Assembly: GCA_002841885.1 (NCBI GenBank)
Contig: PHBE01000010.1
Coordinates: forward strand, 62,001 to 126,000
Length of the DNA: 64,000 nucleotides
Direction of reading: 5' to 3'
Origin: Deltaproteobacteria bacterium HGW-Deltaproteobacteria-18
GTDB taxonomy: Bacteria > Desulfobacterota > Desulfovibrionia > Desulfovibrionales > Desulfomicrobiaceae
Below, piece after piece: positions 1-64,000 of this stretch (its first letter is position 1; every line of letters starts with the position of its first letter). Below the pieces are notes generated by a model. That model saw only the letters and a program-made list of their open reading frames with translations, did no database searches and was not told where the DNA came from. The translations under genes were made by a program, and so were the position numbers.

Positions 1-374
1 GGAGCGTGCCGCTCTACCTTGAAAACGTGTTTGAACTGAGCCCGGATCATCATGTACGCGTGCTGCGGGGGCTTGCAGGCAAGGCCGGAGCCTGCCTGGA
101 CGTGGGGCACTGGCACTGTTTCGCCGAGGGAAGCAGGTGCGGTAACCTGATGGAATGGATCGAGGCGCTGTCCCCTTTTCGCCTGCACCTGCATCTGCAC
201 GACAACGATGGGGAATCCGACGCCCATCTTGGACTCGGAGAGGGCACGATCCCCTGGGACCAGCTCTGGACCGGCCTGGCCGGGCGGGAGGCCTCGGCCA
301 CCTTCGAACCGCACACCGAGGCCGCCTTCGAGGCCACCCAGGACTACCTGCACGCTCACGACGTGAAGTTCTGA
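1..374 (+). CDS. Sugar phosphate isomerase/epimerase-like TIM-barrel protein, C-terminal part
   Basis: Only the last ~123 codons are present; the reading frame is open to the left edge, so the true start lies outside. The segment CLDVGHWHCF, followed by HLHLHDNDG and a glutamate near FEPH, is the pattern of the xylose-isomerase-like / AP endonuclease 2 TIM-barrel superfamily, in which histidine and acidic residues at strand ends bind a divalent metal. The substrate cannot be told. The CbiR-like protein at 22.1-22.9 kb shares the same CLDVGH signature, so both belong to one superfamily. The stop TGA is followed by the repeat-rich leader of the Fic gene. Confidence 0.75.
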   Translation, partial: SVPLYLENVFELSPDHHVRVLRGLAGKAGACLDVGHWHCFAEGSRCGNLMEWIEALSPFRLHLHLHDNDGESDAHLGLGEGTIPWDQLWTGLAGREASATFEPHTEAAFEATQDYLHAHDVKF

Positions 375-383
375 ACGAGTGCA

Positions 384-463
384 AATCGCGACACGAATCG
401 CGACATTTATCACGGCAGACCTTGTAAATCGCGACAAATCCTGACATATCAAGTGTCGTGATT
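384..463. promoter_or_regulatory. Iterated operator-like repeats upstream of the Fic gene
   Basis: AATCGCGACA occurs three times exactly (384-393, 396-405, 427-436). A variant AATCCTGACA follows directly at 437-446, and a near-complementary inverted copy TGTCGTGATT lies at 454-463. The repeats sit 30-110 bases before the chosen ATG at 494. Since the downstream protein begins with a winged-helix domain, autoregulation at these sites is a reasonable inference. Spacing is irregular and the array is too short for CRISPR. Confidence 0.6.
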
Positions 464-493
464 CGTCATCATTTGTCACAACAAGGTTCGCGC

Positions 494-1879
494 ATGCAGA
501 GTAAACCCCCAAGACACAAAGAAATCCGGCAGCTTCTACGCCAATACCCTGACGGACTGACCAGCACCGCCATCAGCGCGCTTTTGCATAATCCGCCGCA
601 TCAACGCACGGTGCAACGCTGGCTGGCCGAGCTCGCGGCGGCCGGAGTCGTGACTGTTTCCGGTCGCGCAAGAGCCACCGTGTATCAACTGGACACTTCT
701 CTTGGCCCCGCACCAGTGCTGCTGTCGGAGCCGTCGTCACCGTTTGACGCCCCTGACGGCATTCCCCTCTCAGAGCAAGGCAGAGAGATTTGCGCCTACG
801 TAAGGCGGCCACGCACAGGCCGAACCCCCATTGGTTATGACCGAAATTTTCTTGACGACTACGTTCCAAGCCAGACCTGGTATCTGAGCGAGGCGACCAG
901 AAGGCATCTGCGGAGCATTGGCGAGACGGAAGCGTTCGGCCGACCGGCGGGCACGCATGGCCGGGCCGTCTTGAACCGACTCCTGATTGACTTGTCCTGG
1001 GCCTCGAGCCGTCTGGAGGGCAACACCTACTCCCGGCTTGATACGCAGAAGTTGATCGAATTCGGGCGTCATGCAGAGGGCAAGGGAGCCCAGGACGCCC
1101 AGATGATCCTCAACCACAAGGCGGCCATCGAACTGCTGCTCGACGACGCCGATTCCGTGGGCTTTGACGCGCATACATTCCTCGGCCTGCACGGCCTGCT
1201 CTCGGAAAACCTGATGCCTGACCCGGATGCATCCGGGCGCCTGCGCTTCAGGCCGGTGGAGATCAGCGGCTCGGTCTTCATCCCCCTGGCCATGCCGCAG
1301 GTCATCGAGGAATGTTTTCATGGCATCCTTCAGAAGGCGGCGGCCATTACTGATCCTTTCGAACAGGCGTTTTTCGTGCTGGTCCAACTCCCTTACCTCC
1401 AGCCATTCGAGGATGTGAACAAGCGCGTCTCACGGATCGGGGCCAATATTCCACTGCTCAAAAACAACCTCTCGCCGCTGACATTCATCGACGTTCCGGA
1501 TCGCACATACATCGATGCGATCCTTGGTGTTTATGAAATGAACCGCATCGAACTGCTGCGGGATCTCTTTGTCTGGGCCTACGATCGCTCGGCAAGGGAG
1601 TACGTGGCGGTACGCAAGAGCCTGGCCGAGCCGGATCCGCTGCGCCTGCGCTACAGGCAGCAGTTGCGGGAAATCGTCGTCGATATCGTGCGCACAAGGA
1701 GACAGGATGTGCTGGAGGCCATGGAACGATTTGCGGATGATCAGGTCGAGGCCCAAGACCGGGAGGCCTTTGTCGAGATGGTTCAGGACGAGTTAAAACG
1801 CCTTCACCCCGGAACTCTGGCCAGATACCGGCTTCGGCTTTCCGAGTTCGAGGCGTGGCGAGAAGCGAGAAGGATCTGA
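494..1879 (+). CDS. Winged-helix / Fic domain protein with altered catalytic motif
   Basis: 461 aa. Residues ~8-70 form a winged helix-turn-helix (STAISALL, then TVQRWLAELAAAGVV). The Fic domain follows. An inhibitory-helix motif SSRLEGN has its glutamate at about residue 175, matching the S/T-xxx-E-G/N motif of self-inhibited Fic proteins. The core reads QPFEDVNKRVSR where canonical Fic enzymes have HxFx(D/E)GNGRxxR: the catalytic histidine is Gln303 (CAG at 1400) and the glycine-rich part is VNK. Canonical AMP transfer is therefore doubtful; similar QPF-type cores occur in other Fic-family proteins as far as I recall. ATG 494 was chosen because AAGG lies just upstream and the earlier GTG at 458 falls inside the operator-like repeats. 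Likely a single-gene unit with self-regulation. Confidence 0.8.
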   Translation: MQSKPPRHKEIRQLLRQYPDGLTSTAISALLHNPPHQRTVQRWLAELAAAGVVTVSGRARATVYQLDTSLGPAPVLLSEPSSPFDAPDGIPLSEQGREICAYVRRPRTGRTPIGYDRNFLDDYVPSQTWYLSEATRRHLRSIGETEAFGRPAGTHGRAVLNRLLIDLSWASSRLEGNTYSRLDTQKLIEFGRHAEGKGAQDAQMILNHKAAIELLLDDADSVGFDAHTFLGLHGLLSENLMPDPDASGRLRFRPVEISGSVFIPLAMPQVIEECFHGILQKAAAITDPFEQAFFVLVQLPYLQPFEDVNKRVSRIGANIPLLKNNLSPLTFIDVPDRTYIDAILGVYEMNRIELLRDLFVWAYDRSAREYVAVRKSLAEPDPLRLRYRQQLREIVVDIVRTRRQDVLEAMERFADDQVEAQDREAFVEMVQDELKRLHPGTLARYRLRLSEFEAWREARRI

Positions 1880-1891
1880 AGATATGAAAAA

Positions 1892-1950
1892 GCCCCGTAC
1901 GCAGAATGCGAACCATCGATGTGCTGATCGAGACATTCTGCGTGCAGGGC
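1892..1950. terminator. Bidirectional terminator-like inverted repeat
   Basis: A 17-base arm at 1892-1908 pairs with 1934-1950 (15 of 17 positions), loop 25 bases. Read on the minus strand it ends in GGGGC followed by TTTTTC, a good intrinsic terminator for the glycosyltransferase; on the plus strand it is followed by TGCTTTAAAA, usable for the Fic gene. A second small hairpin (GGGGA/TCCCC, 1983-1997) lies just beyond the glycosyltransferase stop. Confidence 0.6.
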
Positions 1951-2003
1951 TGCTTTAAAATCACGATGAAAGAAAACGCGGTGGGGATGTATTCCCCGTA
2001 ACG

Positions 2004-3560
2004 TCAAAAAGTACGTCCCTCCTGCTCCGGCCAAACGCCTTTGTAGCCCCGGCACAGAAAGATGGTGAACGTCTGGCCGGTGCGTTTCCCGTGGGTGCTT
2101 GTGATCACCCTTGGTTCATCCACACTCTCGAACAATTCCAGCACCCTGTCCGAAACCTTGTCCTCCTGGCCCTTGCAGACAAAGACCGCGTTCTGCATCC
2201 CGCTGTCCGGGCCGGGCCACAGGTCATACTGGTTCATCTTGCGTCCTCCGGCCAGGCAAAATGCCCGTTTTTGGCCCGGAACGTAAAAGGACAGCTCCGC
2301 AGTGACCCCGTATTCGTCCCCAAAGACAAAGACGTTTTCCTCCGGGCCAAGCTCGTCCCTGGCCTGCGCCACCTGCACGCCCAGATCCTGCCAGCCCATG
2401 AGCCGGTGCACCGGATTCTTGGGGCTGTCGAAGGGAATGAACCCCTGCAGGTGCAGCAGAATGAAAACCACAGCGCCAAGAGCGGGCCAGGCGAAGCGCC
2501 ATCTGGGACGCGGATCGCGGTGCACGAACCGCTCCACGGCCAGGGCCGCGAGCATGATGCCGGCGGGATAGGCCGTGGCCGACCAGTTGGCTTCGACCTT
2601 GGTGTGCAGGCTCCAGAACAGGAAAAAGAGCCACACGGGCCAGAAGTAGACGGTCAGGATGATGCCCATGGGCCGGGACAGCCAGGGGAACACGGGCTCC
2701 TTGTCGCTCTTCATGAGCTGAACCGCGACAAGCCAGGCCCCGATGAACAGGAAAACGAACCACCACGGGGTGACCACGCCCAGCTGACTGCCCAGATATT
2801 CGGGAAAGTTCTTCAGCTCGAAAAAGACCTTAGCCTTGTCCCCGGCCATGGCCCCGCGATAGAGGACGTGCTTGATCCCGACCCAGCCGTTGGTGGCGTT
2901 CCAGATCAGGATGGGCAGCATGCCGACCAGACCGCCGATTCCGAGTGTTTTAAGAAGCCGTGGCCAAAAAAGGGCGGGCATGTCCTGTTTGCGCCCTATC
3001 CAGAACGCGGCCACAAGGGCCAGGGGAATGAAGAGCACCATGGTGTATTTGGCCGTAATCCCGAGCGACAGGCACAGCCCGAGCATGATGAACGCCGCGA
3101 GATGTCCCTTGTCCACGGCCAGGCCAAAACAGATCATGCCCAGAAGCCAGAAGACCAGGAGCGGATTGTCCGTGGTCATGAGCAGACCTCCGGCCATGAA
3201 GAGCATGGTCGTATTGAGTACGAAAAGCGTCCAGAATGCGGTGCGGATGCGTTTGAGATGGATGCCGATCCAGCCCAGCACGGCCACCTGCATGACCAGC
3301 GCCCCGATCATGGCGCCGGAGCGCACGCCAAGTTCCGTCGCGCCCCGAAAGGCGGTGCCAACGTAATTGATGAACGCGATGAGCGGCCCCTTGGAGTAAT
3401 AGGACCACTGCAGACTGCGGCTCCAATCCCAGTACTGGGCCTCGTCCGGGGCGAGGTTCAGCTGGCCGGAAGCCACGAACCAGTATCTGGCCAGGGTCGC
3501 GGCCGCAATCAAAAGAAGACTTAAGGCCCAATACAGTGCGGATTCTTGGCGATTCGTCAT
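2004..3560 (-). CDS. GT39/ArnT-like integral membrane glycosyltransferase
   Basis: 518 aa with many hydrophobic helices. Near the N-terminus, after the first helix, sits the acidic pair in APDEAQYWDWS followed by YYSKGPLIAFIN, the typical first periplasmic loop of dolichyl-phosphate-mannose / ArnT-type (GT-C) transferases, where the acidic residues bind metal and the lipid-linked donor. It probably transfers a sugar from a polyprenyl-phosphate donor to lipid A or another envelope acceptor; the acceptor cannot be told. ATG 3560 is preceded by AAGGAGGG. The start overlaps the stop of the upstream pseudouridine synthase gene (ATGA), so the two are translationally coupled. Confidence 0.85.
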   Translation of the reverse strand: MTNRQESALYWALSLLLIAAATLARYWFVASGQLNLAPDEAQYWDWSRSLQWSYYSKGPLIAFINYVGTAFRGATELGVRSGAMIGALVMQVAVLGWIGIHLKRIRTAFWTLFVLNTTMLFMAGGLLMTTDNPLLVFWLLGMICFGLAVDKGHLAAFIMLGLCLSLGITAKYTMVLFIPLALVAAFWIGRKQDMPALFWPRLLKTLGIGGLVGMLPILIWNATNGWVGIKHVLYRGAMAGDKAKVFFELKNFPEYLGSQLGVVTPWWFVFLFIGAWLVAVQLMKSDKEPVFPWLSRPMGIILTVYFWPVWLFFLFWSLHTKVEANWSATAYPAGIMLAALAVERFVHRDPRPRWRFAWPALGAVVFILLHLQGFIPFDSPKNPVHRLMGWQDLGVQVAQARDELGPEENVFVFGDEYGVTAELSFYVPGQKRAFCLAGGRKMNQYDLWPGPDSGMQNAVFVCKGQEDKVSDRVLELFESVDEPRVITSTHGKRTGQTFTIFLCRGYKGVWPEQEGRTF

Positions 3561-4474
3561 ATGGCCCCCTCCTTGGCGGGAGCGGTTGCGAGAATATCCC
3601 GTATGTCCTGCGCACAAATGCGCTTAATCTCAAACTCTCCCTGCCAGGGCGGCAGGACGAAAAACGCGTGTCCGGGCCAGGAAAGAGCGGCTGCATGCAA
3701 CAAAAGCCCGCCGCCCCGGCCGTAACGGGGGTCGCCGACAATGGCGTGTCCGAGGTCGGCCAGATGGACCCGGATCTGATGGGTGCGGCCAGTACCGAGA
3801 ACGACCAGCAGCAAGCTCTTCTGCCCGTCCTTGAGCAATGGATGCACGTGGGAGACGGCCCGTTTGCCCTGTCCGGAGATCACCTGTTCCCCGCGCCCAG
3901 TCTCGGCCTTGGCCAGCTCCGAGACAATGGTCCGCCATCCGCCCGATTCCCATGCCCCTTCCACCCAGCACAGGTAGGCCTTGGTCAGCGAGGGCCATGA
4001 AGCGTGCATGAAGCGCAGAAAATCATGGGTCTTGGCGCAGAGCAGAAGCCCGGACGTGTCGCGGTCCAGACGGTGCACCGGGACCGGCACAAAGCCCTCC
4101 TGATGGCGTGACTTCAGGCGGTCATGCACGGAATCGCTCCAGCCCGTCCCCCCGTGCACCGGAAGCCCTGCGGGCTTGCTTACAAGGAGCATCTCGTCGT
4201 TTTCGAACACGACGTCAATTCCGGGCAGAGCAAGGTCTGTCTCTGACTTGCGCTGCACATCGACCGGAGGGATGCGCACCTTCTGTCCCGTCAGCACGCG
4301 GTCGAAGGGCTTGCATCGGCGGCCGTCGATACGTACCTGCCCCGTGCGCACCAGACGCATGAGCAGGCTCGCAGGAAGGCTTCCCAGCCGTGCCTCCAGA
4401 AAGGATATGAGCTTGCGGCCATTTTCCTCGCGCCCGACTTCCACCACCTGAACCGACGTCCTTTCCGACTGCAT
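3557..4474 (-). CDS. RluA-family RNA pseudouridine synthase
   Basis: 305 aa. An S4-like RNA-binding region at residues ~15-70 (LLMRLVRTGQVRIDG) is followed by the catalytic domain. The active-site segment PVHRLDRDTSGLLL contains the catalytic aspartate, and GTGRTHQIRVHLADLG is the conserved later motif. It isomerises uridine to pseudouridine in rRNA (RluC/RluD type); the exact target is not decidable here. ATG 4474 has GGAGGGG just upstream. It is divergent from the NSUN methyltransferase gene by ~75 bases, so two RNA-modification genes share one promoter region. Confidence 0.9.
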   Translation of the reverse strand: MQSERTSVQVVEVGREENGRKLISFLEARLGSLPASLLMRLVRTGQVRIDGRRCKPFDRVLTGQKVRIPPVDVQRKSETDLALPGIDVVFENDEMLLVSKPAGLPVHGGTGWSDSVHDRLKSRHQEGFVPVPVHRLDRDTSGLLLCAKTHDFLRFMHASWPSLTKAYLCWVEGAWESGGWRTIVSELAKAETGRGEQVISGQGKRAVSHVHPLLKDGQKSLLLVVLGTGRTHQIRVHLADLGHAIVGDPRYGRGGGLLLHAAALSWPGHAFFVLPPWQGEFEIKRICAQDIRDILATAPAKEGAI

Positions 4475-4549
4475 GGCCCCTCCGCTTTGACAGGCCCTTT
4501 CTTGATGGCTACAGGGGCTCTTGTCAAACAAGCCCTTAACCACCCCCCT

Positions 4550-5794
4550 ATGAAAAATACCACTCGCTCTTTCAGGCTGGTGTGCGCAATGGACCAGGTC
4601 CAGGATGTGGAAGCACTGCTCCATGCCGAAGGTTTTCGCTTCGAGCCGCAACCCTGCTTCGCCCTGGCGCGGACCCTCACCGCCGAGCCCATGCCTCTTG
4701 GCCGAAGCATCGCGGCCAGGTTCGGCTACATCTACATTCAGGACAAGTCCTCCATGCTGCCGCCCCTGGCCCTTGCTCCCGAACCCGGCGACCGGGTGCT
4801 CGACTTCTGTGCCAGTCCCGGCAGCAAGACCGGCATCCTCTCCAGTCTGGTCGGACCCACGGGGCTGGTGCTCGCCAACGAGCCTAGTCCGGACCGTCTG
4901 GCCACCCTGCGTGTGAACATGCGCCATCTTGGCTGCTACAACGTGGCAACCTGCAAATATGAAGGCCAGTCCCTGCCCCTTCATGACGACTCCTGGCCGC
5001 GCATCCTGCTCGACGCGCCCTGCAGCGGCTGGGGCACGGTGGACAAAAACCCCAAGGCCGCCCAGATGTGGGCGGGGGAGAAAACAGCTCCGCTTGAAGC
5101 CCTGCAGCGGGAACTTTTGACCAAGGCCGCCGGGATTCTTGCCCCGGGAGGACGACTCCTTTATTCGACCTGCACCACAAATGTGCGCGAAAACGAGGAC
5201 CAGGTCCGTTTCGCCATGGAACACCTGGGTCTTGTACCAAAAGCTCTGACGGAATTTCCCGGATTCAGGTTCGCCCCTTCCCTGCCGGGGTGCCTGCTCG
5301 TGGACGGCGAAGGCAGCCTCGCACAGGGATTTTTCCTGGCCGCCCTCAAAAAACCGGGGGAAGCGGTCAGGATCGCCCGCACACCCAAGGCGGAATTGCC
5401 CGGCGAACTCGTCACGCGCCAGGAATTTTCGACCCGCACCGGACTGGACACAAACTGGCTCCCGGAGCACTGTTTTCTGCGCGTGGGCGGCCGCATCTAC
5501 CTGCTCATGAAACAGGCGGCCGGACTTCCGGCAGAGCTCCGCTGGCAAGGTTTTGCCGTGGGCAAGAGCGCGGGGGATTCGATCCTGGCCGATGCCACGC
5601 TGCGCATGTTCGTTCCACCAAAACCGGACGAAAAAAGCCTAGTACTCGAGCAGGTGTCCACAATTCGCGAACTTCTGTCCGGCCAGAGCCTGTCATGGTC
5701 CGGGCCGGGAAAACGCCTCGCGTTCTATTTCAAGGGACTTCCCTTGGGTTTTTTGACGATCAAGGGCAATCGTTGCCTGTGGTCGGATCGATAA
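4550..5794 (+). CDS. NSUN/RsmB-RsmF type RNA m5C methyltransferase
   Basis: About 414 aa. The SAM site DFCASPGSKTGILS and the two catalytic cysteines in DAPCSGWGTVDKN and STCTTNVRENE define the m5C methyltransferase family. The C-terminal ~110 residues resemble the extra domain of RsmF-like enzymes. The product probably methylates a cytosine in 16S rRNA. The start is uncertain: ATG 4550 gives the usual N-terminus and is my choice, with in-frame TTG 4487 and ATG 4505 upstream; none has a strong ribosome binding site. Confidence 0.87.
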   Translation: MKNTTRSFRLVCAMDQVQDVEALLHAEGFRFEPQPCFALARTLTAEPMPLGRSIAARFGYIYIQDKSSMLPPLALAPEPGDRVLDFCASPGSKTGILSSLVGPTGLVLANEPSPDRLATLRVNMRHLGCYNVATCKYEGQSLPLHDDSWPRILLDAPCSGWGTVDKNPKAAQMWAGEKTAPLEALQRELLTKAAGILAPGGRLLYSTCTTNVRENEDQVRFAMEHLGLVPKALTEFPGFRFAPSLPGCLLVDGEGSLAQGFFLAALKKPGEAVRIARTPKAELPGELVTRQEFSTRTGLDTNWLPEHCFLRVGGRIYLLMKQAAGLPAELRWQGFAVGKSAGDSILADATLRMFVPPKPDEKSLVLEQVSTIRELLSGQSLSWSGPGKRLAFYFKGLPLGFLTIKGNRCLWSDR

Positions 5795-5812
5795 CACAAA
5801 CAGGAGAGCATC

Positions 5813-6574
5813 ATGATCGGATACCTGCGCAAGGCGGCCCGCCTTTTTCATCCGGGATCCAAACGAACCATCATCCTGCCGCTGGATCATGGACTTTCCG
5901 AAGGAAACATCCCCGGTTTGGAAGATCTGGGGAGCCTGCTCCGCGGAGTACGGCATCTGCCCACCCAGGGCGTGATCCTGCACAAGGGCATGGTCATGGC
6001 CCACGCCGGGGAGATCCGTCTGGACCAGTCCCTCATTGTGCATCTCTCCGCCGGAACCCGGCACGGCCTGCCCTCCTACAACAAGGCCCTGGTCTGTTCC
6101 GTGCAGGAGGCGTTGCGGCTTGGCGCGGACATGGTCTCCATGCACATCAATATCGGCAACGATCTTGAAGACCGCATGCTCTCGGATCTGGGCGCCTGCG
6201 TGGAAGAAGCGCATCAACTGGGCCTGCCGCTTCTGGCCATGATCTACGCCCGGGGCGGACAGATCGTGAACGAGAGCGACCCTTCCCTTGTCGCGCACAG
6301 CATCCGCATCGGTGCGGAGCTTGGCGCGGACGTGGTCAAGGTGCCCTATTGCGGAAACAACCAGAGCTTCGCCCGGGCCATTGCGGCTTGCCCCGTGCCC
6401 GTCGTCATGAGTGGCGGGCCACGCAACGTCGACTTCAAGTCCTTTCTGCGCTCGGTGCGCGAAACCCTGGACGCCGGCGTCGCCGGGATGTGCATCGGAC
6501 GCAACGTCTTCCAGCAGGAAAACCCAGCCAAGGCCCTGGAAGACATATGCAATCTCGTGCACGGAAAGGGGTAG
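5813..6574 (+). CDS. Class I aldolase, DhnA / ADH-synthase family
   Basis: 253 aa, COG1830-type class I aldolase. ILPLDHGLSEG near the N-terminus holds the conserved aspartate of the family, and DVVKVPYCG holds the likely Schiff-base lysine; GGPRN and GRNVFQ bind phosphate in relatives. Family members include archaeal fructose-bisphosphate aldolase and 2-amino-3,7-dideoxy-D-threo-hept-6-ulosonate synthase of the alternative shikimate entry pathway; which one this is cannot be settled from sequence alone. ATG 5813 lies 18 bases after the methyltransferase stop with AGGAG before it, so the two are probably co-transcribed. Confidence 0.8.
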   Translation: MIGYLRKAARLFHPGSKRTIILPLDHGLSEGNIPGLEDLGSLLRGVRHLPTQGVILHKGMVMAHAGEIRLDQSLIVHLSAGTRHGLPSYNKALVCSVQEALRLGADMVSMHINIGNDLEDRMLSDLGACVEEAHQLGLPLLAMIYARGGQIVNESDPSLVAHSIRIGAELGADVVKVPYCGNNQSFARAIAACPVPVVMSGGPRNVDFKSFLRSVRETLDAGVAGMCIGRNVFQQENPAKALEDICNLVHGKG

Positions 6575-6578
6575 ATAT

Positions 6579-7304
6579 CTACGTGGTGGGTTCGGTATTC
6601 CAGGCCATGAGGGGAGTCTGGGCCCGGGGGGCGGTCAGGTCGACGCGCACCGCCGTAAAGGCTCCCATCCATGGAAAGGCCGGGGTGCTGTTCAGGTAGC
6701 GGATAATTGGAGCAGGATTCCAGGTGCAGGGCGGACCCAATAGAATGGATCTGGCTTCGATGCCGCCCGGAGAAAGATTATTCTGGATCAGCCCGCGCAT
6801 TTCGGGCCAGGTGAACCAGCGCGCTTCGCCTAGCGGAGATTTTCTTTTTTCCAGCCTTACGGACAGCCCGTAGAGGGACATCCGGTTCAAAAAACAGATC
6901 AGGATCCCCTTGCGCGCCACACGAGCCGCCTCGCGCAGGGCCAGGGCCGGATCTTCCAGGAACTCGAACACGGTCATGAGCGAAGCGTAATCAAACTCGC
7001 GGTCCTCGAAGGGCAGGTGCTCGGCGCTGCCAAGATGCAGATCGACGCGATGTCCCATCTTCTCCCGGGCCCGGGCCAGCATGTCCGGACTCTTGTCCAT
7101 GCCCGTCAGGTCAAATCCGCAGGACCAGAAAAACTCCAGAAACATTCCCGTTCCGCAGCCTATGTCCAAAAGCTTCTGCTTGCGTCTGGGCCAGGGCGCG
7201 ATAACGCCCTGCAGCAGTTTTTTTTCCTGCTGCAGGGCAAAGTTTCCCCGCACGCTTCCGGCCCATTTGTCGTAGCGGACCGCGCTTTCCCGGTTCCAGC
7301 GCAT
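6579..7304 (-). CDS. Class I SAM-dependent methyltransferase (UbiE/Methyltransf_11 type)
   Basis: 241 aa. Motif I is LLDIGCGTGMFLEFF at residues ~45-60, followed by GMDKSPDML (motif II) and HLPFEDREFDYA (motif III). The substrate is unknown. It is the last gene of the long minus-strand run: its ATG overlaps the TGA of ilvD (TGATG), and its stop lies 4 bases from that of the convergent aldolase gene. Confidence 0.85.
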   Translation of the reverse strand: MRWNRESAVRYDKWAGSVRGNFALQQEKKLLQGVIAPWPRRKQKLLDIGCGTGMFLEFFWSCGFDLTGMDKSPDMLARAREKMGHRVDLHLGSAEHLPFEDREFDYASLMTVFEFLEDPALALREAARVARKGILICFLNRMSLYGLSVRLEKRKSPLGEARWFTWPEMRGLIQNNLSPGGIEARSILLGPPCTWNPAPIIRYLNSTPAFPWMGAFTAVRVDLTAPRAQTPLMAWNTEPTT

Positions 7305-8974
7305 CAGATCTTGGTCACCGCTCCCTTGGCCGCGGATGAAGCCATGCGGCTGTAGCGGCGCAAAATGGAGGAACGGATTTCCTTGGCAAAAGGTTTGAAG
7401 TTTTGACGGCGCTTTTCGAGCTCGGCCTCATCGACGAGAAGCTCCAGGCTGCGGGCGGGGATGTCTATCTTGATCCGGTCCCCTTCCTGCACCAGACCGA
7501 TGATCCCGCCTTCGGCCGCTTCGGGGCTGATGTGACCGATGGCCGCGCCACGGGTTCCGCCGCTGAAACGGCCATCCGTCAGCAGCGCCACTTCGCCGCC
7601 AAGACCAAGGCCGGAGATGGCCGATGTCGGAGTCAGCATCTCGCGCATGCCGGGGCCGCCCACCGGCCCTTCGTTGCGGATGACGACCACATCGCCGGCT
7701 TTTATCCTGTTGCCCATGATCGCGCTCACGGCGTCTTCCTCGCCTTCGAAAACCCGGGCAACGCCCGTGCGCTGCATCATTTCGGGCGCCACGGCGGACT
7801 GTTTCACCACCGCGCCGTCCAGGGCCAGGTTGCCTTTCAGGATAGCGATGCCGCCTTCATGAGAGTACGGTTCGGCCACGGTGCGGATGACCTCCGGCCG
7901 CAGGATGGCAGGCTTCAGGGCTTCCAGATTCTCACCCAGGGTCCGGCCGGTCACGGTCATGACATCGAGCTCAATGCGACCGCTCGCCGCCAGTTCGTTC
8001 ATGACGGCCGGGATGCCGCCCGCCTCGTGCAGATCCGCGATATGGTGCGGCCCGGCGGGAGAGAGCCTGCAAAGATTGGGGGTCTTGCGGCTGATGTTGT
8101 CGAAAATGTCCAGCGTCAGATCGAGCTCGGCTTCGCGGAAAATCGCGGGGAGATGCAGGACCGTATTGGTGGAACAGCCAAGGGCCATGTCCACGGTCAC
8201 GCCGTTGGCCACGCTCTTTTCCGTGACGATGTCACGGGGGCAAATGTTCTTTTCGACCAGGCGCATGACCTGCATGCCTGCATCCTTGGCCAGACGGATG
8301 CGGGCGCTGGTCGGGGCAGGGATGGTTCCGTTGCCGGGCAGGGACAGTCCGAGTGCCTCGGACAGGCAGTTCATGGAATTGGCAGTGAACATGCCGGCAC
8401 AGGAGCCGCAGCCGGGACAGGCACATTCTTCCATCCGTTCAAGCTCCGCCTCGGTCATGCTGCCGCTCTTGACCTTGCCCACACCCTCGAAGACCGTGAT
8501 GAGGTCGATGGTTTTTCCCTCGAACTTGCCCGGAAGCATGGGCCCGCCGCTGATCATGATGGAAGGGATGTTGAGACGCAGCATGGCCATGAGCATGCCG
8601 GGCACGATCTTGTCGCAGTTTGGAATGAAAACAAGTCCGTCAAAAGGCACGGCCGTGGCCGAAATTTCGATGGAATCGGCGATAAGTTCACGGCTGGGCA
8701 GGCTCATCTTCATGCCTTCATGATTCATGGCCAGTCCGTCGCACACGCCGATGGTCGGGAATTCCATGGGCGTTCCTCCGGCCATGCGTACTCCGTCCTT
8801 GACCGCTTGGGCGATGATATCGAGATGCATGTGTCCAGGCACGATCTCGTTGGCCGAATTGACCACGCCGATCAGTGGCCGCCGCATTTCCTCCCGGGTC
8901 ATGCCGAGGGCGAAAAGCAGGGAGCGATGTGGCGCCTTTTCCAAACCTTTGATCATTTTATCGCTACGGTTCAT
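7304..8974 (-). CDS. ilvD: Dihydroxy-acid dehydratase
   Basis: 556 aa, the normal length. It dehydrates 2,3-dihydroxy acids to 2-keto acids in isoleucine and valine synthesis in the cytoplasm. [31 protein letters not shown] and the conserved C-terminal [12 protein letters not shown] are all present; the cysteines ligand the Fe-S cluster. ATG 8974 is preceded by GAGGATC and gives the family N-terminus ([10 protein letters not shown]). It lies 19 bases after ftsX and overlaps the methyltransferase start. Confidence 0.97.
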
Positions 8975-8993
8975 TACAGGATCCTCGAATAGA

Positions 8994-9866
8994 TTAATTG
9001 CGAAAAGCGACAAGGGAGCTCAAAACTCCGACTGACGCCAAAATTGCGAGAATGGCCAGGCTGTGGATCTGGGGCAGAAAAGAGATGGTGATCCACAGGG
9101 GGGGAACATTGAACATGTCCTCGATGCCGTGGTGCAAAAGCTTGAGCAGGCCAAGGGCGAGCCCTGCGCCCAAAAGACCCTGAAATGCTCCGCCAACGAG
9201 CAGCGGGAACTGTATGTACGCCCGGCTTGCGCCCACAAAGCGCAGGATTTCCAGTTCGTCGCGCCGAGCCAGAAGAGCGAGCTTGATGGTGTTGCCGACG
9301 ACAAGACCCACGACAACAAGCAAAAATCCGGTCACCGGCCAGAAAGCCATCTTGGTCAATCCGACCCAGGAGGTCAACAGGTCCACCTGCAGGGGATTGA
9401 AGGTCACATTCTCGACCTTGGGCAGGGCTTCAAGACGCTTGACCATGCCCGCCGCCCATTTCTTCCCGTCGTCCTTAGGCAGATCGCACTCGACCAGAGC
9501 CGTTGGCGGCAGGGGGCTTCTGCCTTTCATCCAGTCCAGATCCACATTTTTCTGGAACGACTGCTCAAGCACGCCAAGAGCCTGGTCCGGGGTGAAGGTG
9601 CGCACGTTGACCACGCCTTCCATGGAGGAAAGACCGGACCAGATCTCTTTTAATTCATCGGAACCGACATCGGCCTTCCAGAAGACCTGAAACTGGACGT
9701 TGCCCTGCCTGTTGCCGATCTGCAGATCGAGATTGTGCACGAGCATGAGAAATGCTCCGCCAAGAAAGGAAACCAGGGTAATGGCCGCGATGGTCATGCA
9801 CAGGGACCATGGAGCCCGGAACAGGTCCCGCACGCCTTGGACGATGAGCTGAAAAAACACGTTCAT
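8994..9866 (-). CDS. ftsX: Cell division ABC transporter permease FtsX
   Basis: 290 aa. One N-terminal helix (residues ~20-42), a periplasmic domain of ~130 residues, then three helices with the FtsX/MacB permease fold ([19 protein letters not shown]). FtsX pairs with FtsE to control murein hydrolases at the septum. The ATG at 9866 overlaps the ftsE stop (ATGA), as in most ftsEX pairs. Confidence 0.93.
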
Positions 9867-10543
9867 GACCGGCCTCCGGCCTGGGGGCAACCTTCGCGCA
9901 TGACCCCGTCCTCCAGAGTCACGATCCGCGCATCGGCCATGCGTTCCATGATTTCACGGTTATGAGTCGCTATCATGATCGAAGTACCAAACTTGTGAAA
10001 TTGTTGAAAAATATCCATCATGCGCATGGACAGTTCGTGATCGAGATTTCCCGTAGGCTCATCGGCAAGGAGAAGCTTGGGCTTGACCACAACGGCCCTG
10101 GCCACAGCCACCCGTTGCTGTTCTCCGCCGGACAGTTCCTCGCAGGGCGCTCCGGTCTTGTGATCGAGATGCAGGCTTCTGAGCACCGCCCGAACCCTTT
10201 TTTCGATTATATGCTGCCCGATGCCGCGCACTTTCAGTGGCAGGGCCACGTTGGCGAAAACGGTCTGGTTGGGCAGGATCTTGAAATCCTGAAAGACCAC
10301 GCTCACATCGCGGCGCAACAGATGCTTGCGACTCTCGGCCAACGTGTTCAAATCATAGCCGGCAACATCGGCCTTGCCACGTTGCACCGGAAGCGCGCCG
10401 TGCAGGATGCGCATGAAGGTCGTCTTCCCGGCACCGGATGGGCCGCACAGGAACACGAACTCGCCGGGCTTCATGCAAAAATTGATATCTTTCAATGCCA
10501 GCTGCCTGCCAAAGGAGTAGGAAAGCTTGGAAATGCTGATCAT
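9863..10543 (-). CDS. ftsE: Cell division ATP-binding protein FtsE
   Basis: 226 aa. Walker A GPSGAGKTTFM, signature LSGGEQQRVAVARA, Walker B LLLADEPTGNLD and switch ATHNREIM are complete. It powers FtsX at the inner membrane. It is overlapped at its start by the stop of the TPR response regulator gene and at its end by ftsX, so the regulator and division genes are translationally linked. Confidence 0.96.
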   Translation of the reverse strand: MISISKLSYSFGRQLALKDINFCMKPGEFVFLCGPSGAGKTTFMRILHGALPVQRGKADVAGYDLNTLAESRKHLLRRDVSVVFQDFKILPNQTVFANVALPLKVRGIGQHIIEKRVRAVLRSLHLDHKTGAPCEELSGGEQQRVAVARAVVVKPKLLLADEPTGNLDHELSMRMMDIFQQFHKFGTSIMIATHNREIMERMADARIVTLEDGVMREGCPQAGGRS

Positions 10544-11727
10544 GTTTCGTCCCCGGATTTCTCGTCTTCGTCGTTTATGCGCTCTTGAGCGCTGATCTGC
10601 TTGAGGAGCGACTTGGCTTTTTCAAAATCTGGATCATTGCCCAGGGCGTGAGCCAAAAGCGACTTGGCCTTGCCGTATTGTTTTCTGTTCACATAGGCCA
10701 CGGCGGCGTTGAAAAGAATTTTGGGATTGTCGGGTTCCTTGGCCAGCGCCGCACGGTAGATTTCAACCGCCCGGGCCAGTTCGCCCTTGCGCCGATAGGC
10801 CACGGCCATGTTGTTCAGTGTGTCGCAGGTCAGGGATGAGAAAATATACGATCCGAAATCGCGCTGCACTTCGTCGACCATCTCCAGATCGACATAGGCG
10901 TTCCAGATATCCTGCTTGATCTGATCGTTCTTGCGATCAATGTTGAGAGCGGTCATGAAATTCTTGCGGGCCGCGTGCAGGTCTTCCTTGTGAAGGTTGA
11001 TGGAGCCGCGCAGAATGTAATATTCGGTGTTGTTCGGGCTGATGGAGACGGCCTTGTCCACGGCGGCGAGTGCCTGATCCATTTTCCCCTGCCAGGACTG
11101 GATCTTGGCCATGGTTTCCCATCCTCTTGCAAAAAGCGGGTTCGAGGCCAGAATTTCGCATAATATCTCTTCGGCTTTGGGAAAATCCGACAATTCCATC
11201 AGCACCCGCACATGCTCAAGCCGTATTCTCTGAGCCTGGGATGGATAGAGGAGTCCGAAGCGGCGCAAAAGATCAAAAGCCTTGGCCTGCTCCTTTGCTG
11301 CGCACAAGTTCTGGATTTCCACCTTGAGCAGTTCAAATTCCTGTTCAAAGCCGCCATCGAAAACCGTGTTCAAGGCTTCGGACAGGGCCTTGATGGTCAC
11401 CGGTTTGACCAGATACGCAGAGGCTCCGCCATCCGAGGCCAGAGCCACATCCTCCACCTCGGATTTTGAAGTCAGAAAAATGAAGGGAATATAGGGAGAT
11501 TCCGGCCTTGAACGCACAGCCCGCAGCAGTTTGAGACCGTTCATCTTCGGCATGTTCCAGTCGGAAATGATCAGGCCGGGACTTGCATCCTTGATTTTTT
11601 CAAGAGCCTCCTCTCCGTTCTCCGCCTCAATAAAAACAGAGAAGCCAAGGGCCCGCAAAAGGTTCACTACCGTCTCCCGGGCAGACAGGATATCTTCAAC
11701 CACCATCACGGTGATATTTTTGTCCAT
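10540..11727 (-). CDS. Response regulator with CheY-like receiver and TPR repeats
   Basis: 395 aa. An N-terminal receiver domain (~1-125) has the acidic pair in VVEDILSARE, phospho-acceptor Asp56 in ISDWNMP, and lysine in AYLVKP. The rest is TPR-like helices (DKAVSISPNNTEYYILRGSI, and YRAALAKEPDNPKILFNAAVA); there is no DNA-binding domain, so output is probably by protein contact. ATG 11727 is preceded by GAGGAAAATTGAG. It follows the histidine kinase gene by one base and overlaps ftsE (ATGA). Confidence 0.9.
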   Translation of the reverse strand: MDKNITVMVVEDILSARETVVNLLRALGFSVFIEAENGEEALEKIKDASPGLIISDWNMPKMNGLKLLRAVRSRPESPYIPFIFLTSKSEVEDVALASDGGASAYLVKPVTIKALSEALNTVFDGGFEQEFELLKVEIQNLCAAKEQAKAFDLLRRFGLLYPSQAQRIRLEHVRVLMELSDFPKAEEILCEILASNPLFARGWETMAKIQSWQGKMDQALAAVDKAVSISPNNTEYYILRGSINLHKEDLHAARKNFMTALNIDRKNDQIKQDIWNAYVDLEMVDEVQRDFGSYIFSSLTCDTLNNMAVAYRRKGELARAVEIYRAALAKEPDNPKILFNAAVAYVNRKQYGKAKSLLAHALGNDPDFEKAKSLLKQISAQERINDEDEKSGDET

Positions 11728-11728
11728 C

Positions 11729-13018
11729 TCAATTTTCCTCGGGGATGAAAAGAATGACGCAAAATCTGCTGCCGTGCGGAGTGACATCCTCCACCCAGAT
11801 CTTGCCTTGGAACATGTTCACTATCTTGCGACAGATGAAAAGCCCGATTCCGGTCCCTTTTATCCCGCTTTCAACCGATTTTTCCGTACGCACGAACTTG
11901 TCGAAAATGGATTCCTTGTAGCGATCCTCGATCCCCTCGCCATTATCCTCGACCCAGAACTTGAGCACCGTATGCGTAGGATCCGCCGTTCTGCGCGATT
12001 CCCAAGTGTCCATTCCCACCCTGATCCGGCCACTGACGGGCGTATACTTGATGGCGTTTGAAATCAGGTTCTGAGCCAGATGTCCAAGCAGCACGGGATC
12101 GCCCAGAACCTGAACATCAAGCTCGCAATGATTTTCAATGGTCATGTTTTTTTCACGGGCCAGTGGCATGAGAGCTTCGATCTGCTCATGCACCAGGGGC
12201 AGAAAAGAGACAGGACGGAGAATGACTCCCTGCTCCTGACACTCATCGACACGCGCTATGTGCAAAAATTCATCAATCATTTCGAGAAGTTTACTCGCCC
12301 CCTTGAAGGCTGTCTCGATGATCGGCTTCTGGGATTCACTGGGCCCAAGATACGACAGCAAATCCATGTTGGAGATGACAGCCGAAAGGGGGCTCTTGAA
12401 ATCGTGGACCACCATCTGCACCAGTTCGGAGCGTTCCGTGGAGGCCATGATCAGCTCTTTTTGCTTGATCTCGAGTTCCTGCGCCAATTCCTGATAACGC
12501 TCCTTTTCCGTCTCGAGTCTTTCGAACATGGCAAGGCTCTCGATCAGAGGAGTGATCCAGCCCGCGTATTCGAGCAAGGCGGACAAATCGGAATCGGTGA
12601 AAGCCACCTCGCCTTCCTTGTCGGAGACATTGATGACCCCGATGACCCGCCCCTGATCGGAGAGCAGGGGCACGGAAATGAGCGACTTGGTCTTGTAGTT
12701 GCCGTTGCGGCAGCAAAAACGGGGGTCGCTTTCAATATCCTTGATCAGGAGCGGGGCCTTGTGCGTGCAGACATACCCGGAGATGCTGTCCGGAGAGAGG
12801 GGCTGGGTCAGCCCCACTATCTCCTTGCGGCTGGCAGCCACGACCTTGAGTTCCTGCTTGTCATTGTCGAACAGCATGACCGAGGCGTTGCGGCTTTTGA
12901 TCCTCTTCTGGATGAGCATGCCGCCGCAATGCAGCTTTTCGGCCGCGCTCATCGCCCTGCTGGCCAGAATGGCCATCATGCTCCGCAGAAACTGCTCTAT
13001 TCCGTTAGCCTGCGTCAT
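11729..13018 (-). CDS. GAF-domain cytoplasmic histidine kinase
   Basis: 429 aa, no membrane helices. GAF domain at ~40-165, a coiled linker at ~165-200, HisKA with His205 in VVHDFKSPL, and HATPase with NLISNAIKY (N box), EDNGEGI (G1) and KGTGIGLFICR (G2). It is a soluble sensor probably phosphorylating the TPR response regulator encoded next to it. The signal is unknown. It lies 12 bases after nrdJ. Confidence 0.92.
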   Translation of the reverse strand: MTQANGIEQFLRSMMAILASRAMSAAEKLHCGGMLIQKRIKSRNASVMLFDNDKQELKVVAASRKEIVGLTQPLSPDSISGYVCTHKAPLLIKDIESDPRFCCRNGNYKTKSLISVPLLSDQGRVIGVINVSDKEGEVAFTDSDLSALLEYAGWITPLIESLAMFERLETEKERYQELAQELEIKQKELIMASTERSELVQMVVHDFKSPLSAVISNMDLLSYLGPSESQKPIIETAFKGASKLLEMIDEFLHIARVDECQEQGVILRPVSFLPLVHEQIEALMPLAREKNMTIENHCELDVQVLGDPVLLGHLAQNLISNAIKYTPVSGRIRVGMDTWESRRTADPTHTVLKFWVEDNGEGIEDRYKESIFDKFVRTEKSVESGIKGTGIGLFICRKIVNMFQGKIWVEDVTPHGSRFCVILFIPEEN

Positions 13019-13030
13019 TATCCGAACCGA

Positions 13031-15265
13031 TCATCCGCACTTGGTGAAGCCGCAGGACGGGCAGACAAAGCACCCTTCCTGAAAGACCAGCTCCGTCGTG
13101 CATTCGGGGCACTCGGTCTTGGAAAGGGACTTGTAGGAGCTACTGGGCTTCGTGCCTTGCAAATACTTGTTTTCAAGCACCCAGGACACGGCGTCGGGAA
13201 TGGAGAGGAGCATGCCCTTTTTCTGAAAAACCGGGTGCTCTCCGCCAATCCCCTTGAGCTGTTTGACTATTTCACGAACATGCACGCCGGAGCGCAGCGC
13301 CAGGGAAACCAGTCGTCCAATGGCTTCGGCCTTGGCCGTGATGGATCTGCCCGACCGTCCGATGGTGGTGAAAACCTCGAAGGGCTTGCCGTTGACCTCG
13401 TTGACCGTCAGATACAGGTCGCCAAGTCCGGTGCGAACCTTCTGCGTGAATCCGTAGACAATGTCGGGACGGTCCATGGGACGGCAATGATCATCGCCTT
13501 TCTCTTCCTTCTGGCCATCTCCGGTGCACAGGACCTGCACGCTTTTGCAGCCGTCGCGGTAGACCGTGACGCCTTTGCAGCCCTCTTCGTAAGCCATCCA
13601 GTAGATTTTATAGATATCTTCCTGGGTGGCCGAATTGGGCAGGTTGACCGTCTTTGATACGGCATTGTCGGTGTGCTTCTGGAAGGCCGCCTGCATCTTG
13701 AGATGCCACTGCGGCTCGATGTCCATGGAGGTCACATAAACGTTCCTGAGTTCCTCGGGGAGAAAATCCATGTCCCGGACCGAGCCCTTTTCGATGACCT
13801 CGGCCATGAGCTTTTCGGAATAGCATCCCTGATCATGCAGGGCTTTGACAAAGAAGCTGTTGGCCTCGGTCAGCTTTTCGCCGTCCATGACCTGGCGCAC
13901 GAAGCACAAGGCAAAGAGAGGCTCCACACCGGAGGAACATCCGGCGATGATGGACAGGGTGCCCGTAGGCGCAATGGTCGTGGTGGTGGCGTGGCGGTAG
14001 GGCCCCAGATTCTGTTCCTTGTAGATGGAGGTCTCATAGGACGGAAAGGGACCGCGTTCCGCAGCAAGTTTCTTGGATGCGGATCTGGATTCCTTCTGGA
14101 TGAAATCCATCATCTGCTCGGCAAGCACGATGGCCCGGCGGCTGTCGTAGGGCAGGCCCAGCTGATACAGGAGATCGGCCCAGCCCATGACGCCAAGCCC
14201 GATCTTTCTGTTCTTGCGCACAGTCTCCGTGATACGCTCCAACGGGTATTCCGAAGCGTCGATGACGTTATCCAGGAAGCGAACGCTCAAATGCACCACT
14301 TCGCGCAGCCTGTCCCAGTCAATTTCGATTTCGCCGTCCTTTTCACGTACGAAACGGGCAAGGTTGATGGAGCCGAGGTTGCAGGCCTCGTAAGGAAGCA
14401 GGGGCTGTTCGCCGCAGGGGTTGGTGCTCTCGATCTCGCCCTGATCGGGGTTGGGATTGTCGCGGTTGATGCGGTCGATGAAGATGATCCCCGGATCTCC
14501 GCTCTCCCAGGCCTTGCGCACCAGAAGCTCGAAGACCTCGCGTGCCTTCAGGGTTTCGATGACCTCCTGCGATTGCGGAGCGATAAGGGGGTATTCCTCA
14601 TCGTTCTCCACGGCCTGCATGAATTTTTCGGTCAGCGCCACGGACAGGTTGAAGTTGTTGAGGTCCCCTTCACGTTCCTTGGCCCGGATGAATTCCAGGA
14701 TATCGGGATGGTCGACACGCAGGATGCCCATGTTGGCGCCGCGTCTGGTTCCGCCCTGTTTGACCTGCTCGGTTGCCGTGTTGAAAATCTTGAGAAAGGA
14801 GATGGGTCCGGAAGCGACGCCGCCCGTGGAACCGACCCGGCTGTCCTTGGGACGCAGGCGAGTGAAGGAAAAACCCGTGCCCCCACCGGACTTGTGGATC
14901 AGTGCCGCGTGCTTCACCGCATCGAAAATCTCGTCCATGGAGTCGCCGACAGGCAAAACGAAGCAGGCCGCAAGCTGCCCCAGCTCCGTGCCGGCATTCA
15001 TGATCGTCGGTGAATTGGGCAGAAAATCGTACTCGGTCATCAGCTTGTAGAAAGTGCGTGCCAGATCCTCGGGCTTGAACGATGACTCGGGGTAGTTCTT
15101 TTCCATGGATGCTATGCTTGCCGCCACTCTCCAGAACATTTCCTTCGCGGTCTCGATGGGAGTCCCGTCCAGCCCCTTTCGCTGGTAACGTTTCCTGAGC
15201 ACCAACTCTGCGTTGGAATTGAGATTCACGTCGGGCAGATCCGCCGGCATTTTCATAACGTCCAT
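13031..15265 (-). CDS. nrdJ: Adenosylcobalamin-dependent ribonucleoside-diphosphate reductase (class II)
   Basis: 744 aa. It makes deoxyribonucleotides using adenosylcobalamin to generate the thiyl radical. The substrate-site cysteine is in QLAACFVLPVGDS, the catalytic segment is STNPCGEQPLLPYEACNLGS, and the C-terminus carries a Cys4-like zinc ribbon (CPECTTE, then CPSCGFTKCG). This fits the long NrdJ/NrdZ form without an ATP cone. It opens the minus-strand run that continues with the kinase, regulator, ftsEX and ilvD. The 5' leader is AT-rich; I saw no convincing cobalamin riboswitch or NrdR box in it. Confidence 0.95.
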   Translation of the reverse strand: MDVMKMPADLPDVNLNSNAELVLRKRYQRKGLDGTPIETAKEMFWRVAASIASMEKNYPESSFKPEDLARTFYKLMTEYDFLPNSPTIMNAGTELGQLAACFVLPVGDSMDEIFDAVKHAALIHKSGGGTGFSFTRLRPKDSRVGSTGGVASGPISFLKIFNTATEQVKQGGTRRGANMGILRVDHPDILEFIRAKEREGDLNNFNLSVALTEKFMQAVENDEEYPLIAPQSQEVIETLKAREVFELLVRKAWESGDPGIIFIDRINRDNPNPDQGEIESTNPCGEQPLLPYEACNLGSINLARFVREKDGEIEIDWDRLREVVHLSVRFLDNVIDASEYPLERITETVRKNRKIGLGVMGWADLLYQLGLPYDSRRAIVLAEQMMDFIQKESRSASKKLAAERGPFPSYETSIYKEQNLGPYRHATTTTIAPTGTLSIIAGCSSGVEPLFALCFVRQVMDGEKLTEANSFFVKALHDQGCYSEKLMAEVIEKGSVRDMDFLPEELRNVYVTSMDIEPQWHLKMQAAFQKHTDNAVSKTVNLPNSATQEDIYKIYWMAYEEGCKGVTVYRDGCKSVQVLCTGDGQKEEKGDDHCRPMDRPDIVYGFTQKVRTGLGDLYLTVNEVNGKPFEVFTTIGRSGRSITAKAEAIGRLVSLALRSGVHVREIVKQLKGIGGEHPVFQKKGMLLSIPDAVSWVLENKYLQGTKPSSSYKSLSKTECPECTTELVFQEGCFVCPSCGFTKCG

Positions 15266-15635
15266 GGATACCTCACTTTCCTTGAAATTATTGTATAGCT
15301 ATTGAAAATAATTGATTCTTCTTGGTCGGTTTTTCTCTGTACTGGAGAAGGCTTCAGACTTCAATCGTGAGAAAAGAAGCTCAATCTTGAAGGCTTTCAG
15401 CTCTCTTAAATAAAGAAAATATTAGGTTATTGAAATTATTAGTGGGCGCATTATGTGCGTTTACGATTCAACATATTAAAATATTTATATTTTTAAGGTT
15501 TGAAAAAAATGAGGTTGATTGTTTTTCAGGTTGCCTGATTGAGGCATCCTGAAAAACAAGGAACAAGGAGACATGTTTGGAACAAAGTTTTCACCAGGTG
15601 TTCCTTTGTAAATTAACATATTGATTTATATGAAC
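15266..15635. other. AT-rich intergenic region between nrdJ and rfbA
   Basis: This 370-base stretch is clearly more AT-rich than its neighbours and has no plausible gene. It holds a perfect-armed inverted repeat at 15521-15557 (listed separately), GGAACA/TGTTCC arms around 15580-15605, and short direct repeats of GGAACAA. It must contain the nrdJ promoter on the minus strand, but I could not place -35/-10 boxes with confidence. Confidence 0.6.
15521..15557. repeat. Inverted repeat, operator- or hairpin-like
   Basis: GTTTTTCAGG (15521-15530) is the exact reverse complement of CCTGAAAAAC (15548-15557); inside, GCC and GGC also pair. The T run comes first and the A run last on both strands, the opposite of an intrinsic terminator, so a protein-binding or recombination site seems more likely than termination. 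Confidence 0.6.
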
Positions 15636-16508
15636 TTAAATCGACTCGTCGGCAATTTCATCGAGATATTTTCCATACTCGTTTTTTTTGAATCGTGCGG
15701 CCAGAAGTTTAAGCTGGCCTGCGTCAATGAATCCTTTTGAAAAAGCGATTTCCTCGATGCAGGCGATCTTGAAACCCTGCCTGTCCTGGATGGCCTGAAC
15801 AAAACTGCCCGCCTGCTGAAGGGATTCGTGTGTTCCGGCGTCGAGCCACGCATATCCGCGGCCGAGCAATTCGACTTTGAGGCTGCCGCGGCGCAGGTAC
15901 TCGCGGTTGACATCGGTGATCTCGAGCTCTCCGCGCGGGGAGGGGCGGAGGTTTTTCGAGATTTCGACGACTTCATTGTCATAGAAGTAAATGCCGGGGA
16001 TAACGTACTTCGACTTCGGCTTCTGCGGCTTTTCCTCGATGCTGACCACTTCGCCCGCGGCGTTGAATTCTACGACCCCGTAGCGCTGCGGATCCTTGAC
16101 CGGATAGCCGAAGACAATGCCGCCTTTGTCAAGCCGGGCGCAGTCCTTGAGAACCTTGGACAGGCCTTCGCCATAGATGATGTTGTCGCCCAGAACGAGG
16201 CACACGCTGTCGCTGCCTATGAAGTCCGCGCCGAGGATGAAGGCCTGGGCCAGGCCGTCGGGCGATGGCTGCACGATATAGGAGAATCTGAGGCCAAGTT
16301 CACTGCCGTCTCCAAGCACGTCTTTAAAGCGCGGCAGGTCCTGGGGAGTGGAGATGATGAGAATGTCCTTTATCCCCGCCAGCATCAGAATGGAGAGGGG
16401 ATAGTAGATGAGGGGCTTGTCATAAACGGGGAGAAGCTGCTTGCTGGTGCCCAGCGTCAAGGGATAAAGACGAGTGCCCGATCCTCCGGCCAGAATGATT
16501 CCTTTCAT
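15636..16508 (-). CDS. rfbA: Glucose-1-phosphate thymidylyltransferase
   Basis: 290 aa. It makes dTDP-glucose from glucose-1-phosphate and dTTP, the first step to dTDP-rhamnose and related surface sugars. The nucleotide-binding [27 protein letters not shown] and [20 protein letters not shown] are typical. It stands alone on the minus strand without rfbB/C/D beside it. It is divergent from the MogA-like gene. Confidence 0.95.
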
Positions 16509-16665
16509 GGGATTGATCCTTTTGGTGCTGTTTTAAGACTGAAAAACACTACTCCAGACCCACCTCACGGACAAGTGCCGCCTGATTGCGGTAATGACAA
16601 CAGCGCCGGGCTTTGGTAGGCAAAACAGGTCAATACAAAATAATTCGAAGTACAAGGGGCCTTGC

Positions 16666-17421
16666 ATGCTCGTTACCTGGAAGGATGCCTATACCGCCGG
16701 TACGGTGATCATTGGTCAGGGACCGGATCATCCGCTGATCCACGGCTGGTTCGAAGCAGATGAGGAACTGCGGGCCGGGGACGTGATTCACGATCCGAAC
16801 TGTTCCGTGCAGCTTGAAAGCCGGATCCGGCTCTGCCGGGAAGACGGACTCTTCATGCCCGCCTGGATTGCCCGAAAGGAAAAGGGCGTGTTCTTTCCCG
16901 GAGAATTTTCCTGCACGCGTTCCCGGCGGGGATTTTCCCTGGCCTGGATCACCCTGAGCGACAAGGGTTCGCGGGGCGAGCGCGTCGATGCCAGCGGTCC
17001 GGCCATCCGCGATGCGGCCATGGAAGCCATGGAGATCAGCCTTGCACGGGGAATGATCATTCCCGACGAACCCCAAATCCTGAAGTCGGCCCTTGCGGAC
17101 TGCTGTCTTTTTCAGGGCTTCGATCTTGTCTTCACCACCGGCGGAACCGGGGTCGGCCCCCGCGACATCACTCCCGAAGTGACCCTGCCTCTTTTGGACA
17201 AGCGCCTGCCGGGATTTGAGCGGGCCATGACCCAAACCTCCCTCGCCAAGACTCCGCACGCCATGATTTCCCGCGCCGTGGCCGGAGTCATGGGCCTCTC
17301 CCTGATTGTCAATCTGCCAGGAAGCCCCAAGGCCGTGCGAGAAAATTTGCACGCCATCTTGCCCGCGCTCAAGCATGCGGTGGAAAAACTGCAGGGAGAT
17401 CCTAGGGATTGTGGACAATAA
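16666..17421 (+). CDS. MogA/MoaB-like molybdopterin adenylyltransferase with N-terminal extension
   Basis: 251 aa. The MogA domain occupies roughly residues 95-250: ITLSDKGSRGER, FTTGGTGVGPRDITPE and VNLPGSPKAVREN are the molybdopterin-binding signatures. It activates molybdopterin by adenylylation for Mo/W cofactor assembly. The first ~95 residues form an extra domain that I did not recognise with certainty (possibly MOSC-like). ATG 16666 has AAGGGG just upstream. Its 3' end overlaps the GTG start of the kinase gene. Confidence 0.85.
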   Translation: MLVTWKDAYTAGTVIIGQGPDHPLIHGWFEADEELRAGDVIHDPNCSVQLESRIRLCREDGLFMPAWIARKEKGVFFPGEFSCTRSRRGFSLAWITLSDKGSRGERVDASGPAIRDAAMEAMEISLARGMIIPDEPQILKSALADCCLFQGFDLVFTTGGTGVGPRDITPEVTLPLLDKRLPGFERAMTQTSLAKTPHAMISRAVAGVMGLSLIVNLPGSPKAVRENLHAILPALKHAVEKLQGDPRDCGQ

Positions 17422-19060
17422 CCCTGAGCTGAAACCTTCCGAAGAATTCAAAAATTTCTACATCAAATTCTCCGTGATCCGTCTCGGGATCATGGTCTTT
17501 CTTTTGTTTTTGGCCTTGGCCGAGATCGTCAATATTTCGGACAGAGGCATGAGGCTGGAAGTAAATCGAGATTTTCAGTATATTATTTTTTTTATAACTG
17601 GTTTTTCACTCAGCATCATATATCTTCTGGCAAATAAGCGATTCGTAAGTTCTTTCCTGTTATTCAGAATTCAGCTTTTTGCAGATATAATTTTAACGAC
17701 ATGGTGGGTTGTATTAACTGGTGGATCATTTAGTGCTTTTGCTTTTCTTTATATATTATGTCTTTTTTTCTATGGCCGAATAATCGGTTTCAAAACAATA
17801 ATCATATCCTCTTTACTTGTCTGGGTTCTTCTTTTCATCATATCCTGCGTTCAATTTTACTATCCTCATTATTGGGCTCAGACTCACATTCGCGGTTCCG
17901 ATCTGGCCTATAACTACAGTTTGCTGACGTTGGCGCTAATTTTGGTCAGCTCTTTGGTCAAACTGAGCCGTACGGCTGAAAACCGGCTTTTGTACAGGAT
18001 CATCGAGCAGGAAGAAGCCCTGCGCAAAGCCGAGGAGATAAAGTACCGCGTTTTCGACTGGATCGATGCTGGACTCCTGGTCGTCAACAATGACGGCCGC
18101 ATCACCACCGTCAATCAACGCGCCCTTGACTGGCTTCCCGGACACGATCGCAACGAGATGATCGGCACCGGATTTGATGCATATTTTCCGGAATTTCTTC
18201 CTTTCTGGAATGATCGGGAACTATCCTGCCTGCGTCGGAACATGGTCATCAGCAACGAACGTGGCCTGGTTTTCGGGTTCAAGATGACTCAATTGCCGAA
18301 AAATCAGGGCTGGATGATTCTCTTCTCCGACATCACCGAAGTGCAGAGACTGGAACGGCAGGTCAAGGAAATGGAGAAACTGGCCAGTGTCGGCGAACTG
18401 GCTGCCGGTCTTGCCCATGAAATGAAGAATCCGCTGGCCGGGATCAAGACCAGTCTGCAGCTTCTTCTCTCGGATGATCTGGAAAAGGAATTTTCCGACA
18501 GGCTTTCAAGGGTCATACTGCGTGATATCGACCGACTTGATTTTCTGCTCAAGGATTTTCTGATCTTTGCCCGTCCCAAGGCGCCCGAGCCATTGGCTCT
18601 TGATCTGGCAAAGGAGCTTGAGCATGTGCTCATGCCCCTGAGGCTGCAGTATCCGAAAGTTGCCATAAACATTGAAGTCGGGAACGAGCCGTTTTATTTT
18701 GATCGCAATCAGCTGCATCAGATTCTCATAAATCTTGTGGTCAACGCCATGCAGGCTCTCGAGAACACGCAAGACCCGAAGATCAGCATTCGCGAGACGC
18801 AGGGACGCGGCGCCAGAACCCTGAGCATCGCCGACAATGGCCCGGGGCTGGCCTCGGATATGCTGGACAAGTGCTTCGATCCGTTCGTGACCAGCAAGGC
18901 CGTGGGTTCTGGTCTGGGTCTGGCGATCGCCCGCAGGCTCGCCGCTCAGAATGGAACATTCATCGATCTGCTCAATATTCCCACGGGAGGAACCAGAGCC
19001 GTGCTGGTTCAGGACCTCTCCTTTTTCCGGACCCAAAAGGATATCCAGGACACAACGTGA
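17411..19060 (+). CDS. PilS-like membrane histidine kinase
   Basis: 549 aa. Six or so hydrophobic segments (residues ~15-185) with little soluble sequence outside, then a PAS domain (VFDWIDAGLLVVNNDGRITTV) and a kinase core: GLAHEMKNPLAGI (H box), NLVVNAMQAL (N box), DNGPGL, and GSGLGLAIARR. This layout resembles PilS/AtoS-type sensors for sigma-54 regulators, but no partner regulator is adjacent. GTG 17411 is the likely start, overlapping the MogA-like gene by 11 bases. It ends in a GTGA overlap with the EndoQ-UvrD gene. Confidence 0.87.
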   Translation: MDNNPELKPSEEFKNFYIKFSVIRLGIMVFLLFLALAEIVNISDRGMRLEVNRDFQYIIFFITGFSLSIIYLLANKRFVSSFLLFRIQLFADIILTTWWVVLTGGSFSAFAFLYILCLFFYGRIIGFKTIIISSLLVWVLLFIISCVQFYYPHYWAQTHIRGSDLAYNYSLLTLALILVSSLVKLSRTAENRLLYRIIEQEEALRKAEEIKYRVFDWIDAGLLVVNNDGRITTVNQRALDWLPGHDRNEMIGTGFDAYFPEFLPFWNDRELSCLRRNMVISNERGLVFGFKMTQLPKNQGWMILFSDITEVQRLERQVKEMEKLASVGELAAGLAHEMKNPLAGIKTSLQLLLSDDLEKEFSDRLSRVILRDIDRLDFLLKDFLIFARPKAPEPLALDLAKELEHVLMPLRLQYPKVAINIEVGNEPFYFDRNQLHQILINLVVNAMQALENTQDPKISIRETQGRGARTLSIADNGPGLASDMLDKCFDPFVTSKAVGSGLGLAIARRLAAQNGTFIDLLNIPTGGTRAVLVQDLSFFRTQKDIQDTT

Positions 19061-22000
19061 ACAATTTCATCGCCGACCTGCACATTCATTCCAAATTTTC
19101 CCGGGCTACGAGCAAGAACCTCACACCCAGAAATCTGGTGGCCTGGGCCGGGATCAAGGGTATCGACGTTCTGGCGACCGGGGATTTCACTCATCCGGGC
19201 TGGATGGACATCATCACAGAGCAGCTTGAAGCAGAGGAAAGCGGTCTCTTGCGCCTGCGCGACGGCAAGGCGCTCGAACAGGAACTGCCCTGGTATTCCG
19301 GGAACATGAACACGGCTCAAATCCGTTTCATGCTCTGCACCGAGATCAGCTCCATCTACAAGAAGCGTGGCAAAGTCCGCAAAATTCACAATCTGGTTTT
19401 CATGCCGAGCATCGACGCGGCGTCACGGTTCAACACCCGGCTGGCGCAGGTCGGCAATCTCGCCTCGGACGGCCGCCCCATTCTCGGACTCGACGCGCAT
19501 GATCTTCTCGAGATGGTTCTTGAAACCGATCCGCTTGCATATCTCATCCCCGCCCACATCTGGACTCCCTGGTTTTCCCTTTTCGGGTCGAAGTCCGGCT
19601 TTGATCGTATCGAAGATTGTTTCGAGGATCTGAGTGGAGAGATTTTCGCCCTGGAAACCGGCCTCTCCTCCGATCCCGAGATGAACTGGATGGTCAGCGC
19701 CCTGGACCGTTTCACCCTGGTCTCAAATTCCGACGCCCATTCCGGGGAAAGGCTGGGCCGGGAAGTCAATCTCTTTTCAGGAGAAATGTCTTTTGCGGGG
19801 ATACGCGCGGGCCTGCGGCGCCAGAGCGAGGCGACGCGTTTTGAAGGCACCCTCGAATTCTACCCCGAGGAAGGAAAATATCATCTCGACGGCCATCGTA
19901 AATGCGGTGTGGTCCTTGAACCCCAGGAGACCGCAGTGCATCGCGGACTGTGCCCGGTCTGCGGCAAACCTCTGACCATCGGCGTGCTCAATCGCATCTT
20001 TGCCCTCTCGGACCGGGAGCTGCCCGAGCGCCCCGCCCATCATCCGGGGTTCTCGTCCCTGGTGCCCCTGACCGAAATTCTTTCGGAAATACTGGGGGTG
20101 GGTCCTGGCACAAAGAAAGTGCTTGGCATGTACAACCAGCTGGTGCGGGATTTCGGCTCCGAATTCAACATATTGCGGTGCGCTCCTGAAGAGGACCTGC
20201 GGCGTTCCTCCACGGTTCTGGCCGAGGCCGTGCGCAGGATGCGTCAGGGCGTGGTGCACAGGCATTCCGGCTACGACGGCGAGTATGGACGCATTTCCAT
20301 GTTCGCTCCTCAGGAGTTGCTCGAATTCAGGCATGGCCGCATGCTGTCCATGGCCGCCCGGTCCGCGCCTCCGGAAGTGCCCGGACAGCGCTGGCGAAAG
20401 GCCATGGGGGAAGCCTCGTCCGAGGCGCAGGAAACGGCCCAGACCGCCAACGAAATGCAGATGGCCGCGATTCTTGCCGGGCCCGGACCAGTGCTGGTCC
20501 TGGCCGGACCGGGCACGGGCAAGACCCAGACCCTCATGGGGCGGGTGCGGCACCTGCTTGAACAGGGGGCAGATCCGGCGCGAATCCTGATTCTGACCTT
20601 CACCCGCAAAGCCGCGCGGGAACTCAAAGACCGCTTGCAGCGGCTTTGTCCGGGCCTGCCCGTGTTGCCCAAGACCGACACCCTGCATGCGCTTGGGCTC
20701 GAATACTGGACCTCGGTCATGGGTGAGGCCCCGATCCTTCTGTCCGAGGAGAGCAGCCGCAGGCTTTTCGCGGCGGCCAATCCCGATCTGCAGGGCAAGG
20801 AACTCAAAACCGCCTGGAATGAACAGTCCCTGGCCCGCGAAAACGGGGTGCGCATCCCCGGCGAACACACCAGACGCTATCTGGACGACAAGGTCCGCTT
20901 CAACCTGGTCGACTACACCGACCTGCTCGAATTCTGGCTCGAACATCTGGAGCTTGGGCATTACGTTCCGGGCTACGATCATGTCCTGATCGACGAGGTG
21001 CAGGACCTCTCCGCCCTGCAGCTCGGACTGGTCACGGCGCTTTGTTCCCAGGGCGGGCGGGGTTTTTTTGCCATCGGTGATCCGAACCAGGCTATTTACG
21101 GATTTCGCGGTGCGGTGCGCGATGTCGAGGTCAGGCTGCGCGATCTGTGGCCGGATTTGAAGAGGATCAGGCTGGTTCACAACTATCGCTCGGCGCAGCA
21201 GATACTCAGCCTTGCAGCGCATCTTTTTACGGAAAAACAGACCCTTGTGGCCCAAAAATCCCTGGCCGCATCCCTGGTGCTGTTCGAAGCCCAGGGTGCC
21301 GAGCAGGAGGCGGGCTGGATCGCTGGGCGGGTGCGCGAGCTTCTGGGTGGCACGGGACACTGGCAGGCCGACATGCACGAGGGAAAAAGCATTTCTCCCG
21401 GCGACATCGCCGTTCTGGTTCGCTTCAAGGCCCTCATAGGACCTATCGCCAAAGCCCTTCAGACCGCCGGGATACCCGTGTCCGTGCCGGAAGAGGAATC
21501 CTTTTTCGTTGACGCGCGGGTGGATCTCATTTTGCGCATTGCCGGAAACGTGCTCGGATTGCCCGACGCTCTGGACGAGCAGATTCCGTCCTGTCCCGAG
21601 GACGTGGTCGAAAAGGGTCCGCTGGCCATGGCCGTCCACTTTTCCTCGACTCCGCCCTTTGACGCGCTGTTCTGGAAGAGCAGGGCCTTTGTTGACCTGG
21701 TCAAGGCCTTTCAGGCCTGCTCGGGCTGGCGCGGGCTCTTGAACATGGTCAGGCTTGAAACCGAGCTCTGCGCCATCAGGGCCAAGGCCCAGAAAGTGCA
21801 AATCATGACCATGCACGGGGCCAAGGGACTTGAATTCGAGGTCGTGTTCCTGCCCGGCCTGGAAGAGGGCATCCTGCCTTTCGCGGGGATGGACATGCTC
21901 CTTGGCAAGCCCGGCGACGACAATGTGCTCGACATGGACGAGGAGCGCCGTCTCTTCTATGTCGGTTTGACCCGGGCCAAGTCCATGCTTTTCCTGAGTC

Positions 22001-22143
22001 ACTGCGCCAGTCGGCGCGTTTTCGGCAAGACCCTGAAACTGGCCCTGTCGTCCCTGGTGCGCCGTCTGCCCCAGGACATGTTGCGCAAGAGCGCCATCAA
22101 GCGCCATGTGCGCCGCAACGAACGGCAGCTGAGCCTGTTTTGA
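19057..22143 (+). CDS. EndoQ-type PHP nuclease fused to UvrD/Rep helicase
   Basis: 1028 aa. Residues ~1-420 are PHP-domain nuclease: metal ligands in ADLHIHSKFS, TGDFTHPGW and SNSDAHSGERLG, a zinc site beginning with CGVV and LCPVCGKPLTIGVLNRI (~residue 299), and a helix-hairpin-helix ILGVGPGTKKVLGM. This is the endonuclease Q / TIGR00375 pattern; EndoQ cuts 5' of deaminated bases. Residues ~460-1028 are a superfamily 1 helicase: AGPGTGKTQTL, LIDEVQDLSALQ, GDPNQAIYGFRG and MTMHGAKGLEFEVVFLPGLEEG. One polypeptide would thus nick at damage and unwind. GTG 19057 overlaps the kinase stop (GTGA). The EndoQ assignment rests on motif recall. Confidence 0.85.
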   Translation: MNNFIADLHIHSKFSRATSKNLTPRNLVAWAGIKGIDVLATGDFTHPGWMDIITEQLEAEESGLLRLRDGKALEQELPWYSGNMNTAQIRFMLCTEISSIYKKRGKVRKIHNLVFMPSIDAASRFNTRLAQVGNLASDGRPILGLDAHDLLEMVLETDPLAYLIPAHIWTPWFSLFGSKSGFDRIEDCFEDLSGEIFALETGLSSDPEMNWMVSALDRFTLVSNSDAHSGERLGREVNLFSGEMSFAGIRAGLRRQSEATRFEGTLEFYPEEGKYHLDGHRKCGVVLEPQETAVHRGLCPVCGKPLTIGVLNRIFALSDRELPERPAHHPGFSSLVPLTEILSEILGVGPGTKKVLGMYNQLVRDFGSEFNILRCAPEEDLRRSSTVLAEAVRRMRQGVVHRHSGYDGEYGRISMFAPQELLEFRHGRMLSMAARSAPPEVPGQRWRKAMGEASSEAQETAQTANEMQMAAILAGPGPVLVLAGPGTGKTQTLMGRVRHLLEQGADPARILILTFTRKAARELKDRLQRLCPGLPVLPKTDTLHALGLEYWTSVMGEAPILLSEESSRRLFAAANPDLQGKELKTAWNEQSLARENGVRIPGEHTRRYLDDKVRFNLVDYTDLLEFWLEHLELGHYVPGYDHVLIDEVQDLSALQLGLVTALCSQGGRGFFAIGDPNQAIYGFRGAVRDVEVRLRDLWPDLKRIRLVHNYRSAQQILSLAAHLFTEKQTLVAQKSLAASLVLFEAQGAEQEAGWIAGRVRELLGGTGHWQADMHEGKSISPGDIAVLVRFKALIGPIAKALQTAGIPVSVPEEESFFVDARVDLILRIAGNVLGLPDALDEQIPSCPEDVVEKGPLAMAVHFSSTPPFDALFWKSRAFVDLVKAFQACSGWRGLLNMVRLETELCAIRAKAQKVQIMTMHGAKGLEFEVVFLPGLEEGILPFAGMDMLLGKPGDDNVLDMDEERRLFYVGLTRAKSMLFLSHCASRRVFGKTLKLALSSLVRRLPQDMLRKSAIKRHVRRNERQLSLF

Positions 22144-22148
22144 CCAGC

Positions 22149-22859
22149 ATGCAATTCCGGCTGGCCGCACCATCCTGCGTCATCCCCGATCGGGTAGGGC
22201 CCAATTGCCGGGCCCTTTCCCCCATGGTGAGGGAAGTGGCGCTCATGCTTCTTGAGACACGCGGCTGCCTGGATTACGATGAACTCGACCTGCCCGCGAA
22301 CCTGCCCGAACTGGGCCTTGACTACCATGCCCATCTGCCCCTCGACCTGCCTTGGAAGGACGGAGCGGCCGCCGTTGGCGACGCGATTTTCGCCCTTGAG
22401 CAAAAAATTGCCTTTATGCGCCCACGCGGTTATGTGCTCCATCCTCCCAGACCCGGGGACCTTTCCGGACTGCTGCGGCACAGGCCCGGGCTTGCCTCCA
22501 TGCTCTGGCTGGAAAACACCCGCGAGGGGGATCTTTGCGAGATCTGGGATGAAATCGGCGCACTTGGGCTTGGGGTCTGTCTGGATGTGGGACACATGGT
22601 CAGTTATGGTCAGCAAAGAGTGATGAGTCTGCCCGGATTTTTCGAGCGCGTGCGCATTCTCCACATTTATGGCGGAGAATCGGAGCGCGGGCATGCGGGT
22701 CTTGACCAGTTGCCCGATCCGAACCTTTTGCGCGACATACTGTTGCGTCTTGAGGGGAATGAAACGCTGGTGGTTGAAATCTTTTCTCTTGAAGAGCTTG
22801 GCCGTTCCCTGAATCTGCTCAAGTCCTGGCTTCTTCGGTGGGGCATGCACCATGATTGA
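22149..22859 (+). CDS. Cobamide remodelling enzyme candidate (CbiR-like, AP endonuclease 2 superfamily)
   Basis: About 236 aa, TIM-barrel of the xylose-isomerase-like/AP-endonuclease-2 superfamily: DYHAHLPLDLPW near the N-terminus, MLWLENT in the middle, and GVCLDVGHMVSYG later. It overlaps the CobU gene by 8 bases. CbiR, described in Akkermansia, belongs to this superfamily and hydrolyses cobamides so that the lower ligand can be replaced; proximity to cobU is what makes that identity likely here. Start is either ATG 22149 or TTG 22140, the latter overlapping the helicase stop. Confidence 0.65.
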   Translation: MQFRLAAPSCVIPDRVGPNCRALSPMVREVALMLLETRGCLDYDELDLPANLPELGLDYHAHLPLDLPWKDGAAAVGDAIFALEQKIAFMRPRGYVLHPPRPGDLSGLLRHRPGLASMLWLENTREGDLCEIWDEIGALGLGVCLDVGHMVSYGQQRVMSLPGFFERVRILHIYGGESERGHAGLDQLPDPNLLRDILLRLEGNETLVVEIFSLEELGRSLNLLKSWLLRWGMHHD

Positions 22860-23361
22860 TCTGGTCCTTGGCGGCAACAAATCCGGCAAATCCGATTTCG
22901 GGCTTGAGCTCCTGTGTCAGGGGCCGCGCCCCTGGACGCTTGTCGCCACGGGAAAATCCCGGGACCTTGCCTTTAGGCGACAGATCATTACCCATCGATT
23001 GAGCCGGGATGCGGATATCGCGGTGCGGGAAGTGGACACCGACCTGGGCGGAGCGCTTGGGGCCCTTGTCCCTCTTGGAGGCAGCGTCCTGGTGGACAGT
23101 CTTGATTTCTGGATGTTTTCCCTTGCGGGTGAAAACTCCGAAGACGCCAGACGCAAAAGAGAGGAATTTTTCGCCCGGCTTCAGGTCCACAGAGGTGGCA
23201 ATCTGATTTTGGTCTCGACTGAAATGGGCCTCGGACCTCTTGCGTTCGATGGCGAAATACGGGCATTTGCCCGTGATCTGGGTCAACTCAACCGTGAAAT
23301 TGCCAGTATCAGTACAAGTGTGTATCTGGTCGTTGCCGGGTTGGCCCAAAAACTCAAGTGA
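22852..23361 (+). CDS. cobU: Adenosylcobinamide kinase / adenosylcobinamide-phosphate guanylyltransferase
   Basis: 169 aa, the usual length. GGNKSGKSDFG is the P-loop of the CobU/CobP family (usually GGARSGKS), and ITHRLSRD carries the histidine expected to take GMP. VLVDSLDFWMFSL corresponds to the family's VDCLTLWL segment. It phosphorylates cobinamide and then loads GMP ahead of nucleotide loop assembly. It is coupled with the upstream CbiR-like gene, which fits cobamide salvage or remodelling. Confidence 0.85.
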   Translation: MIDLVLGGNKSGKSDFGLELLCQGPRPWTLVATGKSRDLAFRRQIITHRLSRDADIAVREVDTDLGGALGALVPLGGSVLVDSLDFWMFSLAGENSEDARRKREEFFARLQVHRGGNLILVSTEMGLGPLAFDGEIRAFARDLGQLNREIASISTSVYLVVAGLAQKLK

Positions 23362-23368
23362 GAAGGTC

Positions 23369-24394
23369 ATGGCCTATTTTCGAAAGCTGGATCCGAAGCT
23401 AGCCAAGCTTCAAGAATTGCTGAATAAAAATGAGCGTTGGCTGATCCTCATCAATGCCGATCCCGATGCCTTGGCCTCGGCCATGGCCTTGAAGCGCATC
23501 CTCGCCGGTCGCGTGGAACAGGTCGCCATCGCCCACGTCAACGAGATCACCAGGCCCGACAACCTGGCCATGATCCGTCTCTTGCGTATTGCGACCAAGA
23601 AGCTCAACCCGCTTCTGCTGGCCCAGTACGACCGTTTTGCGCTGGTTGATTCTCAGCCGCACCACCATCCGGATTTTGCGAACATCCATTTTTCAGTGGT
23701 CATCGATCATCATCCCAAGGTGGCGGGGACGCCCGTGCAAGCCGATTTTGTCGAGATCGTGTCGGAGTATGGTTCCAACGCGACCATCATGACCGAGTAT
23801 CTGTACAACCTGGGACTGCGTCCGGGGAAGCTGCTGGCCACGGCTCTTCTTTACGGGATCAAGACCGACACCCAGAGTTTCGAGCGCGAGTTTCATGACA
23901 ACGACATGAAGGCTTTTCGCTATCTCTCGAAATTCTACAACAAACCCCTGCTGCACAAGATCATCCGCTCGGAATTCCGCCTGGAGTGGCTCAAGTACTT
24001 CACCCAGGCTTTCCGCAAGATGCGGGTCTCCGGCAAGACCATCACCATCTTCATGGGCAAGGTCGACTCTTCCGACATCCTGGTCGTCCTGGCCGATTTT
24101 TTCCTGCGCGTGCACGGGCTGTCCACGACCATGATCAGCGGCATCAGCGAGGACAAGCTCGTTGTCGTCTTTCGCGGCGACGGCCTGCGCCGCGACATGG
24201 GCAAGTTCGCCAAGCGCCTGTTCGGCGACGTGGGTTCGGCCGGAGGACACAAGTCCATGGCCCGGGCCGAGATCCCCATGGAAAAGCTGGGCTGTCAGCA
24301 TGCCAGCCAGTTCGTGTGGGAGCGCCTGCATGGCGGCACGGAAGTGAAGAAAAAGAAGAAAGAGCTGGATACAGCACAGAACGGGGCCTCATAA
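23369..24394 (+). CDS. DHH-family phosphoesterase (NrnA/RecJ-like)
   Basis: 341 aa. INADPDALASAMAL and SVVIDHHPKVAG are the DHH motifs that bind Mn, and GSAGGHKSMARAEIP is the glycine-rich DHHA1 segment. Relatives degrade nanoRNA, pAp or cyclic dinucleotides; the substrate here is not decidable. The C-terminus is a lysine-rich tail (EVKKKKKELD). ATG 23369 has AGAAGG upstream. It precedes polA by 30 bases. Confidence 0.88.
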   Translation: MAYFRKLDPKLAKLQELLNKNERWLILINADPDALASAMALKRILAGRVEQVAIAHVNEITRPDNLAMIRLLRIATKKLNPLLLAQYDRFALVDSQPHHHPDFANIHFSVVIDHHPKVAGTPVQADFVEIVSEYGSNATIMTEYLYNLGLRPGKLLATALLYGIKTDTQSFEREFHDNDMKAFRYLSKFYNKPLLHKIIRSEFRLEWLKYFTQAFRKMRVSGKTITIFMGKVDSSDILVVLADFFLRVHGLSTTMISGISEDKLVVVFRGDGLRRDMGKFAKRLFGDVGSAGGHKSMARAEIPMEKLGCQHASQFVWERLHGGTEVKKKKKELDTAQNGAS

Positions 24395-24424
24395 CCGGAC
24401 CCGCTTCCCCCAAACGGAGGGCGC

Positions 24425-27013
24425 ATGAGTTTGCAAACAAGGCTCGGACTGAAAACCGAGCCGCTTTTTTTGATCGACGGTCACGCCTTCATCTATCGCG
24501 GTTTTTACGCCTATCCCGATTTCAAGCGTTCCGACGGGTTTCCGACCAGCGCCATGTATATCGTCTTCAAGCTGGTCTTAAAGCTCCTGCGCGAAGAGAA
24601 TCCATCCCACCTCGTTTTCGTCACCGACGGCCGCGCCCCGACGTATCGGCACGAACTTCTGCCTACCTACAAGGCCAATCGGCCCCGCATGCCCGAAGGT
24701 CTGGCTGCGCAGCTTGACCCCCTGAAGGCCGGACTCAGGCTGCTGGGCATCCGCGTGCTCGAAGCCGAGGGCGGGGAGGCCGACGACTGCATCGCCTCCC
24801 TGGCTGGGCGTTTCAAGGAAGAACGCAGCGTGGTCATTGTCGGTGCGGACAAGGACCTGCGGCAGTGCCTGGATGAGAACGTCGTCATGTGGGACCCGGC
24901 CCAGGGCAAGGAGAAGCTTGTCACTCGCGAAGGATTTGTCGAGGAGGCGGGTCTTCAGCCGGAGCAGTGGGCGGATTTTCAGGCCATGACCGGCGACGCC
25001 GCGGACAACATTCCCGGCATCCCCAAAGTCGGGCCGAAGACGGCCATGGGCTTTCTGCGCCGCTTCCCGAGCCTCGATGAGCTCAAGAAAAATTTCGACC
25101 GCCTGACGGCCAAGGAACAGACTCTGCTCGCTCCGCACATGGAGCAGGTCTTCGTGTATCGGCAGCTGACCACCCTGCGTACGGACATGTGCACGGAGTT
25201 CAGCCTTGACGATCTGGCCGTGGGAGAGATCGACGCCGGAGCACTGGATTTTTTCAAGGAATACGAGTTCCGCTCCCTGTTGTCGGAGTTTCAGGCCCTG
25301 GCCCGCAAGAACGGGCGTATCAGGGATGCGGGCGTCCAGGCGGAGGCGGCCGCGAAGAGCGATCCGGTCCCGGACGGTGATGAAAAATCCGGCCCGGTCC
25401 GGGTCGAGCCCCGTCTGGCACCCAGCCTTGAGTCCATGGCCGGAAAGGACGTGGGCCTGTACGCCGAGGACGAGAAATGGATTCTGGGTACGGACGCCGA
25501 AGAGATCCTGTACATGGGCCCGGCTGCGGATCTGTGCCGCGCGTTGACCGGAGCGCACGTGTTCGTGACTTCGTACAAGAGCGTGCTCGAGCAGGGGCGC
25601 CTTGATCTCTCGGGCTGCACCGAAGTTTTCGACATCGAGCTTGCCGCCTATCTGCTGAGCCCCGAAGATCGCAATTATACCCTGGAGCGGATTCGCGACG
25701 GGCTGGGCGATGAGATCGACGTGCACCGGGAAAATCACGGTCAGGCAGTGCTGGCGATTGGTCGCCTGCTGCGTGCGAGGCTTGCCGGTTCGGAGCTGCT
25801 CGGCCTTATGCAGGACCTTGAGCTGCCCCTGACCGAGGTGCTGGTGCGTATGCAGAAACGCGGCATCCGCATCGACGAGACTAGGTTTCAGGATTTTCTG
25901 TCCATGGTTCAGACCGAGCTGGATCGGCTGACGCAAAAAATCCATGAGCAGGCCGGAGGAGATTTCAACATCCGCTCCAGCCAGCAGCTGGGGGAAGTGC
26001 TTTTTTCCAGGCTGGGCCTGTCCAGCAAGCAGAAGACTCCGGGCGGGGCGAAGTCCACGTCCAGCAGCGTGCTCGAAGGGTTGGCCGGGGAGCACGCCAT
26101 CGTCGCCGATGTGCTCGAGTTCCGGATGTACGAGAAGCTGCGCTCCACATACCTTGAGCCCATGCCCCGGCTGACCGACAAGAACGGGCGCATCCACACC
26201 ACCTTCAACCAGCTTGCCACGGCGACCGGCCGCCTTTCGAGCAGCAATCCGAACCTGCAGAACATTCCCATCCGCGGGGCGCTCGGCCCGCGAATGCGCT
26301 CCTGCTTCGTGGCCGCCAAGGGGAACCGGCTTGTGGCTGCGGATTATTCCCAGATCGAACTCAGAGTGCTGGCGCACATGTCCGGGGACCCGACCTTGAC
26401 GGACGCCTTTGCCGCCGGTGACGACATCCACGCCCGCACGGCCGGAATCCTCTTCGACAAGGCCGAGGTCAGTGCCGACGAGCGACGCAAGGCCAAGACC
26501 ATCAACTTCGGCCTGCTCTACGGCATGGGTCCGCAGAAGCTGGGGCGTGAGCTTGGGATCAGCCTGAAGGAGGCCAAGGAGTTCATCTCGGTCTACTTCA
26601 GCAAGCTGTCCCGCGTGCGGGAATTCTACGAGGAGATCGAGGCCGGGGCGAAGTCCCTGGGCTATGTGACCACCCTGGCCGGGAGAAGGCGCATGCTGCC
26701 CGAAATCAATTCCCGCAACGTGAACATGGCGCAGCAGGCCCGGCGCATGGCCATCAATACCGTGGTCCAGGGTTCGGCGGCGGATATCATCAAAAAGGCC
26801 ATGCTCGAAGTGGACAAGAGCCAGGTTATTGGCGAATTAGGCGGGAGCCTGATCCTGCAGATTCACGACGAACTTCTGCTCGAAGCTCCCGAGGCCAAAT
26901 CCCGGGAAGTGGGCGAAGCCGTCGCCGGCATCATGGCCTCCGTGTACAGCCTCTCCGTACCCCTCGTGGTCGACTGGGGCGTTGGTGACGACTGGAGCGC
27001 GGCTCATCAATAA
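24425..27013 (+). CDS. polA: DNA polymerase I
   Basis: 862 aa. The 5'-3' exonuclease domain (residues ~15-290: LIDGHAFIYRGFYA, AEGGEADDCIASLAG, TGDAADNIPGIPKVGPKTA) is complete. The polymerase domain is complete: AADYSQIELRVLAHM, RRKAKTINFGLLYGMG, and LQIHDELLLEAP. The middle region where Klenow enzymes have proofreading motifs has no DTET-like sequence (it reads GLYAEDEKWIL), and later Exo residues are degenerate, so 3'-5' exonuclease activity is probably absent. Good ribosome site ACGGAGGGCGC before ATG. Confidence 0.97.
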   Translation: MSLQTRLGLKTEPLFLIDGHAFIYRGFYAYPDFKRSDGFPTSAMYIVFKLVLKLLREENPSHLVFVTDGRAPTYRHELLPTYKANRPRMPEGLAAQLDPLKAGLRLLGIRVLEAEGGEADDCIASLAGRFKEERSVVIVGADKDLRQCLDENVVMWDPAQGKEKLVTREGFVEEAGLQPEQWADFQAMTGDAADNIPGIPKVGPKTAMGFLRRFPSLDELKKNFDRLTAKEQTLLAPHMEQVFVYRQLTTLRTDMCTEFSLDDLAVGEIDAGALDFFKEYEFRSLLSEFQALARKNGRIRDAGVQAEAAAKSDPVPDGDEKSGPVRVEPRLAPSLESMAGKDVGLYAEDEKWILGTDAEEILYMGPAADLCRALTGAHVFVTSYKSVLEQGRLDLSGCTEVFDIELAAYLLSPEDRNYTLERIRDGLGDEIDVHRENHGQAVLAIGRLLRARLAGSELLGLMQDLELPLTEVLVRMQKRGIRIDETRFQDFLSMVQTELDRLTQKIHEQAGGDFNIRSSQQLGEVLFSRLGLSSKQKTPGGAKSTSSSVLEGLAGEHAIVADVLEFRMYEKLRSTYLEPMPRLTDKNGRIHTTFNQLATATGRLSSSNPNLQNIPIRGALGPRMRSCFVAAKGNRLVAADYSQIELRVLAHMSGDPTLTDAFAAGDDIHARTAGILFDKAEVSADERRKAKTINFGLLYGMGPQKLGRELGISLKEAKEFISVYFSKLSRVREFYEEIEAGAKSLGYVTTLAGRRRMLPEINSRNVNMAQQARRMAINTVVQGSAADIIKKAMLEVDKSQVIGELGGSLILQIHDELLLEAPEAKSREVGEAVAGIMASVYSLSVPLVVDWGVGDDWSAAHQ

Positions 27014-27045
27014 TCATCCTTTGCAAGCATTTTTGCGGATACGAT

Positions 27046-28224
27046 ATGCTCAATAAATTAAGATTGCTGACTCCCGGTCCCACTCCCCTGCCGGAGGAGG
27101 TTCGCCTGGCCCTGGCCAAGGACATGATCCATCATCGCAAGCGCGATTTCGTGCAGGTCATGGAGCGTATTCAGCCCGGCCTCAAGTACCTGTTCGGTAC
27201 CACGCAGCAGGTACTGCCCCTGTCATGTTCGGGCACGGGGGCCATGCATGCGGCCGTGACAAATCTCTTTGCGCCCGGCGAAAAAGTGCTCGTGGTCGAG
27301 GGCGGAAAATTCGGGGAGCGCTGGCGTGAGATCGCCGAGGCACATGGCCTTGCGGTCACTTCCCTGGTCCTTGAAAACGGTAGCGCCGTGTCCGCCGCGG
27401 ATGTGCAAGCAGCCCTGGCGGCGGATCCTTCGCTTTGCGGCGTGCTGGTTCAGGCCTCGGAAACCTCCACCGGCGTGTTGCACCCCGTGAACGAGCTTGG
27501 CGCGGTGACCCGGGACCAGGACGTGCTCCTTGTCGTGGACGGCATCTCGGCGGTCGGAATTTCACCTTGTCCCATGGACGCCTGGGACATCGACTGTCTG
27601 CTGACGGGGTCCCAGAAGGGCCTCATGCTTCCGCCTGGTCTTGCCTTGCTGGCCTTTAGCGATCGCGCCTGGGACAAGGCACGCGAAGTCGGCTCCACCA
27701 ATTTCTATTTCAACCTGCTGGCCGAGCGGGACAAGAGCCTGGGGCACCAGACTCTTTTCACGTCTCCCGTGAATTTGCTGCAAGGGCTGGCCGTGAGTCT
27801 TGATCTGTTCAAAGAGCAGACTCTTGAAGCCGTGTACGCCAAGCAATGGGCCCTGACCTCCATGACCCGGGCCGGAGCGATGAGCATGGGTCTTGAACTT
27901 CTGGCCAAGACGCATTTCACCTGGGGCCTGACCTCCATAAGGCTGCCTGTGGGCATCGATGGGAGCGAAGTGCTCAAGGTGGCGGCGGAACGATACGGAG
28001 TTGTCATGGCCGGGGGCCAGGGCGAACTCAAGAAGAGTCTTGTAAGGCTTGGCCACATGGGTCATGTTGATTGGAGCGACGTCCTGGCAGGGCTTTATGC
28101 CCTGCGTGAGGGTTTGCACGCGGCCGGCGGATATTGCGCCGCAAGGACGTACCTGGAAGACGCCGTCGCAGCCTATGAAGAAGCGCTGCGCGACGGCTGC
28201 CCCGAATTCGGGCGTAAGGAGTGA
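27046..28224 (+). CDS. Class V aminotransferase (serine-glyoxylate / alanine-glyoxylate type)
   Basis: 392 aa, PLP-dependent fold type I. LLTPGPTPLPEEVRLAL at the N-terminus, SCSGTGAMHAAVTNL for phosphate binding, VVDGISAVG with the PLP aspartate, and LTGSQKGLMLPPGL with the Schiff-base lysine. Substrate may be serine, alanine or phosphoserine; relatives act as SerC substitutes in some organisms. It begins 33 bases after polA. The next gene (DUF1844) is tightly spaced. Confidence 0.88.
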   Translation: MLNKLRLLTPGPTPLPEEVRLALAKDMIHHRKRDFVQVMERIQPGLKYLFGTTQQVLPLSCSGTGAMHAAVTNLFAPGEKVLVVEGGKFGERWREIAEAHGLAVTSLVLENGSAVSAADVQAALAADPSLCGVLVQASETSTGVLHPVNELGAVTRDQDVLLVVDGISAVGISPCPMDAWDIDCLLTGSQKGLMLPPGLALLAFSDRAWDKAREVGSTNFYFNLLAERDKSLGHQTLFTSPVNLLQGLAVSLDLFKEQTLEAVYAKQWALTSMTRAGAMSMGLELLAKTHFTWGLTSIRLPVGIDGSEVLKVAAERYGVVMAGGQGELKKSLVRLGHMGHVDWSDVLAGLYALREGLHAAGGYCAARTYLEDAVAAYEEALRDGCPEFGRKE

Positions 28225-28226
28225 AT

Positions 28227-28532
28227 ATGACTGAAGAGAAAAAATTGGCCGAAGAGTACGAGGAGCTGTCCTGCTCCTGTCCGGAAATGCCGCAGCTGGA
28301 TTTCGGGACCTTTGTCCTGTCCATGAGTTCTTCCGCCCTGGTCCATCTGGGCGAGGTGCCCGAGCCCGAAAGCGGGCAGTTCATGGAAAATGTGCTGGCC
28401 GCCAAGCAGACCATCGACATCCTGTGCATGCTTGAGAGCAAGACCAAGGGCAATCTGACGGAACAGGAAGCCCGGCTGCTTCGGGACATGCTTTTTGAAT
28501 TGCGCATGAAATATGTGCAGAAGGCGAAATAG
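28227..28532 (+). CDS. DUF1844 family protein
   Basis: 101 aa, helical, no signal peptide. LDFGTFVLSMSSSALVHLGE and AAKQTIDILCMLESKTKGNL are the conserved DUF1844 segments. Function unknown. ATG 28227 has AAGGAG five bases upstream and follows the aminotransferase stop by two bases, so the two are co-expressed; argC starts 10 bases later. Confidence 0.85.
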   Translation: MTEEKKLAEEYEELSCSCPEMPQLDFGTFVLSMSSSALVHLGEVPEPESGQFMENVLAAKQTIDILCMLESKTKGNLTEQEARLLRDMLFELRMKYVQKAK

Positions 28533-28541
28533 GGGGCACGG

Positions 28542-29591
28542 ATGGTGAAGCGCGTCGGTCTGGTCGGGGTTACCGGCTACACGGGAATGGAATTGACCCG
28601 CATCCTGCTTGGCCACCCCGGCCTGCGTCTGACCCAGGTCACGTCGCGCAAGGAGGCCGGACAGCCCCTTCAGAAAATTTATCCTTTCCTGCAGGGCACG
28701 GAGCTTGGCGAACTTGAGATAACAGCTCCGGACAGCGCTTTTCTGGCCGCCAATTGCGACCTCGTCTTTCTGGCCGTGCCCCACTGCACGGCCATGGAAA
28801 TGGCGGCGGAGCTGCGCGGGCTTGGAGCCAGGGTTGTGGACTTGAGCGCTGATTTCCGTCTGCGCGACCATGAGGTTTACGAGAGCTGGTACCAGGTACC
28901 GCATACCCGGACCGCCCTCTTGACCGAAGCCGTTTACGGGCTGCCGGAGCTCTACGCCGCACGTATCGCCGGAGCCGGACTTGTCGCCAATCCCGGCTGC
29001 TATCCGACATCCGCCATCCTGGCCCTGTATCCGGCGCTGGCAGCGGGACTTATCTCGCCCGAAGATCTGGTCATCGATTCCAAGTCCGGAACCACCGGAG
29101 CAGGTCGCAAGGCAGGAGTAGGCACTCTTTTCTGCGAGGTTTCGGATACTTTCCGGGCTTACAACCTGACCAAACACCGCCACACCCCCGAGATCGAGCA
29201 GGAGCTCAGCCTTGCCGCCGGGCGGGAAATACGCCTCTCCTTCAATACACACCTGTTGCCCATCAATCGGGGTATCCTGACCACCGCCTACGCCAAACTT
29301 TCCCCCGGCGCGGATCTGGAGCAAATCCGGGCCTGCTACCAGGAGTTTTATGCGGGCAAGCGGTGGGTACGTCTTTTGCCCCAGGGATCCCTGCCTGAAA
29401 CCAGATGGGTGCGAGGCACCAATTTCTGCGATCTCGGGCTGGTCACGGACCCGCGTACGGACAGACTCATCGTGGTGTCGGCCATAGACAACCTTTGCCG
29501 TGGCGCTTCGGGCCAGGCCGTTGCCAATGCCAACCTCATGCTGGGCCTGGAAGAGGGTGTCGGTCTGCCTTTTGCGCCACTCATGCCTTAG
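28542..29591 (+). CDS. argC: N-acetyl-gamma-glutamyl-phosphate reductase
   Basis: 349 aa. NADP-binding GVTGYTGMELTRILLGHP at the N-terminus; catalytic cysteine in ANPGCYPTSAILAL; DSKSGTTGAGRK and KHRHTPEIEQEL follow. It reduces N-acetylglutamyl-phosphate to the semialdehyde in arginine synthesis. No other arg gene is adjacent. It ends 9 bases before the first EAL-HDOD gene. Confidence 0.96.
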   Translation: MVKRVGLVGVTGYTGMELTRILLGHPGLRLTQVTSRKEAGQPLQKIYPFLQGTELGELEITAPDSAFLAANCDLVFLAVPHCTAMEMAAELRGLGARVVDLSADFRLRDHEVYESWYQVPHTRTALLTEAVYGLPELYAARIAGAGLVANPGCYPTSAILALYPALAAGLISPEDLVIDSKSGTTGAGRKAGVGTLFCEVSDTFRAYNLTKHRHTPEIEQELSLAAGREIRLSFNTHLLPINRGILTTAYAKLSPGADLEQIRACYQEFYAGKRWVRLLPQGSLPETRWVRGTNFCDLGLVTDPRTDRLIVVSAIDNLCRGASGQAVANANLMLGLEEGVGLPFAPLMP

Positions 29592-29600
29592 AGGCCCTTA

Positions 29601-30848
29601 ATGACAGAACAGGTGCCTGAAAAGTTCTACGACAGCATATATGTCGCCAGACAGCCCATTTTCAATACCGAAATGAATATTTGGGGCTATGAGCTTCTAT
29701 TCAGGCACGGGGAGACCCAGTCCGCCGTGTTCACGGACGGCGACCAGGCCACGACCCAGGTCATCGCAGACGGCTTCGCATTGGGAGTCCGGGGCATGGG
29801 CAGCAAGATCAAGGCGCTGATCAATTTTCCGCGCAATGTCCTTCTCGGGCATGCGCCCTATGTGCTTCCTTCCGAGCGTTGCGTGGTGGAAATCCTGGAG
29901 ACGGTGCTGCCCGAGGATGATGTCATGGCGGCCTGCCGGGAGCTGAAGGCAAACGGCTATACCCTGGCCCTGGATGATTTTGTGGGGGATCCGGGTTTTG
30001 AGCCGCTGTGCGAAATAGCGGACATCATCAAGGTCGATATCCTGGGCAAGACGCCAGGCGAGGTCATGGCCATCGTCCAGAACCTCAAAGGGTACAAGGC
30101 CCGGCTTCTCGCCGAGAAAGTCGAGAGCATCGACATGTTCAACGTCTGCAAGCGTCTTGGCTTCGAATATTTTCAAGGGTATTTCTTCAGCAAGCCCGAG
30201 ATAGTCCCCGGCCGCAAGCTCTCCGCCAGCCAGAGCACCAAGATCAAGCTTTTGAAGGAACTCAATGAATCCGAGGCGGAGCTTTCCCGGCTGGTGGAAA
30301 TCATTCAGACGGATCTCTCCATTTCCTACCGCCTGCTCAAATACATCAATTCCGCCCGGTTCAGCCTGCGCGGCAAAATCGAATCCATCCAGCGCGCCGT
30401 GAACATGCTTGGCCATCAGAACCTGCGCCAATGGCTGCAGGTGGTCATCCTGTCCGATGTCAATTCCACGGACAAGGGCCAGGAGCTGGTCCGGATATCC
30501 GTCCTGCGCGGCCGTTTCCTCCAGCTTCTGGCCTCGGCCTGCCCCACTCCGTTTTCTCCGGACAGCATGTTCGTGATGGGCTTTTTTTCCCTGCTCGACG
30601 CCATCCTCGACCAGCAAATGGAGCAGGTTCTCGAAGAGATTTCCCTTGACCCGGACATCAAGGCCACCCTGGTTGACCCTCACGGCAAGCACTCTGTCTG
30701 GATCGAACTCTTGCATGAACTCGATCGCGGCAGCTGGGCCGATCTTGAGGAAAAGGCCGGCCAGATGGGTATTCCCATGGAGCTGATCGACAGCGTCGCC
30801 ATTGAGGCCGCGATGTGGACAGACGAAGTCATGGGAGGGGCGTCCTAG
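29601..30848 (+). CDS. EAL-HDOD domain signalling protein (copy 1)
   Basis: 415 aa. EAL-like domain (~10-215): VARQPIFNTEMNIWGYELLF, INFPRNVLL, YTLALDDFVGD, IIKVDILGKT and LLAEKVES. Several residues matching the catalytic set of c-di-GMP phosphodiesterases are present, but this YuxH/CdgJ subgroup is often inactive, so binding rather than hydrolysis is possible. HDOD domain (~220-410): SRLVEIIQTDLSISYRLLKY and the segment ending HQNLRQWL. Probably links c-di-GMP to motility or pili. The next gene is a clear paralog. Confidence 0.9.
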   Translation: MTEQVPEKFYDSIYVARQPIFNTEMNIWGYELLFRHGETQSAVFTDGDQATTQVIADGFALGVRGMGSKIKALINFPRNVLLGHAPYVLPSERCVVEILETVLPEDDVMAACRELKANGYTLALDDFVGDPGFEPLCEIADIIKVDILGKTPGEVMAIVQNLKGYKARLLAEKVESIDMFNVCKRLGFEYFQGYFFSKPEIVPGRKLSASQSTKIKLLKELNESEAELSRLVEIIQTDLSISYRLLKYINSARFSLRGKIESIQRAVNMLGHQNLRQWLQVVILSDVNSTDKGQELVRISVLRGRFLQLLASACPTPFSPDSMFVMGFFSLLDAILDQQMEQVLEEISLDPDIKATLVDPHGKHSVWIELLHELDRGSWADLEEKAGQMGIPMELIDSVAIEAAMWTDEVMGGAS

Positions 30849-30926
30849 GGTAGGGACGGTTTTTTTATTTCTAGATCTGGCGGGTTTTCAGGGTCGTGCT
30901 TTGCGCTCTTTAAAAAGGACCTGGCA

Positions 30927-32168
30927 ATGGAAGAGACGTATCCGGAACAGCTTTACGACAAGTTTTTTGTCGCCCGGCAGCCCATATTCACGGCACAGAT
31001 GCAGATATGGGGCTACGAACTGCTTTTTCGTCACGAAGAAAACATTCAGGACGCCGTGTTCACCGATGGCGATCAGGCCACGACGCAGATCATTGCTGAT
31101 GGCTACAACCTCGCTGTGCAGGGGTTGCGTCATGGAGCCAGGGCGCTGGTCAATTTTCCGCGCAGCGTGCTCCTCGGCGAGGCTCCCTATGTATTGCCTT
31201 CGGACCAGTGCGTGGTGGAGATCCTGGAGAGCGTCATGCCCGAACCCGAAGTCCTCAGCGCCTGCAGCGAACTCAAGAGGCGCGGGTACACGCTGGCCTT
31301 GGACGATTTCGAAGGCAGCCCCGGCCTTGAACCCTTGTGCGAGATGGTCGACATCATCAAGATCGATGTCCTCGGCAAGACTCCGGCGCAGGTCGCGGCG
31401 ATTGTTGCGGGGGTCAAAAAATACGACGCGCTGCTCTTGGCCGAGAAAGTGGAGAACCACGACGTCTTCAAGGTTTGCAGAAAGCTCGGCTTCACCTATT
31501 TTCAAGGATTTTTTCTGAATCGCCCCGAGGTCATACCCGGGCGCAAGCTGTCTGCCTCGCAAGTCAACAAGATCAAGTTGTTAAGGGAATTGAGCGTCCC
31601 GGACGTGGAATCCTCAAGGCTGGTGGAGATTATTCAGACGGATCTGTCCATTTCCTACCGGCTGCTCAAATACATAAATTCCGCATTCTTCGGCCTGCAA
31701 ATCAAGGTCACCTCGATCCCGCGTGCGGTTTCCATGCTTGGATCCCGGAATCTCAGGCAGTGGCTGCAGGTGGTCATCCTTTCCGATGTCAGCACCGAGG
31801 ACAAAGCCCACGAACTGGTCCGCATTTCCGTACAGCGGGCCCGTTTTCTTCATCTTTTGGCGCAGAAACATCCCACGTCGTTCGATCAGGATGGCATGTT
31901 CCTCATGGGCTTTTTTTCCCTGCTCGACGCCATTCTGGACCAGTCCATGGGCCGGGTGCTGGAGGAGATCCCCCTGGACCCCGCCATAAAACGGGCCCTG
32001 ACAGATCCGGATGATCCCAATGCGGTCTGGCTGTCCCTGCTCGACGAGATTGACCGTTGCAACTGGGATCGCCTGACGGCAAAAACCGAGCAGATGGGAA
32101 TTCCCATCACCCTCGTCAACAGGCTCTCCGCCGAGGCCTCGATCTGGGCGATCTGGGTCACGAGTTGA
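30927..32168 (+). CDS. EAL-HDOD domain signalling protein (copy 2)
   Basis: 413 aa, alignable over its full length with the preceding protein and with the same EAL-like and HDOD segments (VARQPIFTAQMQIWGYELLF, LALDDFEGS, IIKIDVLGKT, SRLVEIIQTDLSISYRLLKY). The pair arose by tandem duplication. A 78-base spacer separates the two; the start ATG has AAGGACCTGGCA upstream. The neighbouring prepilin peptidase is consistent with a role in type IV pili or surface behaviour, though that is inference. Confidence 0.9.
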   Translation: MEETYPEQLYDKFFVARQPIFTAQMQIWGYELLFRHEENIQDAVFTDGDQATTQIIADGYNLAVQGLRHGARALVNFPRSVLLGEAPYVLPSDQCVVEILESVMPEPEVLSACSELKRRGYTLALDDFEGSPGLEPLCEMVDIIKIDVLGKTPAQVAAIVAGVKKYDALLLAEKVENHDVFKVCRKLGFTYFQGFFLNRPEVIPGRKLSASQVNKIKLLRELSVPDVESSRLVEIIQTDLSISYRLLKYINSAFFGLQIKVTSIPRAVSMLGSRNLRQWLQVVILSDVSTEDKAHELVRISVQRARFLHLLAQKHPTSFDQDGMFLMGFFSLLDAILDQSMGRVLEEIPLDPAIKRALTDPDDPNAVWLSLLDEIDRCNWDRLTAKTEQMGIPITLVNRLSAEASIWAIWVTS

Positions 32169-32281
32169 GCGGTGCTGCCCGCTTCTGGCGGACTGTTTTG
32201 GCCCAGGTGCTTGAGTATCCACGCAACATCCCGTAACCACATAATATTGTGTCCTGAATACTTTTCCATCAAGGTGCCTGC

Positions 32282-33064
32282 ATGGTTGAGCTGTTTTTTT
32301 ATCCCGCTTTTTTTTATACCATTGCCCTCATTCTGGGACTTTGCCTGGGCAGTTTCTACAATGTCTGCGTGCATCGCTATCTGGTGGGCATGTCCGTGAT
32401 CAGTCCCGGCTCGCATTGTCCGGCCTGCGGCCACGTGCTTTCCTGGTGGGAAAATATTCCGGTCCTGTCCTACCTGCTGCTGGGTGCGAAGTGCCGTTCC
32501 TGCAAGGGGAAGATCCACTGGCGCTATCCGGCTGTGGAGCTTTTGTCCGGAATCCTGGCCCTGCTCTTTGCGATCAAATTCGGTCCGACGGCGCAGTGGT
32601 TGACCTACATGGTATTTCTGGGGATTTTTCTGGTGGCCTCTTTCATCGATCTGGACTCCTTCATTCTGCCCGACGTTTTGACCTATCCGGCGGCCATCCT
32701 GGCTTTGTCCACCCCGCTTTTTCTGCCCGTGGACTGGGTTGAGACCTTGCTTGGCGCTTTTTTTGGCGCGGGAATCTTTCTTGTCCTGCAACAGGTTTAC
32801 CTGCGGCTGCGCGGGATCGATGCCCTCGGAACCGGGGACATCAAACTCATGCTCAGCCTTGGGGCCTTGGTCGGCCTGTCCTTGCTGCCACTCATGATCC
32901 TTCTCTCCGCCCTGTGCGCCCTTGCGGTCGCCGTGGTCTACCTGCGCCGTCCCGAAGGCCAGGGTCTGCGCACGGCCGTCCCATTCGGCCCGTTTCTCTG
33001 TCTTGGCGCGGTCCTGACCCTGCTCTGGGGAGAGGACCTGCTCCTGATGATCATGAATTTTTGA
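32282..33064 (+). CDS. pilD: Prepilin leader peptidase / N-methyltransferase
   Basis: 260 aa, about eight helices. CPACGHVLSWWENIPVLSYL and CRSCKGKIHWRYP form the cytoplasmic Cys4 zinc site of bifunctional PilD. The two catalytic aspartates are in SFIDLDSFILPD and GTGDIKLML. It cleaves and N-methylates type IV prepilins, and could act on the pilin at 62.9 kb. The classical pil operon is not in this window. Confidence 0.93.
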   Translation: MVELFFYPAFFYTIALILGLCLGSFYNVCVHRYLVGMSVISPGSHCPACGHVLSWWENIPVLSYLLLGAKCRSCKGKIHWRYPAVELLSGILALLFAIKFGPTAQWLTYMVFLGIFLVASFIDLDSFILPDVLTYPAAILALSTPLFLPVDWVETLLGAFFGAGIFLVLQQVYLRLRGIDALGTGDIKLMLSLGALVGLSLLPLMILLSALCALAVAVVYLRRPEGQGLRTAVPFGPFLCLGAVLTLLWGEDLLLMIMNF

Positions 33065-33163
33065 AGCGGCCAAACATTTTGGGCGTGCAAGCGGACACCG
33101 CGGCATGGACGGGCAGCGGCGGGATGTACGCCGCTTGAAGGTGATTTTTGACTGTTTTGCGAG

Positions 33164-33183
33164 CCTTGGGGCCGTGCCCCAGG
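33164..33183. terminator. Short hairpin between convergent genes
   Basis: TGGGGC and GCCCCA pair around a three-base loop, lying directly after the stop of the minus-strand gene at 33184. No T run follows, so it is a weak terminator at best. Confidence 0.35.
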
Positions 33184-33999
33184 TCAGGGCAGGAAGGCTT
33201 TGGCGATAAGGTAGAGGTCGTTGAAGGGCGTCCCGGACTTGATGGCGGACATCATCTGCATGGACAGGTCCATCTTCATTTCCGTGGCTTCGAGAATCTC
33301 CTTTTTGACCAGATTGAGCCGGAATTTGACAAAGTCGTAGTCGAACCCGTCATTGATGAGCGCGAGGCCGTCCTTGAAATACTGGGACGAGATGTATTCC
33401 TGAAATCCGAGGAGATGCTCGACTCCGTTTCTTCTGGCCAGCATGCAGTAGAAAATGAGGTTTATGATCAACGCCTCGATCTTGAGCTTGTGGTCGATGT
33501 TGAGAAACTTGGTCTTGTTCAGCTCGGCATTGTCCAGATTCCTGAGCATGAGCTGGGCGACCTCGAAGACCTGTTTTTCAAAAATGGGCGCGATGTGGAA
33601 TTTGGACAAAAAGCGGATCATCACTTTTTGCGGGTTTTCCTTGGACACGATACCCAACAGGCCGATGGCCATGAGCACGTATTTGCGGTGCAATTCGGCC
33701 AGGATGTTTTTTTTTCTGACCTGAGCCAGTTCCTCGCAGCGATTGGGAGAAAACGATGAGGCGGCCAGTTCGAGCAGAAACCTGACGTGGGGCTCGCGGG
33801 TGTGCTTTGCCTCCTCAAGCAGGAAATCGCCGCTTTTTTTCCTGGAGTCCATGGTCTTTTTCACGGACAGCCAAAAAGCGGCCACTCCTTCCAGCGGCAT
33901 CTCCATGAGATCGAATTCCTTGGGAGCCGTCAGCGACCTGGCGCTGGCCCCGAGCAGCAGCTCGGAGACCTGTTCGTTGATGTTTCCCGTGCCGTTCAT
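33184..33999 (-). CDS. Uncharacterised helical protein next to cheX
   Basis: 271 aa, no signal peptide or membrane helix, predicted mostly alpha-helical with charged surfaces (KKSGDFLLEEAKHTREP, LARRNGVEHLLGFQEY). I do not recognise a family. It starts 4 bases after the cheX stop on the same strand and is likely its co-transcribed partner, so a role in a chemosensory-type pathway is possible by context only. Confidence 0.7.
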   Translation of the reverse strand: MNGTGNINEQVSELLLGASARSLTAPKEFDLMEMPLEGVAAFWLSVKKTMDSRKKSGDFLLEEAKHTREPHVRFLLELAASSFSPNRCEELAQVRKKNILAELHRKYVLMAIGLLGIVSKENPQKVMIRFLSKFHIAPIFEKQVFEVAQLMLRNLDNAELNKTKFLNIDHKLKIEALIINLIFYCMLARRNGVEHLLGFQEYISSQYFKDGLALINDGFDYDFVKFRLNLVKKEILEATEMKMDLSMQMMSAIKSGTPFNDLYLIAKAFLP

Positions 34000-34003
34000 G
34001 GGC

Positions 34004-34462
34004 TTATTCGAAGCAGAATTCCAGGGTGAAGGTCCCGGCTTCGCAGGAGAAGGGTATGGCGATGGCCAGGGCCGAACTCATGTGCGCAATGGTGTGGTTA
34101 TCGCCCATGATGACCGACGGGGTGGAGCCCTGCAGCTTGAGACCCATGTCGACCAGACCCACACGGGCTTGGCCGGAGATCATGTTCGTGATCTCGCCCA
34201 TGGCGTCCTGTACGTCCTGCAGGATGTCCTCGATGGCGTCGCCGAGCATCTGCTTGACGATGTGCACGGCGGTCTTGCGATCGAAGGAGATGGAGAAGGT
34301 TCCCTGTTTGTCCCCGGTGATGCCAATTACGGCGGAGACATCGCCTCTGGCCATTTTGTCTTTCTTGACATACGGCGTGCCGGCCACGACTTCGAGGGCG
34401 GCCATGGCGGCGAGGACGTCTTTAGTTGCTTTGATGAAGGGTTTGGCCAGCGATGGGTCCAT
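34004..34462 (-). CDS. CheX-like phosphatase
   Basis: 152 aa. DAMGEITNMISGQARVGL carries the Glu-xx-Asn pair of CheC/CheX phosphatases, and the alternating strands around it fit the CheX fold. It should dephosphorylate CheY-like receivers. ATG 34462 has GGAGAACCCC upstream. It is divergent from the Hpt gene across 262 bases and followed at once by the unknown gene. Confidence 0.85.
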   Translation of the reverse strand: MDPSLAKPFIKATKDVLAAMAALEVVAGTPYVKKDKMARGDVSAVIGITGDKQGTFSISFDRKTAVHIVKQMLGDAIEDILQDVQDAMGEITNMISGQARVGLVDMGLKLQGSTPSVIMGDNHTIAHMSSALAIAIPFSCEAGTFTLEFCFE

Positions 34463-34724
34463 GGGGTTCTCCTTGGGAGGTGCGTGGATGGGAAAACTTC
34501 ACACCGTGGAATTTCATAAAGAAAATTTGTGGCCGGGGTCAACCACAAGAGGGGAGCAAGTCAGGATTTTTTGCGGACGCGGGCGCATGGGAGGGGGGCT
34601 CGACATTCCTTTCCGTATGGATTCATGCACGAAGAGGAGCTGGCCAGCTGCAACCGCGCCCTCTAAATGGGGTTGACCAAAAAATTTCGAATCAGGTCTG
34701 GACTAGCGACGCACGGAGAAAAGC
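34463..34724. other. Divergent intergenic region between cheX and the Hpt gene
   Basis: 262 bases without a credible gene. It must hold promoters for both directions; I saw no clear sigma-70 or sigma-54 elements and no strong hairpin. Confidence 0.5.
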
Positions 34725-35033
34725 ATGAAGCAGCGGGTCAAGGAACATTTGTGCCGGGTTTACGGTTTGGGCATGGACGACATAGATGAGCTCTATGGGC
34801 TTGGTTGCCAGACGGTGGTCGTCACTCTGGGCCGCCTTGAGGCTGCCTTTTCGCTATGTGACGAACAGGAGATCGCGGACGTGGGGCATATGCTCAAAGG
34901 GGCCCTTTTCAACATGGGACTGGTTGAGCTCGCGGAGATGGCCCGGGACTTGGAGCTGGCCGGTCGCGACGGACGCATGGAAGAGGCGCGCGACGTGTAC
35001 GAGAGGCTCCGCCCTGCCCTTGAATTCTTCTGA
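34725..35033 (+). CDS. Small Hpt domain protein
   Basis: 102 aa. VGHMLKGALFNMGLVELAEMA is cited here only in part: HMLKGALFNMG contains the likely phospho-accepting histidine followed by the lysine-glycine of Hpt domains. A stand-alone histidine phosphotransfer protein shuttling phosphate between receivers. ATG 34725 is preceded by ACGGAGAAAAGC. The neighbouring cheX suggests they work in the same or related phosphorelay. Confidence 0.8.
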   Translation: MKQRVKEHLCRVYGLGMDDIDELYGLGCQTVVVTLGRLEAAFSLCDEQEIADVGHMLKGALFNMGLVELAEMARDLELAGRDGRMEEARDVYERLRPALEFF

Positions 35034-35120
35034 GGTCTGCGCTGTTCCGGGCGTTTCATCTTCCTGCGCCGGACATCCAAAAAAAAAGCCTGTCCTGTCC
35101 CCGCCCCTGTGGCGGGCGCT

Positions 35121-35849
35121 TCAGTCGTGATGATGGTGTGGCTCGTCCCCCAGGGGATGGGCATGCACGTGGCGGTGCGGCAAGTGTGGCACGTCGGTCA
35201 CGAGGCTGCCGTCTTTTATGGTCATGAACCGCGATGTCGTTTGCGCCAGGAAGTCCCAGTCGTGTGAAATGATGATGCGGGCCGTGGGCAGGGCGTCCAG
35301 GATTTCGATGATGCGTTCCCTGGTCTGCGGGTCAAGGCCGTTGGTGGGCTCGTCCAGCAGAAGCACCTTTGGCTGCATGGACAGGATCGTGGCCAAGGAT
35401 ACCAGCTTTTTTTCCCCTCCGGACAGCCGGTGGGTCAACCGGCCCTCGAACCCGTCCAGCCCAAGATCCTTCAGGGTCGCAAGAGACCTCTCCCGTGCCT
35501 CGTCCACGGACATTCCCAGATTCAGGGGCCCGAAAGCCACGTCGTCGAGGACCGTGGGGTTGAAGAGCTGGTCTTCGGCGTTCTGCAGGACCATGCCGAC
35601 CTCGCGGCGCAGGGCCCGAAATTCTTTTTCACCGCGCACCGGTTCGCCATGGAAGAGGACCTTGCCCCGTTGCGGGGTCATGAGACCCATGACGATGTGG
35701 AACAGGGTGGTCTTGCCGCTGCCGTTGGTGCCGTAAAGTCCGATTTTCTGTCCCGGAGCAAAGGCGAAGTTCACGTTGTGCAGTACCGCATGGCCGGAAG
35801 GGTAGGCAAAGGACACGTCCTGCAGGGCGAAAATGGGCGTTTCAGACAA
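35121..35849 (-). CDS. Nickel/cobalt ECF transporter ATPase with His-rich tail
   Basis: 242 aa, CbiO/NikO family. GTNGSGKTTLFHIV (Walker A), LSGGEKKLVSLATIL (signature), VLLLDEPTNGLDPQ (Walker B) and HDWDFL (switch). It energises uptake through the CbiQ-like protein encoded before it. The C-terminus is unusually rich in histidine (HLPHRHVHAHPLGDEPHHHH), suggesting local metal binding. It overlaps the Q gene by 8 bases and ends the five-gene unit. Confidence 0.9.
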   Translation of the reverse strand: MSETPIFALQDVSFAYPSGHAVLHNVNFAFAPGQKIGLYGTNGSGKTTLFHIVMGLMTPQRGKVLFHGEPVRGEKEFRALRREVGMVLQNAEDQLFNPTVLDDVAFGPLNLGMSVDEARERSLATLKDLGLDGFEGRLTHRLSGGEKKLVSLATILSMQPKVLLLDEPTNGLDPQTRERIIEILDALPTARIIISHDWDFLAQTTSRFMTIKDGSLVTDVPHLPHRHVHAHPLGDEPHHHHD

Positions 35850-36609
35850 GGCGTATCTCCGGAAAAAAGTCCATGAGCACGATGCCGGCCGTGGCGGCCA
35901 GCCACAATAGGGCGAAGGCCGCGTCCTTCGGGCGCGCCCTGAAGCGGACCACGGACACGAAACGTCCCTGGAACCCGCGCAGGACCATGGCCTGGTAGAC
36001 CCGGCTTGAGCGGTCGAAGCTGTTGACCAGGACCATGGCCAGAAGGTTCCCGATGGTGCGGTAGGTGTGCATGCCGGTGCGGGGGGCGAACCCGCGCAGC
36101 CTGGCCGCCGTTACCAGGCGCTGCCATTCGTCGGCTATGACGTGCAGGTAGCGGTAAGTGAAAAGGAACAGAAATACCAGCTTTGACGGCACCCCTAGAC
36201 GGTCCAGGGCGTGCCCCATGGTCGGAGAGTCCATGGTCGTGACCAGGGCCAGGAAGGTCAGCAGGATGGCGTTGGACTTGAGGGTGGCAAGCAAAACCAG
36301 CGCAACGCCTTCACGACTTGCGGTCAGGGGGCCAAGGGCGGCAAACGGCGTGCCGGGCATGGTCAGGGGCACGATAACCCACAGAAAAACAATGAAGACG
36401 TTGACCAGCGCCACGCGTTTGCAGAGCACTCCAAGGGGCGGCGCGCTCAGGCTCAGGATCGCCATGGCCGGAATCAGAGCCGACCCCGCAGCCAGCGGTT
36501 CCTTGAGCAGGGCCACGCAGATGGAGAAAAGCGCTGCCATGGCCAAGCGCACCCTGGGATCAAGGCCGTGCACCAGAGACCTGCCCTGAGCAAAAGGTTC
36601 GTCAAACAC
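35842..36609 (-). CDS. Nickel/cobalt ECF transporter transmembrane subunit Q
   Basis: About 255 aa, CbiQ family. LDPRVRLAMAALFSICVAL at the N-terminus and AARLRGFAPRTGMH near the end contain the Ala-Arg-Gly coupling motifs that contact the ATPase. Five to six helices. GTG 36609 overlaps the stop of the L gene by 8 bases; no better start is visible, and the ribosome site is weak, so translation is probably coupled. Confidence 0.85.
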   Translation of the reverse strand: MFDEPFAQGRSLVHGLDPRVRLAMAALFSICVALLKEPLAAGSALIPAMAILSLSAPPLGVLCKRVALVNVFIVFLWVIVPLTMPGTPFAALGPLTASREGVALVLLATLKSNAILLTFLALVTTMDSPTMGHALDRLGVPSKLVFLFLFTYRYLHVIADEWQRLVTAARLRGFAPRTGMHTYRTIGNLLAMVLVNSFDRSSRVYQAMVLRGFQGRFVSVVRFRARPKDAAFALLWLAATAGIVLMDFFPEIRLV

Positions 36610-37216
36610 GCGGGCGGCTCTTGAAATAGGCGGCGACGCCGACCAATCCGAAAATCCAGCCGATGCCGCCGATAATTTCCTGCATACCGGGCCCGGCCTG
36701 GCTTTGTTCGAGCAGGGCGCGCCTGATAGGCGCGAGCTTGGCGTCGAGGGCGGCATTCACCACTTCTTCCACATCAGTTCGCGACAACCCCGTCGCGCCA
36801 GGGGCTGCGCTGACCAGGTTCTTTTCGGCCACAACCGGGGCCGCTTCGTCCGCATTGGCCACAGGAGTTCTTGGAGCACCCGCGTCCATGAATTCCGCCG
36901 CATCCACAATCCATTCATTCTGATGCCCTTCTCCGGCCTGCAAGAGGATGCGCAGGCCGGTTCCGGATTTGCGTGCCTGATCAGGGACGGGAAAGCGGAA
37001 CAGCCCCTCCTCGTCGGTCGTGCCCTGCAGCAGCATCTGTCCGGTCTCTGCGTCACGGACTTCGATGGCACCGTTCCGGACCCGCTTGGACTTGCTGTAG
37101 CTGCACTCGACGATGACCTCGTCTCCTTCCACGTAGGCAAAGACGTTAACCCGGTGCGCCAGTGCCGGGGCCGAAGTCAGGAAAGCGAAAATAACGAGCA
37201 GGAAAAAGCTACGCAC
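36602..37216 (-). CDS. Accessory subunit L of the nickel/cobalt ECF transporter
   Basis: 204 aa. N-terminal signal or anchor (FFLLVIFAFLTSAPALAH), an extracytoplasmic beta-rich domain (HRVNVFAYVEGDEVIVECSY), and one C-terminal helix (IIGGIGWIFGLVGVAAYF). This matches the NikL-type component of transporters with K-M-L-Q-O order, which replaces CbiN. A histidine follows the signal cleavage site, as in several metal-delivery proteins. GTG 37216 is preceded by GAAGGGGG and overlaps the M gene. Confidence 0.75.
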   Translation of the reverse strand: MRSFFLLVIFAFLTSAPALAHRVNVFAYVEGDEVIVECSYSKSKRVRNGAIEVRDAETGQMLLQGTTDEEGLFRFPVPDQARKSGTGLRILLQAGEGHQNEWIVDAAEFMDAGAPRTPVANADEAAPVVAEKNLVSAAPGATGLSRTDVEEVVNAALDAKLAPIRRALLEQSQAGPGMQEIIGGIGWIFGLVGVAAYFKSRPRV

Positions 37217-37835
37217 GGAGTCCCCCTTCAGCGCTTGATGCAAAACTCAGGAGTTCAGGCCGGACCCTGGATAGAAAGGATACGGCCAGTGTGGTCACGA
37301 TGCCCTCGACGATCATGACCGGGACATGGGCCAGAAAGAGCAGCCTTGCGGCCTGCAGGAAGCCCTCGTCCGTGTAGGCCAGGGAGAGGGCCGTGAGCAG
37401 GCCTGCACCGGCCACGGAAAGGGCTCCGCAGCAAAACGCCGCCACCGTGCGCATCCGTCCGGGGCGGGACAGCAGCGGACGCAGAAGCAGAAAGCAGAGC
37501 ACGGCTGGAAAAGCCATGTTGAAGGCGTTTACGCCCAATACCGTGAAGCCTCCGTACTGAAAGAGCACGGATTGCAGCATGAGGGCCACCAGAATGGCCG
37601 GAAACGCGGCCCAGCCAAGGATGGCGCCGAGGAGTCCGTTCAGGATCAGGTGGGCGCTGGAGGGCCCTATGGGGATGTGGATGAGTGAGCCGACGAAAAA
37701 GGCCGCGGCCAGGATGGCCACGGTCATGAGGCGGTCGTAATCGAGCCGGCGCAGGCCCAGGGCCGTGCCGCCAGCGGTAAGCACCGCGCCCAGGCCCAAT
37801 ATGGCGGGCGAAAGAACTCCTTCGGAAATATGCAC
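37209..37835 (-). CDS. Substrate-specific subunit M of the nickel/cobalt ECF transporter
   Basis: 208 aa, CbiM/NikM family. The mature N-terminus MHISEGVLSP supplies the metal ligands (amino group, His2), with further His in IPIGPSSAHLILNG. Six to seven helices. It determines Ni versus Co specificity, which cannot be read with certainty here; the K and L partners favour nickel. Confidence 0.9.
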   Translation of the reverse strand: MHISEGVLSPAILGLGAVLTAGGTALGLRRLDYDRLMTVAILAAAFFVGSLIHIPIGPSSAHLILNGLLGAILGWAAFPAILVALMLQSVLFQYGGFTVLGVNAFNMAFPAVLCFLLLRPLLSRPGRMRTVAAFCCGALSVAGAGLLTALSLAYTDEGFLQAARLLFLAHVPVMIVEGIVTTLAVSFLSRVRPELLSFASSAEGGLRA

Positions 37836-37946
37836 GTGTCTGCCCTCCCTTCACGTGGTTTGGCGAGGCATGACAAAAAGCCGGGCATGTGTCCATGCCC
37901 GGCACATGTTCCGTTCCTGGGCATCGGGCCCCGCAGGGGTCGGGGT

Positions 37947-38717
37947 TTAATTGCGAGCGGGTTCAAAAAACTGGGTCCACAGCACGGCGCCCAGCTCCAC
38001 ATCCTTGGGCGTGCCCTCGTGGTCCATCTGCTCCTCGGCCGTGTTCAGGGCGGCAAAGCCCCACCATCCGGCGAAAGGCACGGCATAGGTGAACACGCCG
38101 TTGGCGTCGGTCCTGACCACCTGGGTGATCATGTATTCGTTCGGCGCCTCGTACTTCCTGTCCCTGTTGTAGAACTCCACCTCGACATCAGCGCCCGCCA
38201 CGGGCTTGCCGTCAAGGAGCACCTGGCCCTGGAAGACATTGCCGGCATAGTTGCCGAAAGGCCGGGTCAGCGGGACGATCTCGGTCTTGAGGCCCAGGGG
38301 TTCGCCCCAGCCCTCTTCCTCGCCGAAGGCGGCGACCACGGTCTTGGTGTAATGGACGATGAAGCAGTCTTCGGCCGGTTCCCAGTAAGGGGTGGGTTCC
38401 ATGACAAACTGGTACACACCGGGCCTCTTGACCACGTATTCGGCCGTCCAGGACGGGTGCTCCATTGTCGTGGCGGATTTGAGGGAATCCTTCATCTCCT
38501 GGCCTTCACCGTCCACGAACACCTTGAACGAAGCCGGAGCGACAAGGGGCATGCCGACCATTTCCATGGGGTGGGAAAAGGACAGGGCAAAGGAAACGGC
38601 TGCATCCTTTTTCTCCATGACGATGCTTGAAGAAGGAATGACCATACCGAAGTGGGCCAGAGCCGCGCCTGAAAAACAGAAAATCATGGTGAAACAAAGC
38701 GCAAGAGTCCTGAACAT
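37947..38717 (-). CDS. DUF4198 periplasmic subunit K of the nickel/cobalt transporter
   Basis: 256 aa. Signal peptide ending in FSGAALAH, then DUF4198 (HFGMVIPSSSIV at the mature N-terminus, VEFYNRDRKYEAPNEYMITQ towards the end). Such proteins stand with NikMQO in deltaproteobacteria as a periplasmic nickel-binding component (NikK). ATG 38717 with GGAGGTGC upstream. First gene of the K-M-L-Q-O unit; 111 bases separate it from M. Confidence 0.82.
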   Translation of the reverse strand: MFRTLALCFTMIFCFSGAALAHFGMVIPSSSIVMEKKDAAVSFALSFSHPMEMVGMPLVAPASFKVFVDGEGQEMKDSLKSATTMEHPSWTAEYVVKRPGVYQFVMEPTPYWEPAEDCFIVHYTKTVVAAFGEEEGWGEPLGLKTEIVPLTRPFGNYAGNVFQGQVLLDGKPVAGADVEVEFYNRDRKYEAPNEYMITQVVRTDANGVFTYAVPFAGWWGFAALNTAEEQMDHEGTPKDVELGAVLWTQFFEPARN

Positions 38718-38968
38718 GGCAGTGCACCTCCCGTCTTGTACGGTCTCCGGAAATACGGATGGCGTCAAGATTTGCAAGTTGAAACTATGGAATTCGAAAA
38801 GCGTCCCTCAAAGTAGCACGGAATCAAGAATCATAACATTTCGTGTCCTCGCTACCGGGGAATCCATGTTTTTGTCAACAGTCAGATTTAATTGAGAGTA
38901 CGAGGGTGGAAGAACAGGGAAAGGTTGGGTTCTCAGGGGGCTGTGGAGTGACGGCGTCCGAGGGTAAA
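38718..38968. other. Leader region of the nickel/cobalt transporter unit
   Basis: No gene is visible. On the minus strand this must contain the promoter of the transporter unit. I looked for a NikR palindrome and for cobalamin-riboswitch pieces and found neither convincingly; the only symmetry is a loose GTAGC/GCTAC pair about 33 bases apart near 38813-38856. Confidence 0.45.
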
Positions 38969-38993
38969 GCCCGGCGCTTGCTTCGCGCCGGGC
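38969..38993 (-). terminator. Intrinsic terminator after the DEAD-box helicase gene
   Basis: Perfect 9-base arms GCCCGGCGC (38969-38977) and GCGCCGGGC (38985-38993). On the minus strand the hairpin follows the helicase stop by 14 bases and is followed by TTTACC, a short T run. Confidence 0.7.
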
Positions 38994-39007
38994 CTGGTTG
39001 GAAAAGA

Positions 39008-40396
39008 TCAGGCAGGTTTGTTCCGCTTGGGGCCTGACCAGGGCTTTTGCCCAGACTTGCCGGGTTTGGCAGGGAGTGCGGGTCCGCGTTTGCGTGCCAC
39101 GGGAGGGGCGGCCTTGCCCCGGGACTGCGACTGCCCTGCAGGAGCGGGCGGAGTGGATGCGGCGGGTCCCGTGCTGGATTCGGGGCCAGCGGGGGCGGAC
39201 TTTTTCCTGACGCCTTTGCCTGGACCGAAGGGACGCGGGGCTGGTCGCAGGCTTTGCACGGAGTCACCCGTTGCCGGGACAAGGGTGCCGCGCACGAGCT
39301 GCACCTGCTCCAGGACGATGTCCAGATCCTGAGCGTAGCGCTTGGCCAGACGGCTTTCCGCTTCGGTCATGAGGGACAGCACAAGGCCTGCGGCACCGGC
39401 TCGTCCAGTGCGACCCGCCCGATGCAGGTAATCGCGGCTCTGGCTTGGCACGTCCACGTTGACCACCAGTTCCACACCGAAAATGTCGAGTCCCCGGGCC
39501 GCGATGTCCGAAGCGATGAGCGTCTGGGCCTTGCCTTTGCGGAAATCGTCCAGAGCGGCCTGGCGCTCAAACTTGTCATGCGCGCCGTGCAGGTCGGCCA
39601 CGGCCAACTGGTGGTGCTCAAGGCGTTCGGCCATGCGTTCGGCGCTTGCCCCCCGGTGTACGAAAACGAGAGCCCGCTCGGGGGAAAGGCCGCGCAGCAC
39701 CTTGCGCAGCCAGTCGGTCTTGTCGCGTTCCTCGCAGACCAGGTAGCAGTGCCGGATGGCCGGGCTGATCCCGTCTTGCGCGCGGACAAATTCGAGATTC
39801 GGGGCCAGTCCGCGAGCTATTCGGGTCGTGGCGGGACCTTCGGTGGCGGAGACGAAGACGAAACGGGTATCGGGACCGAGCTGGCCGGTGATCTTGCGGA
39901 TATGCTCCAGCCCTTCCTCGATGAGCAGGCGGTCCGCTTCGTCGAGGACCAGCCACGCGGTCTCCTTGAGCTTGAGCTTTCCAAGCTCCATGAGGTGCGT
40001 CATGCGGCCTGCGGATCCGATCACCAGATGGGGTTTTTTCTTGAGCCCCTCAATCTGGCGGCTGACCGCGGCTCCGCCGATGAGGGCCTGCACGCGTACG
40101 CCAAGGCCGCCGTTCCGGGCAAGGTCCGTGGCCACGCGGTTTATCTGCATGGCCAGTTCGTGGGTGGGAGCCAGGACCACGGCCTGCACGTGCATGCTCT
40201 CGGCGTTGATGCCGGCCAGAATGGGCAGCAGGTAGGCGAGCGTCTTGCCTGATCCGGTCCGTGAGACCAGCATGGCCGATTTTCCGGCCATCAGCACAGG
40301 CACCGCGGCCTCCTGCACGGGCAGAGGTGCGTCGAGCTTTTGGCTGAGCAGGGCCTGAACCAGAGCGGGCGGGAGCCCAAGGGAATCAAAAGACAT
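39008..40396 (-). CDS. DEAD-box ATP-dependent RNA helicase
   Basis: 462 aa. Q-motif region LDAPLPVQEAAVPVLMAGK, SRTGSGKT (motif I), VLDEADRLL (DEAD box), FVSATEGPA (motif III), ASDIAARGLDI and YLHRAGRTGRAG. The last ~75 residues are a basic, proline- and lysine-rich tail (KSGQKPWSGPKRNKPA) typical of RhlE/RhlB-like helicases for RNA contact. It remodels RNA in ribosome assembly or decay. Confidence 0.93.
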   Translation of the reverse strand: MSFDSLGLPPALVQALLSQKLDAPLPVQEAAVPVLMAGKSAMLVSRTGSGKTLAYLLPILAGINAESMHVQAVVLAPTHELAMQINRVATDLARNGGLGVRVQALIGGAAVSRQIEGLKKKPHLVIGSAGRMTHLMELGKLKLKETAWLVLDEADRLLIEEGLEHIRKITGQLGPDTRFVFVSATEGPATTRIARGLAPNLEFVRAQDGISPAIRHCYLVCEERDKTDWLRKVLRGLSPERALVFVHRGASAERMAERLEHHQLAVADLHGAHDKFERQAALDDFRKGKAQTLIASDIAARGLDIFGVELVVNVDVPSQSRDYLHRAGRTGRAGAAGLVLSLMTEAESRLAKRYAQDLDIVLEQVQLVRGTLVPATGDSVQSLRPAPRPFGPGKGVRKKSAPAGPESSTGPAASTPPAPAGQSQSRGKAAPPVARKRGPALPAKPGKSGQKPWSGPKRNKPA

Positions 40397-40471
40397 ATAT
40401 ATCCTTGTCGGCTTGGAGCCGTGACGATGGAGAAAGGGGGCCGCGCCGGAATATCCGGGGCGGAGGAATAA

Positions 40472-42109
40472 TCATTCGGAAGGCATGACGCGGTGGTCGT
40501 CATCCAAGGCCACGACCCGGTTGCGACCCGATCTCTTTGCCTCGTACAAGGCGTTGTCCGCTCTTTGCAAGAGCACCGCCATGCCGTTATCACCGTCTTC
40601 AAGGCGAGGAGTCGTGGACGCCACTCCAAAGCTCAAGGTCACGTATGGCGCAACCGTGGATGCGCCATGCTCCAGGCGCAGATCGAGCACCGCCTGGCGC
40701 AAGGTCTCGGCCACATGCCTGACGCCACCGGCATCGGTGTCGGCCAGGATGACGGAAAATTCCTCGCCTCCGAAGCGTGCGACCAGATCCGCCGGGCGCT
40801 GCATCTGGCGCTGCAGGACCGCCGCCACTGCGATAAGGCACTGATCGCCTTGCAGGTGCCCGTGTCTGTCGTTGTAATCCTTGAAGAAATCCACATCCGC
40901 CAGGATGATGGCGATGGGGGTTTGATCACGCATGGCCCGCCGCCATTCCTGCTTCAGACAACTGTCGAACATTCGGCGGTTGGCGACTCCCGTCAAGCCG
41001 TCCAGGAGGGAGAGCTGCTTTAGCTGCTCATTGGCGCGCTTGAGGTCCTCGGTGCGTTCGCGGATGGTTTGCACCATGTTGTCAAAGCTTTTGGCCAGGA
41101 TTCCGACCTCGTCGTCGCGCTCCAGGTCGATGCGCAGGGAATAATCCTCTTCCCGTTGCAGTCTGGACGCATGGTTGGTCAGCTTTTGCAGAGGCCTCAG
41201 CACGACGGCCTGGAGCAAGACGTTCAGCAATATGAGCACACAGAGTCCCGACGAAATCACCAGAACCATGGCGTAGCGGATGCTCGAGATGCCCTTTTGC
41301 GTAATCTCTCGGGGGAAGAGGTAGGAGATGCCGAATATGGGTGCCTCTGGAGGTCCGGGATATGCGCTGCAGACCTTGACGAACCCGCCTTTATCCAGAG
41401 TGAAGTAATCGAGATTGTCGATGCTCGCGGGAGTGACTTCATCTTTGTCGCATAGCGCCTGTTCTTTTGTGTAGGGGTAGACAATGTCAAAGGCGATGCG
41501 GGTCTGTTCGCTCAGGGTTTTGACCATGTCCTGATTCAGGATTCGTCCAATGATCAGAAATCCGTTGCCGGGACCGCTTCCGTCGGAACGCAAGATCTGG
41601 CGAGTGGCAAAAAGCAGGGGGCCAAGCTCGGTATTGATGGCTCCGGTGACGCCTTTTTGTCCTGCCGCCGAGTTTGGAATGGCCAGCAGCGGATGGTCCG
41701 GTGCGATGCGCTCGCTTGCCAGCAGAGCAAGGGTGAGGGGGCTTTTCTGAACTGTGTCGCGGGCATTGCTCCAGACGATCGTTCCGTCCTGAGCGCAATA
41801 GATCATGACATTCACCGAGATGCTGTCCAGCGCTTCATCGTAAAGGTTGCTCGTTTTGTAGGTCTCGGAGCGTGTGGTCATGAAGTCGTAGGTATCATCC
41901 CAGGTCGCCCAGTCGCGACAGATGCGCTCCAGATGATAGTTTTCCCTGTCGATGGCGTGAAATATGCGCTGCAGGTTTTGTCCTGCCTGCTGATGTTCGA
42001 GCTCCAGAAAGCTGGGGTAGACCACGAAACGCTGGACGAAAAAATCCGCCACGCCCAGGGAAGCGAACAGGACGAAGATGATGGTGAATACCTTGGCGCG
42101 GACGGACAT
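40472..42109 (-). CDS. CHASE4-HAMP-GGDEF diguanylate cyclase
   Basis: 545 aa. N-terminal helix, a periplasmic CHASE4-type sensor (~30-265; RICRDWATWDDTYDFM is the hallmark), a second helix (~270-290), HAMP, and a GGDEF domain with intact active site FGGEEFSVILAD and ILADVDFFKDYND. It should make c-di-GMP in response to a periplasmic signal. ATG 42109 has AAGGAG upstream. Confidence 0.92.
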   Translation of the reverse strand: MSVRAKVFTIIFVLFASLGVADFFVQRFVVYPSFLELEHQQAGQNLQRIFHAIDRENYHLERICRDWATWDDTYDFMTTRSETYKTSNLYDEALDSISVNVMIYCAQDGTIVWSNARDTVQKSPLTLALLASERIAPDHPLLAIPNSAAGQKGVTGAINTELGPLLFATRQILRSDGSGPGNGFLIIGRILNQDMVKTLSEQTRIAFDIVYPYTKEQALCDKDEVTPASIDNLDYFTLDKGGFVKVCSAYPGPPEAPIFGISYLFPREITQKGISSIRYAMVLVISSGLCVLILLNVLLQAVVLRPLQKLTNHASRLQREEDYSLRIDLERDDEVGILAKSFDNMVQTIRERTEDLKRANEQLKQLSLLDGLTGVANRRMFDSCLKQEWRRAMRDQTPIAIILADVDFFKDYNDRHGHLQGDQCLIAVAAVLQRQMQRPADLVARFGGEEFSVILADTDAGGVRHVAETLRQAVLDLRLEHGASTVAPYVTLSFGVASTTPRLEDGDNGMAVLLQRADNALYEAKRSGRNRVVALDDDHRVMPSE

Positions 42110-42178
42110 GAAGACTCCTTCAACCGATGGTGCAATCAATAACGATAAAGATTACCCGAGTTCTCTGACAGGTACAAG

Positions 42179-42262
42179 GCGCAAGAACCCCGTACTTGCG
42201 CTACGCATGTGCCAGGGCGTATGGGCTTTTAGTTCGCCCGCGCCGAAGGCGGGTCATTTTTT
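42179..42262 (+). promoter_or_regulatory. Two hairpins in the leader of the LysE-type gene
   Basis: GCGCAAG (42179-42185) pairs with CTTGCGC (42195-42201). A second hairpin CCCGC/GCGGG (42237-42253) is followed by TCATTTTTT, a terminator-like end just before AGGAGAAGCAG and the ATG at 42274. The order anti-hairpin then terminator hairpin then ribosome site could be an attenuator, or simply a terminator of upstream transcription. Confidence 0.45.
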
Positions 42263-42273
42263 AGGAGAAGCAG

Positions 42274-42903
42274 ATGCTCGAACTTTTCACCGTCGCGACC
42301 ATCACCATCCTGGCTGTCATCAGTCCGGGCGCGGATTTCGCCATGGTCAGCCGCAACAGCATGATGATGTCGCGCCGGGCGGGAGTCCTGACTGCCGTCG
42401 GCATCAGTCTTGGCGTGCTGGTGCATGTGACCTACAGCCTGTTCGGGGTGGGATTTGTCATCTCCCGTTCAGCCCTGCTCTTCAACCTGATCAAATATCT
42501 TGGTGCAGCATACCTGATCTATCTTGGAATAACCATGATCAGGACCAAGGCCGCGCTTCCAGGCATTGCGACAGGGCCGATGCTGTCGGACGCAGGGGCG
42601 CTTCGGATCGGCTTTCTGACCAACGCCACCAACCCCAAGACCACGCTTTTCGTTCTCAGCCTCTTCACCCAGGTCATGAGCGCGCACACGCCCGTTGCGG
42701 TCCAGCTCGGCTACGGAGCCTTCATGTCTGCGGCGCACCTCGTCTGGTTCACGCTGGTGGCCTGCGCCTTTTCCTCGACCCCGGCCCAGCGCGCCATTGG
42801 TTCCGCGCGGCATCACATCGAGCGCGGCATCGGCTGTGTGCTGGTCTGTTTGGGCTTGACCCTGGCTCTGGCCTCGTTCAGCCAGGCCTGCCCCCCCCAT
42901 TGA
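42274..42903 (+). CDS. LysE/RhtB family amino-acid exporter
   Basis: 209 aa, about six helices. ISPGADFAMVSRNSMMMSR at the N-terminus and FLTNATNPKTTLFVLSLF are the family signatures. It exports an amino acid or related small molecule across the inner membrane; substrate unknown. Good AGGAG site. It is followed after ~30 bases by the CsaA-like gene. Confidence 0.9.
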   Translation: MLELFTVATITILAVISPGADFAMVSRNSMMMSRRAGVLTAVGISLGVLVHVTYSLFGVGFVISRSALLFNLIKYLGAAYLIYLGITMIRTKAALPGIATGPMLSDAGALRIGFLTNATNPKTTLFVLSLFTQVMSAHTPVAVQLGYGAFMSAAHLVWFTLVACAFSSTPAQRAIGSARHHIERGIGCVLVCLGLTLALASFSQACPPH

Positions 42904-42933
42904 TTCCACCATTTATCAGAAGGAGAAGTAATC

Positions 42934-43293
42934 GTGGTATCGGAACTCAAGGCAACCGTGGACTTTGAAGAGTCCCTGGGACTTTTGGACATCCGCGTGG
43001 GGCGCGTCGTTTCGGCAGAACCTTGCGCCGTGACCCCAAAACCCACGTACAGGATGGTCATCGATTTCGGGAAATACGGCCAGCGAGTGAGCTACGGCCG
43101 CTTCACCGCGCACCCGCCGGAAGAGGTGGTTGGCCGGCTGGTGCTTGCGGTGCTCAATTTTCCACCGCGCCGGATGGGGGATGTTGTCTCGGAGGTGCTG
43201 GTCCTTGGCGTGCAATATCCGGGCAGGGGCAGCGGCGAAGCGACCTTCGTCTCACCGGCGGTCAACGCCAAGATCGGCAGCAAGCTTTTCTAG
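42934..43293 (+). CDS. CsaA-like tRNA-binding domain protein
   Basis: 119 aa, a single OB-fold tRNA-binding domain as in CsaA and the C-terminus of MetRS: LDIRVGRVVSAEPC, YRMVIDFGKYGQR, and NFPPRRMGDVVSEVLVLG. Members bind tRNA or act as protein-export chaperones. GTG 42934 is preceded by AGAAGGAG. The stop is followed by ATG of the EamA gene within two bases. Confidence 0.85.
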   Translation: MVSELKATVDFEESLGLLDIRVGRVVSAEPCAVTPKPTYRMVIDFGKYGQRVSYGRFTAHPPEEVVGRLVLAVLNFPPRRMGDVVSEVLVLGVQYPGRGSGEATFVSPAVNAKIGSKLF

Positions 43294-43294
43294 G

Positions 43295-44146
43295 ATGCCC
43301 ATGAAGCCCTACCTCTACGCATTCGGCGCGGTGCTGTGCTGGGCCAGCCTGCCAGCGGCCACCGGCAGCGGTCTGGATGGACTCGATGTCACTGAGCTGC
43401 TTTTCTTCAGCTTTGTCCCGGCCGCGCTTTACCTCGTGGCGCAGGAAATGGTCATTTCCCGGAGGCGGGCCATCCCCTGGCCGGACTTGAAACTCACTGC
43501 GCTGGGCCTGGCCGGCATTTTCGGCTACCACGCGCTGTACTATCTGGCCCTCAATCACGCGCCTTTGGTGGAGGGAGCCATCCTGACCACGACCTGGTCT
43601 TTCTGGATCGTCGTCATTTCCTCCATCCTGGCCAAGAGACGCCTGTCCCCGCCTGTTCTGGCCGTGGCGCTGGCCGGGCTCGTGGGCGCCGGTCTGGTCG
43701 TGTCCGGAGGCAGGAGCCTGCATTTCGAAGCCCGGTATCTGCCCGGCTATCTCATGGCGCTGGGTTGCGGGCTGATCTGGAGCAGCTTCTCCGTAACCCT
43801 GTCGCGCCTCAGGCCCACCCGAGACTACATGCCGGCCTTTACGGTCCTGGCCGCCATCTTCTCCACCCTGGTCTACACTGCAAGCGCTCCGCAGGCCCTG
43901 CCTCCGATCAAGGCTCTGGTCTCGGCCCTGTATCTGGGGCTGGTGCCGCTGGGGCTCTCATTCACGCTGTGGAATCGGGCCGTGACCACAGGCAATATGA
44001 CCCTCATCGGATACCTCACCTATCTGACCCCTCCCCTGGCCGTACTGCTGGTCGCCCTGACCCGGGGCGCCTCCGTGACCCCGCATGCCGTGATCGGCAT
44101 GATAGTCATCCTCGCGGCGGCCTTCATAGGCAGGAGAATAAGCTGA
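43295..44146 (+). CDS. EamA/DMT family transporter
   Basis: 283 aa, ten hydrophobic segments as two EamA repeats (GYHALYYLALNHAPLVEGAI in the first, LGLVPLGLSFTLWNRAVTTG in the second). A drug/metabolite-type permease of unknown substrate. ATG 43295 or 43301 are possible; the former lies two bases after the CsaA-like stop. Confidence 0.87.
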   Translation: MPMKPYLYAFGAVLCWASLPAATGSGLDGLDVTELLFFSFVPAALYLVAQEMVISRRRAIPWPDLKLTALGLAGIFGYHALYYLALNHAPLVEGAILTTTWSFWIVVISSILAKRRLSPPVLAVALAGLVGAGLVVSGGRSLHFEARYLPGYLMALGCGLIWSSFSVTLSRLRPTRDYMPAFTVLAAIFSTLVYTASAPQALPPIKALVSALYLGLVPLGLSFTLWNRAVTTGNMTLIGYLTYLTPPLAVLLVALTRGASVTPHAVIGMIVILAAAFIGRRIS

Positions 44147-44300
44147 CCGCGGTGGATTTTTTGCCGTGCGTATTTACAGAACGGGCAAATCCGGGCCAAG
44201 AGATGGGCCATGCCCCCCTGCGCGGCAAACCCGTGGTGGGTTTGGCCGGAGCCAGACGGGAATTCCCGGTGATGGTCACGAAAATCGGATCGGATCAGCC

Positions 44301-45608
44301 ATGAATAGCCCAGACGCCTACGACAGCGCCTCCGGACTGGCCGCTGTGCACATGTCCGTCGAGGATCTTTTGAGCTTCATGAACGATTTCCCGGCGCTGC
44401 TGTGGCGCATCGAAATCGCCAAATCCCGCATTGAATTCCTGAACAACAACTACATCGTCTCCAACGGTCTGGACGGAAAACTGCTGCTGAAGAACATTCG
44501 GTATCAGCAGGACGTGGTTGTACCGGAGGACGCATACCTGATCGGGGCCTTCATGGAGTCCGTGAAGAAGGGGAAGACGGCAGCCACCATTTTCCGTGCG
44601 CGGTGCGCGGAGAACAGGATCGCCTGGCTCAAGATCACCGGGGCGACAAACACCTGGGACCCCCGCTATTATTATGGATTCCTGCTCAATGTGACCGATA
44701 CCGTGGAGCAGATAAAGGCCATAATGGACAAGGACGTCAACATTCAGTCCCTCATCGACGACACGGACAATGCGGCATTGGTCCTGGATTATGATTCGCG
44801 CAAGGTCCTGTGTGTCAACGCCGCCGCATGCGACCTGTTCGAGCTGAATCGGGGGGAACTGTTGGGGTTAACCCTGAGCGATCTGTTCCGCGAATCCATG
44901 AAGACAGCGGTTGAGAACATGCTGGAGCAGGTTCTGCTGCTTCGCAAATGGAACGGGAAGCTGGATTTTTATCAAAGCGGCAAGCGCAGTTATTTCACCT
45001 CTGAGACCGTGGTCCGCCACATGTCCTGCGGCGGGAAGCGTCTTTTGCGTGTGAAGTTCGTAAATCCCAAGATCAGCCGGGAGAGATCGCGGCCGCGGCG
45101 CCTTTTTTCCGATGATTCGCGCCGGTTGCGGCTGATTCAGGATCTTGTGCTGGTCCGGGATGACATCGAGGCCATCATGCGGGTGGCTTTCGATTCCGCC
45201 CTTGCCTCCGAAAAATACGATGTGATCATGTTTTCCGACGTGCATGTGCGCAAGAATCAGGTCTATGTGTATTACGCAGGAAATCAGCCCATGCCGCTCG
45301 AACAGGGGCACAGGTTCGCCTATTCCGGAACCATTGCCGAGGACATAAGCCGTTTTCAGCTCTCCCATCTGACCGTGGACGACACCCAGGAGAGCATCAA
45401 GCCCATCGACTGGGCGCTTTTCGTGCCCCAGGGCATTCGCTCCTATTTGGCCAAGCCCTTTTTCAGCCGCGGCGCTCTGCGCACCGTTCTTATCGTGTGT
45501 TCGCGCAGGCCACATACCTTCTCGGGAGTCACTGTCGGCGACTTCGAAGATCTTCTGGAACCCATCAACGAAGCCGTGAAAATGTGGCGTCAGTCCGGGC
45601 GGCGCTGA
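44301..45608 (+). CDS. PAS-domain signalling protein without a recognised output domain
   Basis: 435 aa, soluble. Two PAS-like regions: ~15-130 (MNDFPALLWRIEIAKSRIEF; GFLLNVTDTVEQIKAIMD) and ~140-250 (NAALVLDYDSRKVLCVNAAA). The rest (~260-430) resembles a GAF-like fold (FSDVHVRKNQVYVYYAG; IKPIDWALFVPQGIRSYLAK). No kinase, GGDEF or DNA-binding domain is visible. ATG 44301 has only a weak ribosome site. A small hairpin (45613-45628) follows the stop. Confidence 0.75.
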   Translation: MNSPDAYDSASGLAAVHMSVEDLLSFMNDFPALLWRIEIAKSRIEFLNNNYIVSNGLDGKLLLKNIRYQQDVVVPEDAYLIGAFMESVKKGKTAATIFRARCAENRIAWLKITGATNTWDPRYYYGFLLNVTDTVEQIKAIMDKDVNIQSLIDDTDNAALVLDYDSRKVLCVNAAACDLFELNRGELLGLTLSDLFRESMKTAVENMLEQVLLLRKWNGKLDFYQSGKRSYFTSETVVRHMSCGGKRLLRVKFVNPKISRERSRPRRLFSDDSRRLRLIQDLVLVRDDIEAIMRVAFDSALASEKYDVIMFSDVHVRKNQVYVYYAGNQPMPLEQGHRFAYSGTIAEDISRFQLSHLTVDDTQESIKPIDWALFVPQGIRSYLAKPFFSRGALRTVLIVCSRRPHTFSGVTVGDFEDLLEPINEAVKMWRQSGRR

Positions 45609-45612
45609 ATTC

Positions 45613-45628
45613 ACCCGCCCTTGCGGGT
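45613..45628 (+). terminator. Small hairpin after the PAS gene
   Basis: ACCCGC and GCGGGT pair around a CCTT loop, followed by TCTATTT. A modest intrinsic terminator immediately ahead of the palindromic operator candidate. Confidence 0.5.
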
Positions 45629-45633
45629 TCTAT

Positions 45634-45646
45634 TTGGTTCTACCAA
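45634..45646. promoter_or_regulatory. Candidate FadR-type operator
   Basis: TTGGTTCTACCAA is a perfect palindrome and fits the GntR/FadR subfamily operator form TnGTnnnACnA exactly. It lies 130 bases upstream of the start of a FadR-type regulator gene, so autoregulation is a natural inference. A partial copy (TTTACCAAA) lies near 45750. Confidence 0.6.
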
Positions 45647-45775
45647 TAATCCGTTTTTGAGCGCATGTCCGGTGTCATGGCGCAACTGGCCGATTAAATT
45701 GCAGATGGCGTTGCCATGGAACGATATTTTCGTGTATGGGTTTACCAAATCAGCCTTTGAAGGAACCATTGCACG

Positions 45776-46498
45776 ATGGAAGAACATGGCCGCCTCTTGA
45801 ATCAGCTTGAGCTGGTTGTTCTTGAAAGGGGATTGCAACCCGGCGACAAGCTGCCGCCCGAAAGAGAACTTGCCGAGCAACTGCTCGTAAGCCGCAACAC
45901 GCTGCGCGGGCTTCTGCGTTCCCTCGACGCCCAGGGCCTGGTCACTATCAAGCCGGGCAGCGGTACCTTCCTGCGCACCAGACTGACCGGAATCGCGCAT
46001 CTTCACCATTCATCGCCACAGGCCGTAGCCGATCAGATCAAGGCCGCATTCCTGTTCCTGCCGCCCATTCTGGGCAAGGCCCTGCAAACCATCTCCGAGC
46101 CGCGCCTTAAAGATCTGCAAGCCGTCAACATCGCGCTCAGTCAGGCCATGTGCGACGGGGATCCCCGCAGGGTGTGGGCAGAGATCGCCCTTTTTTTCCG
46201 CCTCATCGCGCAAGAGACCGAAAACTATTTTCTGGTAAAGACCGTGGAGCAGATGTTCAGCATCGAACCATCCTTTGTTGCGCATTACTTCCAGACCGAT
46301 CGCGACATTCTCGAAGATATCTTTGCCGGGCATGTCAACATCCTGCAGGCGCTGCGAGAACGAAACGCCGGCAGGATCTCCGCGTTGACCGGGCAATACC
46401 TCTTGAGCATTTGCAGGGCCCTGGAAGCAGGCAACGAATTTTCTGTGTGGGATCCGGTATCGCACAGATCACATGAAGAGGATGCAGATGAAAGGTGA
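45776..46498 (+). CDS. GntR family (FadR subfamily) transcriptional regulator
   Basis: 240 aa. N-terminal GntR winged helix (GLQPGDKLPPERELAEQLLV, SRNTLRGLLRSLDAQGLV, KPGSGTFL) and a helical FCD-like effector domain with scattered histidines. FCD domains sense small organic acids, often through a bound metal. ATG 45776. The stop overlaps the next small gene. It likely controls the membrane/MBL/COG0523 genes downstream. Confidence 0.87.
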   Translation: MEEHGRLLNQLELVVLERGLQPGDKLPPERELAEQLLVSRNTLRGLLRSLDAQGLVTIKPGSGTFLRTRLTGIAHLHHSSPQAVADQIKAAFLFLPPILGKALQTISEPRLKDLQAVNIALSQAMCDGDPRRVWAEIALFFRLIAQETENYFLVKTVEQMFSIEPSFVAHYFQTDRDILEDIFAGHVNILQALRERNAGRISALTGQYLLSICRALEAGNEFSVWDPVSHRSHEEDADER

Positions 46499-46748
46499 AG
46501 TCCGGCTGAATCGAAGATTTTTCTTCAGGCAAAGCGTTGCCCGCATTCTCGATTCCGTATGTACTGCGTTCTGCAGCGAAGAATCGCATTCATCAATAAA
46601 TGAAGTGGAAAACGGGGTGAATTCATTATGGAGTGATTTCACTCCTGAAATGATCAAATTAGAGGCGGAGCGTCTTAGAGTTGATCCTGAAGACAAGAGT
46701 ACGCTTTTCAGCAGGATTCAGCAGGAAATGCTGGATGCGAAGAGCTGA
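46488..46748 (+). CDS. Small protein of unknown function
   Basis: 86 aa from ATG 46488, which has GAGG seven bases upstream; ATGs at 46473 and 46482 are alternatives. It overlaps the regulator's 3' end. The N-terminus has RRFFFRQ, reminiscent of twin-arginine proteins but without a hydrophobic stretch; the C-terminal part is acidic and helical (FTPEMIKLEAERLRVDPEDK). I do not recognise a family. Codon use is more AT-rich than neighbouring genes, hinting at relaxed selection or foreign origin. Confidence 0.6.
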   Translation: MKGEVRLNRRFFFRQSVARILDSVCTAFCSEESHSSINEVENGVNSLWSDFTPEMIKLEAERLRVDPEDKSTLFSRIQQEMLDAKS

Positions 46749-46812
46749 AACATTGATTTTAAAACAAGAGATGTTTTGCAGGTGAATGCATGGATTGTTG
46801 AGACCGTATAAA

Positions 46813-46856
46813 AAAGAGTCGGGGCGAATTGTTGGTCGCAGGACGCCCCGCTCTTT
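46813..46856 (+). promoter_or_regulatory. Leader hairpin before the membrane protein gene
   Basis: AAAGAGTCGGGGCG (46813-46826) pairs with CGCCCCGCTCTTT (46844-46856) with one mismatch, loop 17 bases. It lies 39 bases before the ATG of the membrane protein and has a short T run at its end, so it could act as a terminator or attenuator between the regulator and the structural genes. Confidence 0.55.
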
Positions 46857-46894
46857 ACCTATACCACAAATTCCAACCCAACCAAGGAGGACTT

Positions 46895-47731
46895 ATGGAG
46901 AGGTACGGTGAAAATTATCTTGAGGAGCGAAAGCTTGTCAAGCGCTGGCCACAGCCGATTCCGGCGCTTGTCGCCCTCGTGCTGACGCTGGTGGTGTTTT
47001 ACGGCTCGTGGTGGATCTTTCAGGATCCAAGAGGACTGATGCGCATGTACACGCCGTACGTGGGTTACATGTATACCCGCTGGTGGCTGATCATGCTCAT
47101 CTGGATGGTCTACATCTTCAATTTCTGGCCTTTCAGGCGCAAATGGCTCGAAACCACCCACCCCGCCATCAAGGGGGCTGTCTTGACCGGCATCTCGGTG
47201 GTCATCCTCTGGGTGCTGATCAAGGGGTTCTTTGAATATTTTCTGGGCAATTTCGGGCTGGCGTATTTCAATCCCGAGCAGTTGACCAAGCTTCCGGGCA
47301 TCACCGAATTTTTCGCCATCGAATACGCGGCCCTGGCCTGCCTCATGTTCGCGGCCATCGCCTCCTGGCTCAGCCCGGCTTGGGTAGTGGCTTTGGAAGA
47401 AGTGCCCTGGAAGGGGATGAATCAGCCGGGCAAAGGCATCAGCATCCTGGTCATGACCTTTTTCCTGAGCACCCTGGTCTATTTCGTGACCATGCATTCG
47501 CACATGGGCATACTCTATTACCCGTGGCAGTACTTCACCTCCATCGCGCCGCCCTACTGGGAGCAGTTCGCCGACACCGTGTCCGGAAACTTCCATGTAT
47601 CATGGATCATGTGCGCGACCGTGACCGTGTGGATGGTGGAGACGATCTGGGAGCGTTTTCCCTTCAAACTGATAAAGACCAACTGGCTGCGCCGGGTGGT
47701 TGCGTTTTTCGGCATCATCGCCATTGCCTAG
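46895..47731 (+). CDS. Polytopic membrane protein, N-terminal part up to an in-frame TAG
   Basis: 278 aa to the TAG at 47729-47731; seven or so helices, rich in Trp/Tyr (VVFYGSWWIFQDP, YVGYMYTRWWLIMLIWMVY) and with a MHSHMGILYYPWQYF loop. AAGGAGG precedes ATG 46895. The final helix breaks off mid-way (VVAFFGIIAIA, then TAG), and the next codons in the same frame continue it (AMHLFLYFAQEL), so this is very probably the first three-fifths of one ~470-residue protein. Family not recognised. Confidence 0.75.
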   Translation: MERYGENYLEERKLVKRWPQPIPALVALVLTLVVFYGSWWIFQDPRGLMRMYTPYVGYMYTRWWLIMLIWMVYIFNFWPFRRKWLETTHPAIKGAVLTGISVVILWVLIKGFFEYFLGNFGLAYFNPEQLTKLPGITEFFAIEYAALACLMFAAIASWLSPAWVVALEEVPWKGMNQPGKGISILVMTFFLSTLVYFVTMHSHMGILYYPWQYFTSIAPPYWEQFADTVSGNFHVSWIMCATVTVWMVETIWERFPFKLIKTNWLRRVVAFFGIIAIA

Positions 47732-47734
47732 GCC

Positions 47735-48307
47735 ATGCATCTCTTTTTGTACTTTGCCCAAGAGCTGACCTGGGGTGAAGCCATCCGCGGCACACGCCGT
47801 GATTTCGCGCCGGACTGGCGCTGGCTGCATGTCGGTGAGATGGCCGTCTTCTGGCTCGTTCCGGCCCTTTTCATCAATTTCTACTGCGACAATTGGCCCC
47901 GGCGCTTCAGCCTGCCCGTCAACGTGCTCGTGCGCACGGTGGTGAGCATCGCGGCCGCGATCGTGCTCTATCTCTTCTACTATTCGACTTCGCACCTTTT
48001 CCTGGGAACGCAAAAGGGATTTTCCCATCCTCAGCAGTTCCCCATGATCCCGACCATCTGGCTGATCAACATCTGGCTGGTGCATCACTGGTTTATGGAC
48101 AACTGGCCGGCCTGGAAGATGGTCCCCAAGACCGCGACCGAGATCGCCGAGGACCATGCCGCCGAACAGGCGCAGCTCGACGGCATGCGCTGGAGTTCAG
48201 CCCAGGGGCTGGGTCTTGGAGTGGGTCTGGCCTGCGGCGTGGCGGTGTACTTCATTGTGTTGAAGGCGCTGCCGCTGGCGTATCAATCCATCACCATCAT
48301 CAAATAG
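47735..48307 (+). CDS. Polytopic membrane protein, C-terminal part after the in-frame TAG
   Basis: 190 aa from ATG 47735, one codon after the TAG and in the same frame as the preceding segment. No ribosome binding site precedes this ATG. Four to five hydrophobic segments (AVFWLVPALFINFYCDNWP, WLINIWLVHHWFMDNWPAW, GVGLACGVAVYFIVL). It makes structural sense only as the rest of the preceding protein, either by readthrough, re-initiation, or because the TAG is a recent mutation or sequencing error. Confidence 0.7.
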   Translation: MHLFLYFAQELTWGEAIRGTRRDFAPDWRWLHVGEMAVFWLVPALFINFYCDNWPRRFSLPVNVLVRTVVSIAAAIVLYLFYYSTSHLFLGTQKGFSHPQQFPMIPTIWLINIWLVHHWFMDNWPAWKMVPKTATEIAEDHAAEQAQLDGMRWSSAQGLGLGVGLACGVAVYFIVLKALPLAYQSITIIK

Positions 48308-48328
48308 CCGGCCGGGCAGGGAGTAATC

Positions 48329-49504
48329 ATGAGTAACGATCAGAACACGTTCAGCCGACGCAATTTCTTCAAGGGGGCCGCGATGGGGGCGCTGGGCGGG
48401 ACCATTCTCGCCATGGGCGCCTATTCGTACAGCCCGTGGCGCAAGTCCTTCCTTTCCACAGCCCAGCGCAAGATGGTCGATATCGGGGTCTGCAAGAACA
48501 TTAAAGTCACGAACATTTCCGAGACGAGCTGGTTCAGCAACGCCGACCTCATGGGCGACATTAAGGGCGCTGGCGGACTTTTGGTCAACCAGTACAGTTA
48601 CAACTGGCCGCCCTTTGCCGACGGCACGGGTCTTGGCAAAGGCAGCTACGAGTCAGGCATCGCCAAGATCAAGCATCTTCTGCCCCACGACCTCGAAGAG
48701 GCCTGGGCCATCACCGAGAAGCTGGCGGTTCATCCCGAGAACGCCGGAGGTTTCGCCTGCCTCATCGAGGTCGAGGATATGGACGGGACCAAGCACAAAT
48801 ACCTACTCGACAGTGGATGGTCCTACAAATGGATGGATGAGTGCTTCAAGCGCGAGGGCATCGACGTGATGCTGAAGAACCGGGAGATCGAGGCCCTTTT
48901 CATCTCGCATGAGCATTTCGATCACTACTGGGGCGTTCCGGTCACGTTCAAGTACGACCCGACCATCACCACCTATGTCCCGGACGGTTTTTACAAAGAA
49001 GGGCTGCAATACCTCAAGGACGCCGGGCACCAGGGCAAGGTGGTCACGGTCAAGGCCGGGCTCCAGCACGTGTCTCCGGGGTTCGCCTCCTATGTGTTCG
49101 GCGTCCCGATCATTTGTCGGGTCTACGGCGAGCAGTCCCTGTACTTCAACGTCAAGGACGTTGGCCTCGTCAGCGTGACCGGGTGCTGCCATCAGAGCAT
49201 CATCCAATTCGCGGAGACCGCCTATCAGGAAATCCAGTATGAAAATGATCAGCTTCACGGAATTTACGGAGGGTTGCACATCTCGCCCTTTGAAGACTGG
49301 GATCCCAAATACGACGATCTGGTCATTTCCCTGGGCAAATACGGCTTCCAGAAAATAGGATGCAACCATTGCACCGGCATTCTGTGCGCCAAGAAGTTTG
49401 TCGAGGCCGGATATCCGGTGATCAAGGGAACGGCCCGCTTCGGTTCGAAGGATCCGGTGTACCTGGGCAACGGTGACAAGATCGGATTTGGCGTGGACGT
49501 CTAA
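48329..49504 (+). CDS. Tat-exported metallo-beta-lactamase-fold protein (COG1237-like)
   Basis: 391 aa. N-terminal SRRNFFKGAAMGALGG followed by a hydrophobic run is a twin-arginine signal, so it is exported folded. SHEHFDHYWG is the HxHxDH metal site; TGCCHQSIIQ, YGGLHISPF and GCNHCTGILC are the later ligand segments of the COG1237 group (often annotated as a dihydropterin-ribofuranosylaminobenzene-phosphate synthase, usually without proof). Catalysis unknown. GGGAG site before ATG 48329, 21 bases after the membrane protein. Confidence 0.87.
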   Translation: MSNDQNTFSRRNFFKGAAMGALGGTILAMGAYSYSPWRKSFLSTAQRKMVDIGVCKNIKVTNISETSWFSNADLMGDIKGAGGLLVNQYSYNWPPFADGTGLGKGSYESGIAKIKHLLPHDLEEAWAITEKLAVHPENAGGFACLIEVEDMDGTKHKYLLDSGWSYKWMDECFKREGIDVMLKNREIEALFISHEHFDHYWGVPVTFKYDPTITTYVPDGFYKEGLQYLKDAGHQGKVVTVKAGLQHVSPGFASYVFGVPIICRVYGEQSLYFNVKDVGLVSVTGCCHQSIIQFAETAYQEIQYENDQLHGIYGGLHISPFEDWDPKYDDLVISLGKYGFQKIGCNHCTGILCAKKFVEAGYPVIKGTARFGSKDPVYLGNGDKIGFGVDV

Positions 49505-49518
49505 CCGCAGGAAAAATC

Positions 49519-51441
49519 ATGAATCTCTCCGTCGGCGGCCGGTTTGGCCTGTCGCCGACGGACACAGGAGCCGGCTGCCAGCCGCGAGTCGTGCACGGAG
49601 TTGCCATGCTGTTTGACGCTTTTTTGCCGGGGGATTTGTTCTTGCATGCCCCGCAGGGCATGCAGGAGCTCTTCAGGGTCATCGTGATGCGCACGAATTT
49701 CGTGCCGGTGTTGCGCCATGTCATCGGATGGCGCGGCCTGAAACAGCTGACCGGACCCGTGGAATGCTGGACCGCCAGGATCCGGGACTTCGACGGCGTG
49801 TTCGGGATCTTTTTTGGTGGCGTGGTCGAGGGCCCGGATTGGGTCCGGGGGATTTTTCGCCTGCATTATTTTCCACACCCGGACGAGGAACTGGTCGAGC
49901 GCTGTTCGCTGCAGGCCGCGGCCTTGAGCCAGTCCGGGGACTACATGGCCCGCGTGCGCGATTTCATGACCGATCCGGGTTTCGCGGATCTTTTCCACAT
50001 CGCGGAATTGACCATGAGCGTCGATGCCGAAAAGAAGAGCCTGACGCTGAGCCTTGAAGGGCTTGAGGCGCTGCGCGTTGTTTGCGAGGCGGGCGTGGCT
50101 GTTGAACGGGACGGGCAAAGGATCACCCTGATCAAGTCAGGAGGGCTTGATTCAAATTTTCCGGCCTTTGCCACGGCATGCGGATTTTTTGATGTTCTGG
50201 CCGCGTCCATGACCTTCAATCTCGATCAGCCGCCGGCAGGCTTGCGCCTGACCCGTGCGCCCGGTTTTGAACTCAGGCGTTCCCTTCAGGGACAGCTTTT
50301 CGAGTCGGCCGTGGATGACAATTCAAGGATGCGCCTGACCATCCAATACGGGGAAGGGGCGCCCGGTAAAGACGACGCGCCACGAAGCTCAGAGTGGCGC
50401 ACTGTTCATGACTGGTCCCTTGGCGAGCCGGTTCCGGAGGCGTTCGCGGACAGCCCGTGGTGGAGTGCCCATCGTCTGCAGGGGGCGTCCAGTATCGACA
50501 AAAAGGCTCTGGGTGTGGACGAGAGACCTCCGCTTATCGTGCTGACGGGCTTTCTGGGGTCGGGCAAGACCAGCTTTCTGAAACATTTCATCGAATACCA
50601 GACCCAGCGCAGCCGTTTCGTGGCGGTGATCCAGAACGAGATCGGGGCCGTGGGCCTGGATGGCAAGCTGCTGGACTACACCGTGACCGAGATCGACGAG
50701 GGCTGCGTTTGCTGCAGTCTGTCCGGCAGCCTGAACCGGGCCGTGAAGGGCATCGTGTCGTCCTTTGACCCTGATTTTATCATCGTCGAGACCACGGGTC
50801 TGGCAAATCCTTTCAACATGCTGGAGGAAATGGAGGAGCTGACGGAGCTTGCCCGCTTTGACTGCATCCTGACCGTTGTGGACGCGCCGAACGCGGAGAG
50901 GACCCTGGCCGAGCATCCCATCGCCGTGGATCAGATTCGGGCGGCGGATATAGTAATGCTCAACAAACAGGATCTCGTCTGCGCGGAGCGCCTTGAGGCC
51001 GTCACGCAGATGGTGAGAGGGCACAATCCGCACGCGCCCGTGTTTTCTGCCGTGAACGGCGAACTTCACCCGGCCCTGGTCCTGGATGTGGAGGACCGCC
51101 TGCACGGGACTTTATCGGACAAGGGACGCAAGCTGCATCACCTTTCGCATATGCACGAAGGACTTTGGGCCAAAAGCGTCCGGCTTGAGCGCCCTCTTGA
51201 GCGCGAGGCGTTCCTTGAAACCGTGGACCGCCTGCCTGCTTCCATCTTTCGCGCCAAGGGAGTCATCGAATTCGCGGATTCCCCGCAGGCCCTGCTGTTT
51301 CAATACGTCGGCGGGCGCTACGAGATCTCGATCTTTCCCGAACAGTCCGATCCGGACCGATTCGTGACCCTCATCGGCCAGGGCGGCGACCCCCAAGGCG
51401 CGGCCGAGGCCATAAAGGCCCTGGATGCGCCCGTGGCCTGA
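49519..51441 (+). CDS. COG0523 (CobW-like) GTPase with large N-terminal domain
   Basis: 640 aa. Residues ~340-640 are the G3E GTPase: LTGFLGSGKTSFLKHFI, DEGCVCCSLSGSL (the CxCC metal site at about residue 395), FIIVETTGLANP and VMLNKQDL. COG0523 proteins deliver Zn, Co or Fe to client enzymes. The first ~330 residues are not a domain I recognise (HPDEELVERCSLQAAALS; TMSVDAEKKSLTLSLEG) and about double the usual length. It starts 15 bases after the MBL-fold gene; supplying metal to that enzyme before export is an attractive inference. Confidence 0.85.
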   Translation: MNLSVGGRFGLSPTDTGAGCQPRVVHGVAMLFDAFLPGDLFLHAPQGMQELFRVIVMRTNFVPVLRHVIGWRGLKQLTGPVECWTARIRDFDGVFGIFFGGVVEGPDWVRGIFRLHYFPHPDEELVERCSLQAAALSQSGDYMARVRDFMTDPGFADLFHIAELTMSVDAEKKSLTLSLEGLEALRVVCEAGVAVERDGQRITLIKSGGLDSNFPAFATACGFFDVLAASMTFNLDQPPAGLRLTRAPGFELRRSLQGQLFESAVDDNSRMRLTIQYGEGAPGKDDAPRSSEWRTVHDWSLGEPVPEAFADSPWWSAHRLQGASSIDKKALGVDERPPLIVLTGFLGSGKTSFLKHFIEYQTQRSRFVAVIQNEIGAVGLDGKLLDYTVTEIDEGCVCCSLSGSLNRAVKGIVSSFDPDFIIVETTGLANPFNMLEEMEELTELARFDCILTVVDAPNAERTLAEHPIAVDQIRAADIVMLNKQDLVCAERLEAVTQMVRGHNPHAPVFSAVNGELHPALVLDVEDRLHGTLSDKGRKLHHLSHMHEGLWAKSVRLERPLEREAFLETVDRLPASIFRAKGVIEFADSPQALLFQYVGGRYEISIFPEQSDPDRFVTLIGQGGDPQGAAEAIKALDAPVA

Positions 51442-51728
51442 GTAAGAAGAGTACGCTTCGGGTCAAGCCTGACGGGCGCGGTGGCAATGTTCCAGACATG
51501 TTCTTGCGGCTTTTGAAATGAGGATGTCGATGGAGAAAAGCCGTTGGGTTGCTGCCGGCATGGTCGCCTCCCTCGTCCGAGTCGCCTCATGACGGCTCGG
51601 GCCGAATTTTTTCCAGGGCATATTCATTGTGGACGGAGTCATCAGGTTGTCGGGGGGCAGGATTTTATTTCAGGAAGGCAGTGGAAAAGCCTGAAAATGC
51701 TAGGTGGCAAGTGGGGGGGCAAAAGAAA
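51442..51728. other. Intergenic region before the tRNA terminator
   Basis: About 290 bases with no gene I can support; short frames here lack ribosome sites and family resemblance. No hairpin with a T run follows the GTPase gene. Confidence 0.4.
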
Positions 51729-51757
51729 AAGGCTTAAGAGTTTTGCTCTTAAGCCTT
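51729..51757 (-). terminator. Intrinsic terminator of the initiator tRNA gene
   Basis: Perfect 12-base arms AAGGCTTAAGAG (51729-51740) and CTCTTAAGCCTT (51746-51757), five-base loop. On the minus strand it lies just after the tRNA and is followed by TTTTTCTTTT. Confidence 0.9.
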
Positions 51758-51766
51758 GAATTTCTT

Positions 51767-51843
51767 TGGTAGCGGGGGCAGGATTTGAACCTACGGCCTT
51801 CGGGTTATGAGCCCGACGAGCTACCATGCTGCTCCACCCCGCG
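51767..51843 (-). tRNA. tRNA-fMet (CAT), initiator
   Basis: 77 bases including the encoded CCA. The cloverleaf closes: acceptor CGCGGGG, D arm with AGCATGGTAGCT, anticodon arm TCGGG-CTCATAA-CCCGA, T arm with GGTTCAAATCC. The three consecutive G:C pairs in the anticodon stem and the unpaired first position (C1 against T72) mark it as the initiator. It is a single gene with its own promoter and terminator, divergent from the glycosyltransferase. Confidence 0.95.
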
Positions 51844-51858
51844 CCATGTGAGAAGAGC

Positions 51859-51887
51859 TTTCTATGTAGGTTTACAAGTCTTGTCAA
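51859..51887 (-). promoter_or_regulatory. Sigma-70 promoter of the initiator tRNA
   Basis: On the minus strand TTGACA (51887-51882) and TAGAAA (51864-51859) are separated by 17 bases, placing the start about 8 bases before the mature tRNA 5' end. Confidence 0.8.
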
Positions 51888-51909
51888 ATGCTATATTCAC
51901 TTTTCTCTT

Positions 51910-52641
51910 ATGAAAAACACAATTAATAAAATTTCTTTAATTATCCCAGTGTATAACGAAGAAGAAAATCTTCAGGATCTATACTCCGAGATAACCCGAA
52001 GTCTTTCCGGATTGACCTGTCCGTGGGAGCTTGTCCTGGTGGATGACGGCAGCACGGACTCCAGTCTGGCCGTCATGCGTGCCCTGGCCGGGGCGGACGA
52101 GCGGGTCCGCTTTCTGTCCTTTGCCCGGAACTGCGGGCAGTCCGCCGCCTTTGCCGCAGGCTTCCGTTATGCCGCGGGTGATGTGGTCGTGACCCTGGAT
52201 GCGGACCTGCAGAACGACCCCGCCGATATTCCGGCCATGCTTCAGGTCTATGCCCAGGGCGTCGACATGGTCATCGGCTGGCGGGCCAAGCGTCAGGACA
52301 GCGTGGTCAAGCGCTACGCTTCCCGTTTCGCCAACTGGGTGCGCAACAGGATTAGCCGCGAAACTGTCCGTGACACGGGCTGCTCTCTTAAAGTAATGCG
52401 TGCAGAGATGGTCAAGCGGATTCCCATGTTCGCAGGCATGCACCGCTTTCTGCCCACCCTCATGAAGCTTGAGGGCGCAAGGGTGGCTGAGGTGCGCGTC
52501 AACCATCGTCCACGCAGCAAGGGCGTCTCCAAGTACGGCATCTGGGACCGGGCCTGGTCCTCGGCCTATGATCTGCTCGCGGTGCGCTGGATGCAAAAGC
52601 GACATATTGAATACGTGGTTTCGGATACAAACGTGAAATGA
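51910..52641 (+). CDS. Family 2 glycosyltransferase (DPM1/ArnC-like, without membrane anchor)
   Basis: 243 aa. SLIIPVYNEEENLQDLY, LVLVDDGSTDSSL and TLDADLQNDPADIP are the GT-A nucleotide and metal motifs; RHFLP-like text near HRFLPTLM and HRPRSKGVSKYG are conserved in polyprenyl-phosphate glycosyltransferases. It lacks the C-terminal helices of ArnC/GtrB, so the sugar-lipid would be made at the membrane surface. It could feed a GT39-type enzyme such as the one at 2-3.5 kb. ATG 51910 was chosen because it gives the family N-terminus. Confidence 0.9.
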   Translation: MKNTINKISLIIPVYNEEENLQDLYSEITRSLSGLTCPWELVLVDDGSTDSSLAVMRALAGADERVRFLSFARNCGQSAAFAAGFRYAAGDVVVTLDADLQNDPADIPAMLQVYAQGVDMVIGWRAKRQDSVVKRYASRFANWVRNRISRETVRDTGCSLKVMRAEMVKRIPMFAGMHRFLPTLMKLEGARVAEVRVNHRPRSKGVSKYGIWDRAWSSAYDLLAVRWMQKRHIEYVVSDTNVK

Positions 52642-52762
52642 CATTTCGGGCCGGGCCCTTTTGTTCACCCTTTTCCGGCGCACTCCTTCTTTTCATGGTT
52701 TGGGTCGCGCGGCAGAGACGGGATGATTTTTTCATATGGCGCGGGCGCGCCTTGGGCGGAAC

Positions 52763-53050
52763 ATGGAATTAACGACACAGTGGTGGTTGCTGGCTATCGG
52801 TTTTACGGGCCAGGGCTTTTTTTTCATGCGTTTTTTTTGGCAGTGGGTCGTCTCCGAGCGGGAGAAGAAAAGCGTCATTCCCATCAGTTTCTGGTACTTC
52901 AGCCTGCTGGGCAGCTTTTTTCTGCTGACCTACGCCATCCTGCGCAAGGACATTGTTTTCATTGTCGGCCAGTCGACGGGTTCCATCATCTATATCCGGA
53001 ACCTCTATCTGATCCACCGCGAACGCAAGCGGCTCCAGAGCAACGGATAG
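52763..53050 (+). CDS. Lipid-A-disaccharide synthase N-terminal domain protein
   Basis: 95 aa, three helices. FTGQGFFFMRFFWQWVVSER, ISFWYFSLLGSFFLL and VFIVGQSTGSIIYIRNLYLI are the LAB_N (PF07578) signature, found either fused to LpxB or standing alone. It is likely an undecaprenyl-linked sugar or lipid-A related membrane helper beside the GT2 enzyme. Its last 46 bases overlap the convergent PAP2 gene. Confidence 0.85.
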   Translation: MELTTQWWLLAIGFTGQGFFFMRFFWQWVVSEREKKSVIPISFWYFSLLGSFFLLTYAILRKDIVFIVGQSTGSIIYIRNLYLIHRERKRLQSNG

Positions 53051-53592
53051 AGCGGGAGCATGGCCCCGGCCACGGCCAGTCCCGTAGCCCAGCCCGCCAG
53101 AACGTCCATGGGAAAGTGTTTTCCGAGATAGATCCGCGAACAGCCGACCACCAGCGGAAGAGCCCAAATTGCCTTCTTGCGGAATGTGCCGAAAAGGACG
53201 AGAGCAGCCGCTGCGGAGTTTGCGGCGTGGGCAGACGGGAAGGACGATCCCCTTTGCCTGGTGGTCGTGAAATCCTTCGGCAGGGTCGCCCATGATCCCG
53301 AATCCTGGTAGCGGGTTTCCCCAATGCTTTTGTAAGGGCGCATTCGACCGACGCTATCCTTGATCAGTGAACAGGTCAGGTCGGAGACGCCGATGCTCGC
53401 GGCCAAGGCCAGCACGACGACCATGGACACGCGCCCCTGTCTGAGGCCGAAGGCGACCAGGGCTATGGCCAGAGCCCACAGGAAGGCCGAGCTTGAGAAC
53501 AGGGGCATGAGATAATCGAAAAGCGGGTTTTGCCAGCTCTGATTGATCCACCGAAACAGGGCCATTTCCCAGTCAGGGGTATGAAAAAACAT
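53005..53592 (-). CDS. PAP2-family phosphatase
   Basis: 195 aa, about five helices. KDSVGRMRPY, SSFPSAHAANSAAAALVLFG and CSRIYLGKHFPMDVLAGW are the three motifs of the membrane phosphatidic acid phosphatase 2 / undecaprenyl-diphosphate phosphatase fold, with the catalytic histidine in the last two. ATG 53592 has AAGGAGGAGTAC upstream. Its 3' end overlaps the convergent lipid-A N-domain gene. Confidence 0.92.
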   Translation of the reverse strand: MFFHTPDWEMALFRWINQSWQNPLFDYLMPLFSSSAFLWALAIALVAFGLRQGRVSMVVVLALAASIGVSDLTCSLIKDSVGRMRPYKSIGETRYQDSGSWATLPKDFTTTRQRGSSFPSAHAANSAAAALVLFGTFRKKAIWALPLVVGCSRIYLGKHFPMDVLAGWATGLAVAGAMLPLYPLLWSRLRSRWIR

Positions 53593-53664
53593 GTACTCCT
53601 CCTTGGTCCGGCCAGTTTGGTGGATGCGGGCGGAATTGTCCAGCGGACAAGAGCGCAATGCATC

Positions 53665-53693
53665 TTGACGCATTGAGTATTTGCGGCTACTTT
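53665..53693 (+). promoter_or_regulatory. Sigma-70 promoter of rpmH
   Basis: TTGACG (53665-53670) and TACTTT (53688-53693) with a 17-base spacer, about 30 bases before the rpmH start. It is the obvious promoter for rpmH and, through readthrough, for rnpA-yidD-yidC. Confidence 0.7.
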
Positions 53694-53724
53694 CCCAGTT
53701 TACTTTTTTTGAAGGAGAAATGAA

Positions 53725-53862
53725 ATGAGCAAGAGAACATATCAACCGAGCACCACCAAGCGTAAGAGAAGTCACGGATTTCTGGTTCGTTCACGGACCA
53801 AGAACGGTCAGGCCGTGCTGCGCCGCAGAAGAGCAAAGGGAAGAAAAAGATTAGCCGTCTAG
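53725..53862 (+). CDS. rpmH: 50S ribosomal protein L34
   Basis: 45 aa: [19 protein letters not shown] then a run of basic residues ending [10 protein letters not shown], the standard L34 sequence. GAAGGAGAAATGAA precedes ATG 53725. rnpA is encoded next, its likely start inside the last codons of rpmH. No dnaA gene or DnaA boxes are visible upstream, where PAP2 sits instead. Confidence 0.97.
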
Positions 53863-54221
53863 CCTACCCTCCCTCGTATCGACTGAAGAGACGGCCCCAG
53901 TTTTGTAGCTGTTATGACCGGGGCCGTCGTTTTTTTTCAAAGAGTTTCACCCTCTTTGTGCTCGAGCGGGAAGATGCCGGACTGTCCTGGCGTCTTGGGC
54001 TTACGGTGAGCAGAAAAATTGGCAAGTCCGTGCGGCGCAATCGGGTCAAGCGTTTGGTCCGGGAGTACTTCCGGCTTCACCAGCATGATTTTCACCTGCG
54101 CGCGGACATTGTTGTGGTGCCCAAGCGGGGCGTTTGCGTGGATTCCATGGACCTTGCGCAGGTGTCCTCGGAACTTGGTCCACTGATGATTAAAATCGTG
54201 TCCCGGGTTGGAGCGGCCTAG
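53850..54221 (+). CDS. rnpA: Ribonuclease P protein component, non-canonical start
   Basis: 123 aa if started at ATT 53850. From there the frame reads [18 protein letters not shown], then [20 protein letters not shown] and [16 protein letters not shown], which matches the full RnpA domain including its N-terminal strand, and [12 protein letters not shown] is the RNR motif. No ATG, GTG or TTG occurs between the upstream stop (53763) and GTG 53958, and a start at 53958 would delete the conserved N-terminal third. ATT 53850 has AAGGGAAG upstream and overlaps rpmH by 13 bases; CTG 53883 is another possibility. RnpA binds the RNase P RNA and helps process tRNA 5' ends. Confidence 0.8.
53890..53937 (+). 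terminator. Intrinsic terminator inside the rnpA reading frame
   Basis: Perfect arms GACGGCCCC (53890-53898) and GGGGCCGTC (53920-53928), 21-base loop, then G and eight T (53930-53937). It begins 28 bases after the rpmH stop, as a normal rpmH terminator would, yet the same bases encode RRPQ, GRR and FF of RnpA. Confidence 0.85.
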
Positions 54222-54238
54222 GCCATTCCGGAGTTTTC

Positions 54239-54472
54239 ATGCGCCACGCCTTCGTAAAAATCCTCTCCCTGTATCAGTACCTGATATCCCCGCTCTATTC
54301 TCCCTGTTGCCGTTTCATTCCTTCGTGCTCCGAATATGCCCGGCAGGCCGTCTTGTCTCATGGAATTTTTCGGGGGATGGGCCTGATCATCTGGCGGTTG
54401 TTGCGTTGTCATCCCCTGTGTGCCGGTGGTTACGATCCGGTTCCCTCCCCTAACTTGTCAAAGAGAGATTGA
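54239..54472 (+). CDS. yidD: Membrane protein insertion efficiency factor YidD
   Basis: 77 aa. YQYLISPLYSPCCRFIPSCS, EYARQAVLSHG and RCHPLCAGGYDPVP are the YidD signatures. A small amphipathic inner-membrane protein that assists YidC. It follows rnpA by 17 bases and precedes yidC by 5. Confidence 0.95.
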   Translation: MRHAFVKILSLYQYLISPLYSPCCRFIPSCSEYARQAVLSHGIFRGMGLIIWRLLRCHPLCAGGYDPVPSPNLSKRD

Positions 54473-54477
54473 AATCA

Positions 54478-56082
54478 ATGGATAGCAATAAACGCGTCAT
54501 CCTCGCTGTTTCCCTGTCGCTACTGGTGCTTCTGGGCTGGAATTACATGTTTCCACCGATCACACCTTTGGAAACGGCCCCCCAGAATGTCTCGGCACCC
54601 AATCAGACCGTTTCGCCCGCCCCCCAGGACACGGCGCAGGCGATGCCTGCCTCGCCAACCGTGCAGTTTGCTCCCTCCGCAGGGGAAAAGCTCTCCATTG
54701 AAACCCCTCTTTACCGCGCTGTGATAAACGCTGCCGGTGGCGTACTGGAGAGCTTCGAACTCAAGGAATACAAGGAAACCATTGACCCGGATGCCAAGAA
54801 CATCGATCTGGTCACGGCGCAGTCCGTGACCAAGGCCCCCATGGGATTGATCTGGAATTCAATGCCGACCTGGGCCCAGGGTGAATGGACCGTACAGGGC
54901 GGTGATCTGGATCTGGCGGCTGGCCAGAGCGGAACCATCCAGTTGAGCGGTGTTGTCGGCGGTGTGCAGATGGACCGGGTGCTGACCTTCACCGGCGGCA
55001 CCTACGAGGTCAAGGAAGAGGTCAAGATCACCAACGTCACTGCGGCCCAGGTTCAGGGTCACCTCGCTTTTTCGGTCTCCAGCGTTCCGCTTACGGCTGA
55101 AAGCGACAAGTACAACCTGACCAAGATAGCTTACATGGCCGCCGGAAGCCTGACCGAGGAAGACAGCCACAAGGATCTGCAGATCGGCGTTGAATCTCCC
55201 ACTCCGGCCCAGTGGGGCGGCATCGAGAGCAACTACTTTCTGCTGGCCATGGTGCCCACCTCTTCGGACATGTTCGCCCGTGCCAAGCTGGAGGACAATG
55301 TCTACCGCATGACCGTCGCCGATCAGGTCCTGCTTGATCCGGGCGTCACGCAGTTGCGCACCGTGTCCTACTATTTCGGGCCCAAGACGGACAAGGACCT
55401 GTCCATCATGCCCAAGGACCTGAAGGGCAGCATGCACTACGGGTTTTTCGATATCATCGCCAAGCCCCTCAATCAGTTCCTGAAGTTCCTGTACGGCTAT
55501 GTCGGAAACTACGGCATCGCGATCATCATTTTGACCGTCATCATCAAGCTCCTCTTCTGGCCTTTGTCGCACAAGAGCTACAAGTCCATGGAGCAGATGA
55601 AGAAGCTGCAGCCCATGATGGCCAAGATTCGTGAAAAATATGCCGATGACCGCGAAAAGATGAACTCCGAGATCATGCAGCTTTACAAGACCTACAAGGT
55701 CAATCCGGCCGGCGGTTGCGTGCCCATGCTGCTGCAGATTCCCGTGTTCTTCGCCTTGTACCAGGCCCTGCTCGGTGCCATCGAGCTTCGGCATGCGGCG
55801 TTCATTCCGACCCTGCCCTTCACGGACCTGGTCTGGCTGGCCGACCTTTCGGCCAAGGACCCCTACTACATTACGCCGCTGGTCATGGGTGCGACCATGT
55901 TCCTGCAGCAACGCCTGTCTCCGCCCATGGGCGATCCGATGCAGGCCAAGATCATGATGTTCATGCCTGTCATATTCACTTTCCTTTTCCTGAATTTTCC
56001 GGCCGGTCTGGTCGTGTACTGGTTGGTCAACAACCTGCTGTCCATTGCCCAGCAGTCGTACATGATCAAAAAATCGAAGTAG
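54478..56082 (+). CDS. yidC: Membrane protein insertase YidC
   Basis: 534 aa. N-terminal helix (RVILAVSLSLLVLLGWNYMF), a large periplasmic domain (~60-340), then the conserved insertase helices: GNYGIAIIILTVIIKLLFWP, KLQPMMAKIREKY, and VNPAGGCVPMLLQIPVFFAL. It inserts proteins into the inner membrane with or without Sec. ATG 54478 was chosen over TTG 54469. Confidence 0.97.
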   Translation: MDSNKRVILAVSLSLLVLLGWNYMFPPITPLETAPQNVSAPNQTVSPAPQDTAQAMPASPTVQFAPSAGEKLSIETPLYRAVINAAGGVLESFELKEYKETIDPDAKNIDLVTAQSVTKAPMGLIWNSMPTWAQGEWTVQGGDLDLAAGQSGTIQLSGVVGGVQMDRVLTFTGGTYEVKEEVKITNVTAAQVQGHLAFSVSSVPLTAESDKYNLTKIAYMAAGSLTEEDSHKDLQIGVESPTPAQWGGIESNYFLLAMVPTSSDMFARAKLEDNVYRMTVADQVLLDPGVTQLRTVSYYFGPKTDKDLSIMPKDLKGSMHYGFFDIIAKPLNQFLKFLYGYVGNYGIAIIILTVIIKLLFWPLSHKSYKSMEQMKKLQPMMAKIREKYADDREKMNSEIMQLYKTYKVNPAGGCVPMLLQIPVFFALYQALLGAIELRHAAFIPTLPFTDLVWLADLSAKDPYYITPLVMGATMFLQQRLSPPMGDPMQAKIMMFMPVIFTFLFLNFPAGLVVYWLVNNLLSIAQQSYMIKKSK

Positions 56083-56088
56083 CACCGA

Positions 56089-56147
56089 AGGCATGGCCGT
56101 CGGCATCCACTACCGGATGCCGTCAGTCATGCCGCGGGGCTTTTTTT
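56089..56147 (+). terminator. Nested hairpins with T run between yidC and jag
   Basis: CGGCATCC (56101-56108) pairs with GGATGCCG (56114-56121); an outer GGCATG and CATGCC pair may enclose it. GCGGGGC then seven T (56141-56147) follow. It looks like a partial terminator that would reduce expression of jag and mnmE relative to yidC. Confidence 0.55.
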
Positions 56148-56176
56148 GATCTTTCAGGAACGTGAAGGAGAGCTGG

Positions 56177-57058
56177 ATGAGTACATACAAGGATTTTCAG
56201 GCCAAGAGCGTGGATCAGGCCATCGAGGACGCGTGTCGCTTTTACGCCGTTGAACGTGACGCACTTGAAATTGAAATCGTCAGTGGCGGATCCTCCGGAA
56301 TATTCGGCCTTGGTGCCAAGAAGGCAACCATTCGCGCAAAAAGGCGTCGCCTGAACCCTGTCGCGGAAGAGCCTTTCGTAAATGCGGTGGCGGAGCCGGT
56401 GCATGCCGTTCCTGCACCCACCCCGGTTTTGAATGAGAAAGAATGCCTGGCCGGAGACGATATATCCATTGAGGCCGATGCCGCCATCGATTTCGACGAG
56501 GAAGACGAACCTCGCCCAGTGACGACGCTTTCTCCCGAAGAGATGGTCCGGCTGGAAGCGGACATCCGTACGATCATGACCGCCCTGCTAAAGCCCATCG
56601 CCATCAACGTGGCCTTGGCCATCGACGTGGCGTCAAGTCCGGTCACCGTGCATATCGACGACCAGGACAATTCGGGTCTGATCATTGGTCGCGACGGCCA
56701 GACCATCACTGCGCTCCAGTATCTGGCCAATCGCATCGTCTCCAAGTCATGGCCCCAGAGCCCGCGCATCCAGCTGGATGCCGGGGATTACCGCCAGAAG
56801 CAGGAGGAACAGCTCCTCGGCATCGCCCAGTTTCTGTCGGAGAAAGCGAAAAAGTCCGGGCGGGTACAGAGCACAAGGCCCCTGTCTTCCTTCCACCGCC
56901 GGGTCGTGCACATGGCCCTGCAGGATGATCGTGGCGTCCAGACACGCAGCAAGGGCGAAGGCCACATGAAGCGGGTTCTCATTCTGCCGGTCAAGCGCGG
57001 CAAGCCCGCCGGCCGGCCACCCAAGCGTCAGGAAGCCGTCCAGGCTCGTCAATCCTAA
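56177..57058 (+). CDS. jag: Jag/SpoIIIJ-associated RNA-binding protein
   Basis: 293 aa. N-terminal Jag_N (FQAKSVDQAIEDACRFYAVE; GSSGIFGLGAKKA), an acidic linker (~75-130), a KH domain (GLIIGRDGQTITALQYLANR) and an R3H domain (LSSFHRRVVHMALQDDRGV). The tail is basic. It binds RNA and is encoded with yidC in most bacteria. ATG 56177 has GAAGGAGAGC upstream. Confidence 0.95.
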   Translation: MSTYKDFQAKSVDQAIEDACRFYAVERDALEIEIVSGGSSGIFGLGAKKATIRAKRRRLNPVAEEPFVNAVAEPVHAVPAPTPVLNEKECLAGDDISIEADAAIDFDEEDEPRPVTTLSPEEMVRLEADIRTIMTALLKPIAINVALAIDVASSPVTVHIDDQDNSGLIIGRDGQTITALQYLANRIVSKSWPQSPRIQLDAGDYRQKQEEQLLGIAQFLSEKAKKSGRVQSTRPLSSFHRRVVHMALQDDRGVQTRSKGEGHMKRVLILPVKRGKPAGRPPKRQEAVQARQS

Positions 57059-57063
57059 CTTTT

Positions 57064-57089
57064 GCGGGCCCTTCGGCCCGCTTTTTTTT
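57064..57089 (+). terminator. Intrinsic terminator directly before mnmE
   Basis: GCGGGCC (57064-57070) pairs with GGCCCGC (57075-57081) around CTTC, followed by eight T (57082-57089). It lies 5 bases after the jag stop and ends 4 bases before the mnmE ATG. Confidence 0.9.
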
Positions 57090-57093
57090 CATC

Positions 57094-58467
57094 ATGAACA
57101 CAATCAACGACACTATCGTGGCCATCGCCACTCCTCCCGGCCAGGGCGCCATCGGCATTGTCCGCCTGAGCGGCTCCCTTGCGGGCGAAATCGCGCGCGG
57201 CCTTTTTCATTCCTCGCGTCCGGGATTCATGGCCTTTAGGCCCTACCACCTGCATCACGGGCAATTGCGTGACGCTGAAGGGAGTTTTCTGGATGAGGTG
57301 CTCACGGCATTCATGCCCGGTCCGGGTTCGTTCACGGGCGAGGATGTGGTTGAATTGCAGTGTCATGGCGGCGGGGCCATTTTGCGCCGGGTGGTGGAGG
57401 AATGTTTGGGGCGCGGTGCGCGATTGGCCGCGCCGGGCGAGTTTTCCAAGCGCGCCTTTCTCAATTCGCGCATGGATCTGACCCAGGCCGAGGCCATCAT
57501 GGAGCTTGTCGGCGCGCCCACGGCCGTGGCCGTGGGTCTGGCCGGAAGCAAGCTCGAAGGGCTGCTGGCGCGTCGCATCGGCGAACTTCGGTCCGGCCTT
57601 GAGTCCTTGCGCGTACAGCTTTGCGTGGCCGTGGATTTTCCCGAGGACGAGGTCGAGTGCCTTGCGCCCGAGGAACTGGCCCGGGGTGTTGCCGAGGTCC
57701 GTGAGGCCATGGCCGAGCTGGGCGATAATTACGATCGGGGCCGCTGCTGGCGCGACGGAGCCCTGGTGGTGCTGGCCGGACAGGTCAATGCGGGAAAGTC
57801 GAGCCTGATGAACGCGATCCTGGGGATAAACCGGGCCATAGTGACCGACATTCCGGGCACGACGCGGGACTATCTGGAAGAGTCCGTGCAGATTGACGGC
57901 CTGCCTGTGCGACTGGTGGACACGGCGGGCCTGCGCGCGTCCCTCGACAGCGTGGAACTCATGGGCATCGAGCGCAGCCGCGAACTTCTCGGTCGGGCCG
58001 ATCTGGTCCTGCTGGTCATCGATTCCGAGCTTGGACCGGGAGCCGAAGATCTGGATTTGGCCTTGAACACGGACAACCTGCTCGTGGTGGCCAACAAGAT
58101 GGATCTTGTGGGCGCCAAGCCCGCGTGGCTTGGGGAGACCCCTTGGCATGAGAGGGCGGTATGCCCCCTTTCCGCCAAGCATGGCCAGGGAGTGCCCGAC
58201 CTGTTGGCGGCAATCCATCGGATCGTGGCCGCCACGGGTGCTCCCGAAGCCAGCGCGCTGGTGCCCAACCTGCGCCAGTACACGGCCCTGGCCCGCGCCG
58301 GCGAAGAGCTGATGCAAATGCTGGACGAGCTCGCGGGCGGACTGCCTTACGACATCCTCTCCGTCCGTCTGGACACGGCCTGCGCCATTCTGTCCGAAAT
58401 CACGGGTGAGATTTCTTCCGAAGAGGTGCTCAACGCCGTGTTCGATGGATTTTGCATCGGAAAGTGA
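57094..58467 (+). CDS. mnmE: tRNA modification GTPase MnmE
   Basis: 457 aa. N-terminal folate-binding-like domain, helical region, and inserted G domain: LAGQVNAGKSSLMNAILG (G1), DIPGTTRD (G2), DTAGLR (G3) and NKMD (G4). The C-terminal FCIGK carries the catalytic cysteine. With MnmG it modifies U34 of certain tRNAs. ATG 57094 has no ribosome binding site because a terminator occupies that place; no better start is seen. It ends 2 bases from the convergent rnr stop. Confidence 0.96.
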   Translation: MNTINDTIVAIATPPGQGAIGIVRLSGSLAGEIARGLFHSSRPGFMAFRPYHLHHGQLRDAEGSFLDEVLTAFMPGPGSFTGEDVVELQCHGGGAILRRVVEECLGRGARLAAPGEFSKRAFLNSRMDLTQAEAIMELVGAPTAVAVGLAGSKLEGLLARRIGELRSGLESLRVQLCVAVDFPEDEVECLAPEELARGVAEVREAMAELGDNYDRGRCWRDGALVVLAGQVNAGKSSLMNAILGINRAIVTDIPGTTRDYLEESVQIDGLPVRLVDTAGLRASLDSVELMGIERSRELLGRADLVLLVIDSELGPGAEDLDLALNTDNLLVVANKMDLVGAKPAWLGETPWHERAVCPLSAKHGQGVPDLLAAIHRIVAATGAPEASALVPNLRQYTALARAGEELMQMLDELAGGLPYDILSVRLDTACAILSEITGEISSEEVLNAVFDGFCIGK

Positions 58468-58469
58468 CT

Positions 58470-60575
58470 TCAGGGCAACGTGAAGTTGATCTCCACCCGC
58501 TCCAGGCTCACGGCTTCGAGCACCACGTTCAGAGTCTGCCCCATGGCGAAGGTTTTGCCCGTACGCTGGCCGAGGAGGTCTTGGCGTTCCGGGTCGAAGA
58601 CGTAGAAGTCGTCAAGGGTGGCGAGCCGCACCAGACCGTCCACGGGCATGTCCAGAAGCTCCACCCAGAAGCCGAAATCGGCCACTCCTGAAACAACCCC
58701 GCGCATGGTTTCGCCGATCCTGTCCTCCAGTGCGAGGATGGCCGATCTCTTCTGAATCTCCCGCTCCGCTTCCATGGCCTTTCTTTCTAGGGCGTTCAGC
58801 CCTTCGCAGATACCCTGCACGTCTCCCACGCTCATTTTTTCCGGTTCACCAGCCAGCAATCGTTTCAGGGATCTGTGCACCAGAAGATCCGCGTATCGGC
58901 GAATGGGCGAGGTGAAATGGCAATAGGCGATGGACGCCAGTCCGTAATGACCGTCGTTGTCCGGCGAATACTGCGCCTGCATCATGGTGCGCAGGATGAG
59001 GCGGTTGACCAGATATTCGATGTCCGTGCCTTTGGCCGCATGAGAGATCTGCTGCAGACCCATCTGATTCATTTCTTTGGGCAGTCGGTCTACCAAGCTT
59101 GTGTGCGAGAGCATGCGCAGCAGGGTTTCCAACTTCTTTTCGTCGGGTTGCGGATGGATGCGGTACGGGAAGACGCGCTGTCGCGCGCCCATGTACTCGG
59201 CCACGCGTTCGTTGGCCGCGATCATGAATTCCTCGATCAGGCGGTGGCTGAAGAGGCGGGTACCGGCGTGGACACTGATGATGTCCTCGACCACGCGGAC
59301 CTGTGCCTCGGGGATGTCGAAATCAAGGCATCCGCGATCCATTCGCCGCTTCATGAAGATTTTGGCCAGTTCCTCGGCGTCGCGCAGCATGGGCAGAAGC
59401 GGGGACGTGTCCTGGTCCGGCGAGCCGTTAAGGGCGTCCTGCACCTGGTTGTAGGTAAGACGGGCCTGACTCATGATCACGGCGTTGTAGAGCCGCGGAG
59501 CGCCGGGTTCGCCGTCAAGCGAGTAGGGCGTGTCCACGACCATGGCCAGTCGCGGCACTAGCGGCCGCAGGCTGCACAGTCCGTTGGAGAGGGCCTCAGG
59601 GAACATGGGCTCCACGGAAAGCGGGAAATAATAGGAATTGCCCCGTGCCATCGCCTCGACGTCCAGCGGCGAGCCTTCGGGCACGTAGTGCGCCACGTCG
59701 GCAATGGCTACGATCAGCCTGTATCCGTTCTCCTGTCGTTCAACGTAGACCGCGTCGTCGAAATCCTTGGCCGTCTCGCCGTCGATGGTCACAAGCGTGA
59801 GCTTGCGCAGATCATTCCGACCCGCCCAGTCCTCGGGCGATGGGACGCCTGGCAGGGCTTCGGCCTGTCGCAGCGCGGGAACCGGAAAGACTTCGGGAAT
59901 AAAGTAGCCGGTCTTGACGAGCAATTCCTGGGTGGCCAGATCCCGCTCCTCGCCCAGACGGCGCAGGGCCGTACAGCGCCAAAGTCCTTTTTCCTGTTCC
60001 TCGACCGGTGCAACGCTCAGGATGTCGCCTTTTTCGGGATTGGGAATGCCGCTGGTATCGACCACGGTGTAGAAAGGCATGCGGGAGTCCGTGGGATGGC
60101 AGAAATAGCTGTCCTGATGGATGCGCCGGCTGACCCGGACCAGGAGCTCGCGCGTGGCGCGGTCCAAAACCTCGACGACCCGCCCTTCCGGAGAATCCTT
60201 CTTGCGCGAGCTGTCGATCACGGCGACGACCTTGTCGCCGGGCCAGGCTCCGCCGAAATTGTTGGAATGGATGAAGAGATCTTTCTGCTTTTTGTCTTCG
60301 GAAATGAGGTAGCCAACTCCCGAGCGGCGCACGTCGAGGATTCCGGTCATGCGCGGCAGGTTGTCCAGGAGCCCGTAGCTCTTGCCCATCTGGACGATCT
60401 CGCCGCTCTCGACCATCTGGGCCAGCGTGGATTTGATAACCTTCTTGAGGGAGGCGTCGGCGTCGAACAGATCGAAGATGTTTTTGCTGCGCAGGGGCGC
60501 ACCGGCCTGGTGCAGGGCGGTAAGTAGGTTTTTCTTGGAAAATTTGGTTTGTCTAGCTTGCTTTTTCGGGGGCAT
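58470..60575 (-). CDS. rnr: Ribonuclease R
   Basis: 701 aa. N-terminal winged helix (~10-70), cold-shock domains (PRMTGILDVRRSGVGYLISE), RNB domain with VTIDGETAKDFDDAVYV (metal-binding aspartates) and YCHFTSPIRRYADLLVHR, then an S1 domain at the end (MRGVVSGVADFGFWVEL). A 3'-5' exoribonuclease for structured RNA. Its ATG at 60575 lies inside the last codons of lpxK (overlap 23 bases). Confidence 0.95.
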   Translation of the reverse strand: MPPKKQARQTKFSKKNLLTALHQAGAPLRSKNIFDLFDADASLKKVIKSTLAQMVESGEIVQMGKSYGLLDNLPRMTGILDVRRSGVGYLISEDKKQKDLFIHSNNFGGAWPGDKVVAVIDSSRKKDSPEGRVVEVLDRATRELLVRVSRRIHQDSYFCHPTDSRMPFYTVVDTSGIPNPEKGDILSVAPVEEQEKGLWRCTALRRLGEERDLATQELLVKTGYFIPEVFPVPALRQAEALPGVPSPEDWAGRNDLRKLTLVTIDGETAKDFDDAVYVERQENGYRLIVAIADVAHYVPEGSPLDVEAMARGNSYYFPLSVEPMFPEALSNGLCSLRPLVPRLAMVVDTPYSLDGEPGAPRLYNAVIMSQARLTYNQVQDALNGSPDQDTSPLLPMLRDAEELAKIFMKRRMDRGCLDFDIPEAQVRVVEDIISVHAGTRLFSHRLIEEFMIAANERVAEYMGARQRVFPYRIHPQPDEKKLETLLRMLSHTSLVDRLPKEMNQMGLQQISHAAKGTDIEYLVNRLILRTMMQAQYSPDNDGHYGLASIAYCHFTSPIRRYADLLVHRSLKRLLAGEPEKMSVGDVQGICEGLNALERKAMEAEREIQKRSAILALEDRIGETMRGVVSGVADFGFWVELLDMPVDGLVRLATLDDFYVFDPERQDLLGQRTGKTFAMGQTLNVVLEAVSLERVEINFTLP

Positions 60576-61641
60576 GTAAAGTCCATGGTAGGTTGTGAAA
60601 ACGTTCGCCGAGCCAGTCGCGAAACGAAAGAGGGCCGGCGGTTGAGAAGGATGTCGTCAGCTGCGGAGTCCACAGCCGTTCATCGGCAAAGGGCGCCAGT
60701 TTGACGGCGTCCTTGGGAGTGCAGACGATGTGCGCGCAGTTGTTGCGTTCGGCGGCTGCGACAATGGCCTGCCAGTCGGAGATGCCGAAGGGGTGATGAT
60801 CGGGATAGATCAGGTGCCGGACCGGCTTTTCTCCAAGATCTGTCTTGCAAGTCTGACACACTTTGTCCGGATTGGCGATGGCCGTGACGAGCAGAAAGCG
60901 TTGTCCGTCCAGCGTATCCCGCGCCTCTCCAGTCAAGGCGTTGGCCACGCCCCGGGCCGTGACCCGGAAAAAAAAGATGGGCTTGCCCAGGATCGCCAGC
61001 TTGATATGGGCGATGGTCTCAAGGCACCCGTCATCGTCGAACATGGTGTTGATCAGAAACGCATCGGCCCTGGCCAGGGCTGAGGTGTCTTCGCGCCATG
61101 ATCCGGCGGGGATGACCCGGTTCCACTCCACGTCCAGATCCCGCGGGCACATGAGGCACAGGTTCAGGTCGCGCTGGACGCGCAGGTGCTGATACCCGTC
61201 GTCGAGGACAAAGAGATCGGCCATTTTTCTGGCCGCGATCTTGCCGGCCCGGACGCGGTTGGGGTCGACCAGGATCTGGGCCTGGGGGTGGGTGCGCTTC
61301 AAAAGCAACGGTTCGTCACCCGCCTCATGCGGCGGACTCAAAAGCTGGACCGCGTAGGGCAGGTGCGGCGGTTTGGCACCGTAGCCGCGAGTCAACACAG
61401 TGGGACGCAAGCCCTCATCGCGGGCCCAGTCCAGCAGCCAGGATACGACCGGGGTCTTGCCCGTGCCGCCCCAGGAAATGTTTCCGACGCTGATGCAGGG
61501 GGCCGGGGGCCTCCAGGACACGCGCCTGCCCGAAGCGTAGAGTCTGGCGCGCAGGCGCATGATCCGGGCGTAGGCCTTGCTTAAGGGGCCCAGTATGTGG
61601 GGGAACTGGCTTTGCAGTCGAGATATGCGGTCAGGAGTCAT
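60553..61641 (-). CDS. lpxK: Tetraacyldisaccharide 4'-kinase
   Basis: 362 aa. SVGNISWGGTGKTPVVSWL contains the P-loop; LTRGYGAKPP, and LFVLDDGYQHLRVQRDL with the catalytic acidic residues, are conserved. It phosphorylates the 4' position of the lipid A precursor at the inner membrane. It is followed by rnr with an overlap, and preceded by the BI-1 terminator. Confidence 0.96.
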   Translation of the reverse strand: MTPDRISRLQSQFPHILGPLSKAYARIMRLRARLYASGRRVSWRPPAPCISVGNISWGGTGKTPVVSWLLDWARDEGLRPTVLTRGYGAKPPHLPYAVQLLSPPHEAGDEPLLLKRTHPQAQILVDPNRVRAGKIAARKMADLFVLDDGYQHLRVQRDLNLCLMCPRDLDVEWNRVIPAGSWREDTSALARADAFLINTMFDDDGCLETIAHIKLAILGKPIFFFRVTARGVANALTGEARDTLDGQRFLLVTAIANPDKVCQTCKTDLGEKPVRHLIYPDHHPFGISDWQAIVAAAERNNCAHIVCTPKDAVKLAPFADERLWTPQLTTSFSTAGPLSFRDWLGERFHNLPWTLHAPEKAS

Positions 61642-61665
61642 GGTTTGAGCGCCGAAAAAGGAAAA

Positions 61666-61683
61666 GGGCGGCCTATGCCGCCC
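61666..61683 (-). terminator. Intrinsic terminator after the BI-1 family gene
   Basis: GGGCGGC (61666-61672) pairs with GCCGCCC (61677-61683), four-base loop; on the minus strand it is followed by TTTTCCTTTTT. Confidence 0.85.
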
Positions 61684-61688
61684 CCGGA

Positions 61689-62393
61689 TTAGTTTCGGGA
61701 AGATCCGAAGAATCGCAGCAAAAAGAGAAACAGATTGATAAAATCAAGGTAAAGGGTCAGCGCTCCGAGAATGGTCCCGCGACGTACGGCCACTGTATCA
61801 TCCATGGGTGCGGACTCGCCCATGACTTTGAGCTTCTGGGTGTCGTAGGCGGTGAGGCCGGTGAAGATGAGCACACCGATTCCGCTGATGACGAAATCAA
61901 GGGCTGAACTGGCCATGAAGATGTTGACGACAGAGGCGAGGATGATGCCGATGAGCCCCATGAACAAGAAGCTGCCCCAGCCGGTCAGGTCCTTCTTGGT
62001 GGTGGCGCCGTAGACGCTCATGGCCGCGAACATGCCTGTGCAGACAATGAAGGCCTTGAAGATGGAGGCCGCCGTGTAGACCAGGAGGATGGACGACAGT
62101 GTGGCGCCGGTCAGGGCGCTGTACAGAAGAAAAAGACCCGTGGCGGTGCCGGCGGACAGGCGATGCACGCCCCCGGATATGGCCAGAACCAGGCCGAACT
62201 GGGCGATGATCATGCCCCAGAAAATGATGGGATTGGCAAAGATGACCTGGGCGATGGCGGGCGTGTTGGCCACGGTGTAGGCAACCACGGCGGTCAGACC
62301 CAGCCCGAGGCTCATCCAGTTGTAGACCCCGCGCAGGAAAAGGTTGGTCGCCTGCACATCGGTGCGGGACTGGGAAACAGTCTGGAAGTTCAT
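61689..62393 (-). CDS. Bax inhibitor-1/YccA family membrane protein
   Basis: 234 aa, seven helices. NLFLRGVYNWMSLGLGLTAV at the N-terminus, GLTAYDTQKLKVM and ALTLYLDFINLFLFLLRFF at the end are the signatures of the BI-1/YccA/YbhL family, with the aspartate in YLDF as part of the pH-sensing latch in relatives. Probably an ion-leak channel or FtsH-related factor. Single gene with its own terminator. Confidence 0.93.
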   Translation of the reverse strand: MNFQTVSQSRTDVQATNLFLRGVYNWMSLGLGLTAVVAYTVANTPAIAQVIFANPIIFWGMIIAQFGLVLAISGGVHRLSAGTATGLFLLYSALTGATLSSILLVYTAASIFKAFIVCTGMFAAMSVYGATTKKDLTGWGSFLFMGLIGIILASVVNIFMASSALDFVISGIGVLIFTGLTAYDTQKLKVMGESAPMDDTVAVRRGTILGALTLYLDFINLFLFLLRFFGSSRN

Positions 62394-62690
62394 TGTTCCT
62401 CCTCAATATGGTTATTCTTATGTTGGATGAATTTTGGCGATGCTTGCGACTTTCCAAAATTCCCTAACGGAGCGATCCGGAAAACGCTTCTTGACGCCAG
62501 AAATCAGCCCTTCTGATTTAGGTCATCTGGGGCGCAAGTCAAGGATTGGCGGTCTCCGGCCCAAAAATGGGCCCGAAGTGACAAAATTTGTCGGTTCGGA
62601 CCCAGAATCCGCGCCGGTTTGCTTGCTCCGAAACTCACGGCAACACGAGAATATTCCTTAGCAACAAAAAAGGCCCCCCCCACCATAACG

Positions 62691-62720
62691 GTCATTCCTG
62701 CTAAGGCGGGAATCCATGCC
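62691..62720. repeat. REP-like short hairpin sequence
   Basis: GTCATTCCTGCTAAGGCGGG followed by AATCCATGCC: the ATTCC..GGAAT arms and flanks resemble the common dispersed element GTCATTCCCGCgaaaGCGGGAATCCA of many Proteobacteria. A single copy is in this window; a REP-associated transposase remnant lies 0.7 kb away. Confidence 0.6.
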
Positions 62721-62854
62721 TTTTCCAACTAGCTGAAAAAAAATAATTTCCCGCCAGTATTCGACAAGATCCGCCATCCCAAAAATGACTCCGCCCGAGG
62801 CCTCCGAGATATTTTTACGCCTTTCAGTGAAAACAAAACAAAAGAAATGACACC

Positions 62855-62871
62855 TTGGCACGGATAATGAT
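62855..62871 (+). promoter_or_regulatory. Sigma-54-like promoter of the pilin gene
   Basis: TTGGCACG at 62855-62862 matches the -24 element; after four bases the -12 position reads ATGAT where TTGCW is expected, so the match is only half good. Pilin genes are often sigma-54 dependent. It sits 53 bases before the ATG. Confidence 0.4.
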
Positions 62872-62923
62872 AGTAGTCCAATACAAGCATGGATATCTCA
62901 ACCCAACTTTATTGGAGGATAGT

Positions 62924-63313
62924 ATGAACCGGTTCAGAAAGAATGAAAAAGGCTTCACCCTGGTCGAACTTTTGATCGTCGTGGCAATTATCGGTATCTT
63001 GGCAGCGATCGCGATTCCGCAGTTTACGAAGTATAAGAGGAATGCGTCGCTGGCTAATTGTAATTCGGATTTGAGAAATTGTATCTCTGAAGCTGCTGCG
63101 CAGTTCGCTGTAGACAATGTTCTTCAGACAAACTGTACTACTGTAGCAGGAAGCAAGCTTGTTGGCTTTGCTGTTAATGCGTCGGCTAATGGAAATGTTG
63201 ATTTTATTACAGATGCTGGTGTTGATGCTCAGGATACTGCTACTACTGCGTATGATAATGTTTCTATGAACCTCAGGATAGACGACGGTGGAGCAAATTG
63301 TACTTTTAATTAA
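62924..63313 (+). CDS. Type IV pilin
   Basis: 129 aa. Short basic leader MNRFRKNEKG, then FTLVELLIVVAIIGILAAIA: the prepilin cleavage site G/F, Glu at +5 and the hydrophobic helix are standard. The C-terminal domain is short, with two cysteine pairs that could form the D-region loop. The leader peptidase is probably the pilD product at 32.3 kb. TTGGAGGATAGT precedes ATG 62924. The coding region is AT-richer than most genes here. Confidence 0.93.
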   Translation: MNRFRKNEKGFTLVELLIVVAIIGILAAIAIPQFTKYKRNASLANCNSDLRNCISEAAAQFAVDNVLQTNCTTVAGSKLVGFAVNASANGNVDFITDAGVDAQDTATTAYDNVSMNLRIDDGGANCTFN

Positions 63314-63343
63314 TGATCAAGTTGCATAGAATTGTTTCTGTAA

Positions 63344-63395
63344 ACTCTAAAAGCACTTTCGCCATGTCCAAAGGGAGTGCTTTTAGAGTGTTTTT
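63344..63395 (+). terminator. Intrinsic terminator of the pilin gene
   Basis: Perfect 14-base arms ACTCTAAAAGCACT (63344-63357) and AGTGCTTTTAGAGT (63376-63389), followed by GTTTTT. Strong. Confidence 0.9.
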
Positions 63396-63855
63396 AGCAG
63401 AAGAATCCAAGTCTTCTTTTGACTTTTATTAATCATCTTAACGATATCCTTGATTCCTTCAGCCATTCTTCTATCTGTATCGATCTTCCTTTTCACTCGC
63501 GCGATGGCGACGGTGCTGTACTTCTCGATTTTTGAAGTGCTCTCCGATTTGTTTCAGGTTGTCTCCTTTGAGGATTCTGGAGAGATATATGGAGATGTCG
63601 CTAGGATCATTAGTCATTCCTCGCACGGCCGAGATCAAAACGTTTTCGGTGACGCCTTGGGCTTCACAGACGGCTTTTTTGATCGCCTCCATGGTGAGCG
63701 GCGCAAGTTGCCTTGATTCCGGGACTTCGGGGCTGAGCTTGGCTACGAAAAAACGGTCTTCGATGGTCTGGACGAAGTTTGAATTCCCTAGAATCGTGGG
63801 CAATATCTTGAGGGAGAAAATCTTCTCAATCTCTTCGTCTTCATCCACGTGCCGG
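63383..63855 (-). pseudogene. REP-associated (RAYT/Y1-type) transposase, C-terminal remnant with frameshift
   Basis: On the minus strand the frame gives ILPTILGNSNFVQTIEDRFF, VPESRQLAPLTMEAIKKAVC and ISIYLSRILKGDNLKQIGEHF, the C-terminal part of REP-associated tyrosine transposases with its DnaA-like helix-turn-helix. After EHFK the match continues only in another frame (KIEKYSTVAIARVKRKIDTD), to a stop at 63383; the shift falls in the AAAAA run near 63532. The catalytic HUH and tyrosine part is missing: the homology stops at ~63855 against the acetyltransferase fragment. It is dead. Confidence 0.7.
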
Positions 63856-64000
63856 TAATGATTCTGGCCAGGCTGGTGGTGGATGTGGAGTATCTGCGCA
63901 AAGGCCTGGGACGGGCGCTTATCAAGGATGTGTTGCTGTGAACGCTGCAGGCTGCGGACATCGCAGGGATCAGGGCGGTTCTTGTGCATGCCAAGGACGC
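63847..64000 (+). pseudogene. GNAT acetyltransferase (TacT-like) fragment with in-frame TGA
   Basis: The plus-strand frame reads VPVMILARLVVDVEYLRKGL, GRALIKDVLL, a TGA at 63939-63941, then TLQAADIAGIRAVLVHAKD up to the edge. This is the acetyl-CoA-binding core and following strand of GNAT proteins of the toxin (TacT/AtaT) type; relatives have Arg (CGA) where the TGA stands. The N-terminal half is absent, replaced by the transposase remnant. The rest runs off the right edge. Confidence 0.65.

Follow-up and report, generated by a model that had tools for sequence, protein, structure and literature searches.

The gene at positions 46895-48307 (+) of the window, by which we mean the whole stretch of 64,000 nucleotides analysed here (G000:C10:62001-126000), very probably carries an ordinary recent nonsense mutation, or else a sequencing error, that turns TGG into TAG (Trp279 to stop) in a conserved membrane-protein gene. 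Under this reading, a single TGG-to-TAG transition would interrupt a conserved 470-residue gene in a Desulfomicrobium genome, a 37-contig draft of 3.99 Mb that is 99.97% complete. If the TAG is real, translation would stop midway through a transmembrane helix, leaving a truncated product of 278 residues, and the most likely consequence would be loss of the membrane protein's function.

A single reading frame interrupted at codon 279

The disrupted gene forms a single frame of 470 codons interrupted solely by the TAG at 47729-47731 (+), which is codon 279. Translation of 46895-48304 gives 278 codons, the TAG, and then 191 codons starting with Ala (GCC) and Met (ATG), followed by the normal terminator, a second TAG, at 48305-48307 (+); no further stop or frameshift was found when the translation of 46895-48307 was read. 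The first ATG is preceded by a good ribosome site, the Shine-Dalgarno sequence AAGGAGGA at 46884-46891 (+), read directly from the DNA. The first ATG past the in-frame stop (47735-47737, +; TAG GCC ATG), a candidate re-initiation codon, has no properly placed ribosome site, the sole purine-rich bases nearby being an AGG 2 nt upstream, a spacing that is too short. In an AlphaFold2 model built from the 41 sequences of alignment A2 (pLDDT 73, pTM 0.77), residue 279 is positioned in the middle of a predicted 31-residue helix formed by residues 263-293, so that a break at this point would destroy a membrane helix.

These observations agree with the sequence-only reading, which had described two same-frame segments parted only by TAG and GCC, a second ATG lacking a ribosome site, and a TAG in the middle of a hydrophobic helix. 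Its further proposal, that the ancestral protein was one chain of about 470 residues, is matched by all 57 intact homologues, which are unbroken across codon 279; the two segments therefore represent one gene rather than the chance alignment of two ORFs.

Codon 279 in the homologues

In the three nearest relatives (G001, G002 and G012; 96-97% protein identity, all unbroken) the codon-279 setting reads GCCATTGCC-TGG-GCCATGCA, and the window gene has TAG in place of TGG within an otherwise near-identical setting. The 57 intact homologues come partly from the genus and partly from scanning public genomes, with three frameshifted homologues and one fragment omitted, and with one sequence counted twice (G015 and L053 are identical). 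Their residue at this codon is W in 18, L in 15, F in 15, V in 8 and I in 1, and a stop in none, leaving the window gene as the only one of 58 sequences with TAG. From the alignment, the change reads as a single TGG-to-TAG transition at a position that is variable yet always hydrophobic. The sequence-only reading had proposed aligning orthologues at this codon, and the alignment returns Trp (TGG) or another hydrophobic residue in an unbroken chain; orthologues that are naturally two proteins at codon 279, named there as a finding that would refute it, were sought among the homologues and none was found.

The premature stop removes codons 280-470, and the homologue alignment has many invariant columns beyond codon 279. 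The gene is present in 8 of 22 family genomes and missing from 9 of the 17 of good quality, which indicates that it is dispensable in this group. A second TAG, in a paralogue on G001:C8, was considered as another mid-gene stop and rejected, as it is the ordinary C-terminal stop of that paralogue.

Age of the lesion: mutation or sequencing error

Comparison of four near relatives assigned 18 silent changes and 1 replacement to the window lineage before the TAG, and 18 silent changes and 4 replacements after it. The neutral expectation is about 73% replacement, against 4 of 22 changes observed after the TAG (P ~1e-7), and the post-TAG ratio is not significantly different from the 2:33 counted in the other lineages (Fisher P 0.19). 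The change counts in the 3' part disfavour a neutral phase exceeding about 20% of the branch. Judged from these substitutions, the post-TAG part was under strong purifying selection along the window lineage until recently, and the lesion is thus recent, or an error.

Between these two branches, the sequenced strain is likelier to have undergone a recent nonsense mutation than the draft assembly is to contain a wrong base, and the TAG is probably present in the living strain. The error branch, in which the strain's gene is intact, forms part of the best explanation and holds a lesser, though real, share of its probability: the assembly is a draft in 37 contigs, and the lesion is isolated, with no decay elsewhere in the gene. 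Set against it, the membrane-protein gene has the sole mid-gene stop among the window genes that could be paired with a G001 or G002 counterpart, a comparison based on an approximate filter for coding-like codon-position bias with flagged frames judged by inspection; the lack of a second such stop among the compared genes makes the sequence look good. In addition, real nonsense alleles are common in dispensable genes. The other flagged frames were rejected as disrupted genes, each either overlapping a real gene that lies in a different frame or on the opposite strand, or having its stop before the real start. A Dcm hotspot was also considered and rejected: the change CCTGG to CCTAG would suit deamination at CCWGG, and the genome has no match to TIGR00675 (C5-cytosine methyltransferase).

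Readthrough and re-initiation

A functional read-through gene would show identical purifying selection in its 3' part, and the unrelaxed selection there, together with the G that follows the UAG, can be read in favour of natural or programmed readthrough yielding enough full-length protein. We nevertheless consider this very improbable. The TAG occurs in no relative, which argues against a conserved programmed signal, and the 100 nt past the TAG barely outfold their shuffles (z -1.3), while relatives with TGG fold similarly or more strongly.

Termination followed by re-initiation at ATG 47735, with the two fragments associating to form a functional protein, has a slightly better but still very small chance of being correct. 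The ATG lies only 3 nt past the stop, and the family does include a natural gene fission: in Rhodospira/Roseospira (L064, L067, L068), from codon ~432 on, a small ORF of about 40 residues, with its own ribosome site, encodes the last membrane helix. The TGA at codon 432 in L064 was examined as a nonsense mutation and rejected, being the natural end ahead of the separate last-helix ORF. That fission, however, lies elsewhere, between helices, whereas the break in the window gene falls within helix 263-293 such that neither fragment keeps a whole helix there. A mid-helix break combined with the missing ribosome site makes two working halves unlikely.

A working full-length or two-part protein produced by efficient TAG readthrough or by stop-coupled re-initiation within a transmembrane helix, with no known suppressor, is most unlikely. 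The sequence-only reading had listed readthrough or re-initiation as an option; we found no positive evidence for it.

TAG as a stop codon in this genome

The least credible account is that TAG is decoded as a residue, either pyrrolysine or another amino acid inserted by an amber suppressor tRNA. In its favour, the frame after the TAG is open and conserved. The gene itself, however, ends at TAG, as do its three nearest relatives at the identical position, and this conserved terminator indicates that TAG is still read as stop in the membrane-protein gene. Window ORFs 28542-29591 and 29601-30848 likewise end in TAG, with their G001 and G002 homologues ending at matching positions, in line with the earlier remark that TAG ends ordinary genes here. 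Relatives carry Trp, Leu, Phe or Val at what is a hydrophobic membrane position, and pyrrolysine is hardly known outside methylamine methyltransferases and occurs in few deltaproteobacteria (PMC3941956).

The decoding machinery was also searched for across the genome, as the sequence-only reading had suggested. PylS (TIGR02367) has no match in the 99.97% complete genome, using a cut-off that was passed in exactly 1 of 14 control genomes, a set including Methanosarcina acetivorans. PylB (TIGR03910) gives nothing above its cut-off genome-wide, the matches being paralogues that reach at best 66.6 bits where 348.2 bits are required. The assembly contains no tRNA with a CUA anticodon among 60 tRNA matches, as assigned by ARAGORN, which left two matches unread, one a tRNA-Asp-like remnant and the other a tRNA-Val (UAC) truncated where its contig stops; the test has a small gap in that a few tRNAs typical of rRNA operons (Ile-GAT, Ala-TGC) seem to be missing from the draft. 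The single tRNA-Trp has a normal CCA anticodon. A 31.5-bit tRNA-like match at G000:C12:98386 was considered as a CUA tRNA and rejected, its anticodon loop reading GUC; this match is the tRNA-Asp-like remnant.

These results contradict the pyrrolysine option of the sequence-only reading and uphold its default of a nonsense mutation or sequencing error, for which the orthologues supply the sense codon.

Two further features came to light among the tRNA genes. The tRNA-Asp-like remnant (L127 137-206; G000:C12:98386-98455, minus strand) retains an intact 3' half with a terminator-like hairpin after it, and looks like the attachment site of an integrated element. A tRNA-Gly/Cys cluster is found in similar copies in two places, on C1 (L083, L091, L100) and on contig C31 (L092, L093, L099).

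The membrane-protein family and its operon

The two ORFs should be annotated as a single disrupted gene, and neither as a pair of proteins nor as a recoded gene. Beyond annotation the lesion has little import, and the more useful by-product is the unnamed polytopic membrane family itself, which resides in a conserved operon. The membrane protein matched no Pfam or NCBIfam family, has no meaningful PDB relative by sequence, and gave no meaningful match in a fold search; literature searches supplied background only. Homologues in Desulfobacterota, some Alphaproteobacteria and other phyla share 57-87% identity with it.

The upstream partners in the window are a PAS-domain protein (44166-45608, +) and a GntR/FCD regulator (45776-46498, +), which is intact, and the downstream partners are an intact Tat-signal metallo-beta-lactamase (MBL)-fold protein (48329-49504, +) and a CobW-type GTPase protein with a long N-terminal extension (49519-51441, +); all are open over their length. 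The order PAS, GntR, polytopic membrane protein, Tat-MBL, CobW is conserved between window positions 44166-51441 and loci L013-L076, an operon widespread in these same phyla, with the membrane and MBL genes side by side at almost all loci and CobW next at most of them. Solved chains matched by the MBL protein in a sequence search are 7dck, 2p4z and 3h3e, and a reasonable guess is that the membrane protein acts as the partner of an exported metal-dependent hydrolase. A distant membrane-protein paralogue (~28% identity) adjoins a distant MBL paralogue (37%) at L022 (G012:C1:1031380-1032531) and L023 (G001:C8:102049-103212), which suggests that the membrane/MBL pair duplicates or moves together.

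Comparison with known systems

Pyrrolysine recoding by pylTSBCD, as in Bilophila wadsworthia and the Olavius algarvensis endosymbiont (PMC3941956), resembles the window gene in having conserved coding sequence beyond an in-frame TAG and in having as host a deltaproteobacterium in the older sense. The window gene differs in that neither PylS nor a CUA tRNA, nor PylB above cut-off, was found in its genome, and in that it is not a methylamine methyltransferase, has homologues that are hydrophobic at codon 279 and is itself terminated by TAG. The Rhodospira/Roseospira fission likewise distributes the same membrane family over two ORFs, but it splits the protein near codon 432 between helices, whereas the break in the window gene, at codon 279, lies within one. 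The closest likeness is to a recent bacterial pseudogene, a nonsense allele in a conserved operon, with which the window gene shares a single-base stop, intact orthologues, the lack of downstream decay and intact neighbours, and from which, as far as the DNA can tell, it does not evidently differ.
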